DNA from: Burkholderiales bacterium
Lineage (GTDB): Bacteria; Pseudomonadota; Gammaproteobacteria; Burkholderiales; Burkholderiaceae_D
Assembly: GCA_003136595.1 (NCBI GenBank)
Contig: PLEY01000053.1
Coordinates: 3,977 to 52,768 of the forward strand
Direction of reading: 5' to 3'
Length of the DNA: 48,792 nt
In this document: positions 1 to 48,792 of the stretch, piece by piece
Numbering within the stretch: the stretch's first letter is position 1
How the letters are laid out: every line of letters starts with the position of its first letter
Translations under genes and position numbers: made by a program
Notes under the pieces: model-generated
The model's database searches: none
What the model was told of the DNA's origin: nothing
The model's input: only the letters and a program-made list of their open reading frames with translations

Positions 1-146
1 CGTAGCGAGCGTGCCGTAGCGAGCTGCCATAGGCAGCGCGCCGGCAGGACGTGGCCGGCCGGAGCCAGCGCGGTGAGCGAGCGCGGTGAGCGAGCGGCCG
101 GCCGGTGTCACACCCAGGGCATGCTTTTTGCATTAAAGTACCGCGT

Positions 147-719
147 ATGACGCTCATTCTCGGACTCGATATCGCAGGACAACCGTTTCGCTGGCTTACC
201 CCCGAAGACGCTGTGTCATACAACGCCACCGGCAAGGTAGCGTGGTCGATAGGCGAGCCGGTCGTCACCTTCCATGGCGGATACAACCGTCAGGGAAAGC
301 AGTCGATCGTCGAGAGCGCGCCCATCATCGCGATCGCGCGTTCGGACATCATGGCGGCCAAGGCACTGGCGTTCCCCCCGCTGGGTGACCGCAACGATGT
401 CCTCTTCAAGCGCGATCGGCATCTGTGTGCCTATTGCGGCGAACAGTACAGCCGCGACAAGCTCACCCGCGATCATGTCCGGCCGCGCTCGCGTGGTGGT
501 CAGGACATCTGGACGAATGTCGTGGCCGCCTGCCGGGCGTGCAACCATCGCAAGGGAGCCCGCCTGCCCGAGGAGGCGCGCATGCCCCTGCTGTATCTGC
601 CTTATGCGCCGTGCCGCTATGAGCATTTCATCCTCTCCGGACGCAACATCCTCGCTGACCAGATGGAGTATCTGGCGGCGATGCTCCCGGCCCACAGCCG
701 CGTGGGCAACGCCAACTAG
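147..719 (+). CDS. HNH endonuclease family protein
   Basis: Translation has CAYCGEQYSRDKLTRDHVRPRSRGGQDIWTNVVAACRACNHRKG, the canonical HNH core with two CxxC pairs. Likely start is the internal ATG at 147. Confidence 0.88.
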   Translation: MTLILGLDIAGQPFRWLTPEDAVSYNATGKVAWSIGEPVVTFHGGYNRQGKQSIVESAPIIAIARSDIMAAKALAFPPLGDRNDVLFKRDRHLCAYCGEQYSRDKLTRDHVRPRSRGGQDIWTNVVAACRACNHRKGARLPEEARMPLLYLPYAPCRYEHFILSGRNILADQMEYLAAMLPAHSRVGNAN

Positions 720-957
720 TCGAGGCCGCTCCGGTTGGGGCCATGCCCAGTCCGCAGGCGGCCCCGACCGGCCTGTGTTCTCCAACGTACAGAACGATTC
801 CCGGCAGTCGGTGATGATCTGCGTTGACTGGCCTGTTTGAAGCTGCTGTGCCGGGCGCAGGCGCACCCCGCGCAGGATGCGCCTGCGCTCGCGGCGCAAG
901 CGGCGAGTGGGCCGGCATACTGCACGGATCCGTGGCATCAAACTGATGGGGAACACA

Positions 958-1524
958 ATGAAGAAATTTGGATCGGCGCTGGGCGCGTTTGTACTGGCAA
1001 CCAGCTTTGCCCTGGGTGCGGGCTCGTTTTGCGGCACCGCCCGGGCGGCCGCCACCGCAGAGGAGCTCAGCGAGGAAGGGTCCCAGGCCCTGCAGGTTCT
1101 CTACAAGAGTAACCCTGCGGCGCTGGCGATCTCAAAGAAGGCCAAGGCGATCCTGGTCTTTCCAAAGATCGTGAAGGCCGGACTGGTCTTCGGTGGCTCA
1201 TTCGGCGAGGGCGTCCTGATCGAGGGCGCCGCGCGTAACGAATATTTCAATTCAGTGTCCGCCTCCTGGGGCCTGCAAGCGGGGGCGCAGACTTACGGCT
1301 ACGCAGTGTTTCTGATGAACAACAAGTCCCTGAAGTACCTGCACCGCTCGGAAGGTTGGGAGCTCGGTGTCGGCCCGACAGTGGTGGTCGTCGATGAGGG
1401 CGTGGCAAGGAATCTGTCGACCTCGACCCTGCAAAGCGACGCCTATGCATTCATATTCGACCAGCAGGGACTGATGGCAAGCTTCAGCATCGAGGGCACC
1501 AAGGTCACGCGCATCAAGCGCTAA
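958..1524 (+). CDS. SYLF/YSC84 lipid-binding domain protein, secreted
   Basis: Signal-like N-terminus MKKFGSALGAFVLATSFALGAGS, then AKAILVFPKIVKAGLVFGGSFGEGVL and DAYAFIFDQQGLMASFSIEGTKVTRI, typical of SYLF proteins. Start reassigned to ATG 958. Confidence 0.85.
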   Translation: MKKFGSALGAFVLATSFALGAGSFCGTARAAATAEELSEEGSQALQVLYKSNPAALAISKKAKAILVFPKIVKAGLVFGGSFGEGVLIEGAARNEYFNSVSASWGLQAGAQTYGYAVFLMNNKSLKYLHRSEGWELGVGPTVVVVDEGVARNLSTSTLQSDAYAFIFDQQGLMASFSIEGTKVTRIKR

Positions 1525-1793
1525 GCGAGGCGCCCGGTTCGGTCCTGAAAGAGTGACCGACCAGGCGGCCCTCGGAGACACCCCGGGGCACTGCAGAGCG
1601 TCCAGCCACGGGGCGGCGTCAAGCCCGATTGAACTCAGAAGACGCCGGGGCGCCCGACCACGCTTTCACCTAGACCTCACCCGCACGCGCCTCTCCCAGC
1701 GCGGCGCTCCCGCCTCCCGCTGCCATAGGCCTGGGCCAGACGCCCGGACCGGGTACGGCCGGCATCGACCGGGCCACATCGAGTTGTTAGGAA

Positions 1794-2492
1794 ATGTCAC
1801 GGCCGCGCGCTGCTCGGTCCGGGCTTGGGCACCATGTCAGCTCGCATCACGGGCACTGCTCGTCGCTTGACGGCGGGCCAGGTTGGTGCCACGCCTTTGG
1901 GAGTCTTGGCATGCATGCTGGGTCCGAGCAGGATCGATCCGCCCCGCCACCGAGCCGGTGCGCCCCTCTCCTCGGTCAGTACCGCCCGTCCTCACGCTGC
2001 GCGCTCGCAACCCTCGTGCTGTGCCTGTTTGGCACACCCGCTTTCGCGCAATCCCCGGGCGGCGGTTTTCCCGGCACGGGCGGAAATCGCAGCCCGATGC
2101 GGCAGAACCTCCCGAGCGATGACACGAAGTGTCCGGCAGCCAAATTGGGACCCTCACTCGCCGACCGGTTCAACGTCGAGCTCGATGCCTCACGGGTGGC
2201 CCTCGAACTGAAGGCTGAACAGATGTCCGCCTGGGGACGCTTTGAGTCCTCCTCGAAGAAGGCGTTGCGCGACCTGACCCGCGGAGAACAACCGCACACC
2301 GTCTCACTCTCCGAGATGCTCGCACCCCAGCTCATCGATCAGGCCCTGGACGATCCCCGCGACCGCCTGACCGCGCTCGAGGACGTCGGCGACAGTGCCA
2401 AGGCACTTTATCAGGACCTGACGCCGGACCAGCGCAGGATTGCGGACTCCCGACTGCCGAAACTGGTACGTCTCCTGGCTGGTGGACCTTAG
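1794..2492 (+). CDS. LTXXQ (Spy/CpxP-like) periplasmic protein; start uncertain
   Basis: C-terminal ALYQDLTPDQRRIADSRLPKLVRLL matches the LTxxQ motif; hydrophobic ALATLVLCLFGTPAFAQ signal. The real start may be downstream of 1794. Confidence 0.65.
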   Translation: MSRPRAARSGLGHHVSSHHGHCSSLDGGPGWCHAFGSLGMHAGSEQDRSAPPPSRCAPLLGQYRPSSRCALATLVLCLFGTPAFAQSPGGGFPGTGGNRSPMRQNLPSDDTKCPAAKLGPSLADRFNVELDASRVALELKAEQMSAWGRFESSSKKALRDLTRGEQPHTVSLSEMLAPQLIDQALDDPRDRLTALEDVGDSAKALYQDLTPDQRRIADSRLPKLVRLLAGGP

Positions 2493-3115
2493 ACGCCCAC
2501 CGGCTGCGCGCTGGCGCAAGTACAGGGGGGCCTAAGATGGTCACGGGCCTCTCTATCATGAAGACTCCCGCCACGACTCGGCTTGCGCCATTGAAGTAAG
2601 GGATTGCTGCTTTGGCGAACCGAGCGTGGGGCGCTTGGGCGCGCCACGACTACTTTGGTCTCCACAGGCGTGGGCGTTTCCCTGTCGCCACAGAGGACAC
2701 CGGTTCGGGGCGCCCCGCCCCACCCTGAAAGCAATCCCGAAGGAAATCCACCACAGCGTCGGGGACCGTTGCTGCAGTCGAGACGCAAGGCTGCTGTCGA
2801 GGTTGTGTGCACGAGGCACTGCCGCAGTGGCAAAAGGGGTATCAAGCCCGGTGTCGCGTCGACCACAAGCTTTTGAGGGCGGCGCCAGACGCTCTCCTCG
2901 CGCTTTGCGCCAGGGAAGGGGAATGCGCGCCGCGTTGTTGGTCAATTCGATCAGCACGCCGGCCCCGCCGGGGACCTCCCGCGCTCGAGGCGCAAAGCAC
3001 ACTTCGAGGACAGTGGTGGGAACGGTACCAGGAAGGATGCCGGGGATGGTTCCAGGGACACCGCTCAGCCTGCTTCCCGCCGCCGTAGTTTTGAACAGGG
3101 CGACCGGCCCCAATC

Positions 3116-3655
3116 CTACCTTCGGTGGCCCATGCGGCCGCCGTCCCCGAGCAGATCGGGACCGTTCTCGGTCTTCGCCACCACGCCAGCCTCGTCGAAA
3201 GTGATCGTGAAGAGCGAATTGTAGACGTCGTCTTCCTTGTAGCGATAATCCCAGGTCTCGTGATCCCGGATGGTGCGGCGCGCAGCAGGAGGACCGAAGT
3301 GTTCGAGGATGTCCGCCTTGGTCCACTCATCTCGACGGATGCGGGCGAAGTGTCGGGGGGTGAGCACCTGATCGACGGCGTCCACCTGACCGGAGGGTCC
3401 AAACCTTGCGGCATAGGCAAACTGGCCCATCGGGCCGGTTGCATAAATCATCAGCTCGCCCGAGGGCGTGTTGGTGTCGACCGAGGGCTCGCCAAAGCGC
3501 TGCACGACTTCGGCGCGCGTCATCCCTGGTGCGATGTGGCTCGGATAATTCGCGCATCCGCAGGCGAGCGCCGCGCAGGCCAAGGCCAGCGCGCGTACCG
3601 GGAATGAGCGCACGCCCTCAAGCCACATCCGTATCCTGTGTGTTACGCGAGACAT
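3116..3655 (-). CDS. BamE/SmpA-like lipoprotein
   Basis: Lipobox-like LACGCANYPSHI followed by GMTRAEVVQRFGEP and WTKADILEHFGPP. Start reassigned to MSRVTHRI (3655). Confidence 0.75.
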   Translation of the reverse strand: MSRVTHRIRMWLEGVRSFPVRALALACAALACGCANYPSHIAPGMTRAEVVQRFGEPSVDTNTPSGELMIYATGPMGQFAYAARFGPSGQVDAVDQVLTPRHFARIRRDEWTKADILEHFGPPAARRTIRDHETWDYRYKEDDVYNSLFTITFDEAGVVAKTENGPDLLGDGGRMGHRR

Positions 3656-3732
3656 ACTCTGGTGAGGCGTTCTGGCCCCATTGTACAGACCAGGCAGCAC
3701 CACCCGAGGGCGGAGGTCCCGCCTGCTCCCTG

Positions 3733-5136
3733 CTAGGTCAAGGGCGGTGGGCCCAAGCGGGGCAAGGCCGCTTCGAGCGAGCGCGCTGCCCTGAGTACCA
3801 GCGCATCGGCATGCATCGGTCCGACCAGCTGGGCGGCCAGGGGCAATCCTGCATTGTTCAGCCCACACGGTACGACCACGGCCGGCTGCTGCGTGAGATT
3901 AAAGGGGTAGCTAAAAGGCGTCCAGCCCAGAAAGTCCTCCGGTCCGCGACTGGGCACCCGACCCGTTGGCTCTGCCGCCAGGGCCGCCACGGCCACAGCG
4001 GGCGTGAGCAGCAGGTCATACTGCAGATGGAACTGGCGCATGCGGCTGCCCAGTTCGGCGCGCCGCATGTGGGTCCGGTTCACCTCGAGGCCGCTCAGGA
4101 CGCGCCCTCTCTCGGCCTGCCAGAGGAGCATGGGGTCGAGCTCGCGATGCCGCGTCGGATCAATCCCGTCAACGAGAGTGGCCGCGCCCAGAAACCACAG
4201 TGTGCAGATCAGCTCGAGCGGGTCCTCAAATCCTGGATCGACCGCCTCGACATGGGCGCCCTGATCGGCCAGGACTTCGGCACAATGCGCGACGGCCTGG
4301 GCCACCTCGGAATCGACCTTGGCGTAACCGAGGGTCGGTGAGTAGGCGATACGCAGGCCGCGCACGCCCGCATCGATCCCGATCCGGTAGTCGCAGGCCT
4401 GATAAGGCAGCGCACTCCAGTCGCGCGGATCGGGGCCAGAGAGCACCGTCAGAAGCAGCGCGGCATCCTCGACGGTGCGGGCATGTGGCCCGACATGACT
4501 GAGGCTGCCAAACGGCGAACTGGGCCAGGCCGGCACACGCCCGAAGGACGCCTTGTGGCCGACGATTCCCGAGAATGCCGAAGGGATCCGGATCGAGCCT
4601 GCGCCATCGGTGCCGAGCGCAAGGGGCCCCATCCCGGCGGCAACCGCGGCGGCCGACCCGCCCGAACTGCCCCCCGGCGTGTGCTTCAGATTCCAGGGGT
4701 TGCGCGTCACGCCGGTCAGATAGCTGTCGGTGACGGCCTTGCAGCCAAATTCGGGGGTGGTGGTCTTCCCGAGGAGCACGGCGCCGTGCTCGCGCAAACG
4801 CGCGACAGCCGGGGCGTCGATGTCCCACGGCTGGTTGGCCTCGACACTGAGCGAACCCCGCAGGGTCGAAGAGCCCTTGGTCAGGATGAGATCCTTGACC
4901 GAGACCGGTACCCCGTCCAGAAGACCTCGAGGCGTGCCCTGCTGCCAGCGCGCCTCGGCGGCGCGCGCCGCTTCGAGAGCACCGTTTTCGTCAACCAGGC
5001 GAAACGCGTTGAGCGCCGGGTTCTGCTTGCGGATGCGCCCCAGAACCGCGTCAGTCGCCTCGAGGGGTGACGCCAGGCGGCGGCGGTAGAGCTGGAGCAG
5101 TTCGAGCGCCGAGCAGTCGGCAAGATCGGTGGACAT
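3733..5136 (-). CDS. Amidase signature family protein
   Basis: Amidase signature TPGGSSGGSAAAVAAGMGPLALGTDGAGSIRIPSAFSGIVGHK. Confidence 0.92.
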   Translation of the reverse strand: MSTDLADCSALELLQLYRRRLASPLEATDAVLGRIRKQNPALNAFRLVDENGALEAARAAEARWQQGTPRGLLDGVPVSVKDLILTKGSSTLRGSLSVEANQPWDIDAPAVARLREHGAVLLGKTTTPEFGCKAVTDSYLTGVTRNPWNLKHTPGGSSGGSAAAVAAGMGPLALGTDGAGSIRIPSAFSGIVGHKASFGRVPAWPSSPFGSLSHVGPHARTVEDAALLLTVLSGPDPRDWSALPYQACDYRIGIDAGVRGLRIAYSPTLGYAKVDSEVAQAVAHCAEVLADQGAHVEAVDPGFEDPLELICTLWFLGAATLVDGIDPTRHRELDPMLLWQAERGRVLSGLEVNRTHMRRAELGSRMRQFHLQYDLLLTPAVAVAALAAEPTGRVPSRGPEDFLGWTPFSYPFNLTQQPAVVVPCGLNNAGLPLAAQLVGPMHADALVLRAARSLEAALPRLGPPPLT

Positions 5137-5205
5137 GATTGTGATACCTCACGGGACGGCCGGAACGGCTGGAACGGCCGGGCTGCACGACGCTTGAACC
5201 TCCTC

Positions 5206-6270
5206 TTAGGGCAGCACGCTGCGCGCGCGGCGATGCGTGGGCCCGAAGGCGATCAAGGTTCCTGCCATGGCGAAGACACATCCTAGCAGCACATCCCCGA
5301 TGCGTTCCACCACGACGTGCGTCGTGAACCCGGATTTCGAGGACACGTCAAGGCAGACCAGCACGAAGACCACGACGAGCGCGCTGTGAAGCCAGTAATT
5401 GCGGCGCACGAAGTGCGGCAGAAAAAATGCCATCGACAGCGCCACGGCGGACAGGACAAGCGGATTGGGCACGACGGTGATCAACCCCACCGCCAGACCG
5501 GCGCCGGCGAGGGTTCCAAACATCCGCTGCACGATGCGCTCGTAGCTGCGTGCGGCATCAGGCCACATCACGACCAGGGTCGAGACCGTAAGCCAGGTCG
5601 GATGGACCTGGTCGACGACCTGGCCGAGGGTCCAGGCGGCGCCCGCCACGGCCATGTAACTAAGCGCATAGCGCCACAGCAGGGGCCTGGCCGCGCGTAG
5701 CTTGAACAGGGCCACGCGGACCGTCGCGAACTCGCCCGGGTGCAGATCCGCGGCGAGAACGGCCTCGAGCGTCCGCACCGCCGCAGCTATCGCCACAGCC
5801 ACCAGACAGAGCTCCAGAAAGTCCCAGGCGCCGAGCTCACGCACGGTGCTCATGAGCAGGCCGACGATGAGCCCAAAGCGTGTCGCCTGCAGGAACGGGG
5901 CGCCCGCCCATGCCGCGAGGCCCGCCACGAACGTCAGGGGGCAGAACACAGCCGCAAACAGCCACTGCGAATCGCGGCACAGGATCGACGCGACACCGCC
6001 CAGCGCAATCGCGGCCGCACTCCAGGCCAGCATCGCAAGCCGGTTGGCGAGGGCCCCTTCGAGATCGGCCATGGTCATGAAGAAGGCGAGCGCAAGAGCC
6101 ACCACCGGGGCTTCGGGAATGTCGGAGAAGAGCCCAAAAACCGCTGCCATGACGAGGGTCGCGATGGCCACCAGGCCTCGATGCCACGGTGGCCCGCCGT
6201 CCGCCATGGCGAGCGAACGCCTGGTGTAGACCTCCCAGCGCCGTGCCTGCCTCTGCCACCGTGACGCCAC
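5206..6270 (-). CDS. FUSC family membrane protein (aromatic acid exporter-like)
   Basis: Multiple TM segments and a C-terminal FUSC-like block (MWPDAARSYERIVQRMFGTLAGAGLAVGL). Confidence 0.75.
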   Translation of the reverse strand: MASRWQRQARRWEVYTRRSLAMADGGPPWHRGLVAIATLVMAAVFGLFSDIPEAPVVALALAFFMTMADLEGALANRLAMLAWSAAAIALGGVASILCRDSQWLFAAVFCPLTFVAGLAAWAGAPFLQATRFGLIVGLLMSTVRELGAWDFLELCLVAVAIAAAVRTLEAVLAADLHPGEFATVRVALFKLRAARPLLWRYALSYMAVAGAAWTLGQVVDQVHPTWLTVSTLVVMWPDAARSYERIVQRMFGTLAGAGLAVGLITVVPNPLVLSAVALSMAFFLPHFVRRNYWLHSALVVVFVLVCLDVSSKSGFTTHVVVERIGDVLLGCVFAMAGTLIAFGPTHRRARSVLP

Positions 6271-6281
6271 GCTGCCTCCGG

Positions 6282-7082
6282 CTAGGATCCCGTGAAGCGC
6301 GCGGCGCGCTTGTCGATGAACGAACGCACGCCCTCGGCGGCATCGGCGCTGTTGGCAAGGCGCATCTGCGTGGCTGCAAACTGTTCGATGGCCGCGGCGG
6401 GGCCTCTCTCAAGCGCCAGAATCGCGTTGGCCCGAGTCGCCACGACGGCAGCCGGTGCCTGTGCCGCGATCCGCTCGGCGAGCTCCAGGGCCGCACCCAG
6501 TTCCTCGCCAGGTGCCACCACCGCCTGCACCAGCCCCATGGCAAGTGCCTGGGAGGCATCGAATTCATCGCCCGTGAGGAGGACCATGAGGGCACGCCCG
6601 AGCCCCGCGCGCTCGGCGATGCGGACTGTGGCGCCCCCGGTGGCCATGATGCCGCGCTTGACCTCGAGCTGCGCGAAGCGGCAGTCGCTCGCGGCGATGA
6701 CCATGTCCGCAGCGAGCATGAGCTCGATGCCGATGGTAAAGGTGATACCGCGCACCGCAGCGACCACGGGCTTGGTGCGACGCCGGCCGCGGTCATCGGG
6801 GCGCAGATCGAAGGGGTCGATCAAGTGGCTGGGCATCGACGGCTCACCGCTCCTGAGCAGCGGGGCCATGGCCGGCAGGTCGAGCCCGGCCGTGAAATGC
6901 GGGCCATGCGCGTGCAGCACGCCGCAACGCAGGGCGGGGTCGTCCTCGAGGCGCGTATAGGCCTCGGCCAGCTCCCGGGTCATCTTCGGCGTGTAGCCAT
7001 TGAGCTTGGCGGGCCGGTTCACTCCCATCAGAAACAGGGGTCCGCGACACTCGGTGCTGATCTCTCCTTCGGGGTGGGGCAT
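6282..7082 (-). CDS. Enoyl-CoA hydratase/isomerase (crotonase) family protein
   Basis: Crotonase-like HAHGPHFTAGLDLPAM and KPVVAAVRGITFTIGIELMLAADMVIA. Likely start MSMPHPEGE (about 7082). Confidence 0.85.
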   Translation of the reverse strand: MPHPEGEISTECRGPLFLMGVNRPAKLNGYTPKMTRELAEAYTRLEDDPALRCGVLHAHGPHFTAGLDLPAMAPLLRSGEPSMPSHLIDPFDLRPDDRGRRRTKPVVAAVRGITFTIGIELMLAADMVIAASDCRFAQLEVKRGIMATGGATVRIAERAGLGRALMVLLTGDEFDASQALAMGLVQAVVAPGEELGAALELAERIAAQAPAAVVATRANAILALERGPAAAIEQFAATQMRLANSADAAEGVRSFIDKRAARFTGS

Positions 7083-7177
7083 GCTCATCTCCTTGGCTGC
7101 ATAACGGGTCCGCCTCAGTCTCGCCCGCGGTCTCGGTTGCAAGCCGGGACCGGGGCCCGGCGGCGACCCGGCCCGGG

Positions 7178-8323
7178 TCAGGCTGCGCTGCGCAGGCCCG
7201 CGTAGACGTGCTCATAGAACAGCGCACGCAGCGCCTCGCGCTGATTGGGCGCCTGCACCATCAGGATCGCCGTCAGGTCGTGCCTCGGATCGACCCACTG
7301 GAAGGTTCCTGCAAGGCCGCCCCAGAAGTATTCCCCTGGCGCGCCGGTCCCGCTGGAGGCAAGCCGCACGGCGACACCCAGACCAAAGCCATAGTCCGGG
7401 CCGGGCAGGTACATCGGACCCCGTGCAATTCCCTCGAGATGATCGCGCGTCATGAGCCCGACAGTACTGGCCTCGAGGATCTGGGTCGCCCCGAACCGAC
7501 CCTCACCGCGCAGCATGGACTGAAAGCGGGCGTAGTCGGCGACGGTCGAGACGAGCCCGCCCCCTCCGGACTCGAACACCGGAGCCTCTCGCACGTCGAT
7601 GAGGCGGACCGGCTCGCCGGTGTCGGGATCGAGCCGATACGGTTCGGCGACGCGGTGCTGCTTGCCCGGCGGGACCCAGAAGGCCGTGTCGACCATTCCC
7701 AAAGGCCCGAAGATGCGCTCCTGGAGAAAGGCCCCGAGGGTGGTTGCACAAAGCTCCTCGATGAGGGCGCCCAAGAGATCGGTGGCACGGCTGTACTCCC
7801 AGGTTGTGCCGGGCTCGTAGGCGAGCGGCAACTTGGCGAGTGCGGCCGCGAACTGCCGATTTGAAAGGCGGCGGCTCTCGACGCCGGACCGGATGTATTC
7901 GTCCTTGACGAGCGAGCGCTCGAAGTACCCGTAGGTGAGGCCCGCGGTGTGGCGCAAGAGATCGCGGATCGTCATGGCGTGCCGGGCCCGGCGCATGACA
8001 AGACGCCGCCCCGCCCCGCTACCCTCCTCGCTGCCCACGTTCAGGTGAGCATAGTCCGGCAGGTAGGTCGCAACCGGTTCATCGAGTCGCACGCGGCCCT
8101 CCTCGAGCAGCATGAGCAGCGCGACCGAGGTGACGGGCTTGGTCATCGAGTAGATCCGGAAGATCGCGTCCTCACTCATCGGCGCGACGCCCTGCGGATC
8201 AAGCCGGCCGAGTGCGCGGCACAGGAGCGGCCGCTCGCCCCGCGCAACCCACAACACCGCTCCGGGCAGCCGTTGTGTCTCGATCTCGCGCTCGAAGACG
8301 CCGATCAACGATTCAAATGACAT
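7178..8323 (-). CDS. Serine hydrolase (class C beta-lactamase/esterase EstB-like)
   Basis: RIYSMTKPVTSVALL (SxxK) and TWEYSRATDLLGALIEE; overall beta-lactamase fold order. Likely start MSFESLIGVF. Confidence 0.87.
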   Translation of the reverse strand: MSFESLIGVFEREIETQRLPGAVLWVARGERPLLCRALGRLDPQGVAPMSEDAIFRIYSMTKPVTSVALLMLLEEGRVRLDEPVATYLPDYAHLNVGSEEGSGAGRRLVMRRARHAMTIRDLLRHTAGLTYGYFERSLVKDEYIRSGVESRRLSNRQFAAALAKLPLAYEPGTTWEYSRATDLLGALIEELCATTLGAFLQERIFGPLGMVDTAFWVPPGKQHRVAEPYRLDPDTGEPVRLIDVREAPVFESGGGGLVSTVADYARFQSMLRGEGRFGATQILEASTVGLMTRDHLEGIARGPMYLPGPDYGFGLGVAVRLASSGTGAPGEYFWGGLAGTFQWVDPRHDLTAILMVQAPNQREALRALFYEHVYAGLRSAA

Positions 8324-8409
8324 GGATGACTCCGTATGCAATCCACCGCCCGGACCCTCCGCCAGGCTCTGGGCTATTCTATGCGGATTGGATCCCCAAG
8401 GAGAATCGG

Positions 8410-8814
8410 ATGAAAGTGTCGGCTATCGCCTACCTGGCCACGTTGGTTGTCTTCCTCGCGCTCGATGCCACATGGCTCGGGCTCGTGGCCAAGGATTTCT
8501 ATCAAGCGCAGGTCGGCAGCCTCATGCTCGAGAAGCCCAACTTCATCGCCGCGGCGGTGTTCTACCCGATGTACATTGTGGGTGTGGTCCTGTTCGTGAT
8601 CCATCCGGCGCTTGACGCCCACAGCGTGGTGCGCGCGGCACTGCTCGGCTCGCTCTACGGCCTCTTCGCCTACGGCACCTACGATCTGACGAATCTGGCG
8701 ACGCTCAAGGGCTGGAGTCTCCAGATGGTGCTGGCCGACATGGCATGGGGCTTCGTCGCCACGGCGGTGGCGTCGGCGGCCGGATACACCGCCGCGAACA
8801 CCTGGGGCCGCTAG
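8410..8814 (+). CDS. DUF2177 family membrane protein
   Basis: MKVSAIAYLATLVVFLALDATWLGLVAKDFYQ... with GTYDLTNLATLKGWSLQMVLADMAWG; SD-like aaggagaatcgg just upstream. Confidence 0.85.
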   Translation: MKVSAIAYLATLVVFLALDATWLGLVAKDFYQAQVGSLMLEKPNFIAAAVFYPMYIVGVVLFVIHPALDAHSVVRAALLGSLYGLFAYGTYDLTNLATLKGWSLQMVLADMAWGFVATAVASAAGYTAANTWGR

Positions 8815-8833
8815 CCGCAGGAGCCGCCCGCAA

Positions 8834-9979
8834 TCAGGGCAGGTAATGCCACGTGCCGTGCTCGATCTCGACCATGACGCGCGCACGCTGGTCCAGGCCG
8901 AGGTGATCCCGGGGGCTCATGTTCACCACGCCATTGGTGGTGGCGAGTCCCTCGGTCGCCTCGAGCGCGTCGCGCAGCGCACTGCGAAATTCGGGCGTAC
9001 CCGGTGCGGCCTTCTTCAGCGCGATGGGGATGGTCCTTGCCAGGAGCAGGCCGGCATCCCAGGTATAGGCTGCGAAAGCGGCCACGCTCCCGGCTCCATT
9101 GCGGGTCTCGTAGCGCTGGACGAAGTCCACCGCCGATTTTTTGACTGGGTTGGTGTCGGGCAGCTGCGTGGCCACCATCACCGGTCCCGTGGGCAGGAAG
9201 GTCGCTTCGCAGTCGCTGCCGCACACCCGCAGGAAGTCGCGATTGGCCACGCCGTGATTGTGATAGATGCGGCCCTTGTAGCCGCGCTCGACGAGGGCCT
9301 TGACCGGCGTTGCGGCCGGGGTTCCCGAGGCACCGATCACCACCGCATCGGGCTTTTCGGCGACGATCTTCAGGATCTGCGCGGTGACGCTGGTGTCGCG
9401 GCTTGCGAAGCGTTCGGAGGCGACGACCTTGATATGTTTGAGCTCGGCAAACTTGCTCACCTCGTTGTAGAACGCCTCGCCCAGCGCATCACTAAAGCCG
9501 ATGAAGGCCATCGTCTTGACCCCATGGTCGGCCATGTCCTCGGCGATCGCCGTGGCCATCATGGTATCGGTCTGGGGCGTCTTGAACATCCACATGCGGT
9601 TGGCATCCATCGGTTCGATGATTCGATTCGATGACGCAAGACTGATCGCGGGCGTGTGCGTCTCTCCGAGCACCGGCAGCATGGCGAGGGAATTCGGGGT
9701 GGTGGTCGAGCCGATGATCGCATCGACCTTGTCCTCAAGCGTCAGCTTGCGGGTATTGGTCACGGCGGTCGTCGTGTCGGAGGCGTCGTCGAGGACGACA
9801 TACTCGACCGACTTGCCGCCGATCTCGCGCGGCAGAAGCTCGATCGTGTTTTTCTCCGGAATGCCAAGCGATGCCGCCGGCCCGGTGGACGAGATCGTCA
9901 CACCGATCTTGATTTGGGCAACACAGGGATTCACAACGATGCAGCACAAGCCCAGGGCGGTGCACGCGACGACTCGCAT
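8834..9979 (-). CDS. Liv-type ABC transporter substrate-binding protein (orphan paralog)
   Basis: Signal peptide MRVVACTALGLCCIVVNPCVAQ, then IKIGVTISSTGPAASLG; close similarity to the ORF at 20999-22159. Confidence 0.9.
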   Translation of the reverse strand: MRVVACTALGLCCIVVNPCVAQIKIGVTISSTGPAASLGIPEKNTIELLPREIGGKSVEYVVLDDASDTTTAVTNTRKLTLEDKVDAIIGSTTTPNSLAMLPVLGETHTPAISLASSNRIIEPMDANRMWMFKTPQTDTMMATAIAEDMADHGVKTMAFIGFSDALGEAFYNEVSKFAELKHIKVVASERFASRDTSVTAQILKIVAEKPDAVVIGASGTPAATPVKALVERGYKGRIYHNHGVANRDFLRVCGSDCEATFLPTGPVMVATQLPDTNPVKKSAVDFVQRYETRNGAGSVAAFAAYTWDAGLLLARTIPIALKKAAPGTPEFRSALRDALEATEGLATTNGVVNMSPRDHLGLDQRARVMVEIEHGTWHYLP

Positions 9980-10064
9980 GAGTGGGTCTCCTGCCCGGAT
10001 GCGGGCTTGGAATGGAAATCTGATCCCGCATCCTAATCCCGGCCGCCGGGCTGTCAAGGAGGGA

Positions 10065-10112
10065 AATCCCGGGGGCAATCCCGGACGTAGTCCCGGGCGC
10101 AGTTCCGAGGCT
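10065..10112. repeat. Four degenerate 12-bp tandem repeat units (approx. AATCCCGGGGGC/AATCCCGGACGT/AGTCCCGGGCGC/AGTTCCGAGGCT)
   Basis: Direct reading; 12-bp periodicity between the divergent SBP and P450 genes. Confidence 0.8.
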
Positions 10113-10170
10113 CGGTTTCACTTGGTCCGACGGCGATGCTATTGTAAGGCCCTGCGAAGGAGCGACGATC

Positions 10171-11421
10171 ATGCAGCAGGGGACTTCATCGGGCCCGCAA
10201 GGGGCGCAGGACTGGGTGGGGCAGTTCGATCTGCGCGCGCTGCCCCAGGCGTTCTACGACGACCCGTATCCGATCTATCGGGCCTTGCGTGAGCAACAGC
10301 CGGTGCTGCGTCTGTCCGATGGCAGCGTCTTCATCACACGCTATGCGGATGTTCTGGCCGTCTACAAGGACACCCAAACGTTTTCCTCGGACAAGTCCGA
10401 GGAATTCCGTCCCAAGTTCGGTGCCTCCCCCCTCTACGAGCATCACACCACGAGCCTCGTGTTCAATGATCCGCCCTTGCATACCCGGGTGCGGCGGCGC
10501 CTCATCGGGGCACTCAACCCCAAGGCGATCGAGCGCATGGGGCCAGGACTCGAGGCGCATGTCGACATGCTCCTCGATCAGATGGCGCCTCGTACCGAGA
10601 TCGACCTCGTCTCCGAATTCGCAGCGGCGATCCCGGTGGAGATCATCGGCAATCTCTTGGGCGTGCCCCGGGCCGAGCGCGGTCCCCTGCGGGACTGGTC
10701 GCTTGCGATCCTGACGGCGCTTGAGCCCAGTATCACGAGCGCCCAGTTCCAGGAGGGCAACCAGGCGGTCACGGAGTTCCTGCGCTATCTGGAGGGACTC
10801 GTCGCCGAGCGCCGCCGCAATCCCGGCGATCCTGACGTCGATGTGCTGACGCGCCTGCTCACCAATGAACTGGACGGCCAGAGTCTGACCGAGACCGAGC
10901 TCTATCAGAACTGCATCTTCATCCTCAATGCCGGACACGAGACCACCACCAACCTGATAGGCAACGCCCTCGTTGCGCTCGCCGGGTGGCCCGAGCAGCG
11001 CGCACGCCTGCTTGCCGCACCCGAGATGATCGATACCGCCGTCGAGGAGATCTTGCGCTTTGAGAGCCCGAACCAGCTCGGCAACCGCGCGGCCACGGTG
11101 GAGTGCACGGTCGGCGGCGTCGTGCTCGCAGCGGGTACCCGGGTCAATATCGGTATCGGCGCCGCCAACCGCGACCCCGAGCAGTTCGCCGATCCCGAGC
11201 GGCTCGATCTCGGTCGCACGCCGAACCGGCACGTGGCATTCGGCTCCGGAGCGCACCTGTGCGCGGGGATGAACCTGGCGCGTCTGGAGGCACGGGTGGC
11301 GCTCACGCACTTCCTGAAGCGCTACCCCGAGTATCGGCTCGCGGCCAGCCCGGTGCGCAGTCAGCGGGCGCGGTTTCGGGGCTTTAGCCAGGTGCGCTGC
11401 CGGCTCGGCCCGCGCCGCTGA
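10171..11421 (+). CDS. Cytochrome P450
   Basis: Heme loop FGSGAHLCAGMNLARLEA, I-helix AGHETTTN, ExxR EEILRFESP. Confidence 0.95.
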   Translation: MQQGTSSGPQGAQDWVGQFDLRALPQAFYDDPYPIYRALREQQPVLRLSDGSVFITRYADVLAVYKDTQTFSSDKSEEFRPKFGASPLYEHHTTSLVFNDPPLHTRVRRRLIGALNPKAIERMGPGLEAHVDMLLDQMAPRTEIDLVSEFAAAIPVEIIGNLLGVPRAERGPLRDWSLAILTALEPSITSAQFQEGNQAVTEFLRYLEGLVAERRRNPGDPDVDVLTRLLTNELDGQSLTETELYQNCIFILNAGHETTTNLIGNALVALAGWPEQRARLLAAPEMIDTAVEEILRFESPNQLGNRAATVECTVGGVVLAAGTRVNIGIGAANRDPEQFADPERLDLGRTPNRHVAFGSGAHLCAGMNLARLEARVALTHFLKRYPEYRLAASPVRSQRARFRGFSQVRCRLGPRR

Positions 11422-11559
11422 GCACCGCCGTTCCGTGAGCTCAGGCGCCAAGTCCTGGTACAGGCTGCGCCCTGCATCGTGCTACACCGGCGGCTGGCGG
11501 TCCGGGCACTCGCCCGAGGGGCCGCCCCGGCCTTGACGCGCCGATGGGGGTTGCAGAGC

Positions 11560-13533
11560 CTAGACGCGGTTCAGTCGCTGGGCAAAGTCGACAAACCAGT
11601 CCAGGCTTGCAGGATTGCCCATCGCATCGCGGTTCACCACCTTCTCGACGGGCTGCCCGAGCAATAGACGCTTGATCGGCAGTTCAAGTTTCTTGCCCGA
11701 CAGCGTGCGGGGCACTTCCAGGATCGCGTAGATCTCGTTGGGGACATGGCGCGCCGAAAGGGCGCTGCGGATGCCGCTCGTGATGCGCTCACGCATCGCG
11801 TCGTCGAGTTCGTGTCCCGGCCGCAGGACCACAAACAGGGGCATGTACGATTCCCGTCCGAGATACTCCAGATCGACGACGAGACTGTCCAGCACCTCCG
11901 GCAGCGCCTCGACCGCCCGATACAGTTCACTGGTTCCCATCCGGATGCCGTGCCGGTTGATGGTCGCGTCCGATCGGCCGTAGATGATCGCCCCGCCCCG
12001 CGGGGTGATGCGTAACCAGTCCCCGTGCCGCCAGACACCGGGGTAGGCTTCGAAGTAGCTCTCTCGGTAGCGCTGCCCGGCCGGATCGCTCCAGAAATAG
12101 AGCGGCATCGAGGGAAGGGGCTCGGTACACACCAGTTCGCCCACTTCATCGGTCACGGCGCGTCCGGCATCATCAAAGGCATACACGGCAGCGCCCAGGC
12201 TGCGGCACTGCATCTCGCCCACGTAGATCGGCAGAGTCGGGTTGCCTGCGAGAAAGGCTCCGGCGAAATCGGTGCCGCCGGCGATGACGGCGAGCCAGAC
12301 CTCGGAACCGATGCGCTCGTAGATCCACTGATAGCATTCCGGCGACAGCGGCGAGCCGGTCGATCCGAGGGCGCGTAACGCAGACAGGTCGGCCAGGGTA
12401 CGCGGCTCTATCCCGGCCTTCAGGCACGCCGCATAGAAAGCTGCCCCGGCCCCGAAGAACGTCACCTGGTTGTGCTCCACGAAGCGCCACATCCTGGCCC
12501 AGTCGGGCCAGCCCGGATTCCCGTCGTAGAGGCAGAGGGTCGCGCCAACCAGCAACCCGCTCACCTGGGAATTCCACATGATCCAGCCCGTGCTGGAGTA
12601 CCAGCAGAAGCGGTCTTCGGGGCCGAGATCGTTATGGAGCGCGGTCCCCTTTAGTCCCTCGAGAAGAATGCCGCCATGACCGTGCACGATCGGCTTGGGC
12701 ATGCCCGTCGTGCCCGAGGAATACACCACCCAAAGGGGATGATCGAAGGGGAGCCACTCGTACGACAGGGGCACCTCGTCGCCGGTCAGCGATGACCAGG
12801 TGAGGGTGTCGCGAAAGTCAGAAGCGTCGACATGGGGATCAAGACACGGCACGAGCACCAGGTTCTCGACGCTCTTGAGCTCATGCAGCAGTTCGCGCAC
12901 CACGGCGCGTCGATCATGTTCCTTGCCGCCATACCGGTAGCCGTCGCAGGCGATGAGCAGGCGGGGTTCGATCTGCCGGAACCGGTCCAGGACGCTCACG
13001 GGCCCCATGTCGGGCGAACAGATCGACCAGATCGCGCCGACGCTCGCGCAGGCCAGAAACGCCACCACCGTCTCGGGAATGTTGGGGAGATAGGCCACCA
13101 CGCGGTCTCCAGGAGCGATGCCGAGACCGCGCAGCGAGGCGGCCAGGGAGGCCACTTCGCGCTCGAGCTCGGCCCAGCTCATGCGCGTTGCGTGACCGCT
13201 CTCGTTTTCGAAGACCAGCGCATCGCGGGCCGCGGTGGAGTGGCGAAACACCTGGTCGACATAGTTGACGCTCGCGCCTTCGAACCAGCGCGCGCCGGGC
13301 ATCGAGCGCGAACCGAGCACGCGCTCGACGGGCGTGGCGCTGCGGACGTCGAAGTAGTCCCAGAGCGACTGCCAGAACGGCTCGAGCTCGGTCACCGACC
13401 ATTGCCAGAGCGCTGAGTAGTCCGCAAAACGCAGGCCGCGGCGGGCTCCCAGCCACTGCGTATAGGCAGTCAGCTGCGCGCCGCTCTTGCGGGCCTCGGA
13501 CGGCTCCCAGATCTTTTGGGCTTCCACACGCAT
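11560..13533 (-). CDS. Acetoacetate-CoA ligase
   Basis: AMP-binding motif VVYSSGTTGMPKPIVHGHGG; WNSQVSGLLVGATLCLYDG and length (657 aa) typical of acetoacetyl-CoA synthetases. Confidence 0.9.
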   Translation of the reverse strand: MRVEAQKIWEPSEARKSGAQLTAYTQWLGARRGLRFADYSALWQWSVTELEPFWQSLWDYFDVRSATPVERVLGSRSMPGARWFEGASVNYVDQVFRHSTAARDALVFENESGHATRMSWAELEREVASLAASLRGLGIAPGDRVVAYLPNIPETVVAFLACASVGAIWSICSPDMGPVSVLDRFRQIEPRLLIACDGYRYGGKEHDRRAVVRELLHELKSVENLVLVPCLDPHVDASDFRDTLTWSSLTGDEVPLSYEWLPFDHPLWVVYSSGTTGMPKPIVHGHGGILLEGLKGTALHNDLGPEDRFCWYSSTGWIMWNSQVSGLLVGATLCLYDGNPGWPDWARMWRFVEHNQVTFFGAGAAFYAACLKAGIEPRTLADLSALRALGSTGSPLSPECYQWIYERIGSEVWLAVIAGGTDFAGAFLAGNPTLPIYVGEMQCRSLGAAVYAFDDAGRAVTDEVGELVCTEPLPSMPLYFWSDPAGQRYRESYFEAYPGVWRHGDWLRITPRGGAIIYGRSDATINRHGIRMGTSELYRAVEALPEVLDSLVVDLEYLGRESYMPLFVVLRPGHELDDAMRERITSGIRSALSARHVPNEIYAILEVPRTLSGKKLELPIKRLLLGQPVEKVVNRDAMGNPASLDWFVDFAQRLNRV

Positions 13534-13593
13534 CTCCTTAGGGGACCGAGGGGTTCACAAAACGAGTGCCGACAGGGCCGGTCACGGGCCTTC

Positions 13594-14154
13594 CTATTCG
13601 GCGGGGGCTTTGGACACTGCGGCCGCACGCACGCCGCCCGGGCGCCGTCCGGCCGCGGCGGCGGACACGAGCGTGCTGGGGGCGGGCTCGCTGTCGGCAA
13701 GCGCAGAGGGAATCGGCTGATTGAGCAGCAGCACAACGCGGTCGATCGCTTCGTAGATCTGCTGCAGGCCTTCGGTTCCGAGGATCTCCTCGATCCGCCG
13801 GTACTGGGCGTCGATCACGGGGGACACGCGCGCGACAAGCCGCGCGCCCTGGTCGGTCAGGCCGATGATCTGCCGTCTCTGATCGATCTCGGACCACTCG
13901 CGCCTTAAGAGCTCCATCTGTTCGAGCCTGGAGAGTATTCCGGTCAGGCTTGGGCTTAGGATCTTGCAGGCATCGGCGATGCGCCCCGCCTCGAGTCCCG
14001 GCGCGGGGGCCGCGGCGAGGACGCGCAGGATGCGCCATTGCTGGTCGGTCAGATGGAATTTCTTAAGAATCGGCCGAAAGTGCGCGAGCGCCGCCTCCCG
14101 TGCATGCAGGAGAAGCAGGGGCAGATTCCGATGGCTGGGGTCGTTCTGGCGCAT
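13594..14154 (-). CDS. hpaR: MarR-family regulator, HpaR-like (homoprotocatechuate degradation regulator)
   Basis: MRQNDPSHRNLPLLLLHAREAALAHFRPILKKFHLTDQQWRILRVL..., HpaR-type N-terminus and wHTH; next to hpaI/hpaG-like genes. Start reassigned to 14154. Confidence 0.8.
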   Translation of the reverse strand: MRQNDPSHRNLPLLLLHAREAALAHFRPILKKFHLTDQQWRILRVLAAAPAPGLEAGRIADACKILSPSLTGILSRLEQMELLRREWSEIDQRRQIIGLTDQGARLVARVSPVIDAQYRRIEEILGTEGLQQIYEAIDRVVLLLNQPIPSALADSEPAPSTLVSAAAAGRRPGGVRAAAVSKAPAE

Positions 14155-14158
14155 GGCG

Positions 14159-14929
14159 CTAGGTGCGGTACGAATCGTCGGCACGGTCGATGCGGCGCGT
14201 GAGCGCGGCAAACACGTCCTCACCGGCGCCAAAGCGGGGATCGAACTGGAGCGCATCCCGCGCGCACCTCTTCTGAATCTCCTCACTGATCGCAAGCACC
14301 GGGCCCATGGCGAGCGAGGCCACCTGGATTTCGCAGGCACGGTTTAGCAGCCAGAGTATCGAGAACGCCTCGGGGATGGACCGGCCCCAGGCGAGCAGCC
14401 CATGATTGCGCAGGATGACGGCCTGACACGTGCCGATATTGCGCACCAGGCGCGGGCCCTCCTCGGCATGAACGGTGATGCCCTCGAAGTCGTGGTAGGC
14501 GAGCTTGCCGTGCAGTTGCGCGGAGTAGAAATTGCTCATCGAGAGACCCGCGGCGCTGCAGGCGACTGCCATCCCCGCGGTCGTGTGGGTGTGCATGACG
14601 CAGTGCGCCCCGGCGATCCCGGCATGAATGGCCGCGTGGATTGTGAAGCCGGCCGGATTGACCGGCCACTCCCCGGCGCCGATGCGTTCGCCCCGTGCGT
14701 CGATCCGCACCAGGTTCGAGGCGCGGACCTCGGAGTAGTGCAGCCCGAAAGGATTGATGAGGAAGTGACCCGCGTCACCAGGCAGGCGCTGCGTGATGTG
14801 GTTGTAGATCAACTCGGTCCAGCCGAGATCGGCGAAGATCCGGTAGCAGGCTGCGAGCTGGACCCGCAGCGCCCACTCGGTGTCCTCGCGAGGCACGGCT
14901 GGGGCATCGAGGGCGGTGCCGGCTGTCAT
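14159..14929 (-). CDS. Class II aldolase/adducin family protein
   Basis: [34 protein letters not shown]; start at the ATGA overlap with the upstream gene. Confidence 0.9.
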
Positions 14930-15777
14930 GCTGGCGCCCCACGACCCGCTACCCGGGCGCCAGGATCCGGCGCGCCTGGTGCGGCCGTCGTTGCGAAGTG
15001 GGCGAAGCGCCCGGCGAGCGACTCGGCGGCGCGGGCGAGGAGGGTCGCATCGGCACCCACCGCCACGAAGCGGCAACCCATCTCCAGGTAGCGCTGCGCA
15101 CTCGTCTCATCGAAGGCAAGAATTCCAGGCGCCTTGCCCGCACCCAGGATGCGGGTGATCGCTTGATCGATCGCCGCCTGAACCTCGGGGTGGCCCGGGT
15201 TTCCCAGTTGCCCGAACGATGCCGCAAGGTCCGCCGGTCCGATGAATACACCGTCGACTCCGTCGACGCTGGCGATTGCCTCGAGCTGCTCGAGTGCGCG
15301 CTTCGATTCCACCTGGACCAGGAGACATACGCCGTCGCCGCTGCGCTGCAGATAGGAGGGTATGCGACTCCAGCGCGAGGCACGCGCGAGCGCGCTGCCC
15401 ACTCCGCGCACGCCAAGGGGTGGATAGCGCAGCGCTGCGACAATACTCTCCGCCTGCGCCCGGGTCTCGACCATGGGCACGAGCACGGTCTGCGTTCCGA
15501 TATCGAGAAGCTGCTTGAGCAATACGGTGTCGCCCACCGGGGGCCGGACCACAGGCATGAGCGGATAGGGAGCAAGTGCCTGCAGCTGGGCGAGTATGCT
15601 GCGCAGGTCATTGGGTGCATGCTCGCCGTCGATCACGAGCCAATCGAAGCCCGCCCCACCCACGATCTCAGCCGCATAGGCGTCGGCCAGGGCGAGCCAC
15701 AGCCCGATCTGGGGGCGCCCGCCTTGCAGGGCGTCCTTGAAACGGTTCGATACTGGATCGCGGTGCTCCATGCTCAC
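14926..15777 (-). CDS. hpaI: HpcH/HpaI aldolase family protein (2-oxo acid aldolase)
   Basis: [70 protein letters not shown]. Confidence 0.88.
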
Positions 15778-16571
15778 TCCTTCACCTTCTGTCCGGCCTG
15801 CTCCGCAGAGAGGCCGACGGGGTCCTCGGCGATATGGTTGACGAGCTCGCCGAGACCGTCGATGGCGCAGACGACCTCGTCCCCACCGCGCACGTCGGCA
15901 AGTCCGTCCGGCGTGCCGGTCAGAATCAGGTCACCGGGGGACAGTGTCATGAATGCGGACAGATACTCGATCAGGTACGGTACGTCGAAAATCATGTCGC
16001 ACGTGTTGCCCGACTGGGTCAGGTGGCCGTTCACCCGGGTGCTCAGTGCAAGCGACATCGGATCGGCGATGTCATCGCGGTCCACTAACCACGGCCCGAT
16101 GGGCGTACAGGTGTCGCGACTCTTGACCCGGAAATTCGGGCGGTAGTAGTTCTCGAGATAGTCGCGGATCGCATAGTCGTTGGCGATGGTGTAGCCCGCC
16201 ACGACCTCGAGCGCAGCCTGCCTTGGAACCGCGCGCGCGGTGCGGCCGATCACGACCGCGAGCTCGCATTCGTAGTGCATGTACTCGACGCCGGCCGGCC
16301 GACGCGACTCTGCCCGGTGCCCGATCAGGGAGTTGATCCCCTTCAGAAAGACCAGGGGCTGGTCAGGCGGCTTGAAGGCGAGTTCGCTGGCATGGCTGGC
16401 GTAGTTCAGGCCAAGCGCGAAAATGGTCCTCGGCACAGGGGTCGGCGCCAAGGGCGGCAGCCAGACCAGTTCCTCGGGGTCAGGATGGCGTCCGTCAAGC
16501 AGGCATGGCCGCCCCGCGTCATCGAAGACCTCGTGCACTGCCCCCTGCCAGGCGACACGCGCGCGCCTCAT
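15774..16571 (-). CDS. Fumarylacetoacetate hydrolase family protein (HpaG C-terminal-subunit-like)
   Basis: [58 protein letters not shown]. Start MRRARVAW at 16571. Confidence 0.88.
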
Positions 16572-17326
16572 GGCGCCGCCTCCACGGGCGGAGCGCCGAT
16601 CAGGGTGTTCTCCAGGCTGCCGACACCCGGGATCTCGATCCGCACGCTGTCGCCCGCACGGGCCTGGGGACGGTCCGCACCGGGTCCCAGCAGGAGGACA
16701 TCCCCCGCTGCGAGCGTCATGAAGTCCGTGATGGCCGCGATCAGCTCGGCAGGCCCACGCGCGAGCCGCGTGGTCGTGGTCTCGGCCCGCAGGCGGCCAT
16801 TGATGTGGGTGCGCAGCACCAGTCCATTGGGTGCGCCCAGTGCAGCGCGCGGTGTGATCCAGGGTCCGATTGCGCAAAACCCGTCCCGACAGCGCTCACG
16901 GATGGCGGGCCGATAGACATTCTCGTGGGCGGCGCACAGGTCGTTGACCACCACGTAGCCTGCGACGTGCTCGAGCGCCCGGTGCACCCCGATACGCGTC
17001 GCCGTACGACCGATGACCAGGCCGAGCGCGGCGCCGACCTCAAGACTGGCCAGATCCGCGGGAATGCGGATCGGCTCACGATGCGCGCTCCAGGTATTGG
17101 CCGGGCGCAGATAGAGGATGGGCGCGCGCGGCGCGGCCAGATAGGGTGGGCGCTGGAAGTCCTCCTCATAGGCGAGGAGCGCGTCCTCGTCGTTGAGGAG
17201 GGCGGCGACGACACTGCCCGCGATCGGCACCCCCCAATTCCGTGTGCGTTCGGGCTCGTCTGCGACGTCGACCGCGAGGCTCTCGAGGTGAGCTTGCCCG
17301 CGGGTTCGCGCCAGAACCTGGATCAT
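16568..17326 (-). CDS. Fumarylacetoacetate hydrolase family protein (HpaG N-terminal-subunit-like)
   Basis: [51 protein letters not shown]; 4-bp overlap with the next FAH gene. Confidence 0.87.
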
Positions 17327-18087
17327 GATACGACCTGCTGGGGTGCCTTTGCCTCGCCCAGGCCGAGGTAACTCTCGACGACGCGTGGGTTGCTGGCCAG
17401 ATCAGAGGCCGGCCCCTCGAGCGCCACCTCTCCGGTTTCGAGCACGTAGCCGAAGTCGGCGACCTGCAGGGCGGCCCGCGCGTTCTGCTCGACCAGCAGA
17501 ATCGCGACTCCGCTCGTGCGCAACTGCGCGATGATCCGGAAGATTTCGCGCACGATGAGAGGTGCGAGCCCGAGGCTTGGCTCATCGAGCATGAGCAGGC
17601 TCGGCCGGCCCATCAGCGCCCGACCGACGGCGAGCATCTGGCGCTCGCCGCCCGAGAGCGTGCCGGCCTCCTGGCCGCGCCGCTCGGCCAACCGGGGGAA
17701 CAGCTCGAAGACCCGGTCGAGCTCGTCCTGCCAGCGCGGCTCCCGCGCCCGGTAGCGCCGAAACCCACCCAATCTCAAATTGTCGAGCACGCTCATGCTG
17801 GCAAACAGCTCGCGCTTTTCCGGGACCAGCGACATGCCGTGCGTGACGCGCTGCTCCACATCCCAGTTTTCGATGCGCTGGCCCGCATAGCGGATCTCAC
17901 CCTGGGCGCTGCCGCGCGCCGGCAGGGACCCCATGATCGCATTGAGCAGTGTCGATTTGCCCGCACCATTGGCCCCGATCACGGTGACGATCTGACCAGC
18001 CCGGACCACGACATTGGCGCCATGCAGGGCTTCGACCTTGCCGTAGCGGGCCGCGAGTCCCCGGACTGTGAGGACCGCATCATCCAT
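17323..18087 (-). CDS. livF: Branched-chain-type ABC transporter ATP-binding protein LivF
   Basis: Walker [10 protein letters not shown], signature [15 protein letters not shown], Walker [14 protein letters not shown]. Confidence 0.93.
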
Positions 18088-19900
18088 GGCTTGCCTCCTC
18101 GGCGGCACTGGGTTCGACGCCCCCCAGGTAGGCCTCGAGAACCAAGGGGTTGGCGCGCACCGCTTCCGGTTTGCCTTCCGCGAGTTTGGTGCCGAAATCC
18201 ATCACGACCAGATGGTCGGTGAGACCCATCACGAATTCCATGTCATGCTCGACCAGCAGGATGCTCATCCCCTCCCGGCGCAACTGGCCAAGCACTGCGG
18301 CGAGCGCCTGCTTCTCCCGATAACGCAAGCCGGCCGCCGGCTCGTCGAGCAGCAGAAGGACCGGGTCGGCCGCCAGTGCCCGGGCGATTTCGAGGATGCG
18401 CTGCTGGCCCAGGGCGAGATTGCCGGCGAGTTCCTCCTGGTACGACCCGAGCCCGACGCGCTCAAGCTGGCGGGCTGCCTCGGCGAGGAGGCGCTGCTCG
18501 TCGCGGCGGTCGAGCCTGAGGGCGGCGCGCGTGATCCCGACCGGGCTGCGCAGATGCGCGCCCAGCGCCACGTTCTCAAGCACACTCATGCCGGTTAACA
18601 GCTGTACATGCTGGAAGGTGCGCGCCATCCCGAGGTGCACGATGTCACGGGCCGGCCGACCATCGATGCGCGTCCCGCAAAACCGGACCTCGCCACCGGT
18701 GGCCGGCAGCACACCGGTCAGCAGGTTGAAGGTCGTGCTCTTGCCGGCGCCATTGGGCCCGATCAGGCCGACGATCTCGCCGGCGGCGACCGAGAAACTG
18801 ATGTCGTTGACGGCCACGAGGCCGCCGAACTCCTTGCGCACGTCACGCACGTCCAGGACCCGTTCGCCGGCCGCCGGGCGGGGCCGCACCGGGAGGGGAT
18901 CGACGCCGCCGAACGAGCGCGCAACCGGCTTGCGGGTCGGCGTGCGCGCTCCAGACAGACGCGTGACGAGAGGCCAGAGCCCGTCTTGCGCATGCTGCAG
19001 GAGAAGCACGAGCAGCACGCCGAAGACGATCGTCTCGAAATTGCCGTTGCTGCCGAGTAGGCGCGGCAGCAGATCCTGGAGCTGGTCCTTGGCGACCGTC
19101 ACGAGCGTGGCTCCGAGTATCGCCCCCCAGACATAGGCCGCGCCACCGGCGACGGCCATGAACAGGTACTCGATACCGGCATTGATGCCAAACGGGGTCG
19201 GATTGATCGAGCGCTGCAGGTGCGCATACAGCCAACCCGAGACACAGGCCAAGAGCGCAGCATAGACGAAGATGATGATCTTGTAGCGCGCCGTATTCAC
19301 GCCGAACGACTCGGCCATGCCGGTACCGCCACGCAACGCCCGGATGGCGCGGCCCGGTCGCGAGTCAAGCAGGTTGGCGGTCGCTGCGACCGCCAGCAGA
19401 ACGAAGAGCCAGATGAGGTAGTAGATCTGCCGGCCGCGCTCCAGACTTATGCCAAAAAGGTGCAATGCGGGCAGGCCGTTCAATCCATCGTACTTGCCAA
19501 GCCAATCCATGTTTCCAAAGAGGAAGAACAGACTGATCCCCCATGCGATCGTGCCCAGGGGCAGGTAGTGTCCAGACAGCCGCATGGTGATGACCCCGAT
19601 CGCGCCGGCGACGAGGGCGGTGACGGCAAGGCCGGTCGGCAAGGTCAGCCAGGGCGATACCCCGTAGGCGGTCGTGAGGTAGCCGGTCACGTAGGCGCCG
19701 ATGCCGACGAAGGCGGCCTGTCCGAACGAGGTCAGACCCCCCACGCCGGTGAGCAGCACGAGTCCGAGCACCACAAGGCTCGACAGGCCGATGTAGTTCA
19801 GAAGAGTGATCCAGAATTCGGGCGTGACCGGGGTCACCGGCAGGATCGCGAGAACGAGTACGAAGGCCACGCCGATGATGCGGTTGCGGTGCGCGGGCAT
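18080..19900 (-). CDS. Branched-chain-type ABC transporter permease/ATP-binding fusion (LivM-LivG)
   Basis: From [10 protein letters not shown] (ATG 19900): LivM-like permease, then a LivG ATPase ([29 protein letters not shown]) in one frame. The ORF-track start at 20959 overextends across livH. Confidence 0.9.
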
Positions 19901-20937
19901 CACTCGTCCTCCTCGAGCGCGTGGCTGTACAGGGACCGCCAGAGCAGCACCGGAATGATGAGCGTAAAGACAATGACCTCCTTGAACGCACTTGCCCAGA
20001 ACGACGAGAAGGACTCGAGCAGACCGACCAGAAGCGCACCGAGCGCGGCCAGGGGATAGCTGACCAGCCCGCCGATGATCGCCGCAACGAACCCCTTTAA
20101 GCCGATCAGAAAGCCCGAATCGTAGTAGATGGTGGTGATCGGGGCGACCAGCATGCCTGACAGCGTGCCGATCAGGGCCGCCAAGAGAAAGGTGACGCGT
20201 CCGGACATGACCGTGCTGATACCCATGAGACGCGCACCGCGCCGGTTCACGGCCGTGGCGCGTAGGGCCTTGCCGTAGAGCGTGCGGTCGAAGAACAGGT
20301 AGAGCGCGCCGATCATGAGCGCGCTGCCCAGCACCACGACCATGCTCTGTCCCGACACGGTCACGGCACCGAACTGTGCCTGACCCTCGATGAAAGGAGG
20401 CGTGCGCGAACCTTCTGCACCAAAGAACAGCAGGCCCAGTCCGGTCATCGCAAAGTGCACACCCACCGAGACGATCAGGAGTACGAGGACCGAGCCCTCG
20501 GCAATCGGCTCGTAGGCCACGCGATACAGCAAAGGCCCAAGCGGAACGACGAGCACGAGGGTCAGGCCGACCAGGGCCCACAGGGGCAGTGCGTGCACCG
20601 CCCCCCAGCGCGCGAGCACCAACGCGGCCAAGGGCAAAACGAGGCAGCTCGCCCCGGTGCGCATGAGGCGCGCCCAGCGTCCTGAGCGCAGGGTCTGATA
20701 GGCATCCATCAGAAAGGCGAGCACGCCCACGCCCAAGAGCAGCCAGGCGGTGCCCGGTGTCTTGCCCGACACGAACTGGGCGAGGGTCAGGGCCCCATAG
20801 GTGACGAACTCGCCCTGCGGAATGAAGATCACCCGGGTGACCGTGAACACCAGCACCAGGGCGAGCGCGAGCAGCGCGTAGATGGCGCCGTTGACGATTC
20901 CGTCTTGGACCAGAATCAGGGCAATCGATGCGTCCAT
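19900..20937 (-). CDS. livH: Branched-chain-type ABC transporter permease LivH
   Basis: MDASIALILVQDGIVNGAIYALLALALVLVFTVTRVIFIPQGEFV; LivH-like; stop overlaps the next start (ATGA). Confidence 0.9.
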   Translation of the reverse strand: MDASIALILVQDGIVNGAIYALLALALVLVFTVTRVIFIPQGEFVTYGALTLAQFVSGKTPGTAWLLLGVGVLAFLMDAYQTLRSGRWARLMRTGASCLVLPLAALVLARWGAVHALPLWALVGLTLVLVVPLGPLLYRVAYEPIAEGSVLVLLIVSVGVHFAMTGLGLLFFGAEGSRTPPFIEGQAQFGAVTVSGQSMVVVLGSALMIGALYLFFDRTLYGKALRATAVNRRGARLMGISTVMSGRVTFLLAALIGTLSGMLVAPITTIYYDSGFLIGLKGFVAAIIGGLVSYPLAALGALLVGLLESFSSFWASAFKEVIVFTLIIPVLLWRSLYSHALEEDE

Positions 20938-20998
20938 TCCATCCTCTGCTTCTTGGCACGCCGCGCGCGCCAGGGCACCTGACCGTGCGCGGGTTACC

Positions 20999-22159
20999 TT
21001 ACTTCAGCAGCAGCCACTTACCGTCCTTGATCGTCACCATCACGCGGGCGCGCTCGTCCAGTCCACTGTGATTGGTCTTCGACATGTTGACCACGCCATG
21101 CGAGATCGCGAGCCCGCCGGTCGACTCGATGGCGTCACGCAAGGCACGGCGAAAGGCTGGCGTGCCAGGCTGCGCGGTCTTCAAGGCCTCAGGGATGGCA
21201 TGCTCCAGAATCAATCCCGCGTCCCAGAGATGGGCGCCGAAGGTCGCGACGCTACCGGGTCCGAACGCGGCCTCGTAGGCGCGCGTGTAGGCCAGTCCCG
21301 CCGCCTTCGAGGGATTCGTGTCGGGCAGCTGTGCGGCCACGAGAATGGGACCGGCCGGAAGGATCGTGCCCTCCACATCCTTGCCACCGACTCTTAGGAA
21401 GTCGTTGTTGGCAACCCCATGCGTCTGGTAGATCTTGCCCTTGTAGCCGCGCTCGCGCAGCGTCGCCTCGGGCAGCGCGGCCGGCGTCCCGGAGGCCCCG
21501 ATCAGGATCGCGTCCGGATTGGCCGCGATCAGCTTGAGCACCTGACCGGTCACGCTGGTGTCAGTACGCGCATAGCTTTCGTTGACGACGATCTTGAGGT
21601 TATGGCTTTGCGCGGCCTTTGCGAACTCGTCGTACCAGCCCTGGCCGTAGGCATCGGAGAAACCGATGAAGCCGACGGTGCCGACCTTGTTCTGGGCCAT
21701 GTAGTCGGCAATCGCGCCGGCCATGAGCGAGTCGTTCTGGGGCGTCTTGAACACCCACTGGCGCTTGGCGTCCACCGGATCGACGATCTTCGAGCTGGCT
21801 GCAAGGCTGATCATCGGCGTCTGCAGTTCCGAGACGACGTCGATCATGGCGATCGAGTTGGGCGTCACCGATGACCCGATGACGACATCGACGTTGTCCT
21901 CCGTGATCAGCTTGCGCGTGTTCTTGACCGCAGTGGTGGTGTCCGAGCCGTCATCGAGAATGATGTACTCGATCGTCTTGCCACCGATTTCCTTGGGCAA
22001 GAGGGTCGCCGTGTTGCGCTGTGGCCCGCCGAGCGAAGCGGCTGGACCGGTCGCCGAAAGGGTGATGCCGACCTTGATCTGGGCCGACGCGGTGCCCGCC
22101 AGGGCGAGGCTGCCAAGGACTGCCCAGAAGGCCGCCACGATGATTCGTTTTTTTGTCAT
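20999..22159 (-). CDS. Liv-type ABC transporter substrate-binding protein
   Basis: Signal peptide MTKKRIIVAAFWAVLGSLALAGTASAQ, IKVGITLSATGPAASLGGPQRNT; first gene of the liv/hpa-like operon. Confidence 0.92.
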   Translation of the reverse strand: MTKKRIIVAAFWAVLGSLALAGTASAQIKVGITLSATGPAASLGGPQRNTATLLPKEIGGKTIEYIILDDGSDTTTAVKNTRKLITEDNVDVVIGSSVTPNSIAMIDVVSELQTPMISLAASSKIVDPVDAKRQWVFKTPQNDSLMAGAIADYMAQNKVGTVGFIGFSDAYGQGWYDEFAKAAQSHNLKIVVNESYARTDTSVTGQVLKLIAANPDAILIGASGTPAALPEATLRERGYKGKIYQTHGVANNDFLRVGGKDVEGTILPAGPILVAAQLPDTNPSKAAGLAYTRAYEAAFGPGSVATFGAHLWDAGLILEHAIPEALKTAQPGTPAFRRALRDAIESTGGLAISHGVVNMSKTNHSGLDERARVMVTIKDGKWLLLK

Positions 22160-22478
22160 ATCTGTCTCCGTAGGGGCGGGGCCTGCGCGGCTCGACATTG
22201 TCGACGGTTCGGGCTCCGGCCTCATATTTAACTGGTTCGATGCGGCTGCGCCATCGGTACAGGCCCTGATCCACCATCGGGTCCCGGTGCGACGCCCGTG
22301 GCGGCGCTGCACGGGCCGCTTGCACGGGCCTCTGAGGAGACCGGCCCCCTGACCCGTGCAGCTTGCGCGCGGCCGTCGTCAAAACCGTCAAAATCCGGGG
22401 GATTTGTCTCGTTTCGGCCGCTGCCGGCCAGCAAGGCCGCATGGGAGGACATCTAACCGTATAATTCTTATGGGATAA

Positions 22479-22507
22479 ACAATATAGTTAACATCATAAC
22501 TTGTCAA
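22479..22507 (-). promoter_or_regulatory. Putative sigma70-like promoter in an AT-rich island
   Basis: Minus strand TTGACA (22507-22502), then TATATT (15-nt spacer) or TATTGT (17-nt spacer); AT-rich patch at about 22450-22510 in a GC-rich background. Confidence 0.45.
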
Positions 22508-22627
22508 ACCAAGCGATCCGCACGATCCGCAGCATCGGCAACAGCACAGGCCCGGTGAAGCCGTCCACAAATCCGGCAGGGTTTCGTCACGTCCAGGCGA
22601 CTGACCCAACGGGCGGGGGGAGCAATC

Positions 22628-24202
22628 TTGGCGCGGCGTGAAATTCTTGGGCGCTACGAGATCGTCTCCGAGCTCGCGCAAGGCGCGATGGGCACGGTCT
22701 ACAAGGCCATCGACCCGCGTCTGGACCGCACCGTCGCGCTAAAGACGATCCGCCTCGATCCCGCCAGCGCCGACTATGCGGAATTCCGGGAGCGCTTCCA
22801 TGCCGAGGCCAAATCGGCAGGGCGGCTGTCCCATCCGAACATCGTCACGATCCACGATGTCGGCGAGGTCGATGACATCGCCTTCATCGCCATGGAGTAC
22901 CTGCGCGGCGAGACACTGCGCGACATGCTCGACCGCCAGCGCTTCTCGGTGCGCCGCGCGATCCGCTATGCGATGCAGATCGCCGATGGCCTGGCCGCGG
23001 CACACGCCGACGGTGTCGTCCACCGGGACATCAAGCCGGCCAACGTTCTGCGGCTGCCCAACGGGCTGCTCAAGATCACGGATTTTGGTATCGCGCAATT
23101 GCCGACCAGCCAGGTCACGCAGGCCGGCACCGTGCTTGGAACACCGAAATACATGTCACCTGAGCAGATGCGCGGCCTGCGCGTGGATCGACGCTCAGAC
23201 ATCTTCTCGCTGGGCGTGGTCCTCTACGAGATGCTGACGGGCACATTGCCCTTTGGCGGCGCCTCGCTGAGCAGCGTGGCCTACCAGATCGTCCATGACC
23301 AGCCGATCCATCCGAACCGCTGGAACCCGTCCATCCCCGAGGCGCTGGTGCGCGTGCTTGCCAAGGCGCTCGAGAAGGACCCTGACAGCCGCTATCAGGG
23401 TGTCGATGATCTCGCCCGGGACCTGCGGCAATACAAGAACGTGCCGGTGGCCATGGATGCGGATGTGGCCGCCGTGTTCCTGCCCCTGGATCCGGCCGCA
23501 CAGGCCCTGCAGAGCACGCCCCTGAACAAGCCGGTCGATGGCGCGACCCAGGCCTGGCTTTCGGCGACCCTGCCCCTGGATCAGACCCAACCCCTGGAGG
23601 TCGTCGAGGCGGCTGAGGCATCCGCAAGGCATGGCCTGCGCGGCGGCTTCGTCCCGGTGTCCCGGCCGGTAGGAGCCGCGCTCCTGATCGGCGCGGCAGC
23701 CCTCTTTTGCGTCGGACTCTACGCGGTGCGGCATGGAGGTGGCAGCGAGACCGGCCAGGCCGTCGTGAACCAGACCGCGGGACTCGCCACGCCGGTCGCC
23801 AACGCCGCGAACCCGGGAATCGTCGCCCCGACTGCGCCGCCCGTCGCAGCCGAGGCGGCGGCCCCCGCCAGCGCGGTTCCGGCCACGCTTGCGCCGGTTG
23901 TGATCGTCGACTCGCCCGTGGCACCCGTCATGGCGGCAGACGAGCCGGAGGACGCCGTGATAGACAAGAAGCCGAGCGCAAAGCCCGCCCGCAAGCCCAA
24001 GGCCCCCGCCACCCTGCCGATCGAAACCTCCCCGGTGGTCCTCTCGGCGCCCACCGAGCGCGTCCTGCCGGCGGCTCCCGTGGCCCCCCCGGGACCGAGT
24101 CCTGAGGAACTGGCCGCACGCAAGAAGGCCCAGGATGAGGCCGCCTTCAAGCTCTCCCTGAAGAAGGAACACGATTGCCTGGTCTCCAATCGCTGCGACT
24201 AA
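22628..24202 (+). CDS. Membrane-anchored serine/threonine protein kinase
   Basis: GRYEIVSELAQGAMGTVYKA, VVHRDIKPANVL, TDFGIAQL, GTPKYMSPEQ; one TM helix (PVGAALLIGAAALFCVGLYAV) and an Ala/Pro-rich C-terminus. TTG start. Confidence 0.95.
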   Translation: MARREILGRYEIVSELAQGAMGTVYKAIDPRLDRTVALKTIRLDPASADYAEFRERFHAEAKSAGRLSHPNIVTIHDVGEVDDIAFIAMEYLRGETLRDMLDRQRFSVRRAIRYAMQIADGLAAAHADGVVHRDIKPANVLRLPNGLLKITDFGIAQLPTSQVTQAGTVLGTPKYMSPEQMRGLRVDRRSDIFSLGVVLYEMLTGTLPFGGASLSSVAYQIVHDQPIHPNRWNPSIPEALVRVLAKALEKDPDSRYQGVDDLARDLRQYKNVPVAMDADVAAVFLPLDPAAQALQSTPLNKPVDGATQAWLSATLPLDQTQPLEVVEAAEASARHGLRGGFVPVSRPVGAALLIGAAALFCVGLYAVRHGGGSETGQAVVNQTAGLATPVANAANPGIVAPTAPPVAAEAAAPASAVPATLAPVVIVDSPVAPVMAADEPEDAVIDKKPSAKPARKPKAPATLPIETSPVVLSAPTERVLPAAPVAPPGPSPEELAARKKAQDEAAFKLSLKKEHDCLVSNRCD

Positions 24203-24259
24203 CCCGACCCGAGGCAAGCCTGAAGCGGCCCCTGGCCCGCGCCCCTGTCCGCGACATCG

Positions 24260-25627
24260 ATGGCTGAGTTCGATTTTGATCTGATCACGATCGGCGCGGG
24301 CTCCGGAGGCGTGCGCGCGAGCCGATTCGCCGCCGACCTGGGGGCGCGTGTGGCGATCATCGAGGCCCGGGAACTGGGCGGCACCTGCGTGAATGTCGGC
24401 TGCATTCCGAAGAAGCTCCTGTCCTACGCCGCCCATTTCGCCGAGGATTTCGAGGATGCACGTGGCTTCGGCTGGTCCTCGACCAACCCCACGTTTGACT
24501 GGCCGGCGTTCGTTGCTGCGAAAGACCGGGAGATCGAGCGGCTCAATGGGATCTATGAACGCGTGCTCGCCGAGGCTGGCGTTCTGGTCCTGCGCGGCAG
24601 GGCGCGACTTCTGGGCCCACACGAGGTCCGCGTCGGGACGAGAACCGTGAGTGCCGGGCGCATCCTGGTCGCCACGGGGGCGAGGCCCGTGCGTCCAGTC
24701 CTGCCGGGCAGCGCCGCCATGATCACGTCCGAAGAGGCGTTTCATCTGAAGACGTTACCCCGGCGCGCCGTCATCTACGGGGCGGGCTACATCGCCCTCG
24801 AGTTTGCCTCGATCTTCAACGGTCTGGGCGTCGACACCCACCTCGTCTACCGGTCCTCCGGACTCTTGCGTGGCTTCGATGCGGACCTCAGGGAGCATCT
24901 CGCGAGCGAGATCTCCGCAAAGGGCGTACATCTGCATCCCACAACGCGCATCGAGCGGCTCGAGACGCGTGGCGCCCAGGACACGCAGGGCGCGCACCGG
25001 GTCTATCTGTCCGAGGGCACCACGCTCGAGGTGGACTGCGTGCTGGCCGCGACCGGGCGCACGCCCAACACGGCGGATCTGGGCTTGGTCGAAGTCGGCG
25101 TCACGCTCGGCGGGCGCGGCGAAATCCAGGTTGACGAGTCCTATACAAGCAGCGTCCCCTCCATCCATGCGATCGGCGATGTCACGGATCGGATCCAGCT
25201 GACCCCGGTTGCGCTCGCCGAGGGCATGGCGTTTGCAGAACGCTGGTTCGGGCGGGGGCTGCGTGCGGTCTCCTACGAGCGCGTGCCCACAGCGGTCTTT
25301 TGCCACCCCAATGTCGCGGCGGTCGGCCTGACCGAGTCGGCCGCACGCGCCGCGGGCATGGCGGTGCGTATCTTCCGCAGCCGCTTCGGGCCTCTCAAAC
25401 ACACACTCTCCGGGCGGAACGAGCAGAGCTTCATGAAGCTCGTCGTCGACCGGGACACGGACCGGGTTCTGGGGGTCCATCTTGTCGGGGCCGACGCCGG
25501 CGAAGTGATCCAGGGATTTGCCGTGGCCCTGAACTGCGGCGCGACCAAGGCACAGTTCGACCGGACGATCGGCGTCCATCCGACCCTCGCAGAAGAGTTT
25601 CTGACGCTGCGCACGCCCATCGGGTAG
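24260..25627 (+). CDS. gor: Glutathione-disulfide reductase
   Basis: GAGSGGVRASRFAADLGARVAIIEARELGGTCVNVGCIPKKLLSYAA (redox CVNVGC) and C-terminal GVHPTLAEEFLTLR. Confidence 0.93.
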   Translation: MAEFDFDLITIGAGSGGVRASRFAADLGARVAIIEARELGGTCVNVGCIPKKLLSYAAHFAEDFEDARGFGWSSTNPTFDWPAFVAAKDREIERLNGIYERVLAEAGVLVLRGRARLLGPHEVRVGTRTVSAGRILVATGARPVRPVLPGSAAMITSEEAFHLKTLPRRAVIYGAGYIALEFASIFNGLGVDTHLVYRSSGLLRGFDADLREHLASEISAKGVHLHPTTRIERLETRGAQDTQGAHRVYLSEGTTLEVDCVLAATGRTPNTADLGLVEVGVTLGGRGEIQVDESYTSSVPSIHAIGDVTDRIQLTPVALAEGMAFAERWFGRGLRAVSYERVPTAVFCHPNVAAVGLTESAARAAGMAVRIFRSRFGPLKHTLSGRNEQSFMKLVVDRDTDRVLGVHLVGADAGEVIQGFAVALNCGATKAQFDRTIGVHPTLAEEFLTLRTPIG

Positions 25628-25776
25628 ACCGGCACGGCCCGCGCCTCTGCACGGTGGCGCATTCTGGGTTACGTTACGGGATCGACGTCCTCGTCGCTGG
25701 CCCGCGTCCTCGCTGCTGCCGTTGGTCGCCCTGGGCTGGCCGGCGCGGTGCCGCTACGAGCCTCTTCCTTTGCGAC

Positions 25777-26388
25777 ATGATGAAACTCTACTATTCTCCG
25801 GGTGCCTGCTCACTTGCCGCCCACCTGATCCTGATCGAGACCGGCTTGCCATTCGTGCTCGAGCGTGTCGACCTGGCGACGCGCCGCACCGCATCGGGCG
25901 CCGACTATCTCGACATCAATCCTCCCGGCTACGTTCCGACCCTCGAACTGGTCGACGGCCAGACGATCACGGAGGTTCCCGTGATCCTCCAGTATCTGGG
26001 TGATGCGGTACCGGAGCGCGGACTCGTGCCCGCCGCCGGGACGATGCAGCGCTACCGACTGCAGTCGTGGCTGAACTTCATCACCTCGGAGATCCACAAG
26101 GGATTCGGTCCCCTGTTTGCCGACGACACCCCGATCCACTACAAGCCTGCGTTGAAGGACCGGCTGCGCAAGCGATTCGGCTATCTGGCCACGGAACTGG
26201 ACAAGGGGCCTTATCTGATGGGAGAGAAGCTGTCGGTCGCCGACGCGCATCTCTGGGTCATGATCAAGTGGACCCGCATGGTCGGCATCGATCCCGACCA
26301 GTGGCCCTCGATCGTCGAGTTTGAGACGCGCATCGGGTCGCTACCCAGCGCGCGCCAGGCACAGCTCGAGGAGGAGCTGGTCTGGTAG
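25777..26388 (+). CDS. Glutathione S-transferase (GstA-like)
   Basis: MKLYYSPGACSLAAHLILIETGLPFVLERVDL, PPGYVPTLEL, GEKLSVADAHLWVMIKW. Start reassigned from 25300. Confidence 0.9.
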   Translation: MMKLYYSPGACSLAAHLILIETGLPFVLERVDLATRRTASGADYLDINPPGYVPTLELVDGQTITEVPVILQYLGDAVPERGLVPAAGTMQRYRLQSWLNFITSEIHKGFGPLFADDTPIHYKPALKDRLRKRFGYLATELDKGPYLMGEKLSVADAHLWVMIKWTRMVGIDPDQWPSIVEFETRIGSLPSARQAQLEEELVW

Positions 26389-26434
26389 CCGCGACTCTGC
26401 CGGCCCACCCTCACGCCTTGGAAAGGCTCGCACC

Positions 26435-27118
26435 ATGGACCCATACCGTCTGACCGGCAAGCGCGTGCTGATCACGCAGACCCAGGAGTTCATGGGGCCG
26501 GCCCTGGTCGCGACATTTCGTGAACTCGGTGCCGTGCTGATCGAGGATGAAGGTGGGCTCACCCGACCCGGGCGCGCCGCGGAACTGGTGCGCAGCGCCG
26601 GCCGCGTCGACGTGCTCATCGCCAACCTCTCGGTGTCGGCTCCGAGCACGCGCGCCGAGGACGTCACGGACGAGGAGTGGCAGGAGGTCTTCGCGCACCT
26701 GGTCGATCCCTTGCCGCGCCTGGTACGCGCGGTCCTGCCCCAGATGATCGAGCGGCGTGCGGGCAAGATCATCGTGATGGGCAGTGCCGCCGCCCTGCGC
26801 GGCCACCGGCGCACGTCGACCTACAGCGCAGCGCGGGGCGCGCAGCTCTCCTACGTCCAGGCGGTCGGCGTGGAGGTGGCACCCCACAACATCCAGATCA
26901 ACGCGATAGCCCAGAACTTTGTCGACAATCCGACCTATTTCCCCGCTTCGGTGCAGGCCAACCCCCGCTTCATCGAACGCCTCCGGAGTGAGGTGCCTGC
27001 CGGCCGCCTCGGGCGGCCGGAAGAAGACGCGGCGCTTGCCGCGTTCCTCGCAAGCGATGCGTGCAGCTTCATGGTGGGACAGGCGATCCCCTTTTGCGGA
27101 GGCTGGGTGACCCGCTAG
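26435..27118 (+). CDS. SDR family oxidoreductase
   Basis: RLTGKRVLITQTQEFMGPALVATF, SSAA-type GSAAALRGHRRTSTYSAARGAQ (YxxxR variant), C-terminal GQAIPFCGGWVTR. Confidence 0.8.
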   Translation: MDPYRLTGKRVLITQTQEFMGPALVATFRELGAVLIEDEGGLTRPGRAAELVRSAGRVDVLIANLSVSAPSTRAEDVTDEEWQEVFAHLVDPLPRLVRAVLPQMIERRAGKIIVMGSAAALRGHRRTSTYSAARGAQLSYVQAVGVEVAPHNIQINAIAQNFVDNPTYFPASVQANPRFIERLRSEVPAGRLGRPEEDAALAAFLASDACSFMVGQAIPFCGGWVTR

Positions 27119-27168
27119 GCCCGACGGGGTTCGCGCTACACTGGGCGTCCCGCCGCTACCGATCCCCC

Positions 27169-28602
27169 ATGCAACTACCTCACGTCGAATGGTCGCTTCC
27201 CTATCTCATCAGCGAGTGGACGGTGCGTATCGCCATGCTGGTGTACGTGCCGCAAAAGCGCAGCCCTTCCGCGGCACGGGCCTGGCTGCTCCTGATCTTT
27301 TTCCTGCCGCTTCCCGGGGTACTGCTCTATGCCCTGGTCGGGCGCATCTACATTCCCAAGCGTCGCATCGCGCTGCAGCGCCAGGCATCGCGACTGATCC
27401 GTTCGGTCCAGACGCGGCTTCCACCGCTACTGGTCTCGAACGCGGTGACTCTGCCGGCGTCGGTGCAGGCGGCCGTGCAACTGGCCGCCGGGCTTGGCGA
27501 CTTTGTCGCCACCCGCGGCAATGCGATCGAGATCCTCCCCGGCTATGAGCGACCCATCGAGTGCCTGATCGACGATCTGCAGGCGGCGCGCGAAAGCATC
27601 CACCTGCTCTACTACATCTTCGAGAACGACGCCACCGGCCAACGGGTGGCCGACGTTCTGATCGGCGCCGCAGGGCGGGGCGTTCGTTGCCGCGTGCTCA
27701 TGGATGCGGTCGGCTCGCGCAGTGCATTACGGGAAATCGCACCGCGCCTGCGCGCGGCAGGCATCGAAGTGCATGCGCTCCTGCCGGTGGGCCTGTTCCG
27801 CCGCAATGTCGCGCGCTTCGATCTGCGCAACCACCGCAAGATCGTGGTCATCGACGCCAACATCGCCTACACGGGGTCACAGAACATTGTCGATGCGGAA
27901 TTCATACCGGGCCTGCCGAACGAGGAGCTGGTGGTGCGCATCGAAGGGCCTGTGGTGACCCAGCTGCAGTACGTGTTCCTCGCGGACTGGTACTTCGAGA
28001 CGAACCAGATCCCGGCCACCGACGAGATCTTGCACGAGCACACAAGCCAGGGCGACACCATCGCCCAGGTCCTGCCGAGCGGGCCCGGGTACGGACGCGA
28101 GAACACCAAGGAACTGATGATCTCGCTCATCTATGCGGCGCGCAGCGAGGTGATCATTGCGACGCCCTACTTCGTACCCGATGAGCCCTTTCTCGAGGCC
28201 GTCATCGCCGCCGCCCGGCGCGGCATCCGCATGCGGCTCATCCTGCCCCTGCGCTCGAACCAGCGCGTCACGCACTGGGCCCAGCAGTCCTATTATGCAC
28301 AGCTGCTCGCCGCCGGCGTCGAGATCCATCTGTTCGAGAAGGGCTTCCTGCACGCGAAGCACATGACCATGGATGGCGAGGTCGCCCTGATCGGATCGAC
28401 CAACATGGACATCCGCTCGTTCGCCCTGAATGCCGAGGTGAGCCTGCTCGCGTATGGGCCGGAATTCGCAGCGCGACTGAACAAGGTCTCGCAGGGCTAT
28501 ATCGAGGGCGGACGCACACTTGACGCCGCGACCTGGTCGCGCCGCCCTCTGGTGCGCAGGCTGCTCCAGAATGTGGCCCGGCTCGCCGACTCGCTGCTCT
28601 AG
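27169..28602 (+). CDS. cls: Cardiolipin synthase (phospholipase D family)
   Basis: Two HKD motifs (NHRKIVVIDANIAYTGSQN; HAKHMTMDGEVALIGSTNMDIRS), N-terminal TM helix pair. Confidence 0.93.
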   Translation: MQLPHVEWSLPYLISEWTVRIAMLVYVPQKRSPSAARAWLLLIFFLPLPGVLLYALVGRIYIPKRRIALQRQASRLIRSVQTRLPPLLVSNAVTLPASVQAAVQLAAGLGDFVATRGNAIEILPGYERPIECLIDDLQAARESIHLLYYIFENDATGQRVADVLIGAAGRGVRCRVLMDAVGSRSALREIAPRLRAAGIEVHALLPVGLFRRNVARFDLRNHRKIVVIDANIAYTGSQNIVDAEFIPGLPNEELVVRIEGPVVTQLQYVFLADWYFETNQIPATDEILHEHTSQGDTIAQVLPSGPGYGRENTKELMISLIYAARSEVIIATPYFVPDEPFLEAVIAAARRGIRMRLILPLRSNQRVTHWAQQSYYAQLLAAGVEIHLFEKGFLHAKHMTMDGEVALIGSTNMDIRSFALNAEVSLLAYGPEFAARLNKVSQGYIEGGRTLDAATWSRRPLVRRLLQNVARLADSLL

Positions 28603-29987
28603 TCCACGACGCGCGCCGTGCCGAGGTCCCAGAGCAGTCCGACCATGATCGCCATGCCCTCGCGCGCAACGCTCTTGAGCAGGTGTTCATTGGCCGCGTG
28701 CTGGCTGGAGCCCGGGTAGGAATGCGGAATCCAGACGGTGGGCATGCCGAGCACATCGGCAAAACAGTCATTCGGCAGCGATCCCCCGAGGTTGGGCAGG
28801 ATCGACGGCCATGCCCCCGTGGTGCGTCGCAGGGAGTCGGCGACGCGCACGACCCAGGGATGCTCCGGATCGAGTCGCGTGGCAGCCGAGCAGCCGGCCC
28901 TCGTTGCCTGCACCTCGACCTGTGCAAACCCAGACCGGTCGAGATGCGCGCGGATGGCGGCTTCGAACGATGCCGGATCGCAGCCGACGACAAAGCGCAG
29001 CTGCAGATGGGCGGCTGCATAGCCTGGAATGGCATTGACCGGAGCATCGGGATTGCCGCACCGGAACGCCAGCACTTCCAGGGCATTCCAGCCAAAGACG
29101 CGCTCAGCGGGCGTCAAGCCCTCTTCGCCCCAGTCCCGATCGATGGCCGGCCCCTCGGGGGCCTCGAACGCGAGCCCGGCGAGCGCGCGCCGTACCGAGT
29201 CCGCGAGAGGCGGCGGTCGCAGTCCTGGCACACGGATGACACCGCGTGCGTCGACGAGGGCGGCAATGGCGTGGGCAAGGATGGTGCCGGGATTGGCGAG
29301 CAGGCCGCCCCAGTTGCCGGAATGATGTCCGCCTTCACGAAGCTTGATCCGCAGGTCGAAGTTAAAGGCGCCCCGCGAGCCGAGAAAAAGCGTAGGCTGA
29401 GCCGCGCTCAGGCGCGGACCATCGGAGGCGATGAACACATCGCCCGCCAACGCCGTCCGCTCCGCTACGCACAGTTCGCGCAGCCCCGGCGAGCCGAGCT
29501 CTTCGCCCATCTCGAAGAGGAGCCTCAGGTTGATCCCCAGCGTTCCCCGCGCGGCAAGCACGTGCTCGATGGCCGCGAGGTTGATCGTGTGCTGGCCCTT
29601 GTTGTCGGCCGTCCCCCGGCCATACCAGCGCGCGCCGCGCTCGACGAGCGTCCAGGGCGAGAGCCCCGCCTGCCATTGGTCCTCGTAGCCGCGCACGACG
29701 TCGCCGTGCCCGTACATCAGGACGGTCAGCGCCTCGCGGTGCTCGATGCGCTCGGCCAGGAGAAACGGCGGCGCGTCGGGCTGGGGATTCTCGAGCAGCC
29801 GCACGCTGAACCCCAGGGCGCACAGCGCCGGGCGCAGCTCCTCGCAGAGGTAGGCCCGCAACGCCCCTCGTGCCGATGCGTCCTGGCTCTCGGTTCGAAA
29901 AGCAATCCGGCGGGCAAGGGTCGCTGCGAATGCGCCCGAGTCGAACCACTCGAGGGCGCGACCGATCACCGCGTCACGCGAGGGCAT
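28599..29987 (-). CDS. M20 family metallopeptidase
   Basis: VLMYGHGDVV, GRGTADNKGQHTIN, LFEMGEELGSPGL; stop overlaps the cls stop codon. ORF extends to 30062. Confidence 0.9.
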   Translation of the reverse strand: MPSRDAVIGRALEWFDSGAFAATLARRIAFRTESQDASARGALRAYLCEELRPALCALGFSVRLLENPQPDAPPFLLAERIEHREALTVLMYGHGDVVRGYEDQWQAGLSPWTLVERGARWYGRGTADNKGQHTINLAAIEHVLAARGTLGINLRLLFEMGEELGSPGLRELCVAERTALAGDVFIASDGPRLSAAQPTLFLGSRGAFNFDLRIKLREGGHHSGNWGGLLANPGTILAHAIAALVDARGVIRVPGLRPPPLADSVRRALAGLAFEAPEGPAIDRDWGEEGLTPAERVFGWNALEVLAFRCGNPDAPVNAIPGYAAAHLQLRFVVGCDPASFEAAIRAHLDRSGFAQVEVQATRAGCSAATRLDPEHPWVVRVADSLRRTTGAWPSILPNLGGSLPNDCFADVLGMPTVWIPHSYPGSSQHAANEHLLKSVAREGMAIMVGLLWDLGTARVVD

Positions 29988-30073
29988 GAGGTTCCACGAG
30001 GCGTTGCCAGCACGGCTTATCCATTGCGGGGATTCTATCCGGTCTGCCAGCGCCCGGACCAAACGCGTGCGCC

Positions 30074-30946
30074 TTAGTCGAGAGGGTCCGCTCGGCCGGC
30101 CAACCGGGCCGTCTGCGCCGCCAGTTGCCGGTACAGTGCGGCGAGCGTGCTGTCACGGGCCTTGAGCGCTCTGTACTGCTCTCGCACGAACTCCAGGTCA
30201 CCCCGCGCGAGCGGCCCGGTCAGCGCCGCTTCGGGACCACTGGTGAGGACGTTCTCGAGCGTCTGCCGGACCAGGGGGCCAAGCATCGTCAAGCCGAGTT
30301 CCGGCTCGATTCCGGCGAGCCCATAGCTGCGCAGCGCGAGCGAGAGGAGCGTCACGAGATAGTTGGAACCGAACACGGCCGCCGCGTGATAGAGCATTTT
30401 CTGCTCGGGCTCGATGCCCACCGTGCGGGCTCCGAGGGCCGCGAAGATCCTCGAAACGAGCGCCGCGGCGCGTGGCTCGCCCTCGATGGCGCACACGACA
30501 CCGACGAATGCCGCAGCGCTGACAGGCGTCTGCGAAAAGCTCATGACGGGATGCGCACTGGCAAGCGCAGCACCACTGGCACCGGCCGGCGCGAGTTCTG
30601 CGCGAGTCGCAGCGCCGCTGCAGTGGAACACGATCGAGCCGGAGTTCAGAACGCCGCTGGCCGCGAGTGCGGCGCTCGCCTCGTAGAGCGCCCGGTCTGG
30701 CGTTGCGATCAGGAAAAGATCGGCGGGTCCGAGTCGGGCATAGTCCGAGACCGCCCGGCCGGCGCCGATCGCCTCGACGGCGCGCTCGGCTGAGGCTGCG
30801 CTGCGTCCGAGCACATCAGCCACTCGCAAGATTCCGGCGCTCGCCCAAAGCCTGCCGAGGCCGACCGCGAGCCGTCCTGAACCGATTATCGTGATCCGCT
30901 CGATCCCGCCGGCCTCGGGGAGCGTGGGTGCACGCCGGCTGACCAT
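30074..30946 (-). CDS. Rossmann-like/DUF2520 domain oxidoreductase-like protein
   Basis: ITIIGSGRLAVGLGRLWASAGI, FHCSGAATRAELAPA, SAHPVMSFSQTP, YHAAAVFGSNYLVTL. Confidence 0.85.
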   Translation of the reverse strand: MVSRRAPTLPEAGGIERITIIGSGRLAVGLGRLWASAGILRVADVLGRSAASAERAVEAIGAGRAVSDYARLGPADLFLIATPDRALYEASAALAASGVLNSGSIVFHCSGAATRAELAPAGASGAALASAHPVMSFSQTPVSAAAFVGVVCAIEGEPRAAALVSRIFAALGARTVGIEPEQKMLYHAAAVFGSNYLVTLLSLALRSYGLAGIEPELGLTMLGPLVRQTLENVLTSGPEAALTGPLARGDLEFVREQYRALKARDSTLAALYRQLAAQTARLAGRADPLD

Positions 30947-31232
30947 GTTGACGAGGTCCTCTCAGTCCGGCCTTGGCGCGTCGGCCGCGCTTGGCGCCGC
31001 GCACTGCCCGCTGATGCGGGCACCGGTCAAAACCGCACCCCAGAAAACCGCGGTTCTGCCCGGCCGCGGGATCTCCATACCGCAGAGCGCGCGGGCGTGC
31101 CTGCCGTAATCGCCAGGTGGTGCCGCTTTACTCATCGCCATGATGCTGCCTCTCGTGTCCCCCGGGAGGCCCGATTCTAGGCGGGGTGCTCCCGGGAGGC
31201 AACGCGGTCAAGCCACCCGGGCGCGCGGGGGC

Positions 31233-32336
31233 TCACGGGCGTGCGCCCTTCAATGCCTCATGCGCCCCAGGCGCCGCAGGAGCCGCAGGAGCCGCAAGAA
31301 CCGCACGCTCCGCACGCCCCTCGTGCCCTTCCCGAAGACAGCCAAGGGCGGCGAGGCTCTCCTTGAGGGCCTGCTCGAGGGGCGTATGGGTCTCACGACC
31401 GAGAAAGGCGACGAGCTTGGAATTATCGAGTTCAAGCGGTGTGTCCCACAGGTAGCGCATCTCGAGCAGTTCCCGAAACAGTCCGACGAACGGAGCGCCA
31501 GCCTGAATCAGCCACCACGGAAAGCGGCGTACCGGGATTTCCGAAGCGCCGCACACGCGCGCTATGGTGGCGCACAGCTCGCGGCCCTCCTCGATCCAGT
31601 GGCCCCGGAAATGGAAGGTCTCAAAGTCGGGCAACTCGGACTCGCGCGCGGCCAGATCGACAAGCGTCGCGGCGAGATCGGGCAGATAGGCCCAGGTGTG
31701 GCCGACGCTGAGATCCCCGGGGTAGGTGATGCTCCGGATGGGCCGGCCAGGCTTGACGAGGCCCTGGGCCAGCCACGAGTTGGGCTGCGTGGGACCGAAG
31801 AAATCGCCGGCACGCACAACGAGGCTGCGGACCCGGTCCTGACTTGCCGCATCGCGCAGCATCTGCTCCATCTCGACCCGGATCTGTCCCTTGCGCGTGG
31901 TGGGATGCTGCGGCGCCGTCTCACTGAACACGCGTGCAGCGCCTGCGTCAAAGTTGTAGACGTTGCCGGGGAAGACCAGCCGCGCTCCGCTCACCCGCGC
32001 CGCCTCGATGGCGTGGCCAAGCATCGGAATCGCCCACTTCCTCCAGTTGCGGTACCGGGGTGGGTTCACGCCATGGAAGATGATCTGGGCACCGCGCGCG
32101 GCCGCGAGTTGTGACGCACGATCCAGAGCATCGCCTGCCACCCACTCGATGCTGCTGCTCCCAAAGCGCCGCGCCCAGAGCGCGCGCGCCTGAAGGGGAT
32201 CGCGATGCAAGGTGCGCACCTGCCAGCCGCGTGCGAGCAGTGCCAGACCGACCGCCCCGCCCACGCCACCGGTCAGCCCGGTGACCAGGGCCAAAGGTCG
32301 GCCATCCGTTGTTGAGTAGCTCATGGTGTTCTCCAT
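31233..32336 (-). CDS. NAD-dependent epimerase/dehydratase-like protein
   Basis: ALVTGLTGGVGGAVGLALLARGWQVRTLHR, FHGVNPPRYRNWRKW; extended-SDR features. Confidence 0.82.
   Translation of the reverse strand: MENTMSYSTTDGRPLALVTGLTGGVGGAVGLALLARGWQVRTLHRDPLQARALWARRFGSSSIEWVAGDALDRASQLAAARGAQIIFHGVNPPRYRNWRKWAIPMLGHAIEAARVSGARLVFPGNVYNFDAGAARVFSETAPQHPTTRKGQIRVEMEQMLRDAASQDRVRSLVVRAGDFFGPTQPNSWLAQGLVKPGRPIRSITYPGDLSVGHTWAYLPDLAATLVDLAARESELPDFETFHFRGHWIEEGRELCATIARVCGASEIPVRRFPWWLIQAGAPFVGLFRELLEMRYLWDTPLELDNSKLVAFLGRETHTPLEQALKESLAALGCLREGHEGRAERAVLAAPAAPAAPGAHEALKGARP
31271..31315. repeat. 9-bp degenerate tandem repeat (GCGCCGCAG GAGCCGCAG GAGCCGCAA GAACCGCAC GCTCCGCAC)
   Basis: Direct reading; lies in the C-terminal codons of the epimerase (encodes AAPAAPAAP). 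Confidence 0.75.
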
Positions 32337-32428
32337 TCATGAAAAGTGATGGCCGATTATGCTTCTGGACTTCCCACCCGCGAAGGCTCATAGTTGCAGG
32401 GTGGCTTTTCATAATTGAAACACTGCAC

Positions 32429-33379
32429 ATGTCCGAGTCGACCGATTGGGGCCTGTACCGCTCGTTTCTGGCGGTACTGGCCGGCGGCTCCCTCTCGAGC
32501 GCGGGGCGCGTCCTCGGTACGTCTGCGGCGACCGTCGGTCGGCACATCGCGACGCTCGAGGGCGCACTGGGCGTGAGCCTCTTCACACGCTCGCCCGAAG
32601 GCCTCGCGGCCACGAGCGAGGCCTTGGCGCTCGCCCCCCATGCCAAGGCCATGGCCGCTGCGGCCGACGCCCTGGTGCGCGCGGCGGGCGGCCGGGCCGG
32701 TGATGTCACGGGGACCGTCAGGATCACGGCAGGCGAGATCGTGGGCGCCGAGTGGCTACCGGGACTCCTGTGCGGGCTGCAAGGGCGCTATCCGGGACTC
32801 GCGATCGAACTGGTCTTGAACAACCAGATCGAGGACCTGTTGCGCCGCGATGCGGACGTCGCGGTACGGATGACCGAACCGACCCAGGAATCCCTCCTCG
32901 CAAGGCGCGTCGGCCAAATCGAGATCGGCCTTTTCGCCCATCGCAAATACCTCGAGGCGCGCGGCACGCCTGAGACCGTGGCGGCCCTCGCCGACCACAT
33001 CCTCATCGGTTACGACCGCGAATTGATCGCGCAGCGCCTGGCGGCCGGTGCAGGCCTTTCGATCACGCGTGATCAATTCGCGCTGCGCTCGGACAGTGAC
33101 CTCGCACAGCTTGCCCTGTTGCGTGCCGGCTGTGGTATCGGTGGCTGTCAGGTGCCGATTGCGGCCCGCAACCCGGAGCTCGTGCGCGTCCTGGGCGCCG
33201 AGATCCGCTTTGAGGTGCCCGCCTGGCTTGTCATGCACAGCGACCAACGGCAGGTGCCGCGCATCCGCCACACCTTTGATTTCCTGGCAGAGGGGCTGGC
33301 CGCCCTGCTGCCGGCCGCGCGCTCGGCTCATTCCGAGCGCGCGCTGCGTGCCCGGCGTACAACTCGCAGGCGGGGTTAG
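32429..33379 (+). CDS. LysR family transcriptional regulator
   Basis: DWGLYRSFLAVLAGGSLSSAGRVLGTSAATVGRHIATLEGALGVSLFTRSPEGL; LysR wHTH. Confidence 0.93.
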   Translation: MSESTDWGLYRSFLAVLAGGSLSSAGRVLGTSAATVGRHIATLEGALGVSLFTRSPEGLAATSEALALAPHAKAMAAAADALVRAAGGRAGDVTGTVRITAGEIVGAEWLPGLLCGLQGRYPGLAIELVLNNQIEDLLRRDADVAVRMTEPTQESLLARRVGQIEIGLFAHRKYLEARGTPETVAALADHILIGYDRELIAQRLAAGAGLSITRDQFALRSDSDLAQLALLRAGCGIGGCQVPIAARNPELVRVLGAEIRFEVPAWLVMHSDQRQVPRIRHTFDFLAEGLAALLPAARSAHSERALRARRTTRRRG

Positions 33380-33513
33380 GCGGGCTCCGAGCATTTTCCG
33401 CGCGACACGCGCACAATAGCGCGCGCAGCCCGGGCTTTGGTGCATCCGAACCCGGGCTGTCCACGTATGCTCACCTGTCGATAACCGTCCCCGCAGCACT
33501 TCCCGGCCCATTC

Positions 33514-34305
33514 ATGCACCCCACCCTTGTTATTGGCATCGGCTTTGCCGTTCTCTTTCTGGTTTTTGCCGGCGCATGGCTCGTGCAGTTGCGCACCCAC
33601 AATGCCGGCATGATCGATCCGGTCTGGTCCTGGTCACTGGGTTTTCTCGGTGTGCTCTATGCCCTCTTCGCGACGGGCGATACGAGCGCGCGGCTCCTTG
33701 TGGGTGTGCTGGGCGGCCTGTGGGGTCTGCGTCTGGGCACCCACCTGTGGCTGCGCAACGTCGGCAAGCCCGAGGATGGGCGCTATCGACGCTTCCGTGA
33801 TCAGTGGGGTCCTAAGGCCAACCGCAACATGTTCTGGTTCTTCGAGTTCCAGGTCGTGCTCGCGATGCTGCTCTCGGTCGGCTTTCTGGTGGTTGCCTAC
33901 CGGAGCGATGCGCCGCCGCCGGGCGCGACGGTGGCCGCGCTCGTGGTCTGGCTGGCCTCGGTGGTCGGCGAGGCGGTCTCGGACTGGCAGCTCGAGAAGT
34001 TCAAGAAGGATCCGGCCCATCGCGGCAAGGTCTGCCGCGCGGGATTGTGGCGCTATTCGCGCCATCCCAACTACTTCTTCGAGTGCCTGCATTGGCCTGT
34101 CTACATCCTGCTGGCGGTGGGCAGCCCCTGGATCTGGGCGACGCTCATCCCCCCGGCCGTCATGGGGTTCCTGCTGCTCAAGGTGTCGGGGATCCCGATG
34201 ACCGAGGCCCAGACCGCCAAGAGCAGGCCGGAGTATGCTGATTACATTCGCACCACCAGCGCCTTCATACCGTGGCCGCCGAAGAGCGTGCGGCCCCAAT
34301 CCTGA
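33514..34305 (+). CDS. DUF1295 domain membrane protein (steroid reductase-like family)
   Basis: DGRYRRFRDQWG, GLWRYSRHPNYFFECLHWPVYILLAVG. Confidence 0.9.
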   Translation: MHPTLVIGIGFAVLFLVFAGAWLVQLRTHNAGMIDPVWSWSLGFLGVLYALFATGDTSARLLVGVLGGLWGLRLGTHLWLRNVGKPEDGRYRRFRDQWGPKANRNMFWFFEFQVVLAMLLSVGFLVVAYRSDAPPPGATVAALVVWLASVVGEAVSDWQLEKFKKDPAHRGKVCRAGLWRYSRHPNYFFECLHWPVYILLAVGSPWIWATLIPPAVMGFLLLKVSGIPMTEAQTAKSRPEYADYIRTTSAFIPWPPKSVRPQS

Positions 34306-34333
34306 ACCTGACCAGCCCTTGCGGAGCCTGCCT

Positions 34334-35437
34334 GTGTCCACCTCGTCGCTTCCCTCGCAACCCTTCAGCTCGCCCTCGCGCGTGACGAGCCTCATTGACT
34401 TGTGCGAGCGCGGCTACGTTCCCGACGCGCTCGCGCGACTCGGCATGCGGCGCTTGATCGGGGAGCGTCTTGAGATGGAGACACGCGGCGGCCCCGAAGC
34501 CGCAACCCGCCGGCTCGCGGGGCTGCTCAACGAGTTGCGCGCAAGCCCTATCGCCATTGAAACCCACCAGGCCAACAGCCAGCACTACGAGGTCCCGGCC
34601 GAATTCTTCCATCTGCACCTGGGTCCTTGCCTGAAGTACTCGAGCTGCCTGTATCCGAGTGGCGGGGAGACGCTCGAGGAGGCCGAGATCGCGATGCTCG
34701 AGACTGTCGCCGAGCGCGCAGGACTCGCCGACGGCCAGAGGATCCTTGATCTCGGCTGCGGCTGGGGTTCACTGTCCCTGTGGCTCGCGGCGCGCTTTCC
34801 GGAAGCCCAGATCGTCGGACTGTCCAACTCGCGTGGCCAGCGCCAGTTCATCGAGGCGCGCGCCGCAGAACGCGGGCTGTCGAATCTGCAGGTCGTCACC
34901 GGCAATGTCGCGGAGGTGGACTTTCCCCTTGGGGGAGTCGCGGCCGGATTCGATCGCATCGTCTCGATCGAAATGTTCGAGCACATGAAGAACTATGATC
35001 AGCTGCTCGCCAAGCTCGCGCGCTGGATGCAGCCCGAGGCACGGCTGTTTGTGCACATCTTTGCCCATCGCAGCGTCGCCTACCATTTCGAGGTCCAGGA
35101 CCGTTCCGACTGGATGACCCAGTATTTTTTTGCAGGGGGCATCATGCCCTCGCAGAACCTGTTGTTGCACTTCCAGGATCAGATGCGGGTGATCGACACC
35201 TGGTGGGTTGATGGCCGTCACTACGAGAAGACCGCAAACCACTGGCTAGCCGGGATGGACCGCGCGCGCGCCCCGATTCTCCAGATCTTCCAGCGCGCCT
35301 ATGGGGCGGACCTCGCAGTGATCTGGTTCAACCGCTGGCGGATGTTCTACATGGCGGTGGCCGAGCTGTTCGGCTATCGCGGCGGCCAGGAGTGGGGTGT
35401 GGGCCACTACCTGTTCGAGAAGCGCAGCCCCGCCTAG
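34334..35437 (+). CDS. Cyclopropane-fatty-acyl-phospholipid synthase family SAM methyltransferase
   Basis: HYEVPAEFFHLHLGPCLKYSSCLY, ILDLGCGWGSLSLWLA, VSIEMFEHMKNY. Probable GTG start at 34334, just after DUF1295. Confidence 0.9.
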   Translation: MSTSSLPSQPFSSPSRVTSLIDLCERGYVPDALARLGMRRLIGERLEMETRGGPEAATRRLAGLLNELRASPIAIETHQANSQHYEVPAEFFHLHLGPCLKYSSCLYPSGGETLEEAEIAMLETVAERAGLADGQRILDLGCGWGSLSLWLAARFPEAQIVGLSNSRGQRQFIEARAAERGLSNLQVVTGNVAEVDFPLGGVAAGFDRIVSIEMFEHMKNYDQLLAKLARWMQPEARLFVHIFAHRSVAYHFEVQDRSDWMTQYFFAGGIMPSQNLLLHFQDQMRVIDTWWVDGRHYEKTANHWLAGMDRARAPILQIFQRAYGADLAVIWFNRWRMFYMAVAELFGYRGGQEWGVGHYLFEKRSPA

Positions 35438-35904
35438 AAGAAGGCGCCGTCGACCTGCACGATGCTGCGCAAGACGAACATGCCGCACAGCACGAGGAGC
35501 GGGCCGAAGAGCGCCGCCAGTACCGTGATGAGGCTGGGTCGTTTCACGGCCTCGCCGTAGCGGTTGGGCGTTGGCGATCCCGGAAAAAACCACAGGTAAG
35601 GGATCGCCACGATCAGGTACAGCAGGACGCCGATCAGGGGCACGGCGAAGGCCAGGGACCACCATGGGCTCGCGTCCAGGTCGCGCAGACGGCGCGCCGA
35701 CAGGAACGCGACCACGATGATGCAGACATAGCCGGCGAGCTGCGCGGTCAGCACCAGTCCGGCGCGCGACACGAGCCCGGCGCGGCTCGCCTGGACATGG
35801 AACAGGATCACCGTCCCGCAGAACCACAAAATGGCAGCCGACACCGCGGCGACGTAGGCCGCGCGTCCCATCCTGGCGCCTGCACGCCGCCGAATCGACG
35901 TCAT
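35434..35904 (-). CDS. DUF805-like membrane protein
   Basis: RMGRAAYVAAVSAAILWFCG...RLRDLDASPWWSLAFAVPLIGVLLYLIV; four TM segments. Confidence 0.65.
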   Translation of the reverse strand: MTSIRRRAGARMGRAAYVAAVSAAILWFCGTVILFHVQASRAGLVSRAGLVLTAQLAGYVCIIVVAFLSARRLRDLDASPWWSLAFAVPLIGVLLYLIVAIPYLWFFPGSPTPNRYGEAVKRPSLITVLAALFGPLLVLCGMFVLRSIVQVDGAFF

Positions 35905-35932
35905 CGGATCCGATCGCGGGCAAGGGTGCAGC

Positions 35933-36940
35933 TCATCGGCTGGCCCGGGTCACGGCCAGGGACTGCACCATGCCCTCGGAAGCACCGATCGCAGCGAAGC
36001 CGTGCCCGGTATAGACCTTCTGACCGCCCGGCCCGACCAGCCACATCAGAAAATCCCGCGCCAGAGTCTCATGCGGCCCGTGCGCGAGGGACCCGGCAAA
36101 GTAGGTCACCAAATCCCTGCCGCTCTGCTCGGGGGGCAGGGCAATGCCTTCCACCGCAGCGCCGCCGCGCACCGCCTCCTCGACCTCCGTGCTCCACACC
36201 AGGGCGACATCGGCGCCCCCTTGTGACACGCCTCTGGGCGCTTCGCGATGATGCACTCTGGCGAAGTGGACATGGCCGGCCCGGTCACAGTCGCGGCACG
36301 GATCGCCGCCGACGAGCTGGTCCCACAGGCCAAGGCTCCTTAAGATGGGCTCCCCGTAGATCTTCATGATCCCCTCGTCGAGGGGGTTGGGCAGCAGGAC
36401 CCGCAGCTCGGGCCGCGTCAGATCGTGCAGGTCGACGACCCGCCTCGGGTTGCCCCGAGCGACCAGGAGCTGCAACTCGTTGTGCGCATAGCGGACATAC
36501 TCCGAGACCCGGCGCGTCGCGCGCAGGTCGTCGAGGCTGATCGAGCCATAGATATCCGGCGTGCCAGGGTACGCGCGTCCCCGCAAACGCCAGCCACCCG
36601 CCTGGATCGCACGCAGCTCGAGTTCCGGCGGCATGGTGATGACGCCGATGCGCGCACCCGGATGAAGCGCCTGAAACGCCGCCACGGCATCGGGGATCGC
36701 GAGGAACTGGTTGCCTGCGCACCAGACCACCAGATCGGCATCGTGTGCCATGCGTGCAAGCGCGGGCGACCCCTCGTGGCGCCTACCCTGCGCATCAAAA
36801 TAACTGAGGTCGGCCGGCGTGTCCGCAGGCAGTGCGGGATACGGGGCCGCGGCCGCGAGCCCGCAATGCGCCGCGAGCAGCGCGAGCGTCAGCGCTCGTG
36901 GCCAGCGGAGCCGGCGGAACCTCATCGGATGCGCGCCCAA
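35933..36940 (-). CDS. ModA-like extracellular solute-binding protein with a Cys/His cluster
   Basis: Signal sequence ALTLALLAAHCGLAAAAP; VVWCAGNQFLAIPDAVAAFQALHPG; LLPNPLDEGIMKIYGEPIL; DPCRDCDRAGHVHFARVHHREAP. Confidence 0.7.
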   Translation of the reverse strand: MGAHPMRFRRLRWPRALTLALLAAHCGLAAAAPYPALPADTPADLSYFDAQGRRHEGSPALARMAHDADLVVWCAGNQFLAIPDAVAAFQALHPGARIGVITMPPELELRAIQAGGWRLRGRAYPGTPDIYGSISLDDLRATRRVSEYVRYAHNELQLLVARGNPRRVVDLHDLTRPELRVLLPNPLDEGIMKIYGEPILRSLGLWDQLVGGDPCRDCDRAGHVHFARVHHREAPRGVSQGGADVALVWSTEVEEAVRGGAAVEGIALPPEQSGRDLVTYFAGSLAHGPHETLARDFLMWLVGPGGQKVYTGHGFAAIGASEGMVQSLAVTRASR

Positions 36941-37038
36941 GGGGGTGTGCCGCGCGCGTCCTCACACCGGATTTGAGAAGGTATAGTGGGCGCCATGATG
37001 GGATGTTATATCAACGGGTCCCCAGCCTGCGCAACTCC

Positions 37039-38997
37039 ATGAGCACCCCGTTTACCCTCGAATATACCGTCCCGGCCACAGCCCACACGGCCGCCCTGGC
37101 TGACCTTGGGGGACTCGAGCGGCGGCGCACGCGCTCCGGGCTTCACTGGGTCCGGGGCGGCGTGCTCTTAACCGCGGCCCTCGGCGTGGTATCAGCCCAA
37201 CAGCATGGGCTCCTCCCCGCTCTGCCCGCGCCGGGTCTTGGCCTCGTGCTCGTGCTCGTGCTCGGCCTGGCGCTGGGCCTCTTGGTTGCACGCTGGCTCG
37301 GATCGGCTACGGGCCTTCGGGAGGCGGCGGGCATGCTGGCCGGACCCTGTCGCCTTGAGATCGAGGGCGGTGAACTGGTCTGGCGCCAGGGGCGGCGCAC
37401 GCTGCGGATCGGGATCGCGGGCGTGACACACATCGAAGAGGTCCCCTCCGGTCTCGTGGTGTGCGCCGAGCAACGCGCCTTGCTGTGGATCCCCGTGGGT
37501 GCGTTCACCGAGAGCCAGCCGGTGGCCGAACTGCTCGGCGCGATCGCCCAGATCCGGCTAAGCGGCGTCGGGGAGACGCGCAGAAACGCTCACGGGTTCC
37601 TCCCCCTTCTGCGCGGCTATCTTTTCAATGTCGGCTGCGGCCTCGCGTGCGCTGTGTTCTGGCCGCTCCCGGGAGCCCGGATCGATAGCCGGCCCGCGCA
37701 GTGGCTGGCGCTCGCAGCGACACTCCTCGTGAGCACGGGCGCGCTCGAGTATGCCGCCACGGGCGCGGCGGGGCAGTTCAATCCTGCGGCGATTCCCGGC
37801 CTTCTCTTTCTGCTGCCGGTGCTGCTCGTCGCAGGCGGCGTGGCCGGGGCGGTGGCCGGGCGCAGCAGTGCGATGGCGCAGATCGCCACGCTTGGATTGG
37901 CCGCCAGCATCTTTAGCGAGCCGGTCTGCCGCCTCTTGATCCGCGTGCCCGGGATCGCGGACCGGCTGGCAACCCTGGTCCCCGAGGAGGCTTTCGCACA
38001 GACGCTCAATGCGGCCTGGCTGGGGTTGGCCCTCGCGCTTGCCTTCCTGTGGCGCCTGCGGCCCGGGCCGGTCCGCGCGGTGCCGGCTGTGGCCGTTTTG
38101 ATGGCCGTGATGGCGCTTGCGCAGGCCGTCGTTCCCTATGACGACGCGCTGTGGGTGATCCCTGACGACAGCGAGGCGGGTGCCGACCCTGACCCGGGCT
38201 CCGCGGCCAACGCCTGGGCGGCCGAGGACGGGGTGGCGGGTGAAGAGCGCCTGTACCGCGAGTCCCATGTTCTCGATGGCACGCTCGGGCACCTGGCACC
38301 AGCGCGCCGCGACCGCGTGAATCTCTACTTCGTCGGTTTCGCCGGCACCGCGACCCAGGACGTGTTCATGAAGGAGACCCACAGCATCGGCAAGCTGTTC
38401 GAGAGGCGCTTCCAGGCAGGCGCGCACTCGGTGCTGCTGGTCAACAATCCGGCGACGCTCGACGCCGAACCGATGGCGACCCGCAGCGCGCTCGCGCAGA
38501 CCCTCACGCGCATCGGCTCCCTGATGGATCCGGAACGCGACATCCTCTTCCTCTACATGACCTCGCACGGCAGTCCGGATCACAGTTTTGCCGTGTCGTT
38601 TCCACCCTGGCCGCTCGCGTCGATCCGCCCCGAGGACCTGCGCGAGATGCTCGATGAGGCGGGGATCCGCAATCGCGTGGTCGTGATTTCGGCCTGTTAC
38701 TCAGGTGGATTCATCGACGCCCTGAAGACCGACTATTCCCTGATTATGACCGCTGCAGCGGCGGATCGCTCGTCGTTCGGCTGCTCAAGCGAGGAGGATT
38801 TCACGTACTTTGGCAGGGCCTACTTCGACGAGGCTCTGCGTTCCACATCGTCGTTCGTGGAAGCCTTCCGCCTGGCGGCGCCGAACATCGCCCGGCGCGA
38901 GGCCGAGCAGGGGTTCGTTCCGTCCGAGCCGCAGCTCTACGAGGGCGCACGCATCGCGCCCATCCTGCGGCGCTTCGAGCATCAGCTACAGCGCTGA
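37039..38997 (+). CDS. Membrane protein with C-terminal C13 family (legumain-like) cysteine peptidase domain
   Basis: ILFLYMTSHGSPDHSF (His, codon 38566-38568) and VVVISACYSGGFIDAL (Cys, codon 38695-38697), a C13/caspase-clan dyad; several TM helices upstream. Start MSTPFTLEYTV. Confidence 0.85.
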   Translation: MSTPFTLEYTVPATAHTAALADLGGLERRRTRSGLHWVRGGVLLTAALGVVSAQQHGLLPALPAPGLGLVLVLVLGLALGLLVARWLGSATGLREAAGMLAGPCRLEIEGGELVWRQGRRTLRIGIAGVTHIEEVPSGLVVCAEQRALLWIPVGAFTESQPVAELLGAIAQIRLSGVGETRRNAHGFLPLLRGYLFNVGCGLACAVFWPLPGARIDSRPAQWLALAATLLVSTGALEYAATGAAGQFNPAAIPGLLFLLPVLLVAGGVAGAVAGRSSAMAQIATLGLAASIFSEPVCRLLIRVPGIADRLATLVPEEAFAQTLNAAWLGLALALAFLWRLRPGPVRAVPAVAVLMAVMALAQAVVPYDDALWVIPDDSEAGADPDPGSAANAWAAEDGVAGEERLYRESHVLDGTLGHLAPARRDRVNLYFVGFAGTATQDVFMKETHSIGKLFERRFQAGAHSVLLVNNPATLDAEPMATRSALAQTLTRIGSLMDPERDILFLYMTSHGSPDHSFAVSFPPWPLASIRPEDLREMLDEAGIRNRVVVISACYSGGFIDALKTDYSLIMTAAAADRSSFGCSSEEDFTYFGRAYFDEALRSTSSFVEAFRLAAPNIARREAEQGFVPSEPQLYEGARIAPILRRFEHQLQR

Positions 38998-39014
38998 GCC
39001 GGGTGTCGCGCAGC

Positions 39015-40640
39015 TCACGCGATGATCTTCCGCGCCGCCCGATAACCCCACCAGGCGGCCTCCTCGAACACGGACAGGCCAGACAGATCAGAATGGGCGA
39101 AGAGGATCGGCCCGTTGCTCTCCTGCAGCGCAATGCGACCGGGCGTGCTCAGAAAGCCGGGCCCAGGCGTTGCCATGGCATGGCCCCGCACGGATATCTC
39201 AACGCGCTCGACGCAGGGTGCGAGCTTCCATCCATAGGCGCGCCGCAAGCCGCGCGCCGCCCGCTCAAGGAGGGCTGCCGGAGTGGCGGCTTCAAGCCAC
39301 TGTCTGGCCGCGTCCGGTTCGAGGTCGGCGAGCGCCTCGTAGGCAGAGAACACCGTATGGTTCGGGCGGCTCTGGCGGATCGCTTCGTGGGTCGAGACCA
39401 CATAGCCCAGCCCGGGTTCCTGATAGATCACATTGTCCCAGGCCAGTGCCGCCCCCGCGCGCTCTTCGGGAAATGCATTCATCAGGAAGTTCGAAACCAG
39501 CCAGGGTGCGTAGCGGGGCATGTCGCGGCGCGCGTCAAAGCCGAGCGCAGCAAGCTCAGGCACGATGCGCGCCGCCACAAAGAGCGGCGTCGCCACAATG
39601 ACGCGCTTCGCCCTGATCGCAAAGCTTCTGAGCTCGGTACCCGCAAGGTCGACGCACAGCGCCTCGACCCCCGCCGGGCCGGCCGTGACCGCTGCGGCGC
39701 AGCCGCGTTCGAGCCGTCCTTCCAGCCCGGCGCGCTCGTAGAGGCCACGGGCGAGCGCGCCCAACCCCTCCGGCCAGGTCAGCACCGCGCCGCGTCCGGC
39801 GTTCTCGGCGAGCCCGGCGCGCGCGCAGAAATAGTGCAGCCCGGCCCAGGCGGAGACCTCGGCCGGGCGTCGTCCATAGTCGTCGCGGCAGCAGTAGTCG
39901 AGATACCAACGCAGGCTCTCGGAGCGAAAGTGGTTGTCGTCGAGCCACACGTCAAAAGGGCGCTGATCCAGTGCCGTCCAGGCCGGATCGCGCGAGGACA
40001 TCTCGACGGGCACGACAAATACGCGCCGCCCGTCCGCCCCGCGCTGGGCCGTGAGCTCGTCAATCAGTGCGAAAAACCGCTCGCGCTCAGCCAGGGCGTT
40101 GCTCGAAAGCTGCGCCAGCGGTTCATAGCCGTCCTCCCAGCTCGATCCGTAGAGCACGCGCTCGCCCGGCGCATGCAGGAGGTAGCGCTCATCGTAGTAG
40201 GGGCGCTCGCTATAGGGATTGCGCAGGATGATGCCCAAGTCGAACAGGAGTTCCCGGACATGCCCCGATTCCATCGAGGGCAGCGGCAGGTAGTGCGCGC
40301 CGGTGGGGTAGTGCAGGGTCTCGCCGGACGTGCTGAAGGTCCCGGCTGCGGCATTGCCGAAGAGCTCGGGGCCCGCCACCATCAGTACGTCCTTAAGGCC
40401 GGCCTTGTGCAACTGCCACGCCGCGGTCAACCCTGCGATGCCCGACCCGAGGATCAGTACCTCGGTGTCCCGGCGCCGGGTCGCAGGCGGCAAGGTCTTG
40501 AGATCGCGCAGCACGTGGCCGAGCTCCCGGCCTGGATAGCGCACCTCGGTGGCCATCTGCTGCCACTGCCAGAATCCGCCTGCCGTGACGCCGGCCGCAC
40601 CCAGGGCGCCGGCGCCCAAAAGAAACGCGCGTCGGTCCAT
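39015..40640 (-). CDS. FAD-dependent amine-oxidase-like oxidoreductase with Tat-like N-terminus
   Basis: MDRRAFLLGAGALGAAG (RRxFL) and EVLILGSGIAGLTAAWQLHKAGL (GxGxxG); C-terminal NGPILFAHSDLSGLSVFEEAAWWGYRAA. Confidence 0.88.
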   Translation of the reverse strand: MDRRAFLLGAGALGAAGVTAGGFWQWQQMATEVRYPGRELGHVLRDLKTLPPATRRRDTEVLILGSGIAGLTAAWQLHKAGLKDVLMVAGPELFGNAAAGTFSTSGETLHYPTGAHYLPLPSMESGHVRELLFDLGIILRNPYSERPYYDERYLLHAPGERVLYGSSWEDGYEPLAQLSSNALAERERFFALIDELTAQRGADGRRVFVVPVEMSSRDPAWTALDQRPFDVWLDDNHFRSESLRWYLDYCCRDDYGRRPAEVSAWAGLHYFCARAGLAENAGRGAVLTWPEGLGALARGLYERAGLEGRLERGCAAAVTAGPAGVEALCVDLAGTELRSFAIRAKRVIVATPLFVAARIVPELAALGFDARRDMPRYAPWLVSNFLMNAFPEERAGAALAWDNVIYQEPGLGYVVSTHEAIRQSRPNHTVFSAYEALADLEPDAARQWLEAATPAALLERAARGLRRAYGWKLAPCVERVEISVRGHAMATPGPGFLSTPGRIALQESNGPILFAHSDLSGLSVFEEAAWWGYRAARKIIA

Positions 40641-42151
40641 CAGCGGATCACTTGATGCCAGTCTTCGTCGAAATAGCGCACCAGCGACTGGTCGTTCAGA
40701 TGGTTCGCCTCAACCACCGGGTGGGGCATATCCGGAGGGAATGCGAACATCTCGCGCGTCACCTCGGCGTTCAGAAACTGCATCGGCAGGCTGTAGTGCT
40801 GGGGGGGCTCGAACGCCTGTTCCGGCGTGGCGAGAATGAATCCCCATTCGCCGAACGAGGGAACGTAGACATGATAGGGATAGGTCCTAAGCCCCGCCTC
40901 CTTCAGGGTGGCGTCGATCGACCAGTAGGCGTGGGGGGCAAAGTAGGGCGAGGTCGACTGCACGACGACGATGCCATGCGCTGATACGCTCTTCTTGACC
41001 AGGCTGTAGAAGGGCACGGAATAGAGCTTGCCGAGGGCGAAGGAGGACGGATCGGGGAAATCGACGAAGACGGCGTCGAACGAGGTCCGGTTCTCGGCGA
41101 TCCAAAGCGCGGCATCGGCATTGATCAGATGCACCCGCGGATCTGAGAACGAGCCCTGGTTCAGGGCCACGAGGGGTGCCGAACTCGAGAACAGCGAGGT
41201 CATCTCCGGGTCCAGATCAACCAGGGTGACGCTCTGGATGTTCGGGTAGCGCAGGATCTCCCGGAGCGCGAGGCCATCGCCGCCGCCCAGGACCAGCACC
41301 GAGCGCGCCCACGGCAGGCTCGCCAGGGCAGGGTGCACAAGGGCCTCGTGATACCGGTGTTCATCGCGCGAGGAGAACTGCAGATTGCCGTTGATATAGA
41401 GGCGCAGATCGTCCTTCCAGCGGGTGATGACCAGGCGCTGGTACGGGGTGGTCACGGCGTGCACGATCTCATCGCCAAACAGCCCGCGCTCGCCCCAGTA
41501 GACAAGGCGATCCGAGGCAACCAGCCCGAAGGCAAGCAGGGCAAACACGACCGAGCCGCGCAGCACGCGCGCTGCGGGCTTCTCGATCGCATCCCGAAAC
41601 GAGTGGATCGTCCAAAGCGCCACGCCCACGTTGATCATGCCAAACAGGAAGCCCGTTCGTGTGAGGCCCAGATGCGGAGCCAGCACCAGGGGAAACAGCA
41701 GCGAGACCGCAAGCGCGCCCAGATAATCGAAGGTCAGGACGCGGCTGACCAGTTCAGCAAAGCGCGCCTCGCGCGCGTTCAGGGCGCGCATGACGAGCGG
41801 GATCTCCAGGCCGATCAGGGCGCCGATCACGAACACCAGGGCGTAGAGCAGCGTGCGAAACGGTGCGGCGAGCCACGAGAAGGTCAGAAACAGCGCGGCG
41901 GCCGAGACCCCGCCGACCAGTCCGATGGCCAGCTCGATGTCGACAAAGCGCGACAGGACATCGCGGTCCTGCACGTAGCGCGACAAGTGGGAGCCGATGC
42001 CCATGGCGAACAGGTAGCAGCCGATGACCGTCGAGAATTGCAGCACCGAATCGCCAAGCAGATAGCTCGACAGGGCCCCGGCGATGAGTTCATAGGCCAG
42101 GCCGCACGAGGCGACAAAAAAAACGGAAATTACTAAAATGCGATCAGTCAT
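40640..42151 (-). CDS. Polyamine aminopropyltransferase (spermidine synthase-like) with N-terminal multi-TM domain
   Basis: MTDRILVISVFFVASCGLAYELIAGALSSYLLGDSVLQFS membrane domain, then VLVLGGGDGLALREILRYPNIQSVTLVDLDPEMT and FDAVFVDFPDPSSFALGKLYS. Confidence 0.93.
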   Translation of the reverse strand: MTDRILVISVFFVASCGLAYELIAGALSSYLLGDSVLQFSTVIGCYLFAMGIGSHLSRYVQDRDVLSRFVDIELAIGLVGGVSAAALFLTFSWLAAPFRTLLYALVFVIGALIGLEIPLVMRALNAREARFAELVSRVLTFDYLGALAVSLLFPLVLAPHLGLTRTGFLFGMINVGVALWTIHSFRDAIEKPAARVLRGSVVFALLAFGLVASDRLVYWGERGLFGDEIVHAVTTPYQRLVITRWKDDLRLYINGNLQFSSRDEHRYHEALVHPALASLPWARSVLVLGGGDGLALREILRYPNIQSVTLVDLDPEMTSLFSSSAPLVALNQGSFSDPRVHLINADAALWIAENRTSFDAVFVDFPDPSSFALGKLYSVPFYSLVKKSVSAHGIVVVQSTSPYFAPHAYWSIDATLKEAGLRTYPYHVYVPSFGEWGFILATPEQAFEPPQHYSLPMQFLNAEVTREMFAFPPDMPHPVVEANHLNDQSLVRYFDEDWHQVIR

Positions 42152-42186
42152 CGCGCTCGAAGCGGGCTGATGTGATAATAGGGACG

Positions 42187-42597
42187 ATGCCACATCCGGG
42201 GAGGATGTTTTTGGAGATCATCGTCAATTATGCCTTGCACCTGGTCACCGCAGGGCTGCTTCTGTTCGTGTTTTTCCTCGTCTACACCTGGGCGACGCCG
42301 TTTGACGAAGTCGGGCTCATCCGCCAGGGCAACGGCGCTGCGGCGTTGACGCTCGGCGGGGCGCTGATCGGATTCTCGCTGACGGTGGCCTCCGGTATAG
42401 TGCATAGCGACTCGCTGCTCCAGTTCTTCGCCTGGTCCGTCGGGGCGGCGATCGTGCAGCTCCTGGCCTACCTGCTGGTCACCCGCCTTCTGCACATGTC
42501 CAAAGCCCAGATCGAAGGCGGCAACGTGGCCTTCGGAGGACTTTTGGCGGCAATCTCGATTGCGGTAGGCGCGGTCAACGCCGCCTGCCTGTCCTGA
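42187..42597 (+). CDS. DUF350 (YjfL-like) membrane protein
   Basis: LIRQGNGAAALTLGGALIGFSLTVASGIVHS and GNVAFGGLLAAISIAVGAVNAACLS; DUF350 pattern with four TM helices. Confidence 0.88.
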   Translation: MPHPGRMFLEIIVNYALHLVTAGLLLFVFFLVYTWATPFDEVGLIRQGNGAAALTLGGALIGFSLTVASGIVHSDSLLQFFAWSVGAAIVQLLAYLLVTRLLHMSKAQIEGGNVAFGGLLAAISIAVGAVNAACLS

Positions 42598-42648
42598 CGT
42601 ACTGCTTGGCCCTGCAGCCTTTTCACCTCAATCCCTAGGGAGTCCAGC

Positions 42649-43644
42649 ATGAGCCTCGGATCGTTTATCAAGAAGCAGTTCATCGACATTCTGCAGTGGA
42701 ACGAGGAGACCGAGGGCGTGCTCGCCTACCGCTATCCGATGCAGGATTTTGAAATCCAGTATGGTGGCAGTCTGACGGTACGCGAATCGCAGGTCGCCGT
42801 GTTCGTCAACGAGGGCAAGATCGCCGACGTGTTCGGACCGGGGATGTACAAGCTCACGACCCAGACGCTGCCGGTGCTGACCTACCTGAAGAACTGGGAC
42901 AAGCTGTTCGAGTCGCCCTTCAAATCCGATGTCTATTTCTTCAGCACGCGCGTGCAGACCGGCCGCAAGTGGGGCACCCCCCAGGCCATCACGCTGCGCG
43001 ATCAGGACTTTGGCATGGTGCGCCTGCGTGCCTTTGGCATGTACTCCTATCGCGTCGCGGACGCGCGCAAGTTCTTCACAGAAATCAGCGGCACGCGCGC
43101 CGTCTACACCCGCGACGATCTCGAAGAGCAGCTGCGCAGCATCCTGGTGTCGACCATCGCCACGGCGCTGGGCTCATCAAGCGTGCCTTTTCTCAACATG
43201 GCGGGCAACCAGGCGCTGATGGGCGATCAGGTCAAGGGAAGCGTGGCCGCCGCGTTCGAGAAGTATGGCCTGGCCGTCGATGTCTTCAACGTCACCAGCA
43301 TCAATCTGCCCGAGGACCTTCAGGAAGCGCTCGACAAGCGCATCTCGATCGGCATGTCGGGCGATCTGAACAAATATACGCAGTACCAGGTGGCCAATGC
43401 GATTCCGCTTGCAGCCCAGAACGAAGGGGGGCTGGCGGGTCTCGGTGCCGGCCTGTCGAGCGGCATGGTATTCGGCCAGACGATGGCCCAGGGCATGGCT
43501 GGCGCCCAGGCCGCAGCGGTCGCGGCCCAGGATGACCCTGAGGCCCGGCTCCTGAAACTGAAGGGCATGCTCGACAAGGGACTGATCTCGGCGGCCGACT
43601 ATGATTCGGCCAAGGCGGAAGTGCTAAAGAAACTGGTGAGCTAG
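42649..43644 (+). CDS. SPFH domain protein (YdjI-like) with C-terminal SHOCT-like segment
   Basis: LTVRESQVAVFVNEGKIADVFGPGMYKLTTQTLPVL, and C-terminal RLLKLKGMLDKGLISAADYDSAKAEVLKKL. Confidence 0.9.
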   Translation: MSLGSFIKKQFIDILQWNEETEGVLAYRYPMQDFEIQYGGSLTVRESQVAVFVNEGKIADVFGPGMYKLTTQTLPVLTYLKNWDKLFESPFKSDVYFFSTRVQTGRKWGTPQAITLRDQDFGMVRLRAFGMYSYRVADARKFFTEISGTRAVYTRDDLEEQLRSILVSTIATALGSSSVPFLNMAGNQALMGDQVKGSVAAAFEKYGLAVDVFNVTSINLPEDLQEALDKRISIGMSGDLNKYTQYQVANAIPLAAQNEGGLAGLGAGLSSGMVFGQTMAQGMAGAQAAAVAAQDDPEARLLKLKGMLDKGLISAADYDSAKAEVLKKLVS

Positions 43645-43659
43645 GCCAGCCTGCGCCTC

Positions 43660-45111
43660 ATGCAGCATGTCACCTGTCCCGGGTGCGGCGCCCAGGTCGA
43701 CTTCAGGTCGCCCGCCTCGGTCATGGCGGTCTGCGAGTACTGCAAGACGACGGTCCTAAAGGATGCGGACTCGGTCAAGGACCTTGGCAAGATGTCCGAG
43801 GTCCTTGAGGATTATTCCCCCATCCAGATCGGTACCACCGGTGTCTTCGACGGACGCGGCTTTGCAGTGGTCGGTCGCATCCAGCTGCGCTATCCGGACG
43901 GCTTCTGGAATGAATGGTACATCCTCTTTGACGACGCCCAGGCAGGCTGGCTAGCGGACGCCTCCGGCCAATTCACCCTCACGTTCGAGAAGCCCGAACT
44001 GGCCGCGCCGGGCGACTTCGCCCAGCTCAGGCCCGGAGTGAATCTCAATCTCGGCGGGGAGGTTTACTGCGCCTCGGACGTGCGCACCGCGCGTTGCACG
44101 GCCGGCCAGGGCGAGTTGCCCTTTCGCGTCGGCCCCGGCTGGCAGGCCCAGGTGGCCGATTTTCGCAGCGGCGCCCGCTTCCTGACCCTCGATTATTCCG
44201 ACGCAGGAAGTCCGAAGGCCTACGTCGGTCGCGCAGTGGGTCTGGGCGAGCTCAAGGCGCAACTGTTGCGCGATTCCGGCGACATCGGTGACACAGTCGG
44301 GCGCTTCCGGGGCAAGGTCGGCAGGCTCGCCTGTCCCTCATGCGGTGGTGAGGTCAGCTATTCGCCAGGCATGACCTCCCATTTCATCTGTCCTTCCTGC
44401 CATGCCGAAGTCGATGTCTCCAGTTCGACGGCCGTGGTCCTCAGCGCGGCACGCACGCTCGCCGCGGCGCCCTTCACCCTCACGCTTGGCAAGACCGCCA
44501 CGATCGACGGCGCACCCTACACGCTCCTCGGTGCACTGCGTCGCGCCGAGACCGGCCAGAGCGCCTCGAGCTGGAGCGAGTACCTGCTCTACGCGCCGGG
44601 GCGCAGTTTCATCTGGCTCATCGAAACCGAGGAGGGCTGGCAGCGCGCCGAGGTTCTGAACAGCTGGCCCACCTGGCCGGAGCCGGAACGGGTGGTGCTG
44701 GACGGCCGGACCTTCCGGCGCTTTGCGACTTACACGGCCCAGGTCACCTATGCACTCGGTTCGTTCAACTGGCGGGTCGCAGTGGGCGAGACCGCGCAGG
44801 TGGCGGAATTCCAGGACCGGCAGGAGACTCTGGCCGCGGAGGCCACTGCGGAAGAGCTCACCTGGTCACGCTCCCGGCCGCTCGCGGTCGACCAGGTCCG
44901 GGCCTGGTTTGGAGAGGAGATCCATGAAGAGCAGCACCAGCATCCGAGCTATCTGCGCTCGGCGCGCTGGATCGTGATCGCGCTTGTTCTCATCAATGCG
45001 ATACCCCTCGTGCTGGCCACGCGCAGCGTCCTCCTCTACCTCATCGTCGCGACCGTGGCGATCTACCTGCCTGCCTTCATTCTGGACAAGATGGGCGGAA
45101 ATTCCCCATGA
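43660..45111 (+). CDS. DUF4178 protein with two zinc ribbons and C-terminal TM helices
   Basis: HVTCPGCGAQVDF...CEYCKTTVLKD and LACPSCGGEVSY...CPSCHAEVDVSS; DUF4178-like blocks GTTGVFDGRGFAVVGRIQLRY and LGKTATIDGAPYTLLGALRR. Confidence 0.87.
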   Translation: MQHVTCPGCGAQVDFRSPASVMAVCEYCKTTVLKDADSVKDLGKMSEVLEDYSPIQIGTTGVFDGRGFAVVGRIQLRYPDGFWNEWYILFDDAQAGWLADASGQFTLTFEKPELAAPGDFAQLRPGVNLNLGGEVYCASDVRTARCTAGQGELPFRVGPGWQAQVADFRSGARFLTLDYSDAGSPKAYVGRAVGLGELKAQLLRDSGDIGDTVGRFRGKVGRLACPSCGGEVSYSPGMTSHFICPSCHAEVDVSSSTAVVLSAARTLAAAPFTLTLGKTATIDGAPYTLLGALRRAETGQSASSWSEYLLYAPGRSFIWLIETEEGWQRAEVLNSWPTWPEPERVVLDGRTFRRFATYTAQVTYALGSFNWRVAVGETAQVAEFQDRQETLAAEATAEELTWSRSRPLAVDQVRAWFGEEIHEEQHQHPSYLRSARWIVIALVLINAIPLVLATRSVLLYLIVATVAIYLPAFILDKMGGNSP

Positions 45112-45293
45112 AAGGCAAGTTCCTGATGTACGCGATCATTGTCGCGCTGGGCTCCTCGGTCATGAGTTGGGGCAGCCTTGCCGCCCGCGCGGGCGGCGGC
45201 AGCGGCAGCGGTAATTCCTGGCATTCCTATAGCTCCGGGCCGGGCTACAGCGGGGGCGGCTGGGCGGGTGCCTCGGGCGGAGGCCACAAATGA
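45108..45293 (+). CDS. Small Gly/Ser-rich membrane or secreted protein (61 aa)
   Basis: MKGKFLMYAIIVALGSSVMSWGS hydrophobic segment plus GGGSGSGNSWHSYSSGPGYSGGGWAGASGGGHK; 4-bp overlaps with both neighbours. Confidence 0.8.
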   Translation: MKGKFLMYAIIVALGSSVMSWGSLAARAGGGSGSGNSWHSYSSGPGYSGGGWAGASGGGHK

Positions 45294-45706
45294 CAGCCCA
45301 TGCACCGCATGGGCTGCACTGCCTGGCCGACCTGTCGGGGGTCCGAGCGGAACTGCTCATCGATTGCGCCTTCCTCGAAGCGACACTGCGCGAGGCGGCC
45401 AAGGCCGCGGGCGCGCAGGTCCTGTTCGCCCGATTCCACAGCTTTGGCAGCGGACTCGGAGTGACCGGTGTCGTCCTCCTTGCAGAATCGCATGTCACGA
45501 TCCACACCTGGCCGGAGGCGCGCTTTGCGGCACTGGACATATTCCTGTGCGGACGCGCCGACACGGCCCGGGCGTTGCAGGCACTTGTCGGCGCGCTCGC
45601 GCCGGAATCGTGCCGCGTTCAGAACGTCGCACGCGGCGTCGACGACCCCGTGCCGGGCGCTTTGGCGGGGGCGCCCAAAATCTCCCGGGGAGCGTCCTCG
45701 CATTGA
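45290..45706 (+). CDS. speD: S-adenosylmethionine decarboxylase (SpeD-like, pyruvoyl type)
   Basis: GVVLLAESHVTIHTWPEARFAALDIFLCG, the canonical ES-H-x-x-IHTWPE self-cleavage site; predicted pyruvoyl Ser codon 45488-45490. Confidence 0.93.
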   Translation: MTAHAPHGLHCLADLSGVRAELLIDCAFLEATLREAAKAAGAQVLFARFHSFGSGLGVTGVVLLAESHVTIHTWPEARFAALDIFLCGRADTARALQALVGALAPESCRVQNVARGVDDPVPGALAGAPKISRGASSH

Positions 45707-45783
45707 GGGCGATAGCCCGACCGGGCTGCGGATCTCCAAGACCAGGGCGAACGCGGGTGGCTAGCCCGAAAGCGCCAAGTTCC

Positions 45784-45874
45784 GCGGCGCCGACGCCGCA
45801 CCCCTGAAAACTGGCGAGCGTACGCTCCTTCAGGTGGAGTCGGTGTTGCCGGCCCCGTCCTCTGGAGAGCGTAC
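45784..45874 (+). promoter_or_regulatory. Candidate structured 5' leader with an alternative anti-SD pairing
   Basis: Stem GCGGCG-ccga-CGCCGC (45784-45799); CCTGAA...TTCAGG enclosing GAGCGTACGCTC (45803-45834); GTACGCTC (45820-45827) is also perfectly complementary to GAGCGTAC at 45867-45874, overlapping the SD. Confidence 0.5.
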
Positions 45875-45876
45875 CG

Positions 45877-46551
45877 ATGAATGCCCGAGCGGCAGTGCCG
45901 CATGCGAGGCTGCTGTGGGCAGCCGTTCTGAGCTCTGTCCTGTTGTGCCTGGGCGAGGGGTCCAGCTTCGCGAGCACCCTCTACGACGTCTCGAACAACG
46001 GTACCCTGACAGCCTCAGTAGGCCCGGGCGCTGCGAGCAATGCGGGTACGGCTGAGAACGATCTGACGCTGCTTGCGAGCCCGTTGACGAGCGGCTTTAA
46101 TTTCAGCGGTGTCACAGGCTCGACGAGCCAGGGCCAGAGTGCCGGCGGATTTTTTTACACGGACTATCTTTTTCGCGTCACGCCCGCGACGGCCGACGCC
46201 GTCACGATCACCTTGAACAACGCCTCGGGCGTGCAGAACCTGCAGGAGCGTCTCTATCAGTTCCCTGCGGCATTTGCTTTTGACGCGGCCGTGCCCTCCG
46301 GGCTTATTCAGGCGTGGGGCTCGACCACCAGCGCGGGCGGGGCGAGCTATTCAGTCATACCGAGCACGGACCTTAGTGTCGCAGGCTTGTATGTCCTCGA
46401 GGTGCGGGGGACGAGCGCCGGCAATTTCGGGGGCGATCTGGCGCTGTCTCCCGTGCCGCTTCCAGCCCCGCTTGGCTTGATGCTGGGGGGTCTTGCTGTC
46501 TTCGCAGCAGTCGCAGGGCGCAGGATGCGGCCTGCCGGCCAACCCGCCTGA
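45877..46551 (+). CDS. VPLPA-CTERM (exosortase-type) sorted surface protein
   Basis: Signal peptide, Ser/Thr/Gly-rich body, C-terminal VPLPAPLGLMLGGLAVFAAVAGRRMRPAG = VPLPA motif + TM + basic tail. Confidence 0.85.
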   Translation: MNARAAVPHARLLWAAVLSSVLLCLGEGSSFASTLYDVSNNGTLTASVGPGAASNAGTAENDLTLLASPLTSGFNFSGVTGSTSQGQSAGGFFYTDYLFRVTPATADAVTITLNNASGVQNLQERLYQFPAAFAFDAAVPSGLIQAWGSTTSAGGASYSVIPSTDLSVAGLYVLEVRGTSAGNFGGDLALSPVPLPAPLGLMLGGLAVFAAVAGRRMRPAGQPA

Positions 46552-46689
46552 CCGGGCGCAAACCCATCCGGCGCGTTGCCACTTGCAGGTACGACCGACT
46601 GGTCGCGCGAATCAGCAACCGGATAGCCCCAGAGTAGCTCACCACTGCCCGCGAGCACGCGCCCGCGGTTTCCCTTCCGTCCGCTCATG

Positions 46690-46725
46690 GTCGGCCTCGT
46701 CCGCCTTGTCCGCCTCGTCCGCCTC
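46690..46725. repeat. Four 9-bp tandem repeat units (GTCGGCCTC GTCCGCCTT GTCCGCCTC GTCCGCCTC)
   Basis: Direct reading, intergenic. Confidence 0.85.
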
Positions 46726-47022
46726 GTCAGCGTACCCAGGGCCAGCTCATGCGCCATGGCGTAGCCGCGTTCAGATCCCGGTATCCAGCCCCGGCCCGGA
46801 TTGGGCCAAAGCCTCTGGTTTCGCGGCCCCGACCTGAGGGCCTTGCAGCTTCCACTGGACCCGCTGGCCGAAGCTTGATCGCCCGTCTCGGCCGTCCCGC
46901 CCACGGGTATGGGCAGCAAATCCAGGCTAGCGCGGGCAGGTGTATAAGTGATGCATGGCGGGCACGGGAGCGAGGGCGGGCGAGCCCCCGCGGCCGCGGT
47001 GACCGGGGTTACAGAGGAGTCG

Positions 47023-47436
47023 ATGATGCGCGTGGTGGACATCATGTCGCAGCGGCCAGTGACGATCGAGCTCGACGACAAGCTCGTGACGGTCAAGGAG
47101 ATCTTCGACCGCATGAAGTTCCACCATCTCCTGGTGGTTGAGGAGGGCGCACTGATCGGGATCGTCTCGGATCGCGACCTGTTGCGCGCGCTCAGTCCCT
47201 ACATTGGCAGCAGCGTTGAGAATCCACGTGACCTCGCCACGCTGAACAAGCGCGTACACCAGATCATGTCGCGCAAGCCCATCACCCTCCCCCCCGACGC
47301 CGACCTGGGTGAAGCCATCACCCTGCTCCTTGACCACAGCATCTCGTGTATCCCGATCATCGATGCGCGCTCAAGACCGGTGGGTATCTTGAGCTGGCGC
47401 GATGTCCTTCGGGCATTGAAGGGAAACGCCCCGTGA
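47023..47436 (+). CDS. CBS domain pair protein
   Basis: MRVVDIMSQRPVTIELDDKLVTVKEIFDRMKFHHLLVV...LIGIVSDRDLLRAL and IMSRKPITLPPDADLGEAITLLLDHSISCIPIID...VGILSWRDVLRAL; SD-like agaggag upstream. Confidence 0.92.
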   Translation: MMRVVDIMSQRPVTIELDDKLVTVKEIFDRMKFHHLLVVEEGALIGIVSDRDLLRALSPYIGSSVENPRDLATLNKRVHQIMSRKPITLPPDADLGEAITLLLDHSISCIPIIDARSRPVGILSWRDVLRALKGNAP

Positions 47437-47534
47437 GGGTCCGGGCAAGACGCTTCAGGCGCATCTGACGGAGCCCGCGAGTCAAGGCAAGGGAGAAATG
47501 CCCCCTCGGAGCCAGCATTGACCTTCCCGACCCT

Positions 47535-47558
47535 CTTGTAGTAGCCTGTCTATACAAG
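47535..47558 (+). promoter_or_regulatory. Putative HutC operator
   Basis: CTTGTA (47535-47540) and TACAAG (47553-47558); overlapping CCTGTCTATACAAG (47545-47558) is 12/14 identical to a CTTGTATATACAAG-type palindrome; 27 bp upstream of hutC ATG. Confidence 0.6.
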
Positions 47559-47584
47559 CAATCCGCAAGCGCCCCGCACGCATC

Positions 47585-48331
47585 ATGGACATCCTCTCTC
47601 CGCCCCAGCCCCAGTACCTGCGACTCAAGCGCTTCATTGTCGAGGGGATTCGTAACGGCCAGTGGTCCGTCCACGAACGCGTGCCGTCTGAGGGGGAACT
47701 CACGCGCCGCTTTGGCGTCTCGCGCATGACTGCCAACCGCGCCTTGCGCGAGCTGGCGCAGGAAGGCGTGATCACACGCATCCAGGGTGTCGGCTCGTTC
47801 GCGGCCGGGCCCAAGTCCGAGGCCACGCTCATCGAGGTGCGCGACATCCGCGCCGAGATCGAGGCCCGCGGCGAGGTCCACGACAGCCGGGTCCTGTGCT
47901 CTGAGCGCATCGCGGCACCCGCAGCGCTGGCCGAGCAATTCGGGCTCCCAGAACTCGCGGTCCTGTTCCATTCGCGCATCGTTCACTGCGCCGACCAGCG
48001 GCCCCTGCAACTCGAAGACCGCTATGTCAATCCCGGCGTCGCACCGGATTACATGGAGCTCGATCTGGCGAACGTCACCCCTCACGAGTACCTGATGCGC
48101 GTGGCACCCCTGGAGCGCGCCGAACACCGCATCGAGGCCGAGATGCCCGACGCCCAGACAGCGCGGCTGCTCGCGCTAGCACCCGGCGAGCCCGTCCTGA
48201 TCCTGCATCGACGCACCTGGTCCCGCGGCGAGCCCGCCAGCATCGCCAAGCTAAGTCATCCGGCGTCCCGCTTCCGGCTCGTCGGCCACGTCAACCCCGT
48301 TCCGGTGCCGTCCTTGGCACCGGTATCCTGA
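47585..48331 (+). CDS. hutC: GntR/HutC family regulator, histidine utilisation repressor
   Basis: QPQYLRLKRFIVEGIRNGQWSVHERVPSEGELTRRFGVSRMTANRALRELAQEGVITRIQGVGSF and UTRA-like domain; followed by hutU. Confidence 0.93.
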   Translation: MDILSPPQPQYLRLKRFIVEGIRNGQWSVHERVPSEGELTRRFGVSRMTANRALRELAQEGVITRIQGVGSFAAGPKSEATLIEVRDIRAEIEARGEVHDSRVLCSERIAAPAALAEQFGLPELAVLFHSRIVHCADQRPLQLEDRYVNPGVAPDYMELDLANVTPHEYLMRVAPLERAEHRIEAEMPDAQTARLLALAPGEPVLILHRRTWSRGEPASIAKLSHPASRFRLVGHVNPVPVPSLAPVS

Positions 48332-48364
48332 AATCCCACGCGCCACGCCCATGGAGAGGCCGTC

Positions 48365-48792
48365 ATGAACGACACGTCCCGCAATGTCCCCTTTGCCGCC
48401 CAGCGCCACGACGCCACGCGGGTGATCCGCGCGCCACGCGGTCCGCAACTTTCGGCCCGGTCCTGGCTCACCGAAGCGCCCTTGCGCATGCTCATGAACA
48501 ATCTCGATCCCGAAGTAGCCGAGAACCCCGCGGAACTGATCGTCTACGGCGGTATCGGTCGGGCCGCGCGTGACTGGGCCTCGTACGATCGGATTGTCGA
48601 GGTCCTGCGCGAACTCGGCCCTACGCAAACGCTGCTGATCCAGTCCGGCAAGCCGGTGGGCGTGTTTGAGACTCATGCCGATGCGCCCCGGGTGCTGCTT
48701 GCCAACTCGAATCTGGTGCCCCACTGGGCGACCTGGGAGCATTTCAATGAGCTCGATGCGCGCGGGCTCATGATGTACGGCCAGATGACGGC
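48365..48792 (+). CDS. hutU: Urocanate hydratase, truncated by the window end
   Basis: [71 protein letters not shown]...[51 protein letters not shown]; no stop before 48792, hence absent from the ORF track. Confidence 0.95.

Follow-up and report, generated by a model that had tools for sequence, protein, structure and literature searches.

A conserved membrane aminopropyltransferase locus with an invariant lysine-terminated partner protein

Introduction

What does an aminopropyltransferase that is built into the membrane modify? The question of the acceptor of these widespread enzymes dates from 2019 and is raised again by a seven-gene locus (positions 39015–45706) in the window, i.e., the whole 48,792-nucleotide stretch of DNA from a Burkholderiales bacterium (contig PLEY01000053.1) that we analyzed. 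The operon class itself, combining a transmembrane aminopropyltransferase (TM-APT), SpeD, DUF350 and DUF4178, has already been published (Li et al. 2019, Biochem J, 10.1042/BCJ20190561; Ravi et al. 2024, PMC11237479).

Results

Organization and conservation of the locus

All seven genes were confirmed as real, and the gene set, the positions, the 35-bp divergent gap and the ATGA overlap given in the preliminary description all hold. The reverse-strand arm encodes the membrane aminopropyltransferase (APT; 40640–42151), whose stop is joined by the ATGA overlap to the start of a gene for an FAD-dependent enzyme of the amine-oxidase superfamily (39015–40640; PF01593/PF13450). Across the divergent intergenic region (42152–42186, 35 bp between ORF starts), the forward-strand arm encodes a small multi-TM DUF350 protein of the YjfL type (42187–42597; PF03994, 113 bits, 1.1e-32), an SPFH/band-7 protein (42649–43644; YdjI-like PF13421, Band_7_1, 250 bits, 2.4e-74) with a weak SHOCT-like segment at its C-terminus (1e-4), a DUF4178 protein with two Zn ribbons, two DUF4178 domains and C-terminal TM segments (43660–45111; PF13785, 109 bits, 2e-31, in two stretches), a 61-aa membrane-anchored microprotein (45108–45293), and SpeD, a class-1b S-adenosylmethionine decarboxylase (45290–45706; TIGR03330, 113 bits). 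Alternative GTG starts are found for the APT gene (at 42193) and the DUF350 gene (at 42172). The microprotein had received only a passing mention in the preliminary description.

When gene neighborhoods were checked, the divergent arrangement of the six main genes was found in identical order and orientation in all 74 related loci with adequate flank, so the grouping is not due to chance; this conserved linkage supports the earlier proposal of a dedicated membrane aminopropylation system, encoded by closely linked genes. The loci surveyed are from Pseudomonadota, plus one from Gemmatimonadota. DUF4178 is present in 15 of 60 relative genomes, and in 14 of these 15 a TM-APT lies within about 5.4 kb; the remaining genome (G008) is 73% complete, and a short contig carries its DUF350 and DUF4178 genes. 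A scan of viral contigs returned two loci, of which one was a partial match and the other lacked a complete flank. DUF350 matches of 77–99 bits in four loci (L142, L146, L147 and L153) were ignored, being ORFs antisense to the APT gene, which probably matched because over-long DUF350 ORFs had entered the HMM. The defence role suggested earlier found no support, and neither did the idea that the locus is a known anti-phage system: no catalogued system matched in a PADLOC scan of the locus, which returned only a generic methyltransferase-type match (APT–mad2) and a match in the Rossmann region of the FAD enzyme.

SpeD and polyamine genes of the host

The Ser/His/Cys catalytic motif ESHxxxHTWPE...C (ESHVTIHTWPE...DIFLCG in the window) is found in 74 of 75 SpeD homologues, and the remaining one is truncated by a contig end. 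In the genome assembly, which is 94% complete, this SpeD is the only AdoMet_dc gene and the APT the sole Spermine_synth gene. The genome also contains one OKR-type (AAT-fold) decarboxylase and two arginase/agmatinase-family genes, and its single PF02784 match reads as LysA; judging from gene content, this host probably has access to putrescine. The absence of classical speA, speB and speC is thus true of the window, but the OKR-type decarboxylase and the arginase/agmatinase-family genes qualify it for the genome. A fused SpeD-SpeE protein (G049, locus L176) was set aside as lying outside the TM-APT family.

The membrane aminopropyltransferase and the FAD enzyme

The APT matches NCBIfam NF002956 with 681.7 bits (cut-off 472). 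In its AF2 model (pLDDT 90.8), seven TM helices (residues 2–211) and a linker helix (213–225) precede a spermidine-synthase-fold domain (residues ~228–503), and Foldseek matches the model to 1uir (E 1.3e-16). Across 53 sequences, GGGDG (G289–G293), Y267, H268, D364 and D367 are invariant or nearly so, and the site for decarboxylated SAM (dcSAM) and the catalytic Asp pair of canonical SpeE are retained. At the acceptor end, where the preliminary description had called for a structural check, the evidence points both ways. AtSPDS1 closes its putrescine groove with an N-terminal beta-hairpin (E50, W55), which is absent from the predicted secondary structure of the APT, TM7 and helix 213–225 taking its place before the first strand (228–234); D367, whose equivalent binds the far amine of putrescine, is kept. 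The loop following Q398 reads STSPYFAP.

The N-terminus of the APT is predicted by the positive-inside rule to be N-in in all 53 sequences; with seven TM helices, this places the catalytic domain, probably, in the periplasm, together with the Tat-exported FAD enzyme and the Lys tail described below. As dcSAM is not known to occur in the periplasm, this topology is either wrong or requires that dcSAM be transported or reach the active site by way of the TM domain.

The FAD enzyme begins with a twin-arginine (Tat) signal, MDRRAFLLGAG. The Tat-like N-terminus noted in the preliminary description is supported across homologues: the strict Tat motif occurs in 89 of 93 homologues and the twin Arg in 13/13 sequences inspected, and several homologues are Tat lipoproteins. 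The closest PDB folds to its AF2 model (pLDDT 91.9) are putrescine oxidase, MAO, PPOX and SpdH, at 12–20% identity. By signal and predicted fold it is a Tat-exported flavin amine oxidase, with a putative amine substrate. Its gene is missing from many related loci, the L150–L170 types among them.

A C-terminal lysine accompanies the aminopropyltransferase

The tail of the microprotein is rich in Gly, Ser and Trp, poor in acidic residues and ends in -GGGHK, the terminal His-Lys being encoded by CAC AAA at 45285–45290 on the forward strand; -GGHK followed by a stop occurs once in the genome. Among the microproteins of 75 close loci, which were selected by position only, all 75 end in -HK, with AAA as the last codon in 32 and AAG in 43. 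A terminal Lys is also found in 38/38 testable distant or plasmid loci, where the partner is a TM protein or a lipoprotein; 30 of these 38 were analyzed as 15 blastp clusters, three were initial gaps filled on follow-up, and some partners were first chosen with Lys as a search criterion, most of them being identified by position or homology as well. One locus with its APT gene at a contig end (L151) was left out of the count. A plasmid search with the microprotein itself as query, under a low-complexity filter, gave no match. For comparison, 6.3% of long ORFs end in Lys, and by family the figure is 0% for APT, DUF350, SPFH and SpeD, 16% for DUF4178 and 28% for the FAD enzyme.

The Lys-terminated partners span 47 to 571 aa, including C-terminal fusions to DUF4178, and the tail is the only form they share. 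In six relatives (L142, L144, L146, L147, L152 and L202) the DUF4178 C-terminus itself bears the -HK tail, and the microprotein HMM matches a DUF4178-fused tail. Three loci taken for exceptions (L161, L164 and L145) were resolved, their partners ending in Lys. In two genomes with an apparently orphan APT, the lipoprotein is located elsewhere, beside DUF350, and ends in -FGGGK and -IRGGK; in a third apparent exception, where the locus is split by an insertion, the partner ends in -GGGHK.

The class of tail (HK, GK or [IV]K) tracks the APT tree, with 3 changes compared to 16.4 in shuffled data. Loci with no FAD gene keep the terminal Lys, which ties it to the APT. An invariant Lys-terminated membrane tail accompanies the APT, and this is the main new result of our analysis; the microprotein is probably the key part of the locus. 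Such invariance suggests that the APT decorates a protein tail instead of making ordinary spermidine.

Discussion

Proposed mechanism

We propose, with about an even chance of being right, that the locus encodes a dedicated membrane protein-aminopropylation system that acts on a C-terminal Lys, followed by FAD-dependent oxidation. SpeD would make dcSAM in the cytoplasm, and the 7-TM APT would use it to aminopropylate the terminal Lys of the membrane-anchored tail protein, on the side-chain amine, instead of putrescine, which the Lys side chain, H2N-(CH2)4-, would mimic. This would yield peptide-bound N-epsilon-(3-aminopropyl)lysine, which resembles deoxyhypusine. As the catalytic domain is probably periplasmic, dcSAM would have to reach it by way of the TM domain. 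Where present, the FAD enzyme may oxidize the modified tail, and the SPFH, DUF350 and DUF4178 proteins may organize the complex at the inner membrane; the physiological role would probably be envelope maintenance or stress. The preliminary description had suspected an unusual acceptor, such as a lipid or protein amine: given the Lys tail, a protein amine is probable, and a lipid amine is less likely.

Somewhat short of even is the chance we give to a new protein modification in the full sense, i.e., extracytoplasmic aminopropylation of a C-terminal Lys with dcSAM supplied through the membrane and, in some lineages, an FAD oxidase acting afterwards. No paper on protein or lysine aminopropylation was found in a literature search of limited coverage. 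If true, N-epsilon-aminopropyl-lysine would be a new protein modification, and SpeD would gain a role outside free polyamines. Since the C-terminal Lys of the partner is invariant, the acceptor question is directly testable by mass spectrometry.

Alternative explanations

Braun's lipoprotein (Lpp) is likewise known for its C-terminal Lys, which in E. coli is cross-linked to peptidoglycan, and the partners in our loci are TM proteins or lipoproteins that would face the periplasm. They could be peptidoglycan anchors of that type, their Lys used by L,D-transpeptidases acting elsewhere, while the APT modifies something else, either a free amine or the amine of a lipid. We regard this as unlikely, since no L,D-transpeptidase gene was recognized in the loci (flanking genes scanned in part), the tail is tied to the presence of the TM-APT with a penultimate residue that tracks APT phylogeny, and proteins of such different sizes have no common form beyond the tail. 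It is also rather improbable that the APT is a membrane-bound synthase of ordinary spermidine or a related polyamine, with the tail protein and the SPFH set as mere membrane organizers. Its status as the genome's only Spermine_synth gene beside the only AdoMet_dc gene, the retained Asp pair, the NCBIfam name (polyamine aminopropyltransferase) and a plausible putrescine route through the OKR decarboxylase and agmatinase-like genes would all fit, but the 7-TM fusion and the remodeled acceptor end argue against it, and the invariant Lys would be left unexplained. Moreover, MFS/TM-spermidine-synthase fusions reportedly fail to complement a speE mutant and come from bacteria without spermidine; a non-putrescine acceptor is said to have been proposed for them, with no acceptor named.

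The invariant Lys is equally unexplained if SpeD, APT and the oxidase merely tune free membrane polyamine to which PspA or SPFH proteins respond. Such a polyamine-sensing envelope-stress module was put forward for this operon class by Ravi et al. (2024) and agrees with the SPFH and PspA partners; with the oxidase missing from many loci and no conserved regulator seen in window-type loci, we consider it a long shot. Very improbable, in our view, is a lysyl-oxidase-like FAD enzyme that converts the Lys into an aldehyde for cross-linking while the APT has some other, unrelated substrate: the enzyme is exported and belongs to the superfamily of MAO, putrescine oxidase and LSD1, but the Lys tail is kept where the FAD gene is absent.

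Comparison with known systems

The linkage of TM-APT, SpeD and DUF350 is common to our locus and the clusters of TM-spermidine-synthase, AdoMetDC and DUF350 described by Li et al. (2019); the C-terminal-Lys partner is proposed here, from its invariance. Ravi et al. (2024) described PspA/band-7 polyamine operons with a 7TM-spermidine-synthase fusion, DUF350, DUF4178 and a novel lipoprotein (Ctha_1186), as well as band-7/SHOCT variants with AdoMetDC and a polyamine oxidase, and suggested a role in polyamine and membrane dynamics with no defined acceptor and no mention of lysine in the main text. Our locus shares with that class the linked DUF350, DUF4178 and AdoMetDC, with band-7/SHOCT replacing PspA and with the oxidase present. 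Compared to canonical SpeE (E. coli, A. thaliana, T. maritima), the APT has the same catalytic fold, GGGDG, Asp pair and Tyr-His motif, whereas the 7-TM domain is added, the groove-closing hairpin is replaced and the STSPYFAP loop follows Q398.

Deoxyhypusine synthesis on eIF5A is an amine modification of one protein Lys, as in our proposal, although donor and enzyme differ; the distant partners have a C-terminal Lys on a lipoprotein in common with Lpp. We claim no sequence relation in either case. The E. coli YgiBC and YjfMC systems pair a DUF1190 lipoprotein with an ATP-grasp peptide-spermidine ligase (Pederick 2023). No DUF1190 was found in the genome and no ATP-grasp gene in the locus, so the systems are not the same; still, the analogy to yjf drawn in the preliminary description holds, in that a DUF350/PspA-linked polyamine enzyme there adjoins a lipoprotein whose C-terminal tail is flexible. 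The partner lipoproteins of YgiC/YjfC ligases end in -GG in 7/7 cases (including E. coli YjfM and YgiB), whereas window-type partners, beside an APT instead of a ligase, end in -K. If our proposal is true, aminopropylation of the Lys tail would form the counterpart, on the amine side, to the -GG lipoproteins beside peptide-spermidine ligases, and the E. coli YgiB/YjfM ligase systems and the TM-APT family would unite as cationic capping of lipoprotein C-termini.

Organization and conservation of the locus

The leftward arm of the locus carries the aminopropyltransferase (APT) gene (40640-42151) and the FAD enzyme gene (39015-40640), which overlap by an ATGA. Across a 35-bp gap, the divergent rightward arm encodes a DUF350 protein, an SPFH/band-7 + SHOCT protein, a double-DUF4178 Zn-ribbon protein, a 61-aa microprotein (45108-45293, +) and SpeD, in that order, with overlapping genes for the last three. 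APT and SpeD are the sole Spermine_synth and AdoMet_dc genes of the host genome (94% complete), and its sole PF02784 match reads as LysA. A diamine is probably available in the host, because the genome encodes one OKR-type decarboxylase and two arginase-family proteins.

Scanning a collection of 85,462 species genomes, we found 80 close loci (window-type relatives), and the six main genes keep the same order and orientation in all 74 with enough flank. The loci analysed here come almost only from Pseudomonadota. DUF4178 is present in 15 of 60 relatives, and 14 of these have an APT with an N-terminal membrane domain (TM-APT) at most ~5.4 kb away (the fifteenth is a short contig from a 73%-complete genome). 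The neighborhood survey shows conserved linkage, contrary to the refuting condition set in the preliminary description. In a phylum-wide sample, 32 of 299 genomes contain a full-length TM-APT above the NF002956 cut-off. In relative genome G049 (L176), SpeD and SpeE are fused in a single protein.

Genes adjoining the locus include a multi-TM protein with a C-terminal C13/legumain-like peptidase domain (37036-38997, +; PF01650, 2e-26), found beside L002 too and absent beside other close loci, an extracellular solute-binding protein (SBP_bac_11; 35933-36940, -), also near the locus in L002, and, immediately 3' of speD, an FxDxF-family PEP-CTERM exosortase-sorted protein (45877-46551, +). The window also encodes two membrane-lipid enzymes, a cardiolipin-synthase-like PLD protein (27061-28602, +) and a cyclopropane-fatty-acid-synthase-like (CMAS) protein (34235-35437, +).

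Li et al. (2019) reportedly saw no complementation of a speE mutant by a TM-spermidine-synthase fusion and no spermidine, and left the acceptor of the fusion undefined. Ravi et al. 2024 (PMC11237479), who cite Li et al., describe operons that combine a 'novel lipoprotein' with DUF350, DUF4178 and a 7TM-spermidine-synthase fusion; a variant has band-7/SHOCT in place of PspA and additionally contains AdoMetDC and polyamine oxidase. Given these two accounts, the dedicated membrane aminopropylation locus with an unusual acceptor proposed in the preliminary description was largely known already.

A C-terminal lysine in the partner proteins

In close loci the partner was chosen by position, as the first ORF after DUF4178. 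All 75 such ORFs (73 distinct sequences) encode proteins of 50-75 aa in which an N-terminal hydrophobic segment is followed by a tail rich in Gly, Ser and Trp that ends in -His-Lys. The Lys is encoded by AAA in 32 of them and by AAG in 43, which places the constraint on the residue. For comparison, 6.3% of background long ORFs end in Lys; within the close set DUF4178 (16%) and FAD (28%) proteins sometimes do, and APT, DUF350, SPFH and SpeD never. In the whole host genome, -GG-His-Lys-stop occurs once.

Partners in more diverged (distant or plasmid) loci differ in size and sequence, yet end in Lys (-HK, -RIK, -RVK, -GGK, -GSGK, -RGK). By blastp, the 30 separate partner proteins fall into 15 clusters, the close type being one, and their tails are nearly all acid-free. 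In L142, L144, L146, L147, L152 and L202 the DUF4178 protein itself ends in such a tail, and in long-APT lineages the tail closes a protein of 311-571 aa, usually a lipoprotein. Three loci were apparent exceptions. For the isolated APTs of L161 and L164, searches with the whole lipoprotein as query found one homologue each, elsewhere in the genome beside DUF350, ending -RFGGGK and -IRGGK; in L145, split by inserted genes, DUF4178 lies a few kb further on and ends -GGGHK. With these included, a Lys-ended partner is present in all 38 distant or plasmid loci that could be tested (L151, at a contig end, was left out); some partners were first picked with a Lys filter, and most of the same genes are recovered by adjacency to APT or DUF4178 or by homology. 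The C-terminal Lys may have been noticed earlier, in the Li 2019 full text or the Ravi 2024 supplements.

The genes inserted in L145 and L202 (G264 contig C2) sit between the APT and DUF4178 arms and are possibly a restriction-modification island. Half-size DUF350 proteins (~70 aa) adjoin APT in L144, L184 and L147.

Topology and a possible role for the lysine tail

In the AF2 model of APT (pLDDT 90.8), seven TM helices and a linker helix precede a spermidine-synthase domain (structural match 1uir, E 1.3e-16), and GGGDG, Y267, H268, D364 and D367 show little or no variation. Basic residues are concentrated in loops 2-3, 4-5 and 6-7 (mean 9.2 vs 1.9 in the other loops; same direction in 53/53 sequences), which by the positive-inside rule predicts an N-in protein; with seven helices, the catalytic domain is therefore predicted to be periplasmic. 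The Lys tails are likewise predicted to lie outside, from the N-terminal basic residues of the microprotein and the lipobox of the lipoproteins. The FAD enzyme has a Tat-like signal, with the strict motif in 89 of 93 homologues, several with a lipobox, and its fold is that of putrescine oxidase/MAO/PPOX/SpdH (12-20% identity).

SpeD would supply decarboxylated SAM (dcSAM), and APT would aminopropylate the terminal Lys, whose side chain would mimic putrescine; the FAD enzyme, where present, would act on the product. Braun-type anchoring of the terminal Lys instead is a serious alternative. On a tree of APT sequences, 3 changes account for the distribution of the HK, GK and [IV]K tail classes, against a minimum of 2 and a mean of 16.4 after shuffling. 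This shows a stable association, which by itself does not imply enzyme-substrate contact. Loci without the FAD gene still keep the Lys tail, so the tail goes with APT. The weak point of the aminopropyl-Lys model is dcSAM supply, as a periplasmic catalytic domain would require the TM domain to pass or present dcSAM. The SPFH/PspA/DUF350 gene company suggests that the physiological role may be envelope maintenance.

Comparison with known systems

In A. thaliana SPDS1 (PMC6514230) an N-terminal hairpin closes the putrescine groove, whereas the APT model places TM7 and the linker helix there instead. In E. coli, YgiC and YjfC carry a peptide-spermidine ligase annotation (see Pederick 2023). DUF1190 lipoproteins, which partner these ligases in E. 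coli, end -GG in 7/7 cases examined (YgiB, YjfM, L191-L195; a second tally of seven has L186 and L188 with L191-L195), possibly as the C-terminal substrate site of such ligases. Ligase chemistry calls for a carboxylate and aminopropyl transfer for an amine, and the C-termini of the partners (-GG vs -K) fit accordingly.
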